DNA from: Nitrosovibrio sp. Nv4
Lineage (GTDB): Bacteria; Pseudomonadota; Alphaproteobacteria; Acetobacterales; Acetobacteraceae
Assembly: GCA_943330455.2 (NCBI GenBank)
Contig: CALQHT020000008.1
Span: 1-47,544 of the forward strand
Direction: 5' to 3'
DNA length: 47,544 nucleotides
Of the stretch, positions 1 to 47,544 are shown piece after piece. Position numbers and translations under genes: made by a program. The notes under the pieces are model-generated. The model saw only the letters and a program-made list of their open reading frames with translations, ran no database searches and had not been told where the DNA came from. Numbering within the stretch: the stretch's first letter is position 1; every line of letters starts with the position of its first letter.

Positions 1-1
1 A

Positions 2-97
2 TGGCGCCGGACCTTGGAAGCGATGGGTCAGACCGCGAGTTCGGCCGCCATGATCCTCGGAGCCATCGGTCTGGGGCCATACCAACAGAAAACGCTA
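2..97 (+). CDS. Possible C-terminal end of an unknown protein (partial)
   Basis: An open frame enters from the left edge and ends at a TAA at 95-97. Its 31 residues contain a hydrophobic Ala/Gly/Met stretch (SSAAMILGAIGLG) that could be a membrane segment, loosely like part of a TRAP-type large permease. It is too short to identify. The stop lies 13 bases before the palindromic element at 111, so the gene may be truncated by it. It could equally be a chance open frame. Confidence 0.2.
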
Positions 98-110
98 TAA
101 GAGCCAAAAG

Positions 111-251
111 GTAACTGCCCAGGTACCCCGCTGGCGTGCCCAGGTAGGCACTGCGAATGAGGTCTGTGGGCACGCTGAGGGCCATTGATCGGGCATTTTT
201 GGTACCAACACGTCCACAGACCTCATTCGCTGGGCCTACCTGGGCAGTTAC
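111..251. repeat. Palindromic MITE-like element with inverted ends
   Basis: The two ends are inverted copies. GTAACTGCCCAGGTA at 111-125 is matched by its reverse complement at 237-251, and the inner parts (GAATGAGGTCTGTGG on the left, inverted on the right around 213-227) also pair. The left arm carries an extra ~20 bases that repeat GCCCAGGTA. Between the arms lie only about 35 bases and no gene. This looks like a small non-autonomous element or the joined ends of a lost insertion sequence. The GTAA termini recall IS66-type ends, but I see no convincing flanking duplication. Confidence 0.55.
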
Positions 252-542
252 ATAAAAAGAACTGTGGGTCTTGCCAATGCCTGCCTCTGACGGTCCGCAT
301 CTGTCTGAACTCCTCGGAACCCGCGCGAATAGCGGGTCCTCGGGGCTTGGCCGCCGGTCTTGGCGGTGGCTTGGCGATACCGCGCGCATGGATGGCGCGG
401 GTGGGGCGGCCACCTCATTCATCCCTGGCCCGAAGGCTGACGCGATCTGGACAGCGGGCGCACTTCGCGAGAGAGTGCGGCGCTGAGTTCAGCAGGTCGG
501 ACAGGTGTGATATCCCTGCTCCGAGCACAGGAGGACGCCCAC
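252..542. other. Non-coding stretch, no gene recognised
   Basis: No open frame here resembles a protein. A small hairpin (ACCCGC, seven-base loop, GCGGGT) lies near 319-337. The last 20 bases are the leader and ribosome binding site of the cupin gene. The rest may be remnant DNA left by the neighbouring palindromic element. Confidence 0.4.
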
Positions 543-956
543 ATGAACGATATGCCCACCACGACCGAGCAAAAGCAGAAACTGGCCTATGCGTCGATGG
601 AGAATCCCACCTACGTCGCCGGTCGCCGCTCCTTCTTCAAGTATCGGGAACTCGGGGTGACCGATGCCACCAACGGCCGGATGCGCGCGCAGGTGACATC
701 CGCGACGCAGGGCATGGGGGAGCCGACGGGCTGGCACTATCACGTCTGTGAGCAGCAGTTCGTGTACATGCTGAAGGGCTGGGTCGATCTGGAATTCGAG
801 GACGGCACCAAGGTGCGCCTGAAGGCAGGCGAGTCCCTGATGATCCCCGGCGGCACCCGCCACAACGAGACCGCGACGGCCGATGAGCTGGAACTGCTGG
901 AAATCTCGGTTCCCGCCGAATTCAAGACGGTTCCCTGCGATCCGCCGTCTGCCTGA
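543..956 (+). CDS. Small cupin-fold protein
   Basis: This is a 137-residue single-domain cupin, the usual size for small metal-binding cupins. Motif 1 is visible as GWHYHVCEQQFVYMLKG (His65, His67, Glu70 region) and motif 2 as GESLMIPGGTRHNET (Pro102, His107), so the metal-ligand histidines are present. The start at 543 is chosen because AGGAGG sits about eight bases upstream; an in-frame upstream start at 507 lacks such a site. The gene is monocistronic and convergent with the MFS gene. Family members range from dioxygenases to isomerases and sensors; the substrate cannot be read from the sequence. Its position suggests a link to the catabolic block that follows. Confidence 0.85.
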   Translation: MNDMPTTTEQKQKLAYASMENPTYVAGRRSFFKYRELGVTDATNGRMRAQVTSATQGMGEPTGWHYHVCEQQFVYMLKGWVDLEFEDGTKVRLKAGESLMIPGGTRHNETATADELELLEISVPAEFKTVPCDPPSA

Positions 957-1025
957 TTGAAGCGATGCGCGCCGGGGCGGTTGGTTCCGCCTCGGCGATG
1001 GTCGGCATCCCGTGGCTGGTGCCAA

Positions 1026-2267
1026 TCAACCTGGCTGGCTGGTCGCCTTGGGTGCAGCCGGTGCCTGGCGCAGAAGATTGATCCCGACCCACAAGGCTGG
1101 GATGGAGCAGACCGCGAACCCGATTCCATAGCTATCTGTCAGGCTCAGTAGGCCAGAATAGACGATGGGGCCGAGCAGCGCGCCCATCTGGCCGAATGAC
1201 AGGACCCCGCCGGTGACCGATCCGGCCGCCCCTTCCGGGGCCAGACGGGCGGTTTCCGACAGCAGGATGCCGTGCCAGGACATGGCGGTGGCGCTGAGGA
1301 CCGTGGCCACCAATCCGATCATCAGCAGGGGCCAGGCCGGGGTGAACAGCCCGGTCAGGGCGACGCTGCCGGCCATGCCCAGGGCCAGGCCGGCCATGAC
1401 CAACCGGGGCGCCACGTAGAAACTGCCGAGCCAACCCCAGAGAATGCGGCCTGGGACGGCGACGGCGACGACGGTGGAGAAGATGAAGCCGGCGGCGACC
1501 AGCGTGTATCCGAGATGGGTCAGGTAGATGACGAAATAGGCGGTAAAGACCTGCTGGATGCCGTTGAAGGCAAAGCAGGCGAAGGACAGGGCGCGCAGAT
1601 CGCGCCGGCCCAGGACGCTGGTCATGGTCGATTTGAAGTCGGATAGCCGAAAGCTGCGGTTCGGGTCTCGGTCGGTGTCGAAGCGGGCGCGCAGGGGCTG
1701 GAGCATGAACACGAAGGCGAAACAGGCCAGGGCGATCAGCAGCATGGCGTGCTGCCAGCCCAGGCTGGAGGCCATCCACGGACCAAACGTCCCGCCGAGG
1801 AGCAGCCCCGCGGGCACGGCGGTCTGCTTGATCGAGAATACCAGCGGCGCATAGCGGCGTGGGGAGACCCGGCCCAGGAGATGGGAACTGGCGGGGGTGG
1901 ATGCGGCGGCGCCGGCTCCTCCGATGATCGCGGACAGGGCAAAACCCAGCATGCCGCCCTGGGCCGCGATTGCCATGCCGGCGGCCAGCATCACCAGGGC
2001 GACCTGGCTCATGCGGAGTGCGCCGTGGCGGATGATGAAGCTGCCGCAGCCCATCTGGCCGAGGAGCGAGGATGCCGCGGTCATACCGAAATAGACGCCA
2101 ATCCACGCGGGATCGATCTTCAGGTCGGCGATGATCACCGGTGCGACCACGGCCGGCAGGACCCGTCCGATCGAGACGAAGGTCTGTTGCAGGAAGGTCG
2201 CCAGCAAGGCGAGCAGGACGGTGGGGGCGAGAATTGGGTGCGACAGGTTCACGGTATCCTGTTGCAA
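1026..2267 (-). CDS. MFS transporter
   Basis: This 413-residue protein is almost entirely hydrophobic helices with short charged loops, as expected for a 12-helix major facilitator permease. The first helix (LAPTVLLALLATFLQQ) follows a short cytoplasmic tail, and a basic central loop around residues 190-215 separates two six-helix halves. It is the last gene of a minus-strand run, 47 bases after the phosphotriesterase-family gene, which suggests co-transcription and a role in moving that enzyme's substrate or product. Substrate and direction are unknown. The C-terminal tail (APAAPKATSQPG) is cytoplasmic and unremarkable. Confidence 0.88.
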   Translation of the reverse strand: MQQDTVNLSHPILAPTVLLALLATFLQQTFVSIGRVLPAVVAPVIIADLKIDPAWIGVYFGMTAASSLLGQMGCGSFIIRHGALRMSQVALVMLAAGMAIAAQGGMLGFALSAIIGGAGAAASTPASSHLLGRVSPRRYAPLVFSIKQTAVPAGLLLGGTFGPWMASSLGWQHAMLLIALACFAFVFMLQPLRARFDTDRDPNRSFRLSDFKSTMTSVLGRRDLRALSFACFAFNGIQQVFTAYFVIYLTHLGYTLVAAGFIFSTVVAVAVPGRILWGWLGSFYVAPRLVMAGLALGMAGSVALTGLFTPAWPLLMIGLVATVLSATAMSWHGILLSETARLAPEGAAGSVTGGVLSFGQMGALLGPIVYSGLLSLTDSYGIGFAVCSIPALWVGINLLRQAPAAPKATSQPG

Positions 2268-2314
2268 CCCATCGGCACCGGCCCGTCAACCGTCTCGGCG
2301 AAGATTTGGGTGTC

Positions 2315-3358
2315 TCAGACGATGGTCAGCAGGCGCTTCGGGTTTCCGACCATGATTGCGTCGATCTCGGCGGCCGAGAAACCTCGCCGGCGCATCATGG
2401 GCAGGACATTGTTGAAGATATGCCCGTAGCCATGCCCACCGAACGCGGAAAGCCGGGTGCGGGAGCAGATATCGTGGCTGATCACCACCCTTTCGAGATG
2501 GCCATGCTGGATCAGGGCGCGGATCAGGCGCAGCCGGACGGCATCGTTGGGCATGTCGATGTCGGAGAGCCGGTAGTAGGACTGCTCGGTGCCGAACAGG
2601 TCGAATTCCAGCACGCAGCCGGAATCGGCCAGGCGCAGCAGGCGGGTCTCATCGAAGATCGTGCGGTCGATATGGCTGATGATGACGCGGCTGATGTCCC
2701 CGCCGGTCGAGCGAACAAAATCCGCGACTTCCTGGGGTTGGTCGGGATCGCGACCGGGATGCACGTTGATCGCCGCCCCGGTTTCCGCCTGGGCCAGCAG
2801 GGCGCCTTGCATCACGCGCCTTTCCAGTTCGGTCCACGGCGCCTGGCAGCCGATTTCGCCAATGATTCCAGCCCGGACATCGGTTCCCCAGGCGCCTTCC
2901 AGCACCTGACCGACGATCTCGGCCGCGAAATCGTCCACCGAGCGGGCTCGGTTCGCCGGGTCCTGGTATTGGTCGACATAATGGCCGCAGCCCATGACGA
3001 TGCGAACGTCGGAGGCGCGGGAGACCGCGACCAGACCGGCCGGGTCGGGGGCCAGTCCGCCGCAGCTCATTTCCACGATGGAGCGGCCTCCGGCGGCACG
3101 GACTTCCGCGACTTCGGCGGAGGCGGTGGCCTCGCAGCTCAGTTGGTAGTTACGGGGCGCCTTGATCTGCCCGTAGTTGATCTTCCAGCAGTTACAGAGG
3201 TCGATTTCCGGCCCCTGGTCGGTCTCGCCCCGCTGATCGGGGGTGCGGATATCCCAAAGGATATGCTCGTGCATCAGCGTGGCGCCCAGATCGGACGGAT
3301 CGATCAGGCCGAGGACGGTCTGGACGCGGCCCTTGATGTCGTCTCGATGCAAACGCAT
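2315..3358 (-). CDS. Phosphotriesterase-family metal-dependent hydrolase
   Basis: The 347-residue length is normal for the phosphotriesterase/lactonase branch of the amidohydrolase superfamily. It begins with the diagnostic GATLMHEHI block; His30 and His32 are the first metal ligands. IIGEIGC in mid-protein places Glu where many relatives carry a carboxylated Lys, as in the E. coli PHP subgroup. VIISHID and VVISHDICSR supply the later His ligands and the Asp. Family members hydrolyse organophosphates, lactones or amides, so the natural substrate is open. GGGAG lies about nine bases before the ATG. Upstream on the same strand is a RidA gene across a gap with two hairpins; downstream is an MFS gene. 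Confidence 0.85.
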   Translation of the reverse strand: MRLHRDDIKGRVQTVLGLIDPSDLGATLMHEHILWDIRTPDQRGETDQGPEIDLCNCWKINYGQIKAPRNYQLSCEATASAEVAEVRAAGGRSIVEMSCGGLAPDPAGLVAVSRASDVRIVMGCGHYVDQYQDPANRARSVDDFAAEIVGQVLEGAWGTDVRAGIIGEIGCQAPWTELERRVMQGALLAQAETGAAINVHPGRDPDQPQEVADFVRSTGGDISRVIISHIDRTIFDETRLLRLADSGCVLEFDLFGTEQSYYRLSDIDMPNDAVRLRLIRALIQHGHLERVVISHDICSRTRLSAFGGHGYGHIFNNVLPMMRRRGFSAAEIDAIMVGNPKRLLTIV

Positions 3359-3430
3359 GGCGCTGCTCCCTTAAAGCGTGGTCACGCTGGGGGAACAGCG
3401 TGTCGATCACGCGCGAGCCAAGGAACCGAC

Positions 3431-3456
3431 GCGGTTTCCGGTAACCGGGAAACCGC
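3431..3456 (-). repeat. Near-perfect palindrome between ridA-like and phosphotriesterase-family genes
   Basis: GCGGTTTCC at 3431-3439 pairs with GGAAACCGC at 3448-3456 around a GGTAACCG centre that is itself nearly palindromic. It lies 73 bases upstream of the phosphotriesterase-family start. It could be an RNA hairpin or a protein-binding site for that gene. Confidence 0.5.
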
Positions 3457-3469
3457 TCGGGTGTGGACG

Positions 3470-3502
3470 CTCAAGGAGGGTGGGATTGTCCCACCCTTTG
3501 AG
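3470..3502 (-). terminator. Strong hairpin after the RidA gene
   Basis: CTCAA...AGGGTGGGA pairs with TCCCACCCTTTGAG across a two-base loop, giving a stem of about 14 pairs with a two-base bulge. It begins ten bases past the RidA stop on the minus strand. No T-run follows, so it is better read as an attenuator or RNA-stabilising hairpin than a complete intrinsic terminator. Confidence 0.55.
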
Positions 3503-3511
3503 CCAATCGGG

Positions 3512-3862
3512 TTACTTGCAGGCGGTGACCATGATCTCGACCAGGACGGAAGGGGCGGCCATCTCGGACTGGACGCAGGCGCGGACCGGGGCGCCGTCCT
3601 GCGGCAGCCAGGGCGTCCAGACTTCGTTCATGGCCCCGCGCTCCTTGATGTCCTTCACCCAGATGATCGCCTGCAGCAGGCGGGTCTTGTCGGTGCCGTG
3701 ATGCTCCAGCATGGCGTCGATCTGCGCCAGAACATCCGCCGTCTGGCCCTTGATGTCCTTGCTGGTGTCCTTGGCGGTGATGCCGGGCAGGTAGACGAAA
3801 CCGTGATATTCCACTGCCTTCGACAGAATCGGGCCGGGTTCGGTGCGGATGATCTTGCTCAT
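3512..3862 (-). CDS. RidA/YjgF/Rid-family protein
   Basis: This 116-residue protein has the Rid-family length and layout: an N-terminal strand with YHGFVYLPGITA, a helix with the family pattern QTADVLAQIDAMLEHHG, and the C-terminal block RACVQSEMAAPSVLVEIMVTA. Arg in RACVQ corresponds to the catalytic/ligand Arg of RidA enamine deaminases. The middle reads WTPWLPQDGAP. Canonical members hydrolyse reactive enamines/imines; several subfamilies sit in catabolic operons. GGAGAG lies seven bases before the ATG. It lies between the second MFS gene and the phosphotriesterase-family gene, on the same strand, suggesting a function tied to that pathway. Confidence 0.88.
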   Translation of the reverse strand: MSKIIRTEPGPILSKAVEYHGFVYLPGITAKDTSKDIKGQTADVLAQIDAMLEHHGTDKTRLLQAIIWVKDIKERGAMNEVWTPWLPQDGAPVRACVQSEMAAPSVLVEIMVTACK

Positions 3863-3917
3863 TGATTGCTCTCCGGGAGAAAGACGTGATCCATCGCTTC
3901 TAAGCCAAGCCGGCCGA

Positions 3918-5162
3918 TCAGGCCAGCGGTGACGAACCTTCCAGGGCCGCGGCGATCTGCTTTCGTCGCACCCAGGTGAACAGCCACATGGCCAGGCAGA
4001 GCACGCAGCCGATCAGGACGGGGGCTTGCAAGCCCGCAAATTCCGCGGCTATGCCATAAACCAGCGCGCCGACCGCGGGGGCGGCTCGGGTGATCATGCC
4101 CCACAGGCTGAGCACGCGGCCGACCATGGCCGGCGACGACGCGTTTTGCAGCAGGGTCTGGATGGATATCCCGTGCATCGGGGTCGCGCAGCCCATGGCG
4201 GCGATGGCGAACAGGCCGACCTCGAAATGTCCGGTGGCGACGAACAGCGCGGTGGCGCAGGCCGCGCCGCCGCCCGCCAGCAGCGCGAGTCCCGTCAGCC
4301 CCGCGATGCGTCCCCGGATGGCCACGTAGAACCCGCCGATCATCGCGGCGACGCCCATGGTGCTGGCCAGGGTCGCCAAACCCTCGGCGCCGCGGCCGAA
4401 CAGGATGGCGACATAGGGGGGCAGCATTTCCGGCACCGATCGCAAGGTGAAGCCCACCGTGGCGGCGAACAGCAGCAGCGGCCCGATGCCCTTGTGGCGA
4501 GCGACGTAGCGGACCCCTTCGATGGCGTCATGCAGGATGGAATGGCTGCTGCTCTGGCCTCGGCGGATGGCCGGGTCCAGGGTCAGCATCGCCATGGTCA
4601 GGGCGGCATACAGGAAGGCCAGGCCGTTGACCGCGATGGACGGCACCACCCCCCACACCAGGATCATCGGGCCGGAGATCGCCGGTCCGATAAAGCGGGC
4701 GATGTTGTAGGTCAGGGAGTTCAGCGCCACCGCGCCTGGCAGGTATTGCCGCGTGACAAGTCCTGGCAGCAGGCATTGGCGGGCGGGCTGGGCGAAGGTC
4801 TCGGCCGTGCCGTTGATGAAGGCCAGAATGGCCATGTATTCGATCCGGATGGTGCCGGTCAGCACCAGGGTCACCAGCGCCGCCGCCTGGGCCGAGGCCA
4901 CGAACTCCGACAGGATCACCAGCCGCACCCGGTCCACCCGGTCGGCAATCGCGCCTGCGATGGGGGATACCACGATGGAGGGGATCAGGGTCACGAACGC
5001 CATCAGCCCGACCCAGAAGGCGGAGTGTGTCAGCTCCCAGGCCAGCCAATCCGTGGCGATGCGTTGAATCCAGGACCCGGTCCAGCACACCACGCTGCCG
5101 GAGTAGAACAACCTTGCATTGTTCTGCTTAAGGACGCCGCCGAGGGCTGCGAGGCTTGCCAC
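3918..5162 (-). CDS. MFS exporter, EntS-like branch
   Basis: A 414-residue polytopic protein. The N-terminal SGSVVCWTGSWIQRIATDWL and the loop GAIADRVDRVRLVIL (GxxADRxxRrr) are the hallmarks of the MFS_3/EntS-type exporters. The second half repeats the fold with GRGAEGLATLASTMGVAAMIGG. It starts at a GTG twelve bases after the lipoprotein stop, without a strong ribosome site, so translation may be coupled. A ridA-like gene follows 55 bases later. Relatives export siderophores, drugs or metabolites; the substrate here is unknown. Confidence 0.85.
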   Translation of the reverse strand: MASLAALGGVLKQNNARLFYSGSVVCWTGSWIQRIATDWLAWELTHSAFWVGLMAFVTLIPSIVVSPIAGAIADRVDRVRLVILSEFVASAQAAALVTLVLTGTIRIEYMAILAFINGTAETFAQPARQCLLPGLVTRQYLPGAVALNSLTYNIARFIGPAISGPMILVWGVVPSIAVNGLAFLYAALTMAMLTLDPAIRRGQSSSHSILHDAIEGVRYVARHKGIGPLLLFAATVGFTLRSVPEMLPPYVAILFGRGAEGLATLASTMGVAAMIGGFYVAIRGRIAGLTGLALLAGGGAACATALFVATGHFEVGLFAIAAMGCATPMHGISIQTLLQNASSPAMVGRVLSLWGMITRAAPAVGALVYGIAAEFAGLQAPVLIGCVLCLAMWLFTWVRRKQIAAALEGSSPLA

Positions 5163-5174
5163 GACCCCGCCGCG

Positions 5175-5618
5175 TCAGCGCTTGGGGGCGGCGGCCGGTG
5201 TTTGAGGGGCTGGTGTTGGAGGAGGGGCGGCGGGGGAGACCTCGGCGGAGCCTCCCGCGTTGCGGACGCATTCCCGGATCAACTGTTCCTGGGCAAATCG
5301 GGCGGACAGGCCGCGATCGGTCTGGCCGGAGACATAGGCGCCGGAGGACGGGCTGTTCAGGCCGGAATTCGCCGCGAAGATGGAGGCCCGGTTCTGCCGG
5401 TCGTAGATCTCGTTGGCGCGCCGGCGGCAGGCGTCCAGGGTCGCGGCATCCGACCGCGTCTCCGACGAAGCCGAACTGGCTGGCGGTTCGGTGCATCCGG
5501 CCAATGCCAGGGCGGCGAGGGCGCACAGCAATCCCAGGACACTCAATCCTTGTGGGATGAAACCTCGATCCGCCGGGGCAGAGACGGCGTGCGCGGTCGG
5601 GGTTCGGGTCCGGATCAT
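5175..5618 (-). CDS. Small lipoprotein of unknown function
   Basis: A 147-residue protein with a lipobox, LALAGC (lipidated Cys42), after a hydrophobic helix (residues 25-40). A Ser/Ala-rich linker, a short folded-looking region with DACRRRANEIYDRQNRAS, two further Cys including ECVRNAG, and a Pro/Ala-rich tail follow. The N-terminal segment before the signal helix is unusually long (about 20 residues), so the real start may be internal. The ATG overlaps the stop of the upstream gene (ATGA), so the two are translationally coupled. I recognise no family. Confidence 0.75.
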   Translation of the reverse strand: MIRTRTPTAHAVSAPADRGFIPQGLSVLGLLCALAALALAGCTEPPASSASSETRSDAATLDACRRRANEIYDRQNRASIFAANSGLNSPSSGAYVSGQTDRGLSARFAQEQLIRECVRNAGGSAEVSPAAPPPTPAPQTPAAAPKR

Positions 5619-6166
5619 ACGTTGGCTCCTGTCAGGCGGGCGGCGGAAGGCGGCTGGTCCAACTGGAGGCCGGTGGAAATCTGCGATAGGCGAGAGTGGA
5701 ACCCGGTCTCATCGAAACGGGCATCCGCGGTCAAGGGCACACTTGCGGCGGTTCGCAGCAGGGCAGGGTGCAGTTCGGCGCCGTCGCGGGCAAGGCGGCA
5801 GAGCGGCCTGGCCCATTGGGCGCGGGCGAGCAGGTCGACCAGGGCCAACAGGCGCAGAAACAGCGACAATCCCTGGTTGGAGCCGATACCGATCATCCGG
5901 TCCACCGCGCCGGCCCAGCAACGGGCGTCGCGATCGGCCAGGGCCAGATCGGTATGGGTGCCGTCGGGCCGCGTGAAGCGGAAGCCACGGACGGCCCCCC
6001 AGCGTTCTTCCAGGGCGGCGTCGCGGGCGGCGTACCAGGCGCGCTCCAGGTCACGACCGAGGACGGATGGAAGGTCCTCGGGCGGCACGGTCACAAGGTA
6101 GGTCAGCGACCCGTCCGGGCCAGCGCCGACCCGAATGGATTGGGGCTGCTCATGCACGCTCATCAA
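5615..6166 (-). CDS. Conserved-looking protein of unknown function
   Basis: A 183-residue soluble protein with no signal peptide. Visible features are a beta-rich N-terminus (SIRVGAGPDGSLTYLVTVPPEDL), a helix rich in Trp/Arg (LERAWYAARDAALEERWG), and a hydrophobic Leu-rich helix around residues 98-120 (SLFLRLLALVDLLARAQWA). It is the first gene of the minus-strand run and overlaps the lipoprotein start by four bases. Two consecutive ATGs are possible starts. The partner lipoprotein suggests a shared envelope or stress task, but nothing specific can be assigned. Confidence 0.65.
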   Translation of the reverse strand: MMSVHEQPQSIRVGAGPDGSLTYLVTVPPEDLPSVLGRDLERAWYAARDAALEERWGAVRGFRFTRPDGTHTDLALADRDARCWAGAVDRMIGIGSNQGLSLFLRLLALVDLLARAQWARPLCRLARDGAELHPALLRTAASVPLTADARFDETGFHSRLSQISTGLQLDQPPSAARLTGANV

Positions 6167-6301
6167 TGCCAGGATGGACCTGTGCGGCGTTTGGCGCCAG
6201 GGAAAGATGGGTAGAATGCATCTGCTTAGGGGGATCCGGCCAGTGCGCGTTGGCGCAACTGTTGCACGGAACGGGCACGATGCCAGAAGGAGACGTCAGC
6301 C

Positions 6302-7573
6302 ATGTCACGCGATCTGCATACTCTGACAGCGACCGAGGCCGCCCGCCGTATTCGCGAGGGCAAACTGACCGCGGTCGAGCTGATGGAGGCCTATCTGGCC
6401 CGGATCGCCGAGCGGGAGCCGGTGGTCCGTGCGTTTGCGTGGTTCGACGCCGACGATGCAAGAAAATCCGTGTCGCGAGCGCGTCCCGGGCCGCTGCATG
6501 GGATCCCGGTCGGGGTGAAGGATGTGCTGGATACGGCCGATATGCCCAGCCAGTATGGCTCTCCGATCTGGGATGGTTGGCGCCCACGCGCGGACGCGGC
6601 CCCGGTGGCCTGGGCAAAGGCCGCTGGCGCCGTCGTCATAGGCAAGACCGTGACCACTGAATTCGCCACTCGCAAGCCGGGTCCCACGGCCAATCCGGCC
6701 AACCCGGCGCATACCCCGGGTGGTTCCTCCTCCGGCTCCGCGGCCGGGGTGGGGGATGCCATGTTTCCGCTGGCCTATGGCACGCAGACCGCCGGCAGCA
6801 TCATCCGTCCGGCGGCTTATTGCGGGGCGGTCGGGTACAAGCCCAGTTATGGGATGATCGACCGTGCCGGGATGAAGATCATGTCGGCGAGCCTGGATAC
6901 GGTGGGCGTGATGGCCCGCTCGGTTGCCGATTGCGCGCTGTTCGCCGGGGCTGTCAGCGGGCGCGATCTCGGCGATCCGGATGTCAGGCCAGGGCGGGCG
7001 CCGAGGATCGGGGTGTGCAGGTCGCCGAGCTGGGATGCGGTGCAGCCGGAGACGGAGGCTTTGATGCCGCGGGCGGTGGAGGCATTGGCGCGGGCCGGGG
7101 CCATTTTGTGCGAATGGGAGTTGCCCGAGGACTTCGCGGCCTTGAAAGAGGCGCATCCGATCGTGATGAACCGGGAAAGCGCCCGCGCCATGGGATGGGA
7201 GTTGGCGGAACATCCGAACGGCATCAGCGAGGGCCTGCGGGAACGCCTGAACTTCGGGCTTTCTCAATCGGACGCCGATCTTGCGGGGGCTTACCAGGTG
7301 TTCGATCGAACCCAGCAGGCTTTCCCCTCGGCGATGGGGGACCTGGATATCCTGCTGACCCCATCGGCTCCTGGGGAGGCACCGGAAGGGCTGGATTGGA
7401 CCGGCGATCCGGCGTTCAACTTCATCTGGACCAGTCTGCATGTGCCCTGCGTGACGGTGCCGGCGGGGATGGGCCGCAATGGGCTGCCGTTGGGCATCCA
7501 GATCGTCGGGCGCCGCGGTGACGACCGCGCGGTGCTGGCCTGGGCACAATGGGTGGCGGCGGCGATCGGCTAG
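6302..7573 (+). CDS. Amidase-signature family hydrolase
   Basis: This 423-residue protein has the complete amidase-signature core. The catalytic Lys is Lys73 in GIPVGVKDVLDT, the cis-Ser lies in the GGSSSGSAAG block at about 141-149, and the nucleophile is Ser166 in TQTAGSIIRPA. The nucleophile block deviates from the common DTGGSIR pattern (Gln for Asp, Ala for the first Gly), also seen in some AS members. These enzymes hydrolyse amides or transfer ammonia (GatA). No gatB or gatC is nearby, so a stand-alone amidase is more likely. AAGGAG lies about nine bases before the ATG. It is divergent from the lipoprotein/MFS run. Confidence 0.88.
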   Translation: MSRDLHTLTATEAARRIREGKLTAVELMEAYLARIAEREPVVRAFAWFDADDARKSVSRARPGPLHGIPVGVKDVLDTADMPSQYGSPIWDGWRPRADAAPVAWAKAAGAVVIGKTVTTEFATRKPGPTANPANPAHTPGGSSSGSAAGVGDAMFPLAYGTQTAGSIIRPAAYCGAVGYKPSYGMIDRAGMKIMSASLDTVGVMARSVADCALFAGAVSGRDLGDPDVRPGRAPRIGVCRSPSWDAVQPETEALMPRAVEALARAGAILCEWELPEDFAALKEAHPIVMNRESARAMGWELAEHPNGISEGLRERLNFGLSQSDADLAGAYQVFDRTQQAFPSAMGDLDILLTPSAPGEAPEGLDWTGDPAFNFIWTSLHVPCVTVPAGMGRNGLPLGIQIVGRRGDDRAVLAWAQWVAAAIG

Positions 7574-7631
7574 GGCGGGGCCGGCCTGGGCGGAACATGG
7601 GGATGTCCATATATTCCGATAAATCAATGGC

Positions 7632-8444
7632 TTGGAGCAATCCTCCGGAGCCAGCCACAGTGACCACTCCCTAGCCGTGTCGGAGCCCGGTTCACCTTCG
7701 ATATCGTCCGGCCCGGTCCTGTTTGCCGGCGATCCGCACAGAAATTTCTCACCCATTCTGCGGGCTTGCCTGGCCTTGGACGCCGGCACACTGATCCTGA
7801 TGGGCGATTGCGATTGCCCGGAACCGTTGCCAGCAATCATGGCGCCCATTCTGCGGGCCGGATGGCAGGTGAAATGGATCCTCGGCAATCATGACACCGA
7901 AACCGAGCAGAGCTACGACCATCTGGTCGGGGCCCATCCCGACGGTGACCTCGGGTTGCGCGTCACCGAGATTGCCGGAATGCGGATCGCGGGTCTGCCG
8001 GGCGTGTTCAAGCCCAGGGTCTGGTACCCGCGGGCCGACGAACCCGGAGCCAGGATCGACCCGCCGCGTTTTCGGACCCGGATGGAGTTTCTCGCGTCGT
8101 TGCGACCTGACGAACATTGGCGTGGCGGTCTGCCGCTTTGGCATCGCGACACGATCTTCCCCGAGGACATCGACCGCCTGGGTGGCGAACGCTTTGACGT
8201 CCTGGTGGCGCATGAGGCTCCGTCCGTGCACCGCCACGGCTTCTCCGTCCTCGACGAACTCGCCCGAACCGCTGGCGCTCGCCTGATCGTGCACGGGCAT
8301 CATCATGAATCCTACACGTCCGTTCTGGATGGCGGCATCGCGGTGCGGGGATTGCGCCTAGCGGAACCGTGGCAATTGGACATCGATCGCTTTCAACAGT
8401 CACTGACGGCATGTCGGCCGGGTGCCGCATCAACTGTGATGTGA
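7632..8444 (+). CDS. Calcineurin-like metallophosphoesterase
   Basis: The motif series of the metallophosphoesterase fold is present in order: GDPHRN (GDxH), MGDCDCPE (GDxxD-like), LGNHDTE (GNHD/E), AHEAP, and GHHHES (GHxH). Together these supply two-metal ligands. At 270 residues it has one catalytic domain and no signal or membrane segment, so it is cytoplasmic. The start is uncertain: the first 15 residues look non-conserved, and a GTG at 7677 may be the true start. The stop codon lies inside the left arm of a 12-base inverted repeat. Substrates in this superfamily range from nucleotides to phosphoproteins, so no specific reaction is proposed. Confidence 0.82.
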   Translation: MEQSSGASHSDHSLAVSEPGSPSISSGPVLFAGDPHRNFSPILRACLALDAGTLILMGDCDCPEPLPAIMAPILRAGWQVKWILGNHDTETEQSYDHLVGAHPDGDLGLRVTEIAGMRIAGLPGVFKPRVWYPRADEPGARIDPPRFRTRMEFLASLRPDEHWRGGLPLWHRDTIFPEDIDRLGGERFDVLVAHEAPSVHRHGFSVLDELARTAGARLIVHGHHHESYTSVLDGGIAVRGLRLAEPWQLDIDRFQQSLTACRPGAASTVM

Positions 8445-8489
8445 TCCGATCGGCGCGACGGCTGCCACCATGTGTCGCGATCGGATCAC
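8441..8489. terminator. 12-bp perfect inverted repeat overlapping the stop codon
   Basis: GTGATCCGATCG at 8441-8452 is exactly inverted as CGATCGGATCAC at 8478-8489, with a 25-base spacer that can pair further (CGAC near 8456 with GTCG near 8474). The left arm contains the TGA of the phosphoesterase gene. There is no T-run, so this may be a 3' end-stabilising hairpin or a DNA-binding site. Confidence 0.55.
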
Positions 8490-8887
8490 ATGACGGGTTC
8501 GCCAGTCCGGGCGATCGCGGACTCGGTTTAGACGTGTTTTCCGGCATTCGCGGGTCTTTTGGTTCGGCTGGACCAGCGAAACAGACCAAATATGGAGTGA
8601 AACTGGTCTTGCGACTGCGCCAAACGGCACAACCGCGGTCGGATATCGCCGGTTGCGATCACAGCTAATTGAACCTGGAAAAAAACGATTAACGACAGGG
8701 AATGTTATCGGCTCGTGGTCATGCTTGGTGCAGATATCTTCAACAATCTACGAATATTGGCCATCTTCGGTATGGAGCCATGGCATACGAATCTAGCCCG
8801 TCCCCGTTAATACCCGGTTCACACTAGGCATTTAAGATTGTTGCCAGGGATACCACCGCTTTTGCACGGGTCCGGGAGAACAGTCCA
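8490..8887. other. Long intergenic leader of the chemotaxis-sensor gene
   Basis: About 400 bases without a credible protein. The composition is visibly more AT-rich from about 8660 onward (poly-A at 8682-8688). It contains a CtrA-like box (8807-8822) and the GGGAG ribosome site at 8874-8878. No RNA gene was recognised. Confidence 0.4.
8807..8822. promoter_or_regulatory. CtrA-like box upstream of the chemotaxis-sensor gene
   Basis: TTAA, seven bases, TTCAC matches the alphaproteobacterial CtrA consensus (TTAA-N7-TTAAC) at all but one position. It sits 66 bases before the start codon. CtrA control of motility and chemotaxis genes is established in this class; that it operates here is inference. 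Confidence 0.35.
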
Positions 8888-10237
8888 GTGGCACAGATTT
8901 TTTCAATCGACGATCGTTTGGCTTTCTTGGAAATCGGCGATGTTTCCCGAACGGCGCTTCGGGCGTTTCTGCCGTCGTTGGAGCGGGAACTGCCGACCAT
9001 CCTGGCTGCGTTCTACGAACATATTGGGCGATTTCCGAATCTCGCCGGGATGTTCCGCGACAGCCAGGCCATCGACCGCGCGCGCAAGGCCCAGGGCGAT
9101 CACTGGCTCAAGCTGTTCTCAGGGCGCTTCGACGATGAATACATAAGTTCGGTCCGTCGGATCGGTCAGATGCACAGCCGGATCGGGCTGGAGCCACGCT
9201 GGTATATCGGGGGCTACGCGTTCATCCTCGGGCGGGTCAATACGTTGGCGAGCCGCACCTTCGTCAACCGTTTTGCCCCGGTGCAGGCCCAGCAACGGAC
9301 CGCTGTGCTGCTTCATGCGCTGAACCAGGCGGTCATGCTGGACATGGATATCGCCATCTCGATTTATCTTGAGGAAAACAAGGCGGCCTACGACCGCAAA
9401 TTGTCGGTGTTGGCAGATGGGTTTGCCAACAAGGTGGAGCCGCTGGTCGCGCGCGTCGCGTCGCAGGCCGAACTGCTCGGTGACACGGCGGAGAGAATGT
9501 CGGGCACCGCGGAGCAGACGAGCCGTCAGGCAACCATTGTCTCGGCGGCCGCGGAGGAAGCATCCGTCAATGTGCAAACCGTCGCCACCGCCAGCGAGGA
9601 ACTGCATGCGTCGGTCCAGGAGATCAGTCGCCAGGTCACGCACTCGACCCGGATCAGCATCGAGGCGGTTGAGATGGCCAAACGCACCAACGCGACGGTG
9701 GAAGGCCTGATGGAGGCGGCACAAAAGATCGGAGCCGTGGTGCAGTTGATCAACGATATTGCCAGCCAGACCAATCTCCTGGCCTTGAACGCTACCATCG
9801 AGGCGGCGCGGGCTGGAGAGGCCGGCAAGGGCTTCGCGGTTGTCGCCTCGGAAGTGAAGGGCCTCGCAACCCAAACCGCCAAGGCGACCGAGAATATCGG
9901 GACCCAGGTTACGGCGATGCAGGGCGCCACCCATGAGGCCGTGCAGGCCATCAAGGACATCAGTGCGACGATCTCGACGATCAGCGAGATTGCCACGGCC
10001 ATCGCCTCCGCTGTCGAGGAACAGGGCGCGGCAACGCAGGAGATCTCTCGGAATGTGCAGGAGGCAGCGCAGGGTACCGGCCAGGTCGCGATCAGCATCG
10101 GCACCGTGAACCAGGCGGCGGGGGAGACCGGAATTGCCGCGACGACGGTTTTGACCACGGCCAATGATCTCGGGTCAGGCGCCCGCACCCTGCAAGCCGA
10201 AGTAAGCGCGTTCCTGTCCGAGATCCGGGCTGCCTGA
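8888..10237 (+). CDS. Globin-coupled methyl-accepting chemotaxis protein (HemAT-like)
   Basis: This 449-residue cytoplasmic receptor has two parts. Residues 1-170 form a sensor-globin domain: the pattern [19 protein letters not shown] gives the proximal heme His96. Residues 190-445 form a coiled-coil MCP signalling domain; the hairpin tip reads [19 protein letters not shown], then [15 protein letters not shown]. No transmembrane segment or HAMP domain is visible. HemAT proteins bind oxygen at the heme and signal to CheA for aerotaxis. The start is a GTG with GGGAG nine bases upstream. No che genes are nearby, so it presumably feeds a chemotaxis system encoded elsewhere. Confidence 0.93.
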
Positions 10238-10268
10238 TGGGGAGCGATCTGCCGCTTTACGCCGGTTT

Positions 10269-11060
10269 CTATCCCGGTTGGGCTCCGGCGGCCTTACGCG
10301 CGCGACCGGCCCCACGGCGCCCGCCGACCCGCACATCCGCAAGCTGCGCTCGGCCACCTTCGATGATCGTCTGGGCAATCAACCGCGCGTAGGTGCCACG
10401 CCCCAGTGGGCCGTCGTCCTTCATCCAGAACGGGGCGTGGCCGGCCATCGCGATCAGGCTTTGGATCAACGGTTGCCGCAATTCCGGCGTGGCGTCCAAT
10501 CCTGGCAGCGCGGCGGTCAAGGATATGCCGATGCGATAGGCCAAGGTGCGCAACTGGTACTGCAGCGTCTCCCGCTCCGCCGCGGTCAGGAGTGGGAAGG
10601 CGGAGCGGCTGATCTGGTGAGCGTCGCGGTGATCGAGAATGCCGTCCAGAAGGGCCGCCGTCACGGCTTCAAGACGGATTTCGCCGAGGGCGTCCTCCTG
10701 CCCCTCATCGGCGGTGCCGACATATTCGTGCAGCGCGTCGACGAAGGCATGCAGGATATCGAAGATCAGGTCGTGCCGGCGCAGGTACGCGGAACGGGCG
10801 GCGTATGGCGTGACACCCGCGGTCAGAGCCACTTCCAGCATGGACACCCGGTCGATCCCTCGGCTGGCGAGCAGGCGTGCCCCGACCTCCCGCAGCTTGG
10901 CACGACGCGACTCGATTTTGGCGTTGACGCTCCATGGCTGGTTGGCGCCCCTTCCGTCGTGACGCTGACGGACGTCTTCGGCCAATACGGCCGGGTCCGT
11001 GGTCGTAGCCCCGCCTTTTGGCTCGGTGGGTAGCAGATCGAGCGGCAGAAGGGTCAGCAC
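10269..11060 (-). CDS. TetR-family transcriptional regulator (start uncertain)
   Basis: The DNA-binding helix-turn-helix is visible: LREVGARLLASRGIDRVSM, then EVALTAGVTPYAARSAYLRRHDLIFD, the TetR_N pattern. A variable ligand-binding domain follows and ends in a basic Arg/Gly tail. The frame stays open far upstream, but that part looks non-coding. I propose the GTG at 11060, with a TTG at 10985 as the alternative; neither has a clear ribosome site. Palindromes just upstream (11072-11097) suggest autoregulation. The divergent nitroreductase gene is a likely target. The stop is convergent with the chemotaxis sensor, 31 bases apart. Confidence 0.75.
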   Translation of the reverse strand: MLTLLPLDLLPTEPKGGATTTDPAVLAEDVRQRHDGRGANQPWSVNAKIESRRAKLREVGARLLASRGIDRVSMLEVALTAGVTPYAARSAYLRRHDLIFDILHAFVDALHEYVGTADEGQEDALGEIRLEAVTAALLDGILDHRDAHQISRSAFPLLTAAERETLQYQLRTLAYRIGISLTAALPGLDATPELRQPLIQSLIAMAGHAPFWMKDDGPLGRGTYARLIAQTIIEGGRAQLADVRVGGRRGAGRARKAAGAQPG

Positions 11061-11071
11061 GAGAAAGGGTG

Positions 11072-11097
11072 GAACATGTTCACGATAAGTTCCTATC
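11072..11097. promoter_or_regulatory. Candidate operator palindromes between TetR and nitroreductase genes
   Basis: GAACATGTTC at 11072-11081 is a perfect 10-base palindrome. Three bases on, GATAAGTTCCTATC at 11084-11097 is a near palindrome (10 of 14 symmetric). They lie 12 bases upstream of the proposed regulator start, where TetR proteins commonly bind their own promoters. Confidence 0.4.
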
Positions 11098-11311
11098 ACA
11101 GGCCTCCGCCCTGGGCAAGCATGGAATGGCTCGCTGCTCGGCGAGCGATGATCTTGCCACCATTTGAGCTGAAAATGGTCGCCGGGCTGCCTGCTGGACG
11201 CTCCAAGGAGCCGGGAGAGGGGGGACCTGGTCGGTCGGCCTGTAAGCGGCGGTCCCGAAGCGTGCACCGATCTTGTCAGACGGTTTGTGGTCGGGCAGTT
11301 TCGCAGCGTGT

Positions 11312-11317
11312 TTGACA
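11312..11317 (+). promoter_or_regulatory. Possible -35 element before the nitroreductase gene
   Basis: A perfect TTGACA stands 72 bases upstream of the nitroreductase ATG. The expected -10 position (11335-11340, TTGGCG) is a poor match, so this is only a weak promoter candidate or one that needs an activator. Confidence 0.2.
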
Positions 11318-11388
11318 GTTGATTGGACACCCGTTTGGCGTAGCCAGCCGGGCGGTCAATCGCGCCTTCCCGATCAGGATGATATTCC

Positions 11389-12228
11389 ATGGATATTTCT
11401 CACCCCAGTTCCTTGTCGAAGTCTGACTCGCTGGAGCTTCGCTATGGTGAAGGCGCAATCCCGGCGGCCGGACCCTGGAACGACCATATCGCTCTGCTGT
11501 TGTCGCACCGATCGGTGCGCGGCTATCGGCCCGACGCTTTGCCGGCGGGCACCTTGGAAACCCTGATCGCGGCGGCTCAATCGGCGGCAACCAGCTCCAA
11601 CTTGCAGACCTGGTCGGTTATCGCGGTGACCGATCCGGTGAAAAAGGCCGCTTTGGCCAAGCTGAGCAACAACCAGAAGCATATCGAGCAGTGCCCGCTC
11701 TTCCTGGTCTGGCTGGCCGATATCTCGCGGAATCAGCGACTGGGTGCGGAGGAAGGCGTGACTCTGGAAGTCATGCCGTATCTGGAGACGTTCGTCGTCG
11801 CTGCGATCGATGCCGCGCTCGCCGCCCAGAATGCCGTGATCGCGGCAGAGTCGCTGGGGCTGTCGAACGTCTATATCGGTGCGCTGCGCAACAATCCGCT
11901 GGAAGTCGGAGAGATTTTAGGCCTGCCGTCCGGTGCAATGGGCGTGTTCGGGCTCTGCATCGGCTATGCCGCGCCGGATGTGACCAATGAGGTCAAGCCG
12001 CGGCTGTCTCAACCCTCGATCCTTTATCGGGACCATTATGGCAACCCTGACGAACCTGCGCTGCGAGCGGCCTATGACGCGAAGATGGCCGCGTTCTCAG
12101 CGCGTCACGAGATGACGCAAGACACCTGGACGAAGCGGGTTATCGGCAGAATGAGCAAGATCGCGGCCCTGAGCGGTCGCGACAAGCTGGTTGGCATCCT
12201 GAACGCCATGGGCTTCCAACTGCGCTGA
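11389..12228 (+). CDS. NfsA-type nitroreductase / flavin reductase
   Basis: A 279-residue nitroreductase-fold protein. The family's N-terminal block HRSVRGYRPDALPAGTLETL and the following SAATSSNLQTWSVIAV form the FMN-phosphate site. AIDAALAAQNAVIAAESLGL and GVFGLCIGYA are the core dimer helix and the strand typical of the NfsA/Frp branch. These enzymes use NAD(P)H through FMN to reduce nitroaromatics, quinones or flavins. CAGGA lies ten bases before the ATG. The divergent TetR-family gene is the probable regulator. A strong hairpin follows the stop. Confidence 0.88.
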   Translation: MDISHPSSLSKSDSLELRYGEGAIPAAGPWNDHIALLLSHRSVRGYRPDALPAGTLETLIAAAQSAATSSNLQTWSVIAVTDPVKKAALAKLSNNQKHIEQCPLFLVWLADISRNQRLGAEEGVTLEVMPYLETFVVAAIDAALAAQNAVIAAESLGLSNVYIGALRNNPLEVGEILGLPSGAMGVFGLCIGYAAPDVTNEVKPRLSQPSILYRDHYGNPDEPALRAAYDAKMAAFSARHEMTQDTWTKRVIGRMSKIAALSGRDKLVGILNAMGFQLR

Positions 12229-12240
12229 TCTGTTCCTGTA

Positions 12241-12281
12241 CCCGTGGGTGGTCCGGCTTGTCGCCGGCTTCCACCCACGGG
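12241..12281. terminator. Strong cruciform hairpin between convergent nitroreductase and secA
   Basis: CCCGTGGGTGG at 12241-12251 is exactly inverted as CCACCCACGGG at 12271-12281. The spacer itself holds a second stem (CCGGC with GCCGG). It begins 12 bases after the nitroreductase stop. It lacks a U-tract, so it may work as a bidirectional barrier or with Rho. Confidence 0.6.
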
Positions 12282-12465
12282 GCGTTGCCGGCTATCCGGA
12301 AAACCGGCCTGATCCCGTGACCGAGCGCAGAAGCCGCAGCCTGCGGCGACGTGATACCGCCGCTCCGTCAGATGACGGTGAAGCGATTTGCAGGGCTCTT
12401 ATGGCGTTTGTTGTTGGGCCGCGCTCGTCCGCTCTGACTTCAGGGCGGGAACTCGCAGAGAGACT

Positions 12466-12510
12466 CGGGGCAAGCCCGGGCATGACGGTGGGGGCCCGCC
12501 CGCGCGGGCC
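12466..12510. repeat. GC-rich palindromic (REP-like) intergenic repeat
   Basis: The unit CTCGGGGCAAGCCCGGGCAT, containing the palindrome GCCCGGGC, resembles a repeat often scattered between genes in alphaproteobacteria. It is followed by a hairpin of GGCCCGC (12493-12499), a four-base loop and GCGGGCC (12504-12510). It lies about 50 bases beyond the secA stop in the convergent gap; the remainder of that ~330-base gap shows nothing. Confidence 0.45.
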
Positions 12511-12562
12511 AACGCCGAACGCCGCAAGCGCCCATTTTCTATCTGTTGGCCGCCCGGACGGC

Positions 12563-15295
12563 CTACGCCAACCGTCCGTGGCAATGTTTGAACTTCTTGC
12601 CGGACCCACACGGGCATTGCGCGTTGCGCCCGACATTGCCCCAGGTCGAGGGATCATCGGCCCTGACGGTCTGCTCCAGCGCGGGTTGCGGCGCGAACAT
12701 CGTGGCCTCGGTACCGCCCGCGAACGCCATCTCGGGTTCGCCGTAGGCTGACGCCTCCGGGTGAATCTCCAACAAGGATTGGTTCGTCGGCTCGAAGACC
12801 AGGGGCGGTTGGTCGGGCGCCAGCTCGACGCGGGACAACATCGACGTGACCCGCTCCTTCAATTCGTCCAACATGGCGTTGAACAGGGTGAAGGCCTCGG
12901 ACTTGTATTCGTTCAACGGATCTCGCTGGCCATAGGCGCGCAAGCCGATGCCCTGGCGGAGATGGTCCAGGGCGTAGAGATGTTCCTTCCAGACCGCGTC
13001 CAGGGTCTGGATCAGAAGGCTCTTTTCGATGAAGCGCATCAGGTCCGGGCCCATATTGGCCGCCTTGGCCGCCATCATCGTGTCGGCTTCTTTCTCGATG
13101 CGCTCGCGCAGGCCGGTTTCGTCGATGCCTTCTTCACGCCCCCAGGCTTCCACGGGCAGGTCGAGCCCCAGGATGCGGTTGACGTCGGCCGTCAGCTCGG
13201 AAAGCTCCCACTGTTCGGCAAAGGCCTTTTCCGGCACGCGGCGGGACACCATCAGAGCGATGACTTCCTCCCGCATGTCGTTGATCGTCTGCGTAACATC
13301 GCCGGCCTTCATGAACTCCTTCCGCTGGGCATAGACCTCCTTGCGCTGGGCGTTCATCACATCGTCGTAGCGCAGCACGTTCTTGCGGGTGTCGAAGTTG
13401 CGGGCCTCGACCTTTTTCTGTGCCTTTTCCAAGGCCTTGTTGATCCAGGGGTGGACGATCGCCTCGCCGTCCTTCAACCCAAGGCGCTGGAGCATGCCGC
13501 CCATCCGGTCCGACCCAAAGATGCGCATAAGGTCGTCTTCCAGCGACAGGAAGAAGCGGGACCGTCCAGGATCGCCCTGCCGGCCCGACCGACCGCGCAA
13601 CTGGTTGTCGATGCGCCGGCTCTCATGGCGTTCCGTGCCGATCACGAACAGCCCACCGGCTTGTTTGACCTTCTCATGCGCCTCGGCGATTTCCGCACGG
13701 ATGGCGGCTTCCTTGGCCGCCCGTTCGGCCTCATCGTCGATGTCGGCGAGTTCTTTCTTCAGGCGGACTTCCAGATTGCCACCCAGTTTGATGTCCGTGC
13801 CACGGCCCGCCATGTTGGTGGCGATCGTAATCGCGCCCGGGGCGCCTGCCTGGGCGATGATCTCCGCTTCCTGCTCATGGAAGCGGGCGTTCAAAACGGC
13901 GTGCGGGACGTTCTTCTTTTTTAGCAGGTCGCTGATCGTCTCGCTTTTCTCGATCGAGGTCGTGCCGACAAGGACCGGCTGGCCCTGCTTGCGGGCTTCC
14001 GCGATCAAGGTCGCGACGGCCTCGTATTTCTCCATGGCGGAGCGGTAGACCTCGTCGTCCTCATCCTTGCGGGTGACGGTGACGTTGGTCGGAATTTCCA
14101 CGACGTCCAGCTTGTAGATTTCCGCGAATTCATCGGCCTCGGTCATGGCCGTGCCGGTCATGCCGGCCAGCTTGGGATACAGGCGGAAATAGTTCTGGAA
14201 GGTTATGGAGGCCAGGGTCTGGTTCTCGGGCTGAACGGTGACGCCTTCCTTGGCTTCCAGCGCCTGGTGCAGCCCTTCCGAGTAGCGTCGGCCTTGCATC
14301 ATGCGGCCGGTAAATTCGTCGATGATCACGACCTGGTCCTGGCGGACGATGTAGTCGACGTCGCGGGCAAACAGCGTGTGGGCACGCAGCGATTGCTGGA
14401 CGTGATGGATGATCGAGACGTTGAAAATGTCGTAAAGGTTGCCCTCGGTCATCACCCCGGCTTGGCGCAGCATCTCCTCCACGGTTTCCGACCCCGGTTC
14501 GGTCAGAGAAACAGTCTTGAATTTTTCCTCTTTGTCGTACGTCGACGGGTCTTTCACCAGTTCCCGAACCACGGCGTTCACTTGGCGATAAAGATCGGAG
14601 CTGTCCTCGGCCGGGCCGGAGATGATCAGGGGCGTGCGCGCCTCGTCCACCAGGATGCTGTCGACTTCATCGACGATTCCGTAGAAAAATTCCCTCTGGA
14701 CCATGTCCTCCAGCCGGAATTTCATGTTGTCCCGCAGGTAGTCGAAGCCGAATTCGTTGTTCGTCCCGTAGGTGATGTCGGCCGCGTATTGCTCGCGCTT
14801 GGTATCGTCATCCTGACCGTGGACGATGACGCCAACCGTCATGCCCAGGAAATTGTAGATCTCGGCCATCCATTCGGCGTCGCGGCGGGCCAGGTAGTCG
14901 TTCACCGTCACCACATGCGCGCCCTTGCCGGCCAGGGCGTTCAGATAGGCGGGCAGAGTGGCAACCAGGGTCTTGCCCTCGCCGGTCTTCATCTCCGATA
15001 TCTTGCCATCATGGAGTACCATGCCGCCGACCATCTGGACGTCGAAATGGCGTTGGCCCAGGGTGCGCTTGCCAGCCTCTCGGACCACGGCAAAGGCTTC
15101 GGGCAGCAGATCGTCCAGTGTCTTGCCTGCCGCCAGAGAAGCTCGGAATTCCGCGGTTTTCCCCCGCAAACCCTCATCGCTGAGCGCCGCCATGCTCGGC
15201 TCCAGCGCATTGATCGCGGGCACCCGGCGTTGATAGGCCTTGAGCGAGCGGTCGTTGGCGTTACCGAAAATGACGCGGGCGAGCTTGGCGAACAT
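12563..15295 (-). CDS. secA: Preprotein translocase ATPase SecA
   Basis: This is the 910-residue motor of the Sec pathway, which drives unfolded preproteins through SecYEG using ATP. Motor domain 1 begins with [15 protein letters not shown] and Walker [24 protein letters not shown] and [13 protein letters not shown] (Walker B) follow. The second motor domain has [13 protein letters not shown] and [12 protein letters not shown]. The protein ends in the zinc-binding SEC-C motif [13 protein letters not shown]. The start is set at MFAKLARV, as in other SecA proteins; an in-frame extension of 25 residues is not conserved. SecB, its chaperone partner, is encoded 15 kb away in this window. Confidence 0.98.
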
Positions 15296-15383
15296 GCGAA
15301 CCTTCCAGGTGCTGCTCCTGACACATCCAAGGCGCAGCCACCACCACCTGGGGCTGGCATAGTGTGCCAAGTCGAGCCGCGTT

Positions 15384-15412
15384 CAGATAGGACCCGGATG
15401 CCCCAGGGTCAA
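15384..15412 (-). promoter_or_regulatory. Candidate secA promoter
   Basis: On the minus strand TTGACC (15412-15407), a 17-base spacer and TATCTG (15389-15384) form a sigma-70-type promoter. It would start transcription about 80 bases before the secA ATG. The -35 is five of six; the -10 is moderate. Confidence 0.4.
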
Positions 15413-15433
15413 CGATGCGTCAACGACGCGCCG

Positions 15434-15462
15434 GCTATGATAGCCCATCGACGCTATGATAG
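15434..15462. repeat. Two direct copies of GCTATGATAG
   Basis: GCTATGATAG occurs at 15434-15443 and again at 15453-15462, a period of 19 bases. Each contains TATGAT, a good -10 hexamer for the plus strand, which leads to the parvulin gene. They may be overlapping promoters or tandem binding sites in the divergent secA/parvulin region. Confidence 0.35.
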
Positions 15463-15601
15463 TACATGTTCCGGTGACAGGCGGGACGACATTGATCTCG
15501 GTCTGGTGCATTTTCTGGCATCTCGGCCCACCTGTAGGCATAGATGAGAGGAGCGGATGCTCCTGTTTCCGTTCCACCGTCCTGTCCCATTCGGAGTCGT
15601 T

Positions 15602-16597
15602 ATGCCGTTTTGCTCGCTAGGTGGTCCTGTGGTTTCATGCCGGTCGTACATCGCGACCGCGGTCCTGGCGCTTTGCGCCGGATCTTTCGTGACAGCGGCC
15701 GTCCGGGCTCAGCCCGGCCCGGTTCCCGGTCCTCCGACATCGGTGTTGGTCCCGGGCGCGACCGATCCGGTGGCGCCGATCGAGGGAGCGGCGAACCCGG
15801 TCATCGGCAGTGTGGACGGGCACCTGATCTACCTGAGCGAAGTCGGACGGGCGGCCCAGACCTTGCCGGAAAATCTGCGTGGACTACCCTTCGATACCGT
15901 GTTTCCGGTCGTGCTGGACCGCTTGGTCGACCATCAGGCGCTGGTCATCATGGCCAAACGGGCCGGGCTGGAGGATGTTCCCGAGGTTCGGCGGGAAATC
16001 GAAGCGGCAATTGAGCGTATCCTGGAGGGGGCGTGGCTGTCTCGCGAAGCGGCCCCAAAGGTGACGGAAGCAGCCGTTCAGGCCCGTTTCAACCGGCAGT
16101 TCGCCAACCGGCCCGCCACCGAGGAAGTGCGCGCGCGCCACATCCTGGTCAGCAGTGAAGCCGAGGCGATGAAGGTGATCGACGATTTGCGTGCCGGCGC
16201 GGATTTCGCGACGCTTGCCAGGGCCGTCAGTAAGGATCCGGACCGTGAGAAAGGGGGAGACCTGGGATTCTTCCGCCACGAGCAGGTCTGGCCCGCATTC
16301 GCCGAACTGGCGTTCAGTTTGCCACCAGGCCAGGTCGGGAGCACTCCGATAAGGAACGAATTTGGCTGGCATGTCATCAAGGTTGAGGAAAAGCGCTTTG
16401 TCGCGCCCCCCAGCTTTTCGGAGATTCAAGGGCAGTTGCGGCAGGAATTACTGGCGACGGCTGTTCAGCAGGCTATCGAGCGGGCCCGTTCTCAGGTCAT
16501 CATTCGCCGATTCAATCTTGATGGGTCGGAACTGGAGACGGGGCCTCGGTTCAAGGTTACTCCGTCCGTGCCGCTTTCGACCGATACCCCGCGTTAG
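15602..16597 (+). CDS. Periplasmic parvulin-type peptidyl-prolyl isomerase (SurA/PpiD-like)
   Basis: A 331-residue exported chaperone/isomerase. A signal sequence (YIATAVLALCAGSFVTAAVRA) is followed by a Pro-rich linker and a SurA-like N-terminal helical domain (residues ~60-160, including VLDRLVDHQALVIMAKRAGL). The parvulin domain begins at VRARHILVSSEAEA and includes FATLARAVSKDP, GGDLGFFRHEQVWPAFAELAF and the closing FGWHVIKVEEKR. GGAG lies six bases before the chosen ATG; an upstream in-frame ATG at 15557 has no such site. It is divergent from secA, which suits a factor acting on exported proteins, perhaps outer-membrane proteins. Confidence 0.88.
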   Translation: MPFCSLGGPVVSCRSYIATAVLALCAGSFVTAAVRAQPGPVPGPPTSVLVPGATDPVAPIEGAANPVIGSVDGHLIYLSEVGRAAQTLPENLRGLPFDTVFPVVLDRLVDHQALVIMAKRAGLEDVPEVRREIEAAIERILEGAWLSREAAPKVTEAAVQARFNRQFANRPATEEVRARHILVSSEAEAMKVIDDLRAGADFATLARAVSKDPDREKGGDLGFFRHEQVWPAFAELAFSLPPGQVGSTPIRNEFGWHVIKVEEKRFVAPPSFSEIQGQLRQELLATAVQQAIERARSQVIIRRFNLDGSELETGPRFKVTPSVPLSTDTPR

Positions 16598-16684
16598 CAC
16601 TCGATCAATCGCGCGACAGGGTTACTCGCCGCGGTGGGGGCATGATGCGTCGGCGGGCAGACGTTGCGTGCCAGCGGAATGCCG

Positions 16685-18103
16685 CTAGCGCCGCGGTTTC
16701 TCCGTTGCAAGGCGGGTTCCACGTGTTCGCCAATTTGCCTGTTCTTCGGTGTGGGGGGGCATCGGGACAAACGCGGGAGCTATCTGCCGGGACGCACCAC
16801 GCCAACCCTCCTCGGGTTGCAATTGCCGAGCGCGGACGCGGTAGACATAGGCACGTAGACTGATTGACAGGGCGATCGTGTACCAAAACATGGGCTGGTA
16901 GGCGATGCCCACGAATGCGCCGCTGGCCATGAACACGACGATGCCTGATTGCAAGGCATCTGCCAGGTCCGCACACCACGCAAGTTCCGGATCACGTTTC
17001 GTTTGTTTCTTCAGGCGGCTCAACGCGATAAGCGTTGAGCCAATGATAAGCAAAAATATCGTGATTCCCGGCCACCCATGCTCACCGAGTACTTCAAAAT
17101 AGATGCTGTGGAAGGCTCGCCCGAATTGGGTTTCGCCGACGGGACTGCCCGGGCTTGCGGGAATGTCAATATGGTTGATCAAGTAGGCCATAAAGCCGCC
17201 ACCGAGCGGGTTGGACGCGACAAACTGCAGGGTCCATTTCCATACCAGGACCCGCACATTTGTTGTGCTGTCCAGACCGTCCCCGCCGATCGTCGCGATA
17301 CGTGCATTCCACGTATCCGAGGTGAGGTATAGCAGCGCCAGGCCACCTACTACGGCTGTCAGTCCAAATAGGAATTTATGCCGGGTTTTCACAAACATGA
17401 AGGCCGCGAGAACCATGAGTCCGACCAGCGCACTGCGTTGATAAGTGCCGACGGCGGTCACGGTCGCGAGGAGGGCCATGCCCAGATAGCCCATCGATAC
17501 CATCCGATGGCGTGGCATCAGCTTCGCGTGTTTCGCCAGAAATAGTGCCAACGGCACCACCATCAGGCACACAGTCGACAGAAATCCTCCTTCTGCCAGC
17601 CCTGCATTACCCGCCAACAGTCCCAGGTTGGTGCCGTAGCCACCGCCGGAAATCAGCGTCTTCGCTCCAAATGTCACAAAATTGGCAGCCAATGAGAGCA
17701 CGTAGATTTGGACGAAGGCCTCTATCTGGATGCGCGAGCGAATGGCGAACGGGATGAAAGCGGAAAAGATGACGGCCTTGGTGGCCCAGTCCCACTTTAC
17801 CCAACCTTGCTCCGGTGATACCGCCCACAGCATTGTGGTCGTGACCCACATGCCCATCACGACAATCAGAACATGTGACGCCATGGGGGGCGGAGGCGAC
17901 CTCCGGTCCAACGCCACATAGGCTGCGATCGCACCGGCGCCCATTATGAGGGCGACCGGAAGCTCGTTAAGGAATAGGTAAGCGACATCCTGCGGCCTGA
18001 ATGTGTCAACCCAAACATAACCGAGAACCAGGACAAATGGCGCAGTGGTGCCGATGCCAAGAAAGCCGATATAGATAGCGAACAGCCAAAGGCTACGGAG
18101 CAT
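16685..18103 (-). CDS. O-antigen ligase/polymerase-like membrane protein
   Basis: A 472-residue protein with about 12 hydrophobic helices, a large periplasmic loop around residues 255-330, and a basic cytoplasmic tail. The N-terminal GYVWVDTFRPQDVAYLFLNE resembles the block typical of exosortase-associated O-glycosylation ligases (Wzy/WaaL superfamily). The loop holds RVLVWKWTLQFVASNPLGGGF and FHSIYFEVLGEHGWPG, the usual Arg/His-containing region. Such proteins transfer or polymerise lipid-linked glycans. No glycosyltransferase cluster is nearby. It follows a small membrane protein gene, and GGAG lies about ten bases before the ATG. Confidence 0.8.
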   Translation of the reverse strand: MLRSLWLFAIYIGFLGIGTTAPFVLVLGYVWVDTFRPQDVAYLFLNELPVALIMGAGAIAAYVALDRRSPPPPMASHVLIVVMGMWVTTTMLWAVSPEQGWVKWDWATKAVIFSAFIPFAIRSRIQIEAFVQIYVLSLAANFVTFGAKTLISGGGYGTNLGLLAGNAGLAEGGFLSTVCLMVVPLALFLAKHAKLMPRHRMVSMGYLGMALLATVTAVGTYQRSALVGLMVLAAFMFVKTRHKFLFGLTAVVGGLALLYLTSDTWNARIATIGGDGLDSTTNVRVLVWKWTLQFVASNPLGGGFMAYLINHIDIPASPGSPVGETQFGRAFHSIYFEVLGEHGWPGITIFLLIIGSTLIALSRLKKQTKRDPELAWCADLADALQSGIVVFMASGAFVGIAYQPMFWYTIALSISLRAYVYRVRARQLQPEEGWRGASRQIAPAFVPMPPHTEEQANWRTRGTRLATEKPRR

Positions 18104-18165
18104 GTCGTGGCAGCTCCGTGATGGCGAGGTCAGCCGACAGGGATCGAGGCAGCGTGGTCATTTCC

Positions 18166-18351
18166 TCAATGATGACGCCGCCAGGGTGATAGTGTTCCGC
18201 CAGCCGGACCGTTTTTCCTGGACGCTTCATCGGGTTGCTGTCGCGCGGCGGTGGCTGGAAACCAGGGATCGGTCTTGTCCCCCTGAACGGCCCTGGCGAT
18301 AACATATAGCATCATCAGCGTACTGAGCATGATGCTGGCAAGATCGAGCAA
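18166..18351 (-). CDS. Small single-pass membrane protein, TTG start
   Basis: A 61-residue protein. The first 24 residues (LDLASIMLSTLMMLYVIARA) form one membrane helix, followed by a conserved-looking DKTDPWF and a polar basic tail. Although the start is TTG, a perfect AGGAGG stands eight bases before it, the best ribosome site in this area, which makes translation credible. It is immediately upstream of the O-antigen-ligase-like gene on the same strand (62-base gap), suggesting a joint role. Function unknown. Confidence 0.62.
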   Translation of the reverse strand: MLDLASIMLSTLMMLYVIARAVQGDKTDPWFPATAARQQPDEASRKNGPAGGTLSPWRRHH

Positions 18352-18525
18352 TGCTCAGGCCTCCTCAGACAAGGTCGCGTCACGCGCAACGCATGCCGTA
18401 TAATCAACGACAGTGCATCATGTCACCAAGATTAAGTGCGTCGTCGCTGGTTCGGCACTGGGGCGACCCAACCTGACCCCCGGTCCCGCGATAGGGGGGG
18501 ATGACCGGTCGCGCGTCGGAGCGGT

Positions 18526-19416
18526 CTACAGCACCCGCCCAGCCACAGCATCCAACTTGGCGAGCAGTCCTGGTTCTCGCATTGAGGGAGCGGTGATGAT
18601 GGCATTATCCAGCGCGTGGTCGCAGCCGGCTGGGCACGCCGCATGGTCCCGCCGGATGGTCGGGACGGCGTGCCGGATCAGAGCCCGCGCCTTGTCAGCG
18701 TTGTCCAGCAGGACACGAACCACAGCCTCCACGGTGACATGATCGTGGTCTGGGTGCCAACAATCGTAATCCGTCACCATCGCAACCGTCGCATAGCAAA
18801 GCTCGGCTTCTCGGGCGAGCTTTGCTTCTGGCATATTCGTCATGCCGATCACGCTGCATCCCCACGACCGATAGAGTTCGCTCTCGGCCTTCGTAGAGAA
18901 CTGGGGACCTTCCATCACCAGATAGGTGCCGCCACGGGTCACCGGTAAATTCAATGCCCTCAGACCGGCTTCCATGGAGTCGCCCAGTCGCGAACAGACC
19001 GGATGGGCCATCGAGACATGCGCGACCACCCCCTCTCCAAAGAAGCTCTTTTCCCTGGCGAAGCTACGGTCGATGAATTGATCGACGACCACGAAGTGCC
19101 CCGGGGGCAGTTCGGCACGCAAACTCCCCACCGCGGAGAGTGAGATAACGTCAGTCACACCGGAACGCTTTAGAGCGTCGATATTCGCACGATAATTGAG
19201 GTGCGTGGGTGAAAGCGGATGCCCGCGCCCATGCCGTGGTAGGAAGACACATGCGACGCCCGACAGCCGCCCGAACAGCAAAGCATCAGATGGCGTGCCC
19301 CAGGGGGTCTCGACCTGCTTCCAGGTCTTGTCTTCCAGGCCCTCGATTTCATACAGGCCGGACCCGCCGATGATGGCGACGACCGGTTCCTTCAGGGCCT
19401 CGTCGCCATCGGTCAT
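18526..19416 (-). CDS. mtnP: S-methyl-5'-thioadenosine phosphorylase
   Basis: This 296-residue enzyme cleaves methylthioadenosine with phosphate to adenine and methylthioribose-1-phosphate in the methionine salvage pathway. Diagnostic blocks are VAIIGGSGLYEIEGL (phosphate loop), FLPRHGRGHPLSPTHLNYRAN, SAVGSLRAELPPGHFVVVDQFIDRT-like (DQFIDRS here), YLVMEGPQFSTKAES and GMTNMPEAKLARE, followed by TDYDCWH with the purine-binding Asp. The start is the ATG at 19416, 14 bases after the petC stop, so it is probably the last gene of the petABC transcript. That linkage recurs in related alphaproteobacteria. Confidence 0.94.
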   Translation of the reverse strand: MTDGDEALKEPVVAIIGGSGLYEIEGLEDKTWKQVETPWGTPSDALLFGRLSGVACVFLPRHGRGHPLSPTHLNYRANIDALKRSGVTDVISLSAVGSLRAELPPGHFVVVDQFIDRSFAREKSFFGEGVVAHVSMAHPVCSRLGDSMEAGLRALNLPVTRGGTYLVMEGPQFSTKAESELYRSWGCSVIGMTNMPEAKLAREAELCYATVAMVTDYDCWHPDHDHVTVEAVVRVLLDNADKARALIRHAVPTIRRDHAACPAGCDHALDNAIITAPSMREPGLLAKLDAVAGRVL

Positions 19417-19430
19417 GGTCCGGATGCCTG

Positions 19431-20195
19431 TCAATGAACGTCCGACCAGACCTTGCGCTTCACAGCATAGGTCAGTCCTGTCATGAGCAGCAGGAACAGG
19501 ATCACGCGCACGCCCATCTGCTTCCGTTCCACGAGTTCCGGATTGGCGGCCCATGCCAGGAACGTCGTCACATCGCGCGCCATTTGCTCGACGCTGGCAG
19601 TTGTGCCGTCCGCGTAGGTGACCTGGGCGTCCTGGAGCGGTTGCGGCATCGCAATCTGGTGTCCAGTGAAGTACTTATTATAGTTCATGCCGTCCTGCAT
19701 GACCATCGTCGCAGGCGGTGTGCCGTACCCGGTCATGAGCCCATAGATGTAGTCGGGCCCGCCCACGCGCGCGTTCACCATCAGCGATAGATCGGGCGGA
19801 TAGGCACCGTTATTGCCAGCGCGTGCCGCGGTCTCATTCGGGAAAGGCGCTTTGAATTTATTGGCCGGAGTCCCCGGGCCTTCCTTCGGCGCCCCCTGGT
19901 CGTCCAGCCCCTGCGGTACCGTCACCGCCGCAGCCACGGCCTTGATCTGCTCAGGTGTCAGACCGATGCCGGAAAGCTGGCGATAATGGACGAAAGTCAG
20001 CGAGTGACAGGCCGCGCAGACTTCGCTGTAAACCTGGAATCCGCGTTGCGCAGCAGCGAGGTCATAGGTGCCGAATATCCGCTCGAAGCTCCATTGTTGG
20101 GTCGGGGGTGTCGGAGCCCCCCCCGCGGCGAGCGCTGATCCGAGCATGGGGCCAACGGCCGCCATTCCGAGCAATAGGTTACGCAGCGCGCGCAT
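19431..20195 (-). CDS. petC: Cytochrome c1 of the bc1 complex
   Basis: A 254-residue membrane-anchored c-type cytochrome, the electron acceptor from the Rieske protein in complex III. A signal peptide (LRNLLLGMAAVGPMLGSALA) precedes WSFERIFGTYDLAAAQRGFQ. Heme c attaches at CAACHS; the distal Met ligand lies in IAMPQPLQD. Conserved NGAYPPDLSLMVNAR and the C-terminal anchor ILFLLLMTGLTYAVKRKVW are present. The ATG overlaps the petB stop (TGATG). The frame stays open upstream inside petB, but that extension is not coding. Confidence 0.96.
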   Translation of the reverse strand: MRALRNLLLGMAAVGPMLGSALAAGGAPTPPTQQWSFERIFGTYDLAAAQRGFQVYSEVCAACHSLTFVHYRQLSGIGLTPEQIKAVAAAVTVPQGLDDQGAPKEGPGTPANKFKAPFPNETAARAGNNGAYPPDLSLMVNARVGGPDYIYGLMTGYGTPPATMVMQDGMNYNKYFTGHQIAMPQPLQDAQVTYADGTTASVEQMARDVTTFLAWAANPELVERKQMGVRVILFLLLMTGLTYAVKRKVWSDVH

Positions 20196-21469
20196 CACGC
20201 TTTCTCCATCGGCTTGGCGGCCGCACCGGACGGCATCGGTCCGCCGCCTCGTCCACCGGTCACTGATTGGCTGATACTTTCCGGGAGCGGCAGGGGGCGT
20301 TCCAGTTTGCCGAGCAGCGGAAGGATCACCAGGAAGTGCAGAAAATAATAGAAGGTGCTGATCTGGCTGAGGATGACCCACACGCCTTCCGGCTTGTTCG
20401 CGCCACAGACGCCCAGGACCATAAAGGCCAGGACCCATACCCAGATCACCCACCGATAAATCGGACGGAACCGCGCGCTGCGCACCTTCGACGTATCGAG
20501 CCAAGGTAGCACGAACAGCACCAGGATCGCCGCGAACATCATGCAGACGCCCAGCAGCTTGTTCGGCACCGACCGCAGGATGGCGTAGAACGGCAGGAAG
20601 TACCATTCAGGGACAATGTGTTCCGGGGTTTGCAGCGGGTTGGCCGGCACAAAGTTGACCGGATCGCCCAGATAATTCGGGTTGAAGAACACGAACGCCG
20701 CGAACACCATCAGGAAGACGCACATCCCGACACTGTCTTTGATCGTGTAGTAGGGATGGAAGGGCAGGGTATCCTGAGGCGATTTCACGTCGATCCCAAG
20801 CGGGTTGTTCGAACCGACCACATGAAGCGCCGCGATATGCAGGAACACGATACCGACCAGCACGAACGGCAACAGATAGTGAAGGCTGAAAAACCGGTTC
20901 AGCGTGGGATTATCGACGCTGAAGCCACCCCACAGAAGCGTCACGATCTTGGGCCCAATAACAGGGAAGGCCGAGAACAGGTTGGTTATGACGGTCGCGC
21001 CCCAATACGACATCTGGCCCCAGGGCAGCACATAGCCCAGGAACGCCGTGGCCATCATGATCAGCAGGATCACGACCCCGAGCATCCACAGCAGCTCACG
21101 CGGGGACTTGTAGGAGCCGTAGTACAAGCCGCGGAAGATGTGGATATAGGTCACGATAAAGAACATCGAGGCACCGTTCTGGTGCACATATCGGATCAGC
21201 CATCCATAGTTCACATCGCGCATGATGTGCTGGACGCTGTCGAACGCCAGAGCGGTATTGGGCTGGTAGTTCATGGCCAGGAAAATGCCGGTCAGGATCA
21301 TGATGACCAGATTGACCATGGCCAATGCGCCGAAATTCCAGAAATAATTGAAATTCTTCGGCGTCGGAAATACCCCGTACTCTTTCTGCATCATCGTGAA
21401 GATGGGCAGACGGGTATCGATCCAGTTGATCACCGGATTGGTGAAATCGCTCTTGTGCAGGCCGGCCAT
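20195..21469 (-). CDS. petB: Cytochrome b of the bc1 complex
   Basis: A 424-residue integral membrane subunit that carries hemes bL and bH and both quinone sites. It shows eight helices; the His ligands are in [20 protein letters not shown] and [21 protein letters not shown]. The Qo-site signature PEWY is in [16 protein letters not shown], and [19 protein letters not shown] is the conserved cd1 region. Length is normal for an unsplit alphaproteobacterial cytochrome b; the C-terminal Gly/Pro/Ala tail (about 25 residues) is extra. It lies 28 bases after petA. Confidence 0.97.
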
Positions 21470-21497
21470 GAGGAATTCCCTATCGGGTGGCTGAAAC

Positions 21498-22061
21498 TCA
21501 GCCGATCTTGATCTTGGTATCCGTGGTGAAAGCGAATGGCGGCACCGGCAGGTTGGTTGGTGCCGGCCCGCGCCTCACGCGGCCCGATGCATCGTACTGG
21601 CTGCCATGGCACGGGCAAAACCACCCGCCATATTCACCGCGCGGATCGGAGGGCTTGTTCCCCAATGGCACGCATCCCAAGTGAGTGCATATCCCGATCA
21701 GTACAACCCACTGATCGTGGCCGGGCTTGACCCGGGCCTTGTCGGTCTGCGGGTCCAGAAGCTGGGAAAGCGGCGTCGCTTGGGCCGTCTTGGTTTCCTC
21801 GTCCGTCCGATGTCGAACGAAAATCGGTTTTCCTTGCCAAACGACCGTGATGCCTTGGCCGGCGACGATGGGGGTAAGATCCACATCGATCGACGATAGA
21901 GCCAGCACGTCTTTCGACGGGTTCATCGAGTCGATCAAAGGCCAAGCGATCGCGGCGGACCCAATTGCCGCGCCGGCCGCTGTGATCAATTGAAGGAAAT
22001 CGCGTTTGGTGACGTCGGCCGCGTGGCCATGGGCTGCGGTAGTGGCGGGCGAATCGGCCAT
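21498..22061 (-). CDS. petA: Rieske iron-sulfur protein of the bc1 complex
   Basis: A 187-residue protein with one N-terminal membrane helix ([19 protein letters not shown]) preceded by TKRDFL, a Lys-Arg variant of the twin-arginine signal. The 2Fe-2S ligands are in CTHLGC and CPCHGS, with the disulfide Cys in both. [21 protein letters not shown] and the C-terminal NLPVPPFAF complete the fold. It is the first gene of petABC-mtnP and diverges from hemF, so the 225-base gap holds both promoters. Confidence 0.97.
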
Positions 22062-22223
22062 CTTCCCCTCGTGCTCACCAGCCCGGCGTCACCGGGTGGT
22101 CATGATCCGGTTTGGTCGCGCGCGACAGTCGCACATGACCGCGGACTGACCGTTTGGCCTGCCCGCATGCTGATTGAAGTGCGACCAGGTTTCCCCAGCC
22201 GTGAGAGACAGTTTACGAGTGAG

Positions 22224-22264
22224 TTCCGTTCACTGCAACGTGTCCCGTCCAACCCGCTATGATC
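22224..22264 (+). promoter_or_regulatory. Weak promoter candidate before hemF
   Basis: TATGAT stands about 25 bases before the hemF start codon. The -35 region at the right distance (TGCAAC) matches poorly. It is the only recognisable -10 in the petA/hemF gap on this strand. Confidence 0.22.
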
Positions 22265-22286
22265 ACGGGCTACCCTGCCTAGCCCC

Positions 22287-23207
22287 ATGGAACAAGCCAT
22301 CATGACGCAAAACGCCAACGATTCTTCCCCACCTGTTGCGCATGAAGCGCTCAAAGGGCCGGCTCGGGCCTGGTTCGAAGCGCTCCGGGACCGAATTTGT
22401 GCGGAATTCGAGCGCATCGAGCAGGCGGACGACGTAGTGCTGTCAGATCGTCCGCCTGGCAATTTCATCCGTTCGGCTTGGAAAAGGCCAACCGAGGACG
22501 GCTCCGATGGCGGCGGCGGCGTCATGAGCGTCATGCGCGGTCGGGTGTTCGAGAAAGTTGGGGTGAATGTCTCAACCGTATCGGGCGAATTCAGTGAGGA
22601 TTTTCGGGCTCAGATCCCAGGCGCCGCGGAAGATCCCCGCTTCTGGGCCAGCGGCATCAGCCTGGTGGCCCATATGCAAAGCCCCTTGGTGCCCGCTGCT
22701 CACTTCAATACCCGCATGCTGGTGACGACCAAGGGCTGGTTTGGAGGTGGCGGCGACCTGACGCCGATGCGACTCGACTCGGAAGCAGCCAAGATTGATG
22801 CGGCGGATTTTCATGCAGCCTTCCGCGCGGCCTGCGATCGTCACGATCCTGCCTATTACCCGGAATACAAAGCCTGGTGTGACCGCTACTTCTTCCTGCC
22901 CCATCGGCAGGAGCCACGCGGTGCCGGGGGTATTTTTTTCGATCACCTTAATTCCGGTGATCCCGATGCCGATTTTGCGTTCGTCCGCGACGTAGGTGAG
23001 GCTTTTCTCGACGTTTATTCCCGTCTGATCCGCCGCCGCCTGTCAGCGCCATGGACCGATGAAGACCGCAACCACCAGCTCATTCGTAGAGGCCGGTACG
23101 TCGAGTTTAATCTCATCCATGATCGCGGCACGTTGTTCGGACTCAAGACGGGCGGGAACGTCGAGGCTATTCTGATGAGCCTGCCGCCCGAGGTTCGGTG
23201 GCCCTGA
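22287..23207 (+). CDS. hemF: Aerobic coproporphyrinogen III oxidase
   Basis: This 306-residue enzyme oxidatively decarboxylates coproporphyrinogen III to protoporphyrinogen IX with O2 in heme synthesis. The family blocks are all present: [62 protein letters not shown] and [20 protein letters not shown], then SLPPEVRW at the C-terminus. Two starts (22287 and 22302) are possible, neither with a good ribosome site. Its location opposite petABC fits co-location of heme supply with the cytochrome operon. Confidence 0.96.
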
Positions 23208-23250
23208 ACCCGCTTACGCTGGTCGGCAGCGCGATTTACGCTTGAGTGCC

Positions 23251-23279
23251 CTGATCCCGAGAGCGTTGCTCAGGATCAG
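23251..23279. terminator. Hairpin between convergent hemF and antitoxin genes
   Basis: CTGATCC pairs with GGATCAG at the ends, with a further inner GAG/GC pairing around a GTT loop. It is centred in the 79-base convergent gap and probably ends both transcripts. No U-run is seen. Confidence 0.45.
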
Positions 23280-23286
23280 CAGCACT

Positions 23287-23583
23287 TTATGCCGCTATCG
23301 GCTGAACGCGTGCCTCAATCTCTGCCCCGAACCGTGCCTGGGCAACCGACAGATCGTATGCGGTTTGAAGGCCGAGCCAGAATTGCGGGCTGGTGCGAAA
23401 GCAACGGGCCAGCCGCAACGCGATGTCCGACGTCAGCGGTTCATTGTCCGCGATGATCGGCGTGATCTGCGAAGATGCAACCCCGAGGGCGCGCGCCAAC
23501 TCGTCCGTGTCGAGGTGGAGCGGGTCCATATATTCTTCTCGTAACACCCGTCCTGGGTGCATTCGGATGCCGAAGCGTGCCAT
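23287..23583 (-). CDS. HigA/VapI-type antitoxin (orphan)
   Basis: A 98-residue helix-turn-helix protein of the HigA family: MHPGRVLREEYMDPL, then TDELARALGVASSQITPII, then EPLTSDIALRLARCFRTSPQFWLGLQ and a trailing helix with DLSVAQ. These features match addiction-module antidotes that bind their own promoter. A HigB toxin normally lies immediately upstream, but the 108 bases between this start and the MaoC gene hold no toxin-like frame. It therefore appears to be solitary. The start is set at MARFGIRMHPG. Confidence 0.85.
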   Translation of the reverse strand: MARFGIRMHPGRVLREEYMDPLHLDTDELARALGVASSQITPIIADNEPLTSDIALRLARCFRTSPQFWLGLQTAYDLSVAQARFGAEIEARVQPIAA

Positions 23584-23691
23584 GTTGCCCCGCAGTGCCT
23601 TGCTGTTGCGATGCACCATGCGGGCCGGTCATGGCAGCAAAATGGCAGAACCGGACATATTTGGAAAAAATTCGGGAGCCATGGGCTTTTG

Positions 23692-24171
23692 TCAAACCGG
23701 CCGCCTGCGCAGGAGGTATCGCTGCGTGCCCTCCAGCACCAATTCGCGCCTCTGATTGTGGACCGTGCTCCGTAACCCGACCACTCCGGTCGTCCGGTTG
23801 GGCGATAATTCATTGATTTCCAACGCGGGATACAACGTATCGCCCGCGAAGACCGGTTTGTGAAAGCGGGAAGACTGCTCGATAAAGCCCACCAACGACT
23901 CTTCCACCATATATGGGAACAGGCCCGCCCCCGGTGCCGTTTGGGCAAGAGACTGGAAGCCATGCGCCAGAAGCGAGGGCATGCCGCGTGCCTTGCAATA
24001 CTCGACGTCGTAATGCACCGGATGATTGTCTCCACTCGCGCCCTGAAATGCCAAAAACACCGCTTCCGTCATCGTCCGGCTCGGCAGAACGAAGCGCTCT
24101 CCGATCTTGAAATCGTCAAACCAGCGTTGCTCCGGGATCATGCGATGGGCAGCGGGGTCGAATTCGGTCAC
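23692..24171 (-). CDS. MaoC-like dehydratase (hotdog fold)
   Basis: A 159-residue single hotdog domain. The MaoC hydratase motif is evident: AFQGASGDNHPVHYDVEYCKARGMPSLLAHGF, with the catalytic Asp and His in GDNHPVH. SRFHKPVFAGDTLYPALEI is the second conserved strand region. These enzymes hydrate or dehydrate acyl-CoA thioesters. The proposed GTG start overlaps the stop of the CaiB gene (GTGA), indicating translational coupling. An internal ATG ten residues later is an alternative. The pairing implies a CoA-ester catabolic step, substrate unknown. Confidence 0.86.
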   Translation of the reverse strand: MTEFDPAAHRMIPEQRWFDDFKIGERFVLPSRTMTEAVFLAFQGASGDNHPVHYDVEYCKARGMPSLLAHGFQSLAQTAPGAGLFPYMVEESLVGFIEQSSRFHKPVFAGDTLYPALEINELSPNRTTGVVGLRSTVHNQRRELVLEGTQRYLLRRRPV

Positions 24172-25343
24172 AGCGCACCTGTCCCGCGCATCGCCACGAC
24201 GTCCGAGGGAGAATAGCCAAGTTCCGCCAAGATCTGGTCGGTGTGCTGTCCCAGGGCGGGCACGTCGCCCATGAAGGCTTCCTCGTCGGTGAATGTGAAT
24301 GGGGGCAGCAGGGCGCGAACCGGGCCGGCTTCCGTCGAAATCTCCCGCCATCTATCGCGCGCCGCGAATTGGACGTGGTCCCAGATATCCTTCGAGTCGT
24401 TCAGCCGTCCGTTGGCAATGCCGGCATCGTCCAGGAGTTTAACCACCTCCAGGGATGTCATGGTTCGAAAGAATGCCTCGATCTCGGCGGTCAGCGCCGC
24501 CCTGTTCTCTCTGCGGGCATGCTGGTTGTGGAACCTCGGGTCGACCTGGATATCCGGGCGTCCCATCACCTTGGTGCAGAAGACGGCCCATTCGCGTTCA
24601 TTCTGCAGCCCGAATATGACCTGCCCATCCTTGGTCCGGTGGGACCCGTAGGGAGCGATCGCGGGATGGCTGGTCGGCGACCGGGGTGGGGGCGTGCCGG
24701 CATAGGCCATGCGCAACATGGGATACGTCATCCACTCACCCAGCGCATCGATCATCGCCACTTTGACATTGGCGCCTTCGCCCGTGCGGCCTCGGCGCAG
24801 CAAGGCGCCCAGAATACCAGTCAGCGCATACATGCCAGTCGCGATATCCGCGATCGAGATGCCGACTCGGGACGGTTCGTCCGGCGATCCGGTGACGCTG
24901 ATTAGGCCCGACTCGGCCTGGATCAGCAGGTCGTAGGCCTTTTTCTGAACGAACGGCCCGCTCTCGCCGTAGCCGGAGATGTCGCAGACCACCAGTTTGG
25001 GGTTCGCGGGCTTCAATGCCTCATGGCTCAGTCCCAGCCGAGCGGCGGCTCCGGGCGCGAGGTTCTGCACCAGGACATCGGCGCCGCTGACCAACTGGTC
25101 CAGCACGGCTCGGGCCGATGGCTGCTTCACGTCCAGGGTGATGCTGCGTTTGCTTCGGTTGAGCCAGACAAAATGGCTGCAGATGCCATTCACATAATTA
25201 TCGTAGGCTCGGGCGAAATCACCTTCCCCGGGCCGTTCGATCTTGATCACGTCGGCGCCCATATCCGCCAGATGCCGGGTGCATAGCGGCGCCGCCACCG
25301 CATGCTCCAGGGCTATGACGCGCATGCCTTCCAGGGGTCGCAC
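24168..25343 (-). CDS. CaiB/BaiF-family (class III) CoA-transferase
   Basis: A 391-residue protein of the formyl-CoA transferase family. The N-terminal block MRPLEGMRVIALEHAVAAP and CTRHLADMGADVIKIERP bind CoA. LNRSKRSITLDVK is conserved, and the catalytic Asp is in KKAYDLLIQAESGL. DALGEWMTYP and the late GDVPALGQHTDQIL close the knotted fold. The enzyme moves CoA between carboxylic acids. Its stop overlaps the MaoC start, so activation and hydration probably act in sequence on one organic acid, for instance a branched or unsaturated dicarboxylate. Confidence 0.9.
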   Translation of the reverse strand: MRPLEGMRVIALEHAVAAPLCTRHLADMGADVIKIERPGEGDFARAYDNYVNGICSHFVWLNRSKRSITLDVKQPSARAVLDQLVSGADVLVQNLAPGAAARLGLSHEALKPANPKLVVCDISGYGESGPFVQKKAYDLLIQAESGLISVTGSPDEPSRVGISIADIATGMYALTGILGALLRRGRTGEGANVKVAMIDALGEWMTYPMLRMAYAGTPPPRSPTSHPAIAPYGSHRTKDGQVIFGLQNEREWAVFCTKVMGRPDIQVDPRFHNQHARRENRAALTAEIEAFFRTMTSLEVVKLLDDAGIANGRLNDSKDIWDHVQFAARDRWREISTEAGPVRALLPPFTFTDEEAFMGDVPALGQHTDQILAELGYSPSDVVAMRGTGAL

Positions 25344-25490
25344 GATACGGTTTCCTCATCATTGATTCTGCCAGGGCAGGAAAGCGCCGTTGACCGTCGG
25401 TGTCAAAACGGCCGTGGCGCTCCACGGCGGTCATGCCGCTCGGCGAACTGACTGTTGATCTTCGGCTCCTGACGAGGAATTCTGTTTCGC

Positions 25491-26330
25491 ATGTCCATAT
25501 TGTCAGGCAAGGCGCGAGTCGCCGGGATCATCGGCTGGCCCGTCAGCCACTCACGTTCGCCCAGGTTGCACGGATTCTGGTTGGAGCGGCATGGCATCGA
25601 CGGTGCCTATATCCCGCTGCCAATCCAGCCGGCCGATTTCGCCATCGCCGTGCGAGGGCTGGCCGCGGCGGGATTTGCCGGGGCAAATGTGACCATCCCT
25701 CACAAAATCGCCGCGTTCGAGATCTGCGATCACGTGGATGACACGGCCCGCCGAGCGGGCGCGGTGAACACGTTCGTGTTCAGCGATGGGAGGATTACGG
25801 GCAGCAACACGGACGGCTGGGGGTTCCTCGCCAATCTGCGCGCCCACGGAGTCGAACCGAGTGCCGGCCCCGCGTTGATCCTGGGGGCAGGGGGATCGGC
25901 GCGGGCGATTGCCGCGGCTCTGCAGAGTATTGGCGTGGCGGTGACAATTGCGAACCGCACCCGAGAACGGGCCGACGCGCTGGCGCGCGACCTGTCCGAC
26001 ACGCATGTCATTGATTGGTCGTCCCGTTCGGCGGCCCTGTCGGACCACGCCCTGGTTGTGAACACCACGTCGCTCGGCATGGGCGGGCAGGATCCACTGG
26101 AACTCGATCTTGCACGCGCGCCATCCGATCTTGCCGTGGCCGACATCGTCTATGTGCCCCTGGACACGCCACTCCTGGCCATGGCCCGGGCGCATGGGCT
26201 TCGTACGGTGGAAGGACTCGGAATGCTGTTGCATCAGGCAGTGCCAGGTTTTCACGCCTGGTTTGGTGTGGAGCCGACGGTGGATGAGGCTCTGCGGCGG
26301 TTTGTCGCCGCGGACCTGTTGCCGTCATGA
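25491..26330 (+). CDS. aroE: Shikimate dehydrogenase
   Basis: A 279-residue NADPH enzyme that reduces 3-dehydroshikimate to shikimate in aromatic biosynthesis. The substrate pocket is GWPVSHSRSPRLHGFWL; the catalytic Lys is in NVTIPHKIAA, and the Asp is in SNTDGWGF. The Rossmann loop is LILGAGGSARAIAAAL with NRTRERA for the NADP phosphate. VEGLGMLLHQAV is the closing helix. Its TGA overlaps the coaE ATG (ATGA). The aroE-coaE-dnaQ run is a conserved alphaproteobacterial arrangement. Confidence 0.96.
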   Translation: MSILSGKARVAGIIGWPVSHSRSPRLHGFWLERHGIDGAYIPLPIQPADFAIAVRGLAAAGFAGANVTIPHKIAAFEICDHVDDTARRAGAVNTFVFSDGRITGSNTDGWGFLANLRAHGVEPSAGPALILGAGGSARAIAAALQSIGVAVTIANRTRERADALARDLSDTHVIDWSSRSAALSDHALVVNTTSLGMGGQDPLELDLARAPSDLAVADIVYVPLDTPLLAMARAHGLRTVEGLGMLLHQAVPGFHAWFGVEPTVDEALRRFVAADLLPS

Positions 26331-26914
26331 AGGTCGTCGGACTGACCGGCGGGATCGGGATGGGCAAGTCGACCGCCGCGGCGGCATTCAGGCGTGCCCA
26401 TATTCCGGTGTTTGATGCCGATGCAACGGTGCACCAACTGCAAGCGCGCGGGGGCAAGGCGGTTCGTGTCATCGAGCGGGCCTTTCCGGGTACCATCAAG
26501 GACGGCGCGGTTGATCGCAGCGCCTTGCGACAGGCCGTGCTCGGCAAACCGGACGCCCTGACGCGCCTGGAGCATATCCTCCACCCGATGGTCGAAGATG
26601 AGGAGCGCGCTTTCGTAAAACGCGCTCGCAGGCGAGGCTGTCGGGCGGCGGTGTTGGACATCCCGTTGCTGTTTGAGGTCAAAGGGGATGAGCGGGTCGA
26701 CAAGGTCGTCGTCGTGTCGGCGCCGCGGGCGATCCAGGTATATAGAGTCGGTCTCCGACGACGCATGTCCAAAGCCGATATCGAAGCGGTGATCGCGCGT
26801 CAGATGCCGGACGCGGAGAAGCGTCGGCGCGCCGATGTCGTCATCCGCACCGGGCTGTCCCGGAACCACACCCAGCGATTGCTGCGTTGTCTGATCAGGG
26901 AACTTCGGGCATGA
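26327..26914 (+). CDS. coaE: Dephospho-CoA kinase
   Basis: A 195-residue P-loop kinase that phosphorylates dephospho-CoA in the last step of CoA synthesis. The Walker A motif is LTGGIGMGKST; FDADATVHQL is the substrate-binding block, and LDIPLLFEVKGDERVDKVVVV is the conserved mid-protein strand-loop. The lid region contains RRRMSKADIEAVIARQMP. It overlaps aroE and dnaQ by ATGA at both ends, so the three are tightly coupled. Confidence 0.96.
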   Translation: MKVVGLTGGIGMGKSTAAAAFRRAHIPVFDADATVHQLQARGGKAVRVIERAFPGTIKDGAVDRSALRQAVLGKPDALTRLEHILHPMVEDEERAFVKRARRRGCRAAVLDIPLLFEVKGDERVDKVVVVSAPRAIQVYRVGLRRRMSKADIEAVIARQMPDAEKRRRADVVIRTGLSRNHTQRLLRCLIRELRA

Positions 26915-27588
26915 GTCGTGCTGTCTTGTTTGATACGGAGACCACGGGGCTGGAACCGCTCCAGGGGCATCGGGTGATCGAGGTCGCGGCGCTGGAATTA
27001 ATCAACGACCTGCCGACCGGGCAGTATTTTCACTCGCTGATCGACCCCGAACGTGATGTCCCCGACGAATCGACACGCATTCATGGGTTCACCGCGGCTC
27101 ATTTGGCCGGGAAGCCGAAATTCTCGGAGATCGCGGAAGGGATGCTCGCGTTTTTCCAGGATGGGCCCCTCATCGCGCACAATGCCCCGTTCGACTTCAG
27201 GTTCATCGACGCCGAGCTGGCCCGGGTTGGGCGTCAGGCTCTGCCGCAGAATCGTATGGTGGATACGCTCGCAATGGCGAAGCAACGCTTCCCAGGCATG
27301 CCGAACAGCCTGGATGCGCTGTGCCGGCGATTCTCGATCGATCTGTCAGGTCGATCGACCCATAATGCACTGTTGGATTGTAAGCTGCTCGCCGAGGTCT
27401 ATGTCGAGTTGACGGGCGGTCGGCAGCGAGGGTTTTCGCTTGCCCGAGAGGCAGCCCGCGCTCCGCTGGTTGTGTATGAACACAATGGCCCGCGTGCGCC
27501 ACGACCGATCGTGCTGACCGCGGATGAATTGTCAGCCCATCAGGCGCTGATCGCGCGGATCAAGGAGCCATTGTGGCTGGCTCCCTGA
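26911..27588 (+). CDS. dnaQ: DNA polymerase III epsilon subunit (proofreading exonuclease)
   Basis: A 225-residue DEDDh exonuclease. Exo I is FDTETTGLEP (Asp and Glu), Exo II is HNAPFDFRFIDAEL and Exo III is HNALLDCKLLAEVY, giving the complete metal-binding set. The C-terminal 40 residues, with a Pro-rich link and a helix near the end, resemble the polymerase-binding tail. The ATG at 26911 overlaps the coaE stop (ATGA) and gives the usual N-terminus MSRAVLFDTETTG. It is convergent with secB, 21 bases apart. Confidence 0.94.
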   Translation: MSRAVLFDTETTGLEPLQGHRVIEVAALELINDLPTGQYFHSLIDPERDVPDESTRIHGFTAAHLAGKPKFSEIAEGMLAFFQDGPLIAHNAPFDFRFIDAELARVGRQALPQNRMVDTLAMAKQRFPGMPNSLDALCRRFSIDLSGRSTHNALLDCKLLAEVYVELTGGRQRGFSLAREAARAPLVVYEHNGPRAPRPIVLTADELSAHQALIARIKEPLWLAP

Positions 27589-27609
27589 TCTTCGCGACGA
27601 AATATCGGC

Positions 27610-28140
27610 TCAGACGAGCGGCGAGGCGCCCGGTGTCGCGCCTTGGCCGCGCCTGGATTGCCACAACGCGACGAAATCGATCGGTTGCAGCAGAACCGGC
27701 GGAAAACCGCCATCGCGGGTGACGTCCGAAAGGATGTTGCGCGCGAACGGGAACAGGATGCGGGGACATTCCACGAGCAGCACTGGCTCGATGGCATTGT
27801 CCGGCAGGCCATTCAGGGTGAACACGCCGGCATAGGTGAGTTCCGCGACAAAAACAGTCGGTGGGACGGGGGCGGCCTGCCCATTCGCCGGTGCCGAGGC
27901 ATCATGCGCCTCCGCGCGGATCACGATGGCCACTTCGAACACGTTCTGTCCGTCCTGGACCCGGCGCGCCTGAACGTCGAGATTGATGTTGACCTGCGGT
28001 TGGGCCTTCAGTTGCGCGAATATCTGTGGCGCGCCCGGGACCTCAAACGACAGATCCTTGACGTACTGAATGTTCACAACGAGGGGTTGTTGCTGCGGCG
28101 CCTGGCCACCCGGCTGCGGGTTGGGGGTCACATCCGACAT
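27610..28140 (-). CDS. secB: Protein-export chaperone SecB
   Basis: A 176-residue tetrameric chaperone that keeps preproteins unfolded and delivers them to SecA. The core starts at NIQYVKDLSFEVPGAP, followed by INLDVQARRVQDG, FVAELTYAGVFTL and LLVECPRILFPFARNILSDV, then GGFPPVLLQPIDFVALW. The N-terminal Gln/Pro-rich tail (about 20 residues) is typical for alphaproteobacteria. GGAGAG precedes the ATG. Confidence 0.97.
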   Translation of the reverse strand: MSDVTPNPQPGGQAPQQQPLVVNIQYVKDLSFEVPGAPQIFAQLKAQPQVNINLDVQARRVQDGQNVFEVAIVIRAEAHDASAPANGQAAPVPPTVFVAELTYAGVFTLNGLPDNAIEPVLLVECPRILFPFARNILSDVTRDGGFPPVLLQPIDFVALWQSRRGQGATPGASPLV

Positions 28141-28246
28141 TATGCTCTCCGTCTTAAGGCCATGGCGCGCTGGAGCGCCGTGATGCCGCGCGGGGTAGCA
28201 TGCCTCATCGGCTTACGCCATCAGCTTGATGTGCGCCAAAACACGG

Positions 28247-28801
28247 TCAGCCGTGCCAGATCAATTCATCGGGACCGCGAGAGGTCGGGGCGCATCGGAG
28301 CCATTGGCCATTGGTCACGCGCTGACCGGTCATGCAGAGAATGAAGCCCCAGTGGCTAACCACAAGGGTATTCGACCAATTCGGCAGGGCAGCCATTTCC
28401 GCGCGAAACAGGCGAGCGCGGGCGATGATGGAATCTTCCGGTTCCTCGATGGCGGGCCACCAGACTTCGTCGATCGTCGAAAAATCGCGATCGGGAAAAC
28501 CGCGCGCAAGTTCGGTGCGTGGCGTGCCGACGTCGCAGGCGAACGCATAGCGTTCTCGCACGATCGGGTTGACATAGACCGGCACGTCCAACGCTTGTGC
28601 GATGGGGGCGGCGGTTTGTAACGCGCGTGTATATGGGGACACGATAATCCGCTCTATCCTCTCATGCGCGAGGGCAGCGGCCGCTTCGGCTGCTTGTTCA
28701 TGCCCTAGGGGCGTCAGCGCGGGATCGACAATGCCCGGGTCACGCCGCGTTGCCCCGAAATGGAGGTTGAAATAGCTCTGCCCATGGCGAAGAAGGATCA
28801 T
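28247..28801 (-). CDS. Histidine-phosphatase / phosphoglycerate-mutase family protein
   Basis: A 184-residue protein of the histidine-phosphatase clan. The nucleophile is in ILLRHGQSYFN, the catalytic Arg pair in SPYTRALQTA, the acidic residue region in VRERYAFACD, and the second His in LVVSHWGFILC. It lies upstream of secB on the same strand (106-base gap). Such small members are usually phosphatases of unknown substrates, not glycolytic mutases. Confidence 0.87.
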   Translation of the reverse strand: MILLRHGQSYFNLHFGATRRDPGIVDPALTPLGHEQAAEAAAALAHERIERIIVSPYTRALQTAAPIAQALDVPVYVNPIVRERYAFACDVGTPRTELARGFPDRDFSTIDEVWWPAIEEPEDSIIARARLFRAEMAALPNWSNTLVVSHWGFILCMTGQRVTNGQWLRCAPTSRGPDELIWHG

Positions 28802-28911
28802 CAGTCGCCATTACAGGCGGCGAAAAATGAGGGCAAGCCCGGTGTATCGGCGTGGTTTCGTTTGTCTCTGCCGCCATCCACCCCTATCTGTACGATATTA
28901 GGAGGATAACC

Positions 28912-29586
28912 ATGGGTGGTGTTAGTGGTGGCTTTCCGATCGACCTGATCCTGTTCGGGATGATAGCGGCGTTCCTGGTGCTGCGTCTGCGGAGCATTTT
29001 GGGAAAGCGCACGGGGTTCGAGCGGCCGGCCCAACCACAACAGCCGGTCCAGCCGCGATCTGCCGCCGGTGTCGGGGCGGATGGGCCGCAGGCTGCTCAG
29101 ACGGCGCCTGTTGCTCGACTGCTTCCGGACCCAGCGTCGCCGGCTGGTCAGGCCATCGCCCGGATGCAAGGTTTGGATCGCGGCTTCGACCCGTCGGTAT
29201 TTCTGGCCGGGGCCGAACAGGCGTTCAGGATGATTGTGACCGCCTTTGCGTCCGGTGATCGCCAGACCCTGCGGGCGCTGTTGTCGGATGAAATGTACAT
29301 GGCGTTCGAGCAGGCCATCGCGGCGCGCGAGACCGCGGGTCACACGCAAAGCACCGAAATCCGTGCGATCCAATCGTCTCTGATCGAAGCGGCGGACGTC
29401 CGGGGAACAACCGGTGTCGTGACGGTTCGGATTGTCTCCGATCAGGTCAGCTTCACGCACGACAAGGATGGCAATCCGCTGATCGGAACAGAGGCCGTGA
29501 CCGAGATAACCGACATGTGGAGCTTTGAGCGTGACCTAACCAGTCAGGACCCGACATGGCGCCTGGTCGCTGCCAGAAGTGCGTAG
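28912..29586 (+). CDS. Tim44-domain protein (TimA-like)
   Basis: A 224-residue protein anchored by one N-terminal helix (PIDLILFGMIAAFLVLRLRS) with a short basic stretch, a Pro/Gln/Ala-rich linker (residues 40-80), and a Tim44-like domain from about residue 90 (FDPSVFLAGAEQAFRMIVTAFASGDRQTLRALL) to the end. Alphaproteobacterial TimA-type proteins share this layout and are thought to act at the inner membrane, perhaps in protein quality control. AGGAGG stands seven bases before the ATG at 28912, which fixes the start. Its position near secB is a typical arrangement in this class. Confidence 0.87.
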   Translation: MGGVSGGFPIDLILFGMIAAFLVLRLRSILGKRTGFERPAQPQQPVQPRSAAGVGADGPQAAQTAPVARLLPDPASPAGQAIARMQGLDRGFDPSVFLAGAEQAFRMIVTAFASGDRQTLRALLSDEMYMAFEQAIAARETAGHTQSTEIRAIQSSLIEAADVRGTTGVVTVRIVSDQVSFTHDKDGNPLIGTEAVTEITDMWSFERDLTSQDPTWRLVAARSA

Positions 29587-29626
29587 TGTGGTTGTTCCCG
29601 ACAGTTCTGAACGATGATATGGGCGC

Positions 29627-30385
29627 GTGATGATACCGCATAAGCCTCGGGTCGGGTTGTTCGTCACCTGCCTGGTCGATCTCCACCGCCCGACCGTAGG
29701 TTTCGCCGCGATTAAGCTGCTGGAACAGGCCGGCTGCCATGTGGAAGTACCACTTCGGCAAACATGCTGCGGACAACCGGCCTATAATTCAGGGGATCGT
29801 GCGACGGCTCGGGATCTTGCGTCCCAATTTCTGGATGCGTTCGGCGGGTTCGATTATGTGGTGATCCCGTCCGGGTCATGCGCGGGGATGCTGAAGCACC
29901 ATTTGCCGCATCTGTTCGACGATGACCCCAATCTGCGAGCGCGCGCGGATGCGCTGGCGTCTCATACGTATGAGTTGGTCAGTTTCCTGACCGACGTCAT
30001 GGGATTGCGGTCTGTTCCCTCGGCGGCCATCGCGGATTCGGTGACCTATCACGACAGTTGCTCCGGCCTGCGGGAGCTGTCGGTTAAGCAGCAACCGCGG
30101 ACGTTGTTAGAGGCTGCAGGGATTCCGGTCCTGGAAATGGCGGAGCCGGAGATATGTTGCGGGTTCGGCGGGACCTTCTGCGTCAAATATCCCGATATCT
30201 CGGTGCGGATGGTCTCGGACAAGACAAAGGACATCGCGTCTACCGGGGCGAATACCGTGTTGGCCGGAGATCTCGGCTGTCTGTTGAACATAGCCGGGCG
30301 TCTGAAGCGTGAGGGCTCCCCGGTCGCGGTTCGCCATGTCGCGGAGGTCCTTGCGGGGATGACCGGCGAGGTGCCTCCGATTTGA
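29627..30385 (+). CDS. LldE/LutA-like CCG-domain iron-sulfur protein
   Basis: A 252-residue protein with two CCG (cysteine-rich) domains: CCGQPAYNSGDRAT near residue 47 and CCGFGGTFCVKYPDIS near 178. GLFVTCLVDLHRP and YHDSCSGLRELSVKQQPR complete the pattern of LldE/LutA, the Fe-S subunit of L-lactate oxidation systems and heterodisulfide-reductase-like enzymes. The usual lldF and lldG partners are absent here, so partners must lie elsewhere or it has another role. A GTG at 29627 and an ATG three bases later are the possible starts; neither has a clear ribosome site. Confidence 0.83.
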   Translation: MMIPHKPRVGLFVTCLVDLHRPTVGFAAIKLLEQAGCHVEVPLRQTCCGQPAYNSGDRATARDLASQFLDAFGGFDYVVIPSGSCAGMLKHHLPHLFDDDPNLRARADALASHTYELVSFLTDVMGLRSVPSAAIADSVTYHDSCSGLRELSVKQQPRTLLEAAGIPVLEMAEPEICCGFGGTFCVKYPDISVRMVSDKTKDIASTGANTVLAGDLGCLLNIAGRLKREGSPVAVRHVAEVLAGMTGEVPPI

Positions 30386-30401
30386 GCCTGAGGGCGCGAG
30401 C

Positions 30402-31196
30402 TTAGTGCCCGCGCAAGATTTGGCTCAGGAAGAGCTGTAGCCGTTCGGTCTGAGGCGACTCGAACATGCGGTGAGGTGGGCCACTTTCGACGATTTCCCC
30501 TCGATCCATGAAAACGACACGATCCGCGACTTGTCTGGCGAATCCCATTTCGTGGGTGACGCAAACCATCGTCATACCCGATTCCGCGAGCGTGATCATC
30601 GTATCCAGCACTTCCTTGATCATCTCGGGGTCAAGGGCGGATGTCGGTTCGTCGAACAACATGATCTTCGGCTTCATGCACAGGGCACGTGCGATGGCGA
30701 CACGTTGCTGCTGCCCGCCGGATAGTTGGCCCGGGTATTTTTTGGCCTGCTCAGGGATTTTCACACGTTCGAGGTAGGACATGGCCAACTCCTCGGCTGC
30801 GGCCCTTGGCATCTTTCTGACCCAGATGGGAGCCAGCGTGCAGTTCTCCAGAATGGTCAAATGCGGGAACAGATTGAAGGACTGAAAGACCATCCCGACC
30901 TCTCGGCGGATGGTGTCGAGGGAGCGAAGGTCGTCGGTCAGTTCGGTTCCCTCGACGAGGATCCTGCCTTCCTGGTGCGACTCCAGGCGGTTGATGCACC
31001 GGATCATGGTTGATTTGCCCGAACCGGATGGGCCGCACACCACGACACGCTCCCGTTCCGAAATCGACAGCGAGATGTCGCGCAGCACGTGCAGGGAGCC
31101 GAACCACTTGTTGACCTTATCCAGCACGATCACGGGCTTGCCCCGACTGATATCTCGTAATGTGTCCATTGGCGCGTCCGCGGTGATCTGGTTCAT
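30402..31196 (-). CDS. aapP: General L-amino acid ABC transporter, ATPase subunit
   Basis: A 264-residue ATPase that powers uptake of polar and other amino acids. Walker A is GPSGSGKST, the Q-loop is [10 protein letters not shown], the signature is [15 protein letters not shown], Walker B is [12 protein letters not shown] and the switch His is in [18 protein letters not shown]. Its length and the ending FLSQILRGH are characteristic of the polar amino acid (GlnQ/AapP/BztD) subfamily. It is the last gene in aapJ-aapQ-aapM-aapP and lies 16 bases after aapM. Confidence 0.93.
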
Positions 31197-31212
31197 GCGG
31201 TGATATTCCCTG

Positions 31213-32559
31213 TCATCGCTGCTGCGTGCTGTTCAGCTCACGTTCCAGGCCTCGGCTGTATCGAGACATCGCGTAGCAGAACATGATGTAGATGATGGCG
31301 AGCGTTATGTAGACCTCGGTCGAGAAGGCCTGCCAGGGCGGGTCGCTTAGCGCGATCTTTCCCATCGTGAGCAGGTCGAACAAACCGATGATCAGGACCA
31401 AGCTGGTGTCCTTGAAGAAGCCGATGAACGTATTGACCAGTGGCGGGATCACGAGCCTCAACGCCTGAGGCAGGATGATCAGCCCAGTCTTCTGCCAATA
31501 GGCCAGCCCGAGTGCGTCGGCTGCCTCCGTCTGTCCTTTTGGAAGTGCTTGCAAGCCACCACGCACGACTTCCGCCAGATAGGCCGCGGCGAACAGGATG
31601 ACGGCGATCTGGGCGCGCAGCAGTTTGTCGACGTTGATCCCGGGTGGCATGAATAGCGGGAACATGACGCTGGCCATGAACAACACGCTGATCAGCGGGA
31701 CGCCGCGGATCAACTCCACATAGAGGACACACAGCATCTTGACAGCGGGCATCTTCGTCGAACGGCGGCCGAGGGCGATCAGGATCGAGAGCGGGAAGGC
31801 AATCGCAATGCCGAATGTGGCCAGGATCAGGGTGATGGGCAGCCCGCCCCAGTAATCCACCGGCACCGCGGACAATCCGAACACGCCACCGGACATCAGC
31901 ACGCCAATTGCCGCCAGGGTGATGACCCAAACACCGACCATGGGCCAGATGATCGTCGTGGCCACCATGAACACATAGCGTCCTGTCAGGTCGATATATC
32001 CCAGGACCGCGGACAACACCGCCGGCGGCTGGGTGTAGGGCCGGCCCACCAGGGATGCCACAATGTCGATCAGCAGGAACAGGGCGTCATCGACTAGGGT
32101 CGCCAACGCCGCCATGACGGCAACCAGGATGATCGGCTTCGTCGCGATGCCTTTGCCCCAAAATTTCCGGATCGCGGAGCAGACATAAAGGCCGATGAAT
32201 AGGAACACGACGATCGCCGGGCGCCATTGCTCATCGTATGGGAAGCGACCGAAGAGGATCAGGCGGTATTTGTCTGCGATGATCGCCCAGCACGCGCCGT
32301 CGCCTTTCACGTTATGGCAAACCGTGGTGTCGGCAATGCCTTGTGCGCTGTAAGGCACACTCCAGACGGCATGAATGAAGGCCCAGTCGACAAAGGCCAG
32401 CAGCGACCGCACGATCACGTAAAGCAACGCAAGGGTCGTTGCGGTCGACAGCCAGGAATTGAACAGATTGGCCTTCAACCATGCCCCGGCCCGCGTCGTA
32501 AAAGGCGGCGGAGCGGATTGCGCCTGCGTGGAGGATGGGTTGGATAGGGTCGTGCTCAT
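31213..32559 (-). CDS. aapM: General L-amino acid ABC transporter, permease
   Basis: A 448-residue inner-membrane permease of the AapM/BztC type, longer than typical His/Glu permeases through extra N-terminal helices. The family's coupling loop is [28 protein letters not shown], the EAA motif that contacts Aap[25 protein letters not shown] is the other diagnostic stretch. It starts three bases past the aapQ stop, so the two permeases are translated together and form the heterodimeric channel. Confidence 0.92.
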
Positions 32560-32562
32560 GGC

Positions 32563-33780
32563 CTAGCGTTCCACCAGCGCGATATGCGCGTTGTACCAGT
32601 TCATGAACAGGCTGATCGAGAGGCTGATGGTCAGATAGACGGCCATGATGACGGCGATGCCCTCGATTGCCTGACCGGTCTGATTCAGCGTCGTGTTGGC
32701 AATGGACACGATGTCCTGATACCCAATCGCAACGGCGAGCGAGCTGTTCTTGGTCAGGTTCAGGTATTGGCTGGTCATCGGCGGGATCACCACCCGCAGT
32801 GCCTGAGGCAGGACAACCTGTCGCAGAATCGCACCATGGCGCAGGCCAAGTGCGCGGGCCGCTTCCCACTGCCCATTGGGTACGGCCTGAATGCCGGACC
32901 GAACGATCTCGGCAATATATCCCGCAGTGTAGATCACGAGGCCAAGCAGGAGCGCGAAATACTCTGGGCTGACGGTGCCGCCCCCTTGAAAATTGAAGCC
33001 GCGAAGGGCCGGATAATCGATCTGAAATGGCGCCCCCAGCGCGAGCCAGACCACAACAGGTGGAACGATCAAAAGGCCCAAGGCGACGGGCCATGTCGCT
33101 GGGCGGGCGCCGGTTTCCGCCTGGATCCGGCGGGACCGGCGGCTCCAGAGCCAGGTGCCGAACAGCCCCGCCGTGAAGGCGAGTAGGGCCCAACCATGGA
33201 CCGGCTCCCATACCAGTAGGGGGACCTTAATCCCTCGATTGGACAGGAAGACAGAGCCGTTGACGTTGCGGTCCCACGCCTGGCGGGCAGTGGGCAGGCC
33301 TTGCAACACGGTGTACCAAAACAACAATTGCAACAGCAGCGGGATGTCTCGGATCGTCTCGACATAAAAGGCCGTCAGTTGGGCCACGAGCCAGTTTTTT
33401 GACAGGCGTCCGATGCCAATCAGCGTTCCGAGAATGGTCGCCAGCACTACCCCGATGACAGCGACCTTCAGCGTGTTCAGCACACCGATCAGCAGGGCGC
33501 GCCCGTAGCTGTGTTCGGCCGGGTTATAGTCGATCATCGACTCGCCAATCGGGATCCCGGCTACACGATCCAGGAACCCAAACCCTGTCGCGATCCTGCG
33601 CGCTGTCAGGTTTTCATTGGTGTTGTGAATCAGGTACCAGGCGATGGAGACAACGACGCCGACAATGACGATCTGCCATACGATGGACCGAAAGAGCGGG
33701 TCGGACCAAGAGAAGCGCAACGACCGCTTTGGGGCAACACGGGCGCCGATCAACCGAGGATCGGCGGTATTATCGGACAT
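32563..33780 (-). CDS. aapQ: General L-amino acid ABC transporter, permease
   Basis: A 405-residue permease with the AapQ/BztB layout: an N-terminal cytoplasmic stretch, a first helix (IVIVGVVVSIAWYLI), an extended periplasmic region, and the C-terminal permease core. YVETIRDIPLLLQLLFWYTV and the EAA loop EAARALGLRHGAILRQVVLPQALRV are clear. GGGAGAG lies ten bases before the ATG. It is separated from aapJ by 190 bases containing a terminator-like hairpin. Confidence 0.92.
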   Translation of the reverse strand: MSDNTADPRLIGARVAPKRSLRFSWSDPLFRSIVWQIVIVGVVVSIAWYLIHNTNENLTARRIATGFGFLDRVAGIPIGESMIDYNPAEHSYGRALLIGVLNTLKVAVIGVVLATILGTLIGIGRLSKNWLVAQLTAFYVETIRDIPLLLQLLFWYTVLQGLPTARQAWDRNVNGSVFLSNRGIKVPLLVWEPVHGWALLAFTAGLFGTWLWSRRSRRIQAETGARPATWPVALGLLIVPPVVVWLALGAPFQIDYPALRGFNFQGGGTVSPEYFALLLGLVIYTAGYIAEIVRSGIQAVPNGQWEAARALGLRHGAILRQVVLPQALRVVIPPMTSQYLNLTKNSSLAVAIGYQDIVSIANTTLNQTGQAIEGIAVIMAVYLTISLSISLFMNWYNAHIALVER

Positions 33781-33914
33781 GGTCAGATGACTCTCCCGGT
33801 TGCATGGCGAAGCCGATCAAAGCGCATTGAGCCTAACCGCCGCGGCAGCCCAGCTATGCAAAATTGTGCGCGCAACCGTTTGAAAGATCAATCGCCCCAG
33901 CCAGAGAATCAAAC

Positions 33915-33938
33915 GGCCGCCCCAAGATTGGGGCGGCC
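33915..33938 (-). terminator. Attenuator hairpin between aapJ and aapQ
   Basis: GGCCGCCCCAA at 33915-33925 is exactly inverted as TTGGGGCGGCC at 33928-33938 with a two-base centre, an 11-pair palindrome. On the minus strand it is followed by GTTTGATTCT, which is T-rich but not a full U-tract. Partial termination here would keep binding-protein mRNA more abundant than permease mRNA, a common design for binding-protein transporters. Confidence 0.75.
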
Positions 33939-33970
33939 CGAGTCTTCGATCAGATTGCGATCAGATCGTT

Positions 33971-35011
33971 TCAGCGCATCGGCGGGGCGTATTGCAGGCC
34001 GCCCTTGGTCCAGAGATTATTGATGCCGCGGGGCACACCCATCGGCGTGATATTGCGATCCCACATCTCTCCGAAATTGCCGACCTGCTTGATGACGTTG
34101 TAGGCCCATTTGGGATCCAGGCCGAGTGCCTTGCCGAGGTCGCCTTCGATGCCGAGGAGGCGTCGGATGTCGGGGTCCGTGCTGGTCATGAAGCTGTCGA
34201 CATTGCTGCTGGTGACGCCTTTCTCCTCAGCCGTAACCATGGCGATGAACGTCCACCGCACGACGTCGAACCACTTATCGTCGCCCTTGCGGACCATGAC
34301 GCCAAGCGGCTCCTTGCTGATGATATCCGGCAGCAGGACCAGATCGGCCGCCTTTGGCCCCTGGCTGAAGCGGAACGTTGCGAGCGCCGACGCATCGGTG
34401 GAATAGGCATCGCAACGCCCGGACAGGAATGCCGACTGAAGCTCCGACAGGTCCTGGATCAGGATCGGCGTGAATTTCATGTTGTTCTGGCGGTAGAAGT
34501 CGTTGATCGCCAGCTCTGTGCTGGTGCCCGGCTGAACGCAGATCGTCGCACCGTCCATCTGCTTGGCTGCCGTGACACCGGAGGATTTCTTCACCAGAAA
34601 TCCGGTGCCGTCATAGTAGTTCACCCAGGCGAACATCAGGCCGAGGTTGCCTTCTCGACCAAGCGTCCAGGTCGTGCTGCGAGAAAGCATGTCCACTTCG
34701 CCAGATTGCAGCGCGGTGAATCGGTTTTGAGTGGTGGTGGGGACGAATTTCACCTTCGCCACATCCCCCAGCGCTGCAGCCGTAACCGCTCGGCAGGTGT
34801 CCGCGTCCAGCCCGCGCATCACGCCCTGGCTGTCGGGTAGGGAGAAGCCTGGAACCTGGCCCGACGTGCCGCATAGAAGTTGCCCACGTGTGCGGGTGGC
34901 GTCCAAGGTCGCGGACCCGGTGCCCTGGGCGCTCGCTGGCTGAACGAAGCCTGAGCCCAGCAGCATACCCGCGATCAGCGCCATGGCGCCCGATGTGACG
35001 TATCGGATCAT
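33971..35011 (-). CDS. aapJ: General L-amino acid ABC transporter, periplasmic binding protein
   Basis: A 346-residue exported solute-binding protein. A signal peptide (VTSGAMALIAGMLLGSGFVQPASA) is cleaved after ASA. The mature protein opens with TLDATRTRGQLLCGTSGQVPGFS, typical of AapJ/BztA, then GLDADTCRAVTAAALGD and LSRSTTWTLGREGNLGLMFAWVNYYDG, and ends NLWTKGGLQYAPPMR, the family's terminus. GGGAG lies ten bases before the chosen ATG; the in-frame upstream extension lacks a signal. It is the first gene of the operon. Confidence 0.94.
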   Translation of the reverse strand: MIRYVTSGAMALIAGMLLGSGFVQPASAQGTGSATLDATRTRGQLLCGTSGQVPGFSLPDSQGVMRGLDADTCRAVTAAALGDVAKVKFVPTTTQNRFTALQSGEVDMLSRSTTWTLGREGNLGLMFAWVNYYDGTGFLVKKSSGVTAAKQMDGATICVQPGTSTELAINDFYRQNNMKFTPILIQDLSELQSAFLSGRCDAYSTDASALATFRFSQGPKAADLVLLPDIISKEPLGVMVRKGDDKWFDVVRWTFIAMVTAEEKGVTSSNVDSFMTSTDPDIRRLLGIEGDLGKALGLDPKWAYNVIKQVGNFGEMWDRNITPMGVPRGINNLWTKGGLQYAPPMR

Positions 35012-35180
35012 ATGTTCATGTCTCCCAGTCCCTGTGCGGACAGTCCGCGTTGCCAAGCAACTGTGCGGTGCGGCTTTGACAAGATCAATCGCGGAATATG
35101 GAAATCGGCGTTCGACGGCGATTATGCTCAAAAATCAGGCGATCGGGGCGCTCCGCAATGGTTCGCCGGTGACGATTGCC

Positions 35181-37247
35181 CTACAGCGCAAGGCCGTCGA
35201 GTTGCGGTTGGGCGGCATAGAGCGAGCCTGGCGGTCCGTACTCCTGGAGACCGGCGCGCCTCAGGCCTTCGGTATACCTCGCCAGATCGGGGGCCTGACT
35301 GATCGGAGAGCGGGCGGCAGCTTCCCGGACCGAGAACCCTGGCTCCAGTTCGAGCAGCCGATCCATCACGTCTTTGGCTTCCACGCTTCGATCAAGAAAG
35401 CCCAGAGCGGCGAGATGCCCCTTGTAAGACGAGGAAAACCAAGGGTTCAGCTCGATCGCGGTGCGCCCAACCTCGGTGGCACTTTGGTATTCGCCGAGGA
35501 GCAGGTGCGGCATGATCAATGCCATGTTGAAGAAGAACAAATGTGGGTCTGACGGTGATAATCGCACGGCCTGATACATGCGCCGCAGCGCCTCGTCGTG
35601 CTTGCCCATATAAGAGTGTGCGAGACCGGAAAAGCACCACGCGATTGCCAGATTGGGGTTCAGCGCGAGAGCCCGGTCATGAAGTGTGGAGGCCTCCAAA
35701 GCGCGCTTGCCCAGAAATCCCCGGACATGCCCTGCCAACGTCAGTGAGCGTGCATCCCCTGGATCCAGCATCACAGCGCGTTCGGCCAGGCCGCTTGCGC
35801 GAACCGCGGCTTCCGCCGGCTGCCTTGCCCAGCCCTGGCCGACCAGGAACAGATGCCAATAGGCATACCATGCGTGGGCGATCGCATTCCCGGGCGCCGC
35901 CGACACGGCATCTTCCAACAATGCACCGGCGGCGTGGAACCCGCCCTGTTCCAGACGATAGATCGCTGGTACGGATTGCAGGACCAGTTCGTGCGCCGAC
36001 GGGTCGGTCACCTGTCGGGCGGCGGCGCGTTCCCCCTCGTGGATCAACAAAACGGGATCCAACTGCGCGACGATCGCCGCGCCGATCTCATCCTGGATGA
36101 CGAGGGTGTCGGACACCTCGCGATCGAAACGGCGTGCCCAGATGACCGAACCACCTAGGCGCATGTCCATTAGCCTGACGGTGATCCTGAGCAACTCGCC
36201 GGCCTTCTGGATTGTGCCGTCCAGCACGAAGTCGAGATCAAGGCGCTTCCACAGACTGTCCATGACTGTTTCGCCGGCTAGCGCCGCCCAGGACGTCGCG
36301 GACACACAGGATATCCAACGGAAGCGTGCCAGGGCCGTGGTGATTTCCTCGGCCAAGCCGATCGCGAGCTCCTCGTGCCCGGCGGTTCCGATCAGTCGAA
36401 GCGGGGTGATGCCAATGCGGATTCCAGAGGTTGTGTGGTTCCGCGGGGCCGCGGTCTCCGTCGGGGCAGATGGCTCCTTGGGTGTCGACGCAACGGAGCC
36501 GGCGGCATCTCGAATGGTCAGCGATGCGCGCGCCCGGGCAACGAGTTCCTCCGTCTCCTGGGACGGTTGGGTGTTTCTCGTTTGAGCCAGTATCACCCGA
36601 CACCGTTCGTACGAGCCAAGTGCCGCCGAAGCATCGCCTTGAGCGATTTGTGCCCTGATAACCGCGCGCCAGGCGCCCTCATGGGTTTCGTCCAAGGCCA
36701 ACAGGTGTTTGGCCGTGTCCTGTACGCTGGTGTTGTCCTGTTGGGCGAGCAACATACGCTCACCGATGGATATGCCCTGCCGTACGATCCGTCCGCGCGT
36801 CTCCTCCAGCCAGTGGTCGAACGCCGGATCGAGACCGACGAGGTCCTCGACCAGCGGGGAGGAGAATTGTGCCAATCGCTCGGGGGATGTCTGGTCCGGC
36901 TGTGCCAGGTCCTGGAGGTCGATCCATAGGCCGTCACCTTTCAAGGTGAGGTGATGGCGTTCGGCAGTCAGGAACCGGGTGCCCAACGGGCCGAGGCTGT
37001 CATGCAGATCATGGAGCGCCTGACGCAGTGAGCCTCGGGCCTGGACCGTATCGCGCTGACTCCACAACAAAGATGTCAGTTGCAGCCGCAAGACCGGTTT
37101 CGGATTGGCCAGCGCCAACACGGCGAGCACCGCGCGGGCCTTCCTGGTTCGTGGCAACACCGTCTTTCCCGAAGCATCCTTAGCCGTCAGATGTCCGAAC
37201 AAGTGCAGACGGAGTGATGTGGCATCCCCGAGTTGCTCACGCGTCAT
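35181..37247 (-). CDS. BTAD-TolB-TPR transcriptional regulator (SARP-like)
   Basis: A 688-residue multi-domain regulator. Residues 10-90 are an OmpR-like winged helix (LRLHLFGHLTAKDASGKTVL, RKARAVLAVLAL), and 100-245 a bacterial transcriptional activation (BTAD) region with helices such as AQIAQGDASAALGSYERCR. Residues 270-390 resemble the TolB-like domain of adenylate-cyclase/regulator proteins (RIGITPLRLIGTAGHEELA, LDFVLDGTIQKAGELLRITV). From about 400 to 660 lie TPR repeats such as ALALNPNLAIAWCFSGLAHS. No kinase or cyclase domain is seen. The stop is 169 bases upstream of aapJ, so it may control the transporter. Confidence 0.85.
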   Translation of the reverse strand: MTREQLGDATSLRLHLFGHLTAKDASGKTVLPRTRKARAVLAVLALANPKPVLRLQLTSLLWSQRDTVQARGSLRQALHDLHDSLGPLGTRFLTAERHHLTLKGDGLWIDLQDLAQPDQTSPERLAQFSSPLVEDLVGLDPAFDHWLEETRGRIVRQGISIGERMLLAQQDNTSVQDTAKHLLALDETHEGAWRAVIRAQIAQGDASAALGSYERCRVILAQTRNTQPSQETEELVARARASLTIRDAAGSVASTPKEPSAPTETAAPRNHTTSGIRIGITPLRLIGTAGHEELAIGLAEEITTALARFRWISCVSATSWAALAGETVMDSLWKRLDLDFVLDGTIQKAGELLRITVRLMDMRLGGSVIWARRFDREVSDTLVIQDEIGAAIVAQLDPVLLIHEGERAAARQVTDPSAHELVLQSVPAIYRLEQGGFHAAGALLEDAVSAAPGNAIAHAWYAYWHLFLVGQGWARQPAEAAVRASGLAERAVMLDPGDARSLTLAGHVRGFLGKRALEASTLHDRALALNPNLAIAWCFSGLAHSYMGKHDEALRRMYQAVRLSPSDPHLFFFNMALIMPHLLLGEYQSATEVGRTAIELNPWFSSSYKGHLAALGFLDRSVEAKDVMDRLLELEPGFSVREAAARSPISQAPDLARYTEGLRRAGLQEYGPPGSLYAAQPQLDGLAL

Positions 37248-37309
37248 CTCTATCTGTGGAACATCGTAGGCGGGAATATTCTGGCACTCCTGGAGATAAA
37301 TAAATTCAG

Positions 37310-37315
37310 ATTATA
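37310..37315 (-). promoter_or_regulatory. Perfect -10 box before the BTAD regulator
   Basis: On the minus strand TATAAT (37315-37310) stands 63 bases before the regulator's ATG and is preceded by TTG. No good -35 is at 17 bases; TTCACC lies about 20 bases upstream. An activator-dependent promoter is possible. Confidence 0.35.
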
Positions 37316-37380
37316 CAACCTATGGAGGATTTACGGGTGAACCCTCTATCGTATGTGGGTGCTTCGTGCAACCGGGTCGG

Positions 37381-37436
37381 GCATGCTGCATGCGATTTTG
37401 TGACATGTGTGACACTTGTTCAGGCGTCGATGTCAC
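37381..37436. promoter_or_regulatory. Palindromes and TGTGACA repeats before the YeiH-family gene
   Basis: GCATGCTGCATGC at 37381-37393 is an odd palindrome. TGTGACA occurs twice, at 37399-37405 and 37408-37414, a nine-base period, and is inverted as TGTCAC at 37431-37436. The cluster lies between the divergent BTAD regulator and YeiH genes and may bind a regulator of either. Confidence 0.35.
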
Positions 37437-37531
37437 CAAATGGCCTGGCTCCATGGCGCGTCGCCCTATCGAGAGGGACAAGACCGCGAATCTAGATCAT
37501 ACTGCCCGTCCTTGAGCCGGAGGATCGATTC

Positions 37532-38587
37532 ATGGCAGTACAACCGGGTGTAGCAACGTCTGCCACCCTTACCAGCACGCTCCCCGGTTGGGCGAAACTG
37601 GCGGGAGGTTTGGCGACCTGCAGCGTGATTGCGGTCCTTGCGCAGATCGCCGGACAGGCCGCGCCACTGGTCGGGGCATCGCTGTTTGCGATTGCGATTG
37701 GTGTTGTCATCACCAATGTCGCCGGTAGCGCAATCAAGCTATCGACACTGCGCATTGGTGACGTGAGCAAGCTTTGCCTCAAAGGCGGCATCATCCTCCT
37801 GGGTGCCAGCCTCGATCTTGGGGAAATCTTCCGCACCGGGTGGCATTCCTTGCCGCTTCTGCTCATCACCATGGCATCAGGTTTGATCAGCGCGCTTTGG
37901 CTCGGCAAGGTGCTGGGCATCGATTGGCGGATGCGGTGCCTGATCGGTATGGGGACCACGATCTGTGGTGCATCGGCAATCGCGGCCCTGTCGCCGGTCA
38001 TCCGCGCCCGGGCTGAGGAAATCGCCTATTCGGTGACCGTGATCTTCTTCTTCAATATGGTTGCGGTGTTCACGTTCCCTGCGCTTGGCCACCTGATCGG
38101 CCTGAGCGACACTGGATTTGGCATATGGGCTGGAACCGCAATCAACGATACATCGGCTGTGGTTGCCGCCGGATTCTCATATAGCCAGGATGCTGGCACC
38201 ACGGCCACAATCGTAAAGCTCACCCGCACCACGATGATCATCCCATTGGTGATCGGCTTCGGCCTTGCGGTTCCGTTCTTCCAAAGGCAGGAGGGCGTTC
38301 AAGAAGTGTCTCTGGCCCGGCGCGTGTATCAGGGCATGCCGACCTTCATCTTGTTCTTCATCCTGGCGTCAGCACTGAACTCACTTGGTGTGATTGGGTC
38401 GATGGCGGACCCTATTCAGACTGTCGGACGCTGGGTCATGGTCGTTGCACTGGCTGCGGTGGGTCTGCAAGGTCACTGGCGCGCGTTTGTGGGTGCGGGC
38501 ACCCGGCCCCTGATCCTTGGCTTCGTTTGTTGGTTGGTGGTGGCGCTGACGAGCCTGGGTGTCCAAACATGGGCCGGGGCGCTCTGA
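37532..38587 (+). CDS. YeiH-family putative sulfate/anion exporter
   Basis: A 351-residue membrane protein with about ten helices. The conserved YeiH blocks are LCLKGGIILLGASLDLGEIF, GMGTTICGASAIAALSPVIRA (a helix pair with conserved Cys/Gly), FNMVAVFTFPALGHLIG and WAGTAINDTSAVVAAGFSY. Related proteins are annotated as putative sulfate exporters, and the E. coli member is regulated with anion or nucleoside stress; the true substrate is uncertain. CCGGAGG lies eight bases before the ATG. A small palindrome and an intrinsic terminator follow. Confidence 0.88.
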   Translation: MAVQPGVATSATLTSTLPGWAKLAGGLATCSVIAVLAQIAGQAAPLVGASLFAIAIGVVITNVAGSAIKLSTLRIGDVSKLCLKGGIILLGASLDLGEIFRTGWHSLPLLLITMASGLISALWLGKVLGIDWRMRCLIGMGTTICGASAIAALSPVIRARAEEIAYSVTVIFFFNMVAVFTFPALGHLIGLSDTGFGIWAGTAINDTSAVVAAGFSYSQDAGTTATIVKLTRTTMIIPLVIGFGLAVPFFQRQEGVQEVSLARRVYQGMPTFILFFILASALNSLGVIGSMADPIQTVGRWVMVVALAAVGLQGHWRAFVGAGTRPLILGFVCWLVVALTSLGVQTWAGAL

Positions 38588-38594
38588 TAAAAAA

Positions 38595-38610
38595 TTCCCA
38601 TTGATGGGAA
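38595..38610. repeat. Short perfect palindrome after the YeiH-family gene
   Basis: TTCCCAT, TG, ATGGGAA (7 pairs) is flanked by A-rich DNA. It lies 8 bases past the stop and 8 bases before a TTGACA. It could be a weak terminator or an operator for the promoter that follows. Confidence 0.35.
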
Positions 38611-38617
38611 AATAGTC

Positions 38618-38646
38618 TTGACACGCCGTGATGAGCCGCGTATCGA
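38618..38646 (+). promoter_or_regulatory. Promoter candidate for an sRNA-sized unit
   Basis: A perfect TTGACA (38618-38623), a 17-base spacer and TATCGA (38641-38646). The -10 is weak (three of six). Transcription would begin near 38653. Confidence 0.4.
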
Positions 38647-38652
38647 TTGGCT

Positions 38653-38744
38653 TGTCAACGGGATTGGTGCGTCCACCGTATTCCCTTGAACCACCGAACA
38701 TTCTGAAAAAGCGCCCGCGAGCAGTCAGTTCGTCGGGCGTTTTT
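38653..38744 (+). ncRNA. Candidate small RNA or mRNA 3' element
   Basis: The ~92-base span runs from the predicted start below the TTGACA promoter to an intrinsic terminator. It has no convincing protein, and no ribosome site for the small frames it contains. A C-rich single-stranded-looking section (TTCCCTTGAACC) could pair with ribosome sites. If the promoter is not used, this is simply the 3' untranslated end of the YeiH-family mRNA. Confidence 0.35.
38706..38744 (+). terminator. Intrinsic terminator
   Basis: AAAAA, then CGCCCGCGA (38712-38720) pairs with TCG-T-CGGGCG (730-739, one bulge), followed by TTTTT at 38740-38744. The loop is about nine bases. It is a textbook rho-independent terminator on the plus strand; the A-tract makes it active on the other strand too. 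Confidence 0.8.
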
Positions 38745-38817
38745 GTCGTATGGGCACAAGGGTTGCTGATGTATCGACCAGTGCTGACGTATCTCCCAAC
38801 CAAGAAGCGAGATCACC

Positions 38818-39087
38818 ATGATTTCTTCAGCTTTTAACATGTCGACCACGTCCGCCTCGCAGGTGACCGCCGCCGTATCACCGTCCCCGATCGACACAGC
38901 TCCGGTTGTCCTCGGTGGCGGCTTTCGGCTTCCGTCGGTCACGACCGCGCCGATTGCGAACAAGTCGTCCCTGACCATTGGTGGTGGCTTCCGTATGCCC
39001 GCGGAACGGATTGCGCCGGTGATCAATCGGCCGAGCATCAGCGTTGGCGGTGGCTTCCGGATGACGAAAGCCAAGCAATCGGCCTGA
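38818..39087 (+). CDS. Triple-repeat GGGFR small protein, candidate peptide precursor
   Basis: An 89-residue protein. After a Ser/Thr/Ala-rich leader of about 25 residues come three 22-residue units, each ending in GGGFR, at residues 33-37, 55-59 and 77-81. GGGFR is followed by Leu-Pro, Met-Pro or Met-Thr. Each unit has Ala-Pro before the glycines (AP at 28-29, 44-45, 66-67). A 22-residue period is exact at the GGGFR positions. No family is recognised with certainty. The layout (leader plus repeated Gly-rich cores with an aromatic residue) recalls precursors of Gly-rich-repeat peptides made by radical-SAM enzymes, but no such enzyme is in this window. The start codon lacks a strong ribosome site; GAAGCGAG lies 9-16 bases upstream. 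Confidence 0.7.
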   Translation: MISSAFNMSTTSASQVTAAVSPSPIDTAPVVLGGGFRLPSVTTAPIANKSSLTIGGGFRMPAERIAPVINRPSISVGGGFRMTKAKQSA

Positions 39088-39096
39088 TCGCCGGGG

Positions 39097-39209
39097 CGGT
39101 CTGCACGGCAGACCGATCCGCTGCCTAAACTGCCTGTCCGCCAGCCGCATCTGCCGCCTCGGTAGCGTTCCGCTAGCCGAGGCGCCCCCCATGGTCTTCA
39201 ATCATGGGG
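39097..39209 (+). terminator. Three consecutive hairpins after the repeat-protein gene
   Basis: First hairpin: CGGTCTGC, three-base loop, GCAGACCG (39097-39115). Second: GCCTCGG-TAGCG with CGCTAGCCGAGGC, one bulge (about 39155-39183). Third: CCCCATG (39187-39193), nine bases, CATGGGG (39203-39209), followed by CTCTTT. Together they form a structured 3' region, with the last likely terminating. The rest of this ~370-base gap to the next gene shows nothing. Confidence 0.6.
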
Positions 39210-39460
39210 CTCTTTCCCGCTTCATAATCATCGCTTGTACCGTTAGCCGCCGGCCCCGACAGGTCGTTCGCTCTTCGTGTACTGTGCCGCGTTTTCAGCG
39301 GCGGTGCTTTTCGCGCCGCTTAGGGAGCGCAACGGTGCCGTCCACCCGGGAGGAGACCTTCTTCTGCGGTTCCTGGAGATCATTCTGGGGATCGTACCGG
39401 TCGGGCCGTATCGGCCTTTGTCGTTCGGCTACCAGGTACAGCTCGCAGGGACATCTACCG

Positions 39461-40252
39461 ATGGATAGCGCCAATCCTGTTGTTCGCTTCTACCGACTGG
39501 CCGGCCAGGCCCGTCCGCCCCAGAGGGCCGATCGTTCAGCTTGTGGCACGCTGCCGACGCGTGCCTATCGGTACTGCGAGGCGGTGACCAGCGCATCCGC
39601 CTTCGGATGGTGGGTATTCCCCCCCATCGATCTGCAACTGATGTGGGATGGTAGCGATGTCTTCTGGTACCATGATGGTGCCGACGATTGGATGCCGCTG
39701 TTGCCATCGGCACAGCTTCCGGGCTTCGCGGCCGAATTCGATCGAGCCTCCCCCGACCGCCTGACGGGGTTCGCACCGCCATTCCTTACGGCTTTGCCGG
39801 AAGCGGGCGCTGTGCAGATTTGGACCGGGCTGATGGTTCGCACGCGGCCCGACTGGCATCTGCTGGTGCGGGCGCCCGCTAATCTTCCGACCCCAGGGGG
39901 GTTCGTCCTTTACGAAGGCATCGTCGAGTCAGATACTTGGTTTGGCCCGCTATTCACCAACATGCGTTTCACGCGGAGCCATTCTCCGATACGCTTGCGG
40001 GCTGATTTTCCTCTCCTGCAGATCCAACCGGTCCCGCGTGAGGCCTATGCCAGTCCCATTTTGTCGTCCACATCTCTGGTGCCGGATATGGGGGCGATGA
40101 CTGAGGGGGATTGGGATGACTATCGCCGGACGATAGTGCTCCCCAATCAGGATCCCGATCGCCCGTTTGGCGCTTATGCGACCGCGGCTCGCAAGAAGAA
40201 CCATGCTGCTGCTAGCGCCGCTGGCAAGTGTCCGGTCATGGCTCACTCGTAA
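39461..40252 (+). CDS. Uncharacterised protein, DUF6065-like
   Basis: A 263-residue protein without signal or membrane helix. Its middle is strongly patterned: RYCEAVTSASAFGWWVFPP, then LMWDGSDVFWYHDG, then GFAPPFLTALPEAGAVQIWTG, then VRTRPDWHLLVRAPAN, and FGPLFTNMRFTRSHSPIRL. These alternating Trp/Gly blocks look like a small beta-rich domain and remind me of the DUF6065 family; a profile search must confirm. The start at 39461 follows CAGGGA by about ten bases; an in-frame extension upstream is non-coding (hairpins). Function unknown. It follows the GGGFR repeat gene on the same strand. Confidence 0.75.
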   Translation: MDSANPVVRFYRLAGQARPPQRADRSACGTLPTRAYRYCEAVTSASAFGWWVFPPIDLQLMWDGSDVFWYHDGADDWMPLLPSAQLPGFAAEFDRASPDRLTGFAPPFLTALPEAGAVQIWTGLMVRTRPDWHLLVRAPANLPTPGGFVLYEGIVESDTWFGPLFTNMRFTRSHSPIRLRADFPLLQIQPVPREAYASPILSSTSLVPDMGAMTEGDWDDYRRTIVLPNQDPDRPFGAYATAARKKNHAAASAAGKCPVMAHS

Positions 40253-40259
40253 ACGGGTC

Positions 40260-40272
40260 GGGGGGGGGGGGG
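40260..40272. repeat. Poly-G tract of 13
   Basis: Thirteen consecutive G residues (40260-40272), seven bases after the stop of the preceding gene. Such runs are rare in this sequence. They can slip during replication or be a sequencing error. Confidence 0.9.
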
Positions 40273-40327
40273 CCACTTGCTGACACGTGCGACTGCGAGC
40301 GTTTGCTCCCGAGTCCGTTGCCCCCTT

Positions 40328-40798
40328 TTATGTCGGGATCATTCTTCCCCAACCAAATCGCCGTCCTGCCCGAAACAAGAAGTCAACGAGTTCGCCGACG
40401 GGCGGTGTTTGTGCTGCCATCGTGACCGATGTCAGATTATTCACCTCGCACACGGCCTCCGCCGCACCCATCAGGATGGGGTCTTCGCCGGTTAGAAACA
40501 GGATCGGGAGATCCCGGTCGTGCCGAGCGACCTCCATCATGACGTGGAAGCCATCCTGTCCGTGGCCATCAGCCTCGGTGATGATAGCCATGGGTCGCAA
40601 GCTTTCGAGGCGGCGGCTGACAGTCTGATCAGATGTCAGAGTTTCGACCGCCAAGCCTAGGAAGTCACACACCATTTCGAGAGATTGAGCGAGGGTGCCG
40701 TTGTCCGTCACAATGAGTACTAACGCCTGGATATCCTGGTCGGACATCCGTCGATCGAGGCGGGAGAAAGAACGCTCAATTTGGGCTGTTCCGTCCAT
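40328..40798 (-). CDS. Degenerate response-regulator receiver domain protein
   Basis: A 156-residue protein that is essentially one receiver domain (residues 24-145). Strand 1 is LVLIVTDNGTL, with only one of the usual acidic pair. Strand 3 reads AIITEADGHGQDGFHVM; the residue aligned to the phospho-accepting Asp is Glu75, seven before the Asp of DGF. Thr103 in ILFLTGED matches the conserved Thr. The Lys of strand 5 is not evident. An Asp-to-Glu change can mimic phosphorylation, so it may be constitutively active or non-phosphorylated. GGAG precedes the ATG at 40798. It has no output domain. Confidence 0.78.
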   Translation of the reverse strand: MDGTAQIERSFSRLDRRMSDQDIQALVLIVTDNGTLAQSLEMVCDFLGLAVETLTSDQTVSRRLESLRPMAIITEADGHGQDGFHVMMEVARHDRDLPILFLTGEDPILMGAAEAVCEVNNLTSVTMAAQTPPVGELVDFLFRAGRRFGWGRMIPT

Positions 40799-40830
40799 GG
40801 GGAATCTCCGGTAGTGCGATGGGTGCTTAA

Positions 40831-40878
40831 CGGCAGGTGGCACCTTTACCTGTCTTCCTGATGGCGTCAGGTTTGCCG
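40831..40878 (-). promoter_or_regulatory. Structured leader candidate before the receiver gene
   Basis: On the minus strand CGGCA (40878-40874) and TGCCG (40835-40831) enclose two hairpins: CCTGA-CGCCA-TCAGG (40871-40857) and CAGGT...ACCTG (40852-40834), joined by AAGA. The result resembles a compact three-way junction 33 bases before the ATG. It may be a regulatory RNA element; I cannot match it to a known riboswitch. Confidence 0.3.
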
Positions 40879-41060
40879 ATCTTTGAGCGGCAGTGACAGA
40901 CAGGGTAGGGTTAGTAGTGCGTTGCCTTGCGCGATTACGGCGTGAAATATCGTGAAACGCCGTTTGAAGGCGCTGCTCGCTCCCAGCGCGCCGCCCCGGA
41001 GACCGGATGGGCCAGTGGCGGCTAGGCGGACGCCTCGATCCAGGGCATAGGAAAAAAAGC
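40879..41060. other. Non-coding gap between receiver and phage genes
   Basis: No gene recognised. This stretch contains the presumed left edge of the phage module; no tRNA or direct repeat that would mark an attachment site is visible here. Confidence 0.35.
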
Positions 41061-41106
41061 TTGCCCACTTACCCCAGGATAGGCTATAAATCTGGATATG
41101 ATAGCC
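41061..41106 (+). promoter_or_regulatory. Phage promoter with overlapping inverted repeat
   Basis: TTGCCC (41061-41066), 18 bases, TATAAA (41085-41090). GGCTAT at 41082-41087 overlaps the -10 and is inverted as ATAGCC at 41101-41106, a plausible operator. The first phage gene starts 53 bases downstream. Confidence 0.4.
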
Positions 41107-41158
41107 CACGAAAGCAAGGCAGCCGAAAACGCCAGATCATGGATCTCGGCGGATCCCT

Positions 41159-41434
41159 ATGACAGTTTCCAATGAGTTGTCTCCTCTCGACGTGCTCCTC
41201 CATGCGATGCAAAGCAAGTGGCAAGCGGGGGATCACGACGGTGCGGTGGCTATCGCACGAGCCGCCGCACCCTATGTTCATGCTCGGCGTCGTGACGGGA
41301 CCTCCTCGGTCAACCCGGAACCAGACTTACACCGCATAGGTGATGCAGAGCTCACTGACCAACTGGCTGAAGCTCGAAGACGAGTTTTCGACCAGGCAAC
41401 GCCTGAGGAGCAGTCTGCTCGAATGGGCGACTGA
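41159..41434 (+). CDS. Small phage protein upstream of the terminase
   Basis: A 91-residue soluble protein, helical and charged. The pattern LLHAMQSKWQAGDHDGAVAIARAAAPYVHARR followed by DLHRIGDAELTDQLAEARRR is of the kind found in short proteins coded just before terminase genes in alphaproteobacterial prophages. It may be a small terminase subunit or accessory factor. Its end overlaps the terminase gene by 95 bases in another frame. Ribosome site weak. Confidence 0.65.
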   Translation: MTVSNELSPLDVLLHAMQSKWQAGDHDGAVAIARAAAPYVHARRRDGTSSVNPEPDLHRIGDAELTDQLAEARRRVFDQATPEEQSARMGD

Positions 41435-42764
41435 AGTCCTTCGGCCGCACGGCCAAGCACCGGCCCTGCATCATCGCTATCTATTAGACGCTTTGGGCGA
41501 CGTGACACGTGGTTCCGTGGATCGCCTTATGGTCCTAATGCCGCCTGGTTCTGCCAAATCAACCTATGCCTCGGTCCTGTTTCCGGCTTGGTGGTTTGCG
41601 CAACATCCGGGTTCTTCGGTTATCGCTGTCTCGCATACCCATGGCCTCGCCGAAACATTCAGCCGGCGTGTCCGAGAACTGATGCTGGCGCGACAGGGGC
41701 AGTTGGGTATCAGCCTGAACAGAAGCGAACGATCCGCGGCCCATTGGCGGTTGGCTTCTGGGGGGGAATACATCGCCGCGGGGATCCGCGGCGCCATTAC
41801 CGGCCGCCGGGCTGATCTGATCATTATCGACGATCCGATCAAGTCACTGGTGGAAGCGGAAGGTCAGCTACACCGAGAGCAGATATGGCAGTGGTATCGC
41901 TCTGATTTGACCACCAGATTGAAACCAAACGGTCGAATTATATTGATAATGACCCGCTGGCACGAGGACGACCTCGGTGGAACGCTGCTGGCCAACCACG
42001 CGGCCGATTGGCGTGTCATCCGTCTTCCAGCCCTCGCGGAATCGGATGATCCCCTGGGACGAGCAATTGGTGAACCGCTCTGGCCGGAGTGGGAAGATAC
42101 GACCGCGCTGCTGCGGAAGCGAGAACTGGTCGGAGAACGAACATGGGCATCACTATTCCAGCAGTCGCCCAGGCCGATATCTGGCGGGGTATTCAAGGTC
42201 AGTGCTCTGTCAATGTTGGACAATTTGTCCACCGGGCGCCAGGATCAGGTTGTCCGAGCCTGGGACCTCGCTGCTACTTTGGCAGCACCGGGTACCGATC
42301 CAGATTGGACGGTTGGAATTAAATTGCACAAGGATAGTGAACAGCGCTTCACGATTTTGGACGTGGTGCGCCTTCGTGGCACTCCTCGACAGGTTGAAGA
42401 CGCCATCGTTTCGACTGCACGGATTGATGGTGTCGGTGTTGCGATCGGATTACCCGAGGATCCGGGTCAGGCAGGAAAAAGCCAGGTCGCATACCTTGCG
42501 GGGCGACTTGCCGGCTATCGATTGCTGACATCTCGGGAAAGCGGGTCGAAACTGGTTCGTGCCTTGCCTGTCGCATCGCAAATGGAAGCAGGCAACGTGG
42601 CCATGATCCGAGCTAATTGGAACCACATACTGATTGAGGAACTACGTGAGTTTCCGGGCGGACGCAAAGATGATCAAGTCGATGCTCTAGTCAGGGCCTT
42701 CACAACCCAAATGCGTATCGGCACGCCGACCCGACAATCGATGATTCCGTTCCTTGCCCGATAG
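41340..42764 (+). CDS. Phage terminase large subunit
   Basis: A 474-residue motor that packages DNA into proheads. The ATPase has Walker A MPPGSAKST (67-75), motif AVSHT around 96, and Walker B LIIIDDP (Asp164, Asp165), followed by MTRWHEDDLGG. The C-terminal nuclease (RNase-H fold) has Asp309 in RAWDLA and Asp residues in FPGGRKDDQVDALV. The Walker A variant GSAKST is common in this terminase branch. GTG at 41340 and ATG three bases later are both possible starts. It overlaps the preceding small gene by 95 bases. Confidence 0.93.
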   Translation: MMQSSLTNWLKLEDEFSTRQRLRSSLLEWATEVLRPHGQAPALHHRYLLDALGDVTRGSVDRLMVLMPPGSAKSTYASVLFPAWWFAQHPGSSVIAVSHTHGLAETFSRRVRELMLARQGQLGISLNRSERSAAHWRLASGGEYIAAGIRGAITGRRADLIIIDDPIKSLVEAEGQLHREQIWQWYRSDLTTRLKPNGRIILIMTRWHEDDLGGTLLANHAADWRVIRLPALAESDDPLGRAIGEPLWPEWEDTTALLRKRELVGERTWASLFQQSPRPISGGVFKVSALSMLDNLSTGRQDQVVRAWDLAATLAAPGTDPDWTVGIKLHKDSEQRFTILDVVRLRGTPRQVEDAIVSTARIDGVGVAIGLPEDPGQAGKSQVAYLAGRLAGYRLLTSRESGSKLVRALPVASQMEAGNVAMIRANWNHILIEELREFPGGRKDDQVDALVRAFTTQMRIGTPTRQSMIPFLAR

Positions 42765-42803
42765 GTATTATCCCCAAGCCAACCCTCGCCTATCAGGATC
42801 AAT

Positions 42804-44219
42804 ATGTTCGACACGATATGCGACTTGATTCCCCGTGACCTGGATTATTCGGACCGCACGCGGACTCTGGATATTCTGACAAGGGTTCTCGAAGGTCGTC
42901 TCTACAACGTCTTGCCGTACAAATTCCATGAAGAACGTGGGAGCGGTGGGGAATACATACCCTTGAGGAACCGCCGGCCCAGCGTCCGGTATCCACTCTC
43001 TCGCATCGTGGTGGAAGATAGTGTCTCCCTGTTGTTCAGCGAAGGCCATTTTCCCACTGTCGACTGCCCCGATCGGGATGCACAGCAAGCGATAGCCGAC
43101 ATATTCAAAGAATCCCGTCTCAATCTGGTCATGACGGAGGCAGCGACTCGCGGGTCGATCGGTTCCGCGGCTATATTGCTCCGGGTTCTTCGTGGTCGGG
43201 TTTTCTTTCAGATACTCAATACTATGTTCCTGACGCCAACCTGGGACCCCGAAGAGCCCGATACGTTGTCGCAGGTGGTCGAGAGATACAAACTGCCCGG
43301 GCGTGCCTTGCAGCAGGCCGGCTACGCGATCGATGAGCCAGGTGCCGAACATTGGTTTACCCGTTGTTGGGATTTAGAGTGCGAGACGTGGTTCGAACCC
43401 TATCCGGTTGGCGGCTCTGATCGATTGATCATCGATGAACAGCGAACCGTACGTCATGGTCTGGGATTCGTGCCGATCACCTGGATAAAGAACCTGCCCG
43501 GGCCATCTTCGACGGGAGACGTCAACGAAGGTGCTTGTACCTTTCGGCCTGCGATAGAAACCCAGATCGAAATCGACTATCAACTGAGCCAAGCGGGTCG
43601 TGGGCTGAAATATAGCAGCGATCCGACTCTCCTTCTGAAAGAACCGGCGGCGTTGGACCGGGATCTCGTGCGTGGAGCAGGCAATGCGCTCATTGTCGGC
43701 GAGCACGGCGACGCACGCCTGCTTGAAATCGGCGGCACAGCGTCTGCCGCGGTTATCGAGTATGTCAGGACCCTTCGAGAGCTTGCTCTCGAAAGTCTCC
43801 ATGGCAACCGCGCCAGCCCAGACCGTCTAACGGCCGCCCAGTCCGGACGGGCGCTTGAATTGCTAAATCAGGGCTTGATCTGGCTGGCAGATAACTTGCG
43901 TATCACTTATGGGGAGGGCGCCATACTTGATCTGGTCAAGATGATATCTCAGGCATCCCGACGCTACCCGCTTAGGGTGCGTGGACGTCCCATAGCTCCG
44001 ATCGACGCCCAAATGGCGTTCACATTGAAATGGCCGCGGTGGTACTCCCCTACCGCGGAGGACAGGCAGCGTGACGCGCAAACGCTCGCGACGCTTGCGA
44101 CATCGGGGCACCTGAGCCGGGAGACCGCGGTGAAGTCCATCGCCGATACATTCGATATCGAGGACATAAGGGTGGAACTCGATCGAATAGCCGCAGATTA
44201 CTCGAATAAGGATCAGTAA
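42804..44219 (+). CDS. Phage portal protein
   Basis: A 471-residue protein in the right position and size for the dodecameric portal through which DNA enters the head. Visible features are an N-terminal region with YPLSRIVVEDSVSLLFSEG, a mid-section with HGLGFVPITWIKNLPGPSS, then FRPAIETQIEIDYQLSQAGRG, and a C-terminal helical region GRALELLNQGLIWLADNLRITYG (the stem/wing helix). It resembles the SPP1-type portal fold. Its TAA overlaps the next ATG by one base (TAATG). Confidence 0.83.
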   Translation: MFDTICDLIPRDLDYSDRTRTLDILTRVLEGRLYNVLPYKFHEERGSGGEYIPLRNRRPSVRYPLSRIVVEDSVSLLFSEGHFPTVDCPDRDAQQAIADIFKESRLNLVMTEAATRGSIGSAAILLRVLRGRVFFQILNTMFLTPTWDPEEPDTLSQVVERYKLPGRALQQAGYAIDEPGAEHWFTRCWDLECETWFEPYPVGGSDRLIIDEQRTVRHGLGFVPITWIKNLPGPSSTGDVNEGACTFRPAIETQIEIDYQLSQAGRGLKYSSDPTLLLKEPAALDRDLVRGAGNALIVGEHGDARLLEIGGTASAAVIEYVRTLRELALESLHGNRASPDRLTAAQSGRALELLNQGLIWLADNLRITYGEGAILDLVKMISQASRRYPLRVRGRPIAPIDAQMAFTLKWPRWYSPTAEDRQRDAQTLATLATSGHLSRETAVKSIADTFDIEDIRVELDRIAADYSNKDQ

Positions 44220-44626
44220 TGTCAGACACGGCTCCTGAAAATGAAGCTGCGTTGGACCCCGACGCACTGCGGTCGCGCGCTGAACACCTAGAGCGTGAGC
44301 TTGCCCATGTCCGTCAGACGACGGAGAAACGTATCATATGGGCGGATCTGACGGTCGAGGCCGTTAAGGCCGGCATGGTCGATCTCGATGGTCTGAAGCT
44401 CCTAGATCTTGCCGAAGTCAGGTTGAACGACGACGGGCATGTTGCCGGCGCATCGACACTGATGACCCATTTGAGGCAGGCGAAGCCTTGGCTTTTCGGT
44501 GGTCCATCTTCGTCAAACCCGATCAGACCACCGCCGGCTCCACAACCTCGGCAAAAGCTCGCATGCGAGATGTCGGACGATGAATATCGTGCGGCACGAG
44601 CACTTATCGTCAAACGCCACGTGTGA
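44219..44626 (+). CDS. Phage scaffold-like or head accessory protein
   Basis: A 135-residue acidic protein located between portal and capsid. It has a charged coiled-coil region (residues 14-38, LRSRAEHLERELAHVRQTTE), an Asp/Leu-rich centre, a Pro-rich linker (PPPAPQPRQ) and a short C-terminal helix (DDEYRAARALIVKRHV). The gene order and helical composition fit a scaffolding protein, but sequence alone does not prove it. Confidence 0.6.
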   Translation: MSDTAPENEAALDPDALRSRAEHLERELAHVRQTTEKRIIWADLTVEAVKAGMVDLDGLKLLDLAEVRLNDDGHVAGASTLMTHLRQAKPWLFGGPSSSNPIRPPPAPQPRQKLACEMSDDEYRAARALIVKRHV

Positions 44627-44680
44627 GTGGCTCTACCTGACTAGCGTTCGTTCAACGGCCTTCTCGAACAAGGATTTTTC

Positions 44681-46003
44681 ATGGGCATTCTGAATTTTCC
44701 GGCATCTCTGCAACCGATCATCCAGCAGGGATTTCTTGACCGGGAATTTGACCTCGCGTTGCGTTCCCGACTGGGTTACCGCGCCGTCGCAGATCGAGAG
44801 GAGATTTCGGTCGGGATCGGCGAAACGCTGACCAAGACGCGGGCTGGTCTGAAGCCGGCTGTCACGACGCCGCTGTCTCCCGCAAGCAACACGAACCTCG
44901 ACAACGGCCTTTCTCCGACGGGATGGAGCGTCGAGCAGTACACGATCGTGATGAACCATTACGCGGCGACCATGGACCTGAACATGGTGACCAGCCGCGC
45001 CGGCATCGCGGCCCAATTCCTGCAGAATGCCTATTCGAACGGCGAGCAGGCGGCGCGCAGTCTGGACGAGCTAGCCCGTAATGCTCTTTTCGGCGCCTAT
45101 ATGGGTGGCAACACCCGCGTTCGTACCTCCCTTGGGGCCGCTGGCCCGGTCGTGGCTCTCGACGACGTGCGAGGGTTCCAGAACGCCTTCGTAAACGGCG
45201 TGCAGCAGGCCATCAGCGGATCGACCTCGCTCTCGGTGACCATCGGTTCGAATGTCTACAGTGCGGTTTCGGCCTCGGTGGACACCACGAACGTGTCCAC
45301 GGCGCCGACCGGCACTTCCGGGACCCTAACCCTCTCGACGAACGTTACCGTCGGTGATGGGGCCGCTGGCAACACCGTTGTCGCGGCCAACGGCTCGACG
45401 ATCATTCGTCCTCAGTCGCGGACCAACACGTTGCAACTCAACGCCTCCGACACCCTGACGATGGGGTGCCTCCTGGATGCGGTGGCCAAACTGCGACTGA
45501 ACGCCGTGCCAGAGATAGATGGGGCCTACAACTGTTATCTCGACCCCGTGTCGTCCCGGCAGTTGTTCGCTGATCCCGATTTCAAGCAGCTATTCCAGGG
45601 TGCCACGTCGGCAAACCAGGTATTCCGCAAGGGAATGACCAACGATTTCCTCGGTTTACGGTTCGTTCCGACCAACGAGACTTTTGTGCAGGCGCATCCT
45701 TCGTTGGCGAACCTGATGGTCCGACGCCCGATCATCTGTGGTGCGGGCGCACTCGTGGAGGGCGATTACGCTGGACTAGCGGCCAGCGACGTTGCCCCGG
45801 CCGACTCTATCGTAACGGTGGTAAATGGTGTCGCCATGGTTACGCGCGAGGCGATCGACCGCCTGCAACAAATCATCGCTCAGTCCTGGTATTGGATTGG
45901 CGGGTTCTGTGCGCCTTCCGATACGACGACGAATCCGACGACCGTGCCCACGGCGACCAACGCGGCTTTCAAGCGGGCAGTGATCGTCGAACATATCGGC
46001 TGA
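44681..46003 (+). CDS. Phage major capsid protein with inserted domain
   Basis: A 440-residue HK97-fold-type coat protein. Residues 1-175 carry an N-terminal helix/E-loop region (LQPIIQQGFLDREFDLALRS) and the A-domain start (ARSLDELARNALFGAYMGG). Residues 178-245 are Ser/Thr/Val-rich and beta-strand-like (SLSVTIGSNVYSAVSASVD, TSGTLTLSTNVTVGDG), looking like an inserted Ig/I-type domain. The rest is the P-domain, ending FKRAVIVEHIG. AAGGA precedes the ATG by eight bases. Confidence 0.82.
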   Translation: MGILNFPASLQPIIQQGFLDREFDLALRSRLGYRAVADREEISVGIGETLTKTRAGLKPAVTTPLSPASNTNLDNGLSPTGWSVEQYTIVMNHYAATMDLNMVTSRAGIAAQFLQNAYSNGEQAARSLDELARNALFGAYMGGNTRVRTSLGAAGPVVALDDVRGFQNAFVNGVQQAISGSTSLSVTIGSNVYSAVSASVDTTNVSTAPTGTSGTLTLSTNVTVGDGAAGNTVVAANGSTIIRPQSRTNTLQLNASDTLTMGCLLDAVAKLRLNAVPEIDGAYNCYLDPVSSRQLFADPDFKQLFQGATSANQVFRKGMTNDFLGLRFVPTNETFVQAHPSLANLMVRRPIICGAGALVEGDYAGLAASDVAPADSIVTVVNGVAMVTREAIDRLQQIIAQSWYWIGGFCAPSDTTTNPTTVPTATNAAFKRAVIVEHIG

Positions 46004-46024
46004 CCATAACGGGAGCATCTCAGA

Positions 46025-46333
46025 ATGGCCGTAGGACCGACATGTGTTCTCAGTCCCACGGCGACTGGCGCACTCTCAGCGACAGCCGCCTCGTCCTCAG
46101 CATTATTGGTTGGTGGAGGAGCCTCCGTGGTTCAGATGAATGATGCGAACGCACTGCCTATTGTCCGGTCCTGTTCCGACTTATCGAACTCGTCCGGCAA
46201 AGCGGTCATGCAGATGCTCCCCCACGGTCTCGTCACGGCTTCGATCGACAACCTGATCGCACATGTTGCCCCGGGTCCACGGACCGGCGCTAGCACCGGC
46301 TGTGTCGCCCCTAGCACCGGGACCTGCCGCTGA
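46025..46333 (+). CDS. Small phage structural protein of unknown function
   Basis: A 102-residue Ala/Ser/Gly-rich protein without signal peptide, in which five Cys residues are scattered. GGGAG lies nine bases before the ATG. Position after the capsid gene suggests head decoration or completion. Its stop overlaps the next start (TGATG). Confidence 0.6.
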   Translation: MAVGPTCVLSPTATGALSATAASSSALLVGGGASVVQMNDANALPIVRSCSDLSNSSGKAVMQMLPHGLVTASIDNLIAHVAPGPRTGASTGCVAPSTGTCR

Positions 46334-46710
46334 TGGTACTCTCTGATGTCGAACGCACCGATATCCGGCGCTTCTGTGGCTATCCCGTGGTCGGAAACTC
46401 CGCTGCAGTGGCCACGGGTCTGCAGCACTTTCAGACATACGGCCCGTTAGAATACCGCCTCGGGAATTTGTCGCCGAGTGAACTGACCATCGTCCGGCGC
46501 TATATTGGAAACTTGACCGTACTTGAAATCGCGGTACCGAGGTCGAGTGAACACCTGGATACCGACCAAGCCGCGGTGTGGACCCGTAACCGCACCGAGC
46601 CTCAAGATAGGCTTCGGTTGTTGGATGACTGGCGTCGTCGCTTGTGCGATTTCCTCGGGGTCCTCCCGGGCCCTGGTTTAGGGCGTGGCGGTATAGCATG
46701 GATCGTCTAG
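46333..46710 (+). CDS. Probable head-tail connector protein
   Basis: A 125-residue protein. The N-terminal LSDVERTDIRRFCGYPVVG and the following helical section with SPSELTIVRRYIGNLTVLEIAVP resemble small head-completion proteins that follow capsid genes; the C-terminal helix DRLRLLDDWRRRLCDFLGVLPGP is basic. It overlaps the preceding stop by one base. A definite family cannot be named. Confidence 0.62.
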   Translation: MVLSDVERTDIRRFCGYPVVGNSAAVATGLQHFQTYGPLEYRLGNLSPSELTIVRRYIGNLTVLEIAVPRSSEHLDTDQAAVWTRNRTEPQDRLRLLDDWRRRLCDFLGVLPGPGLGRGGIAWIV

Positions 46711-46711
46711 T

Positions 46712-47353
46712 ATGAACGCTGATCATATCAAAGATCGGATCAGTTGGGCCTACAACATTACTGCTAGAGCCATCGGTCGCCCGGCAGATGCCTTTCGTGC
46801 CCGAGGGCCACACGCTCCATTGTCACCTGCCAACCGCTATCTACGGCTGCATGCCGCATTCACGACGACTGGGGGTAATTTTTCGCGCTCACAAGTCTAT
46901 GGCTCAGGCCTCTATACGGGATATTTCGATACGGCCTACACGAAGGTCGGTGATTATCTTGTTCAGGGTGCCCGAGTTTTTTTCATCGCGGAGCAGGACG
47001 ATCTGCTTCCGACATTGTGTGTGAGAACGAATAGTACTGTATCAATTCGACGCCCGGCGGTGCCCGCGACTATAGGTATGTCAGGTTATGGAGGAGGCCA
47101 GAACGACGACACCTCACTCATGATCGCATGGCCTGCCAGTGCCTTGGGGATCGGGGGAGGCGGACAGTCGCAAGCCGGTCTCCCCGGAGAAGGATCGGTG
47201 CCAGGTTGGTCAGTCCTCCTGCCGGCTCCGGCGGGTATCGGTCTGATGGTGTCCGATATCGTCTCCGACGACCAGGGGCGGCATGGAGCCATCACGGCGA
47301 CGGAGTTGACCCATCTCGGATGGCGCCTAACCGTCAAGCAGGCCACGACCTGA
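46712..47353 (+). CDS. Phage tail-region protein of unknown function
   Basis: A 213-residue protein beginning one base after the preceding stop, so probably translationally coupled. It shows a basic N-terminus, a Gly/Tyr-rich beta-like central region (GSGLYTGYFDTAYTK, GYGGGQND) and a Gly-rich loop (GIGGGGQSQAG). Its end overlaps the next start (TGATG). No family recognised; a minor head or tail component is likely from position. Confidence 0.6.
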   Translation: MNADHIKDRISWAYNITARAIGRPADAFRARGPHAPLSPANRYLRLHAAFTTTGGNFSRSQVYGSGLYTGYFDTAYTKVGDYLVQGARVFFIAEQDDLLPTLCVRTNSTVSIRRPAVPATIGMSGYGGGQNDDTSLMIAWPASALGIGGGGQSQAGLPGEGSVPGWSVLLPAPAGIGLMVSDIVSDDQGRHGAITATELTHLGWRLTVKQATT

Positions 47354-47484
47354 TGGCGGACCTGTCGGATGTGGAAGATGCCTTAACGTCGCTCGTCTCT
47401 AGCAGCCTGTCGGACTTACGCCCACCGGAGGCTCATGTTAGAATCGTAACGTCGATTCGCTCCCTCCCCGGATGCCGCCAATGA
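47353..47484 (+). pseudogene. Truncated phage tail gene, cut by an insertion sequence
   Basis: The frame starts with the TGATG overlap and reads MADLSDVEDALTSLVSSSL, a start often seen in phage tail-terminator-like proteins of about 150 or more residues, but ends after 43 residues. The sequence after about residue 28 (VRIVTSIRSLPGC) does not look like the family and probably comes from the insertion sequence. The stop overlaps the transposase start (ATGA). Confidence 0.5.
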
Positions 47485-47544
47485 GCAACTTCCGCCCCAC
47501 CGATCGCCTAACCGGCTTCCTGATGCCGCCGTCTATCGATGAAT
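47481..47544 (+). mobile_element. IS1182-type transposase, 5' end (runs off the window)
   Basis: The ATG at 47481 opens a frame beginning MSNFRPTDRLTGFLMPPS, the characteristic N-terminus of IS1182-family transposases, whose next residues usually continue as a DEWLP block; the window ends at Ile-Asp-Glu. The element's left end probably lies between about 47437 and 47480. Its right end is outside. It appears to have inserted in the phage tail region. Confidence 0.72.

Follow-up and report, generated by a model that had tools for sequence, protein, structure and literature searches.

A tandem-repeat peptide gene linked to a DUF6065 gene: a candidate RiPP-like cassette with a predicted dUTPase-fold partner

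Results and Discussion

The gene for a short protein made of tandem units and the gene for an uncharacterised protein of the DUF6065 family are physically linked in several bacterial lineages. The explanation that we tentatively favor, while giving it somewhat less than an even chance, is a RiPP-like cassette in which the repeat peptide would be the substrate (precursor) of a DUF6065 protein predicted to have a dUTPase fold. We infer that DUF6065 acts on the peptide from the linkage and from conserved polar residues; modification rather than mere binding, as well as the chemistry, export and control of the putative product, are parts of a proposed scheme. The main rival is a role in binding only.

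The repeat peptide locus

The window (the whole stretch of 47,544 nucleotides analysed) carries the 89-aa ORF 5' of the 263-aa DUF6065 gene, with a gap of 373 nt between them (Table 1). An earlier note on this DNA had described GGGFR at residues 33, 55 and 77 of the short protein with an exact period of 22, each copy being preceded by Ala-Pro and followed by a hydrophobic residue; the sequence bears this out, the following residues being L, M and M. The three hairpins it had placed between the two genes were recovered by folding. For a 153-nt intergenic stretch the folding energy is -61.1 kcal/mol (z -2.15), and an Rfam search of the window found no RNA family. Such folded spacers are common 3' of the peptide gene, with z below -2 in 37 of 66 cases (mononucleotide shuffles), as they are after the peptide gene in many precursor operons. 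The 263-residue protein, previously called DUF6065-like, matched Pfam PF19541 at 50.2 bits (cut-off 26.6). Its open frame extends further 5', yet the alignment of relatives begins at ATG 39461, which we took as the start. The 89-residue protein matched no Pfam family, and its sole NCBIfam match, PVV_CTERM, covered 14 residues and was below the cut-off.

Table 1. Features of the peptide/DUF6065 locus in the window
Feature	Positions	Strand	Basis
BTAD/TPR transcriptional regulator, divergent, recurrent neighbor	35181..37247	-	profile and neighbor clustering
YeiH-family (PF03601) membrane transporter, between regulator and repeat gene	37532..38587	+	recurs in 18 loci
Repeat peptide gene, three 22-residue units, 89 aa	38818..39087	+	ORF/sequence
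GGGFR, unit 1 (residues 33-37)	38914..38928	+	sequence
GGGFR, unit 2 (residues 55-59)	38980..38994	+	sequence
GGGFR, unit 3 (residues 77-81)	39046..39060	+	sequence
Hairpin 1, intergenic	39092..39120	+	folding
Hairpin 2, intergenic	39155..39184	+	folding
Hairpin 3, intergenic	39187..39209	+	folding
DUF6065 protein, repeat-associated subgroup, 263 aa, predicted dUTPase-like (beta-clip) fold	39461..40252	+	Pfam match, AF2

The immediate neighbors of the peptide gene are the genes for the BTAD/TPR regulator, the YeiH transporter, the DUF6065 protein and a response-regulator-like protein (40328-41068, minus strand); a similarly placed family was found downstream in 21 loci. About 1.1 kb past DUF6065, the window encodes a phage terminase large subunit and a portal protein (41340-44219, plus strand), and terminase genes lie close to DUF6065 in 5 named-genome loci, which raises the possibility that a prophage or gene-transfer-agent-like element adjoins the cassette. 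A phage origin was considered and rejected: no phage record matched, and one IMG/VR contig did.

The repeat unit is under protein-level selection

To place the peptide in a wider context, relatives were gathered by searching congeners and named genomes. The DUF6065 subgroup is carried by Acetobacteraceae (Rhodopila, Acidisphaera, Roseomonas, Siccirubricoccus), Elioraea, Sneathiella, Rhizobium and one betaproteobacterial MAG, and a short same-strand ORF with at least one unit lies directly 5' of nearly every subgroup gene. Across 82 different peptides the number of units varies from 1 to 19, some peptides being only 22-33 aa long. The unit consensus is TADxG[KR][VI]RLG[GA], and after weighting by locus it reads T-A-D(0.88)-x-G(0.76)-[KR](0.88)-[VI](0.97)-R-L-G(1.00)-[GA]-x-x-[RP]-[LT]-[PL], the search pattern itself accounting in part for the [VI], L and G columns. 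Units are ~14-25 residues long around a core [KR][VI]x[LI]G. Their variants include GGGFRLP, GGFAPTL, GGMAPSL, GNMSPAF, GSGNIQDM and tandem TIGGGYR heptads, together with GKSKVKLGMMAPAF, which has a 14-residue period (L310), and, in Rhizobium, DDGKVHIANKSPAF. The three window units are diverged members of this family that kept GGGFR and its surroundings and lost the DxGK part. The leader of about 25 residues proposed for the window peptide is not general, the first unit of many relatives beginning at residue 5-15.

Of 64 loci, 54 have a strict unit pattern on the coding strand in the 1.3 kb 5' of DUF6065, with 138 matches or 1.66 per kb, against 3 matches (0.0018 per kb, ~950-fold rarer) in all remaining sequence of the same loci. 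Inspection by eye of the ten loci without the strict pattern found a diverged unit in seven (L109, L121, L149, L154, L181, L187, L188), a weak one in L174 and none in L117 and L180. Copies within an array differ mostly by synonymous changes (pN/pS 0.2), which shows that the repeat frame is under protein-level selection; this ratio and the enrichment 5' of DUF6065 together indicate that the repeat is more than a chance feature. When the window was compared with its L109 orthologues, the DUF6065 proteins were 92% identical and the peptides 59% (pN/pS 0.5), with three units against two. In the source genome, the unit was found solely at DUF6065 loci, and repeat units accompany all three DUF6065 paralogues (C8, C87, C404).

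The earlier note had held that its proposal would fall if the repeats did not vary in number, if the homologues lay away from DUF6065 genes or if the frame were untranslated. Instead, unit number varies widely, the repeat homologues almost always adjoin a DUF6065 gene, and the protein-level selection supports translation. Its suggestion that the neighboring 263-residue protein might be the partner is, judging by linkage, the right lead.

Tandem units of this kind could also be HET-s or RHIM-like beta-arch motifs, with the repeat protein forming the fibers of a functional amyloid, but we consider this improbable. One peptide (L178) did match Pfam HET-s_218-289 (PF11558) at 1e-5 and some units are RHIM-like (VQIGDGN, L099). 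However, the best HET-s score was 25.9 bits against a cut-off of 32.2 and came from that one peptide only, while eight and then two further repeat peptides had no HET-s match. As unrelated families score equally via repeat summing (CysA_C_terminal, 3.1e-5), HET-s homology was rejected as evidence. In addition, no other protein with the motif was found in the source genome as a templating partner, and the 14-residue L310 units and the single-unit peptides are at odds with a single rung length.

Unit type follows the DUF6065 clade

The seven unit types, assigned by our own patterns, were mapped on a quickly built tree of 94 DUF6065 proteins (87 labelled rows, some long branches), where they required 6 changes, the minimum possible, and at least 23 in each of 200 shuffles, a wide difference despite the limits of the tree and of the type assignment. 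Unit type thus tracks the DUF6065 clade, which shows co-inheritance of the peptide and DUF6065 and not contact between them, as common ancestry alone would produce the same pattern. A readthrough fusion of the two was also considered and was rejected, since their reading frames coincide in 38 of 110 loci, the share expected by chance.

Members of the core branch of DUF6065 (PF19541) are homologous to the window protein (profile-profile probability 99.9%), but a screen of their loci found no unit-like upstream ORF, and the BTAD/TPR regulator was present in 0 of 18. Some core-branch proteins are fusions, with a JmjC/cupin-like C-terminal part (L227, L232, by sequence) or with SapC (L231, Pfam 2.8e-35).

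The DUF6065 protein has a predicted dUTPase-like fold

An AF2 model of the window DUF6065 protein was obtained with a pLDDT of 88.3 from a 29-sequence alignment. It matched the dUTPase 3ecy_A with a Foldseek E of 5.7e-6 (VIA Z 11.8, rmsd 3.0 over 119 residues), and the best 50 structural matches listed from the PDB were all dUTPases. These predictions support a dUTPase (beta-clip) fold for the subgroup protein. A PDB sequence search with the DUF6065 profile gave no match. Aligned with local dUTPase profiles, DUF6065 falls in register at a probability of only 6%, and in this low-confidence alignment E156-S-D158 lies on motif III (I-D-x-D-Y), with Glu at the position of the catalytic Asp, and PAN lies on motif II (PRS). 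None of the 29 aligned proteins carries a C-terminal Gly-rich motif V (GGFGSTG type). C39, G153, D158 and R169 are kept across all 29, and N141, E156 and N167 in 90% or more. The likeness to the dUTPase / dCTP deaminase superfamily would therefore be one of fold, whereas the dUTPase catalytic motifs appear to be lacking. An ordinary dUTPase is encoded elsewhere in the source genome, and a role of DUF6065 as a true dUTPase is not supported. The idea that GGGFR supplies motif V in trans was set aside, the likeness being probably superficial, as non-Gly units occur in other clades (ANKSPAF, GMMAPAF).

A dUTPase-like fold with probable loss of the dUTPase motifs would suit a non-catalytic partner, and binding to other proteins, Stl among them, is known for dUTPase-fold proteins (PDB entries). 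The repeat peptide could then be a scaffold, inhibitor or regulatory ligand of the DUF6065 protein, for example at a trimer interface, with the unit number setting how many protomers are gathered. The close co-inheritance of unit type with DUF6065 clade would also be expected, as would the failure to recognise a known maturase among the recurrent neighbors. However, single-unit peptides of 22-33 aa would make poor scaffolds, and exporters adjoin the pair in several lineages, which this reading does not predict. When L132 was modelled with AF2 as one in-frame read-through product (peptide, spacer and DUF6065), the peptide was unstructured and undocked with a pLDDT under 50, although this model is uninformative on a trimer interface. 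On balance, we find such a binding-only role rather unlikely.

Regulators and transporters near the pair

The neighborhood of the pair was then explored for recurrent genes. A BTAD/TPR regulator lies nearby in 35 of the 43 named-genome loci with full flanks, upstream and divergent in 28 and downstream and convergent in 7. This recurrence in two gene orders, and the resemblance of the repeated units to repeat pheromone precursors, could suggest that units are excised as a peptide signal that the neighboring regulator detects through its TPR domain. We think this doubtful, to about the same degree as an amyloid, because Sneathiella, Rhizobium and most Elioraea loci have the peptide and DUF6065 but not the regulator, no peptidase was recognised in the cassette and no signal sequence was seen by eye.

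Transporter genes vary with the lineage. The YeiH-type gene separates the regulator from the peptide gene in 18 loci, an EamA gene lies directly 3' of DUF6065 in L089 (the locus of a source-genome paralogue), L094, L099 and L188, and an MFS gene follows DUF6065 in L156, L177 and Rhizobium; in many loci the operon lacks an exporter. The Rhizobium cassette consists of the gene for an annotated 83-aa protein of three 22-residue units, a 16 nt gap, DUF6065 and then the MFS gene. In Rhizobium sp. SRDI969 this MFS gene is intact, and its start codon and the stop codon of DUF6065 overlap; Rhizobium sp. WSM4643, a related strain, has it broken into two ORFs (L278:6843-7861 and L316:3762-4904, both plus strand). 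A longer array in SRDI969 was rejected, the 128-aa annotation being the identical peptide with an earlier start. A FAD-binding monooxygenase-like gene (L094:10300-11535, plus strand) after the EamA gene might encode a second tailoring enzyme. In Sinorhizobium medicae plasmids (L317:4471-5684, plus strand), a distant DUF6065 gene overlaps the gene of a 169-aa protein that lacks repeats, and an S8 peptidase is encoded nearby.

Clustering of the recurrent neighbors, few of which are annotated by profile, revealed no known maturase family or peptidase. The layout of Gly-rich-repeat peptides processed by radical-SAM enzymes, which the earlier note had raised, shares Gly-rich repeated cores with the window peptide but was not supported. 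The aromatic position varies (F, Y, M, I, A, C and W occur), other clades carry GGFAPTL, GNMSPAF or ANKSPAF, and no radical SAM gene was found on the 627-kb Rhizobium plasmid bearing the cassette, among the recurrent neighbors or next to the window peptide gene.

A possible RiPP-like cassette

In the RiPP-like scheme, the short repeat protein would be the substrate of the DUF6065 protein, whose gene comes immediately next. Each unit would be both recognition site and modified core, making a separate leader unneeded and leaving unit number free to drift. The units would be acted on by DUF6065, a dUTPase-like scaffold in which Cys39, Glu156 and Asp158 are conserved. Export of the product in several lineages would fall to the downstream EamA or MFS transporter, or perhaps to YeiH in the window, and expression would be under the control of the neighboring BTAD/TPR regulator. 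What is seen is a short peptide gene beside that of a dedicated partner with a putative processing role, and the lead-in before the units is short and variable. Together with the occasional exporter and the folded spacer, this arrangement resembles a RiPP cassette. Counting against the scheme are the undocked peptide of the AF2 read-through model, which does not settle the choice between substrate and ligand, the many loci with no exporter, and the lack of a recognised maturase or peptidase among the recurrent neighbors. To our knowledge, no known RiPP maturase has the dUTPase fold.

Multi-core RiPP cassettes such as those of microviridin precursors (PMC5934393) likewise combine a short repeated precursor, a dedicated protein and, in some lineages, an exporter; the present cassette differs in having no recognised maturase, little or no leader, a partner with a predicted dUTPase fold and a modification that is putative. 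The further step to a new peptide-modifying class, in which a dUTPase-fold enzyme works on the tandem units of a leaderless repeat peptide to give an exported peptide-derived product, seems to us a less probable outcome than the RiPP-like cassette itself. We know of no case of a dUTPase-like fold acting on peptides, so that it would be an added fold.

No published description of DUF6065, PF19541 or the unit strings was found in the open literature, most subscription papers being outside the scope of the search. The almost constant position of a repeat peptide before an uncharacterised DUF6065 protein, sometimes beside an exporter gene, points to a route, so far undescribed, by which a short peptide product is made or used. 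The copy-number series, with a smallest peptide of 22 aa, and the occurrence of paralogous pairs in a single genome should ease in vitro testing. DUF6065, a domain of unknown function, thereby gains a concrete partner and a testable hypothesis: if the cassette is a RiPP system, it would provide a new maturase scaffold, and if not, a new peptide-protein pair.
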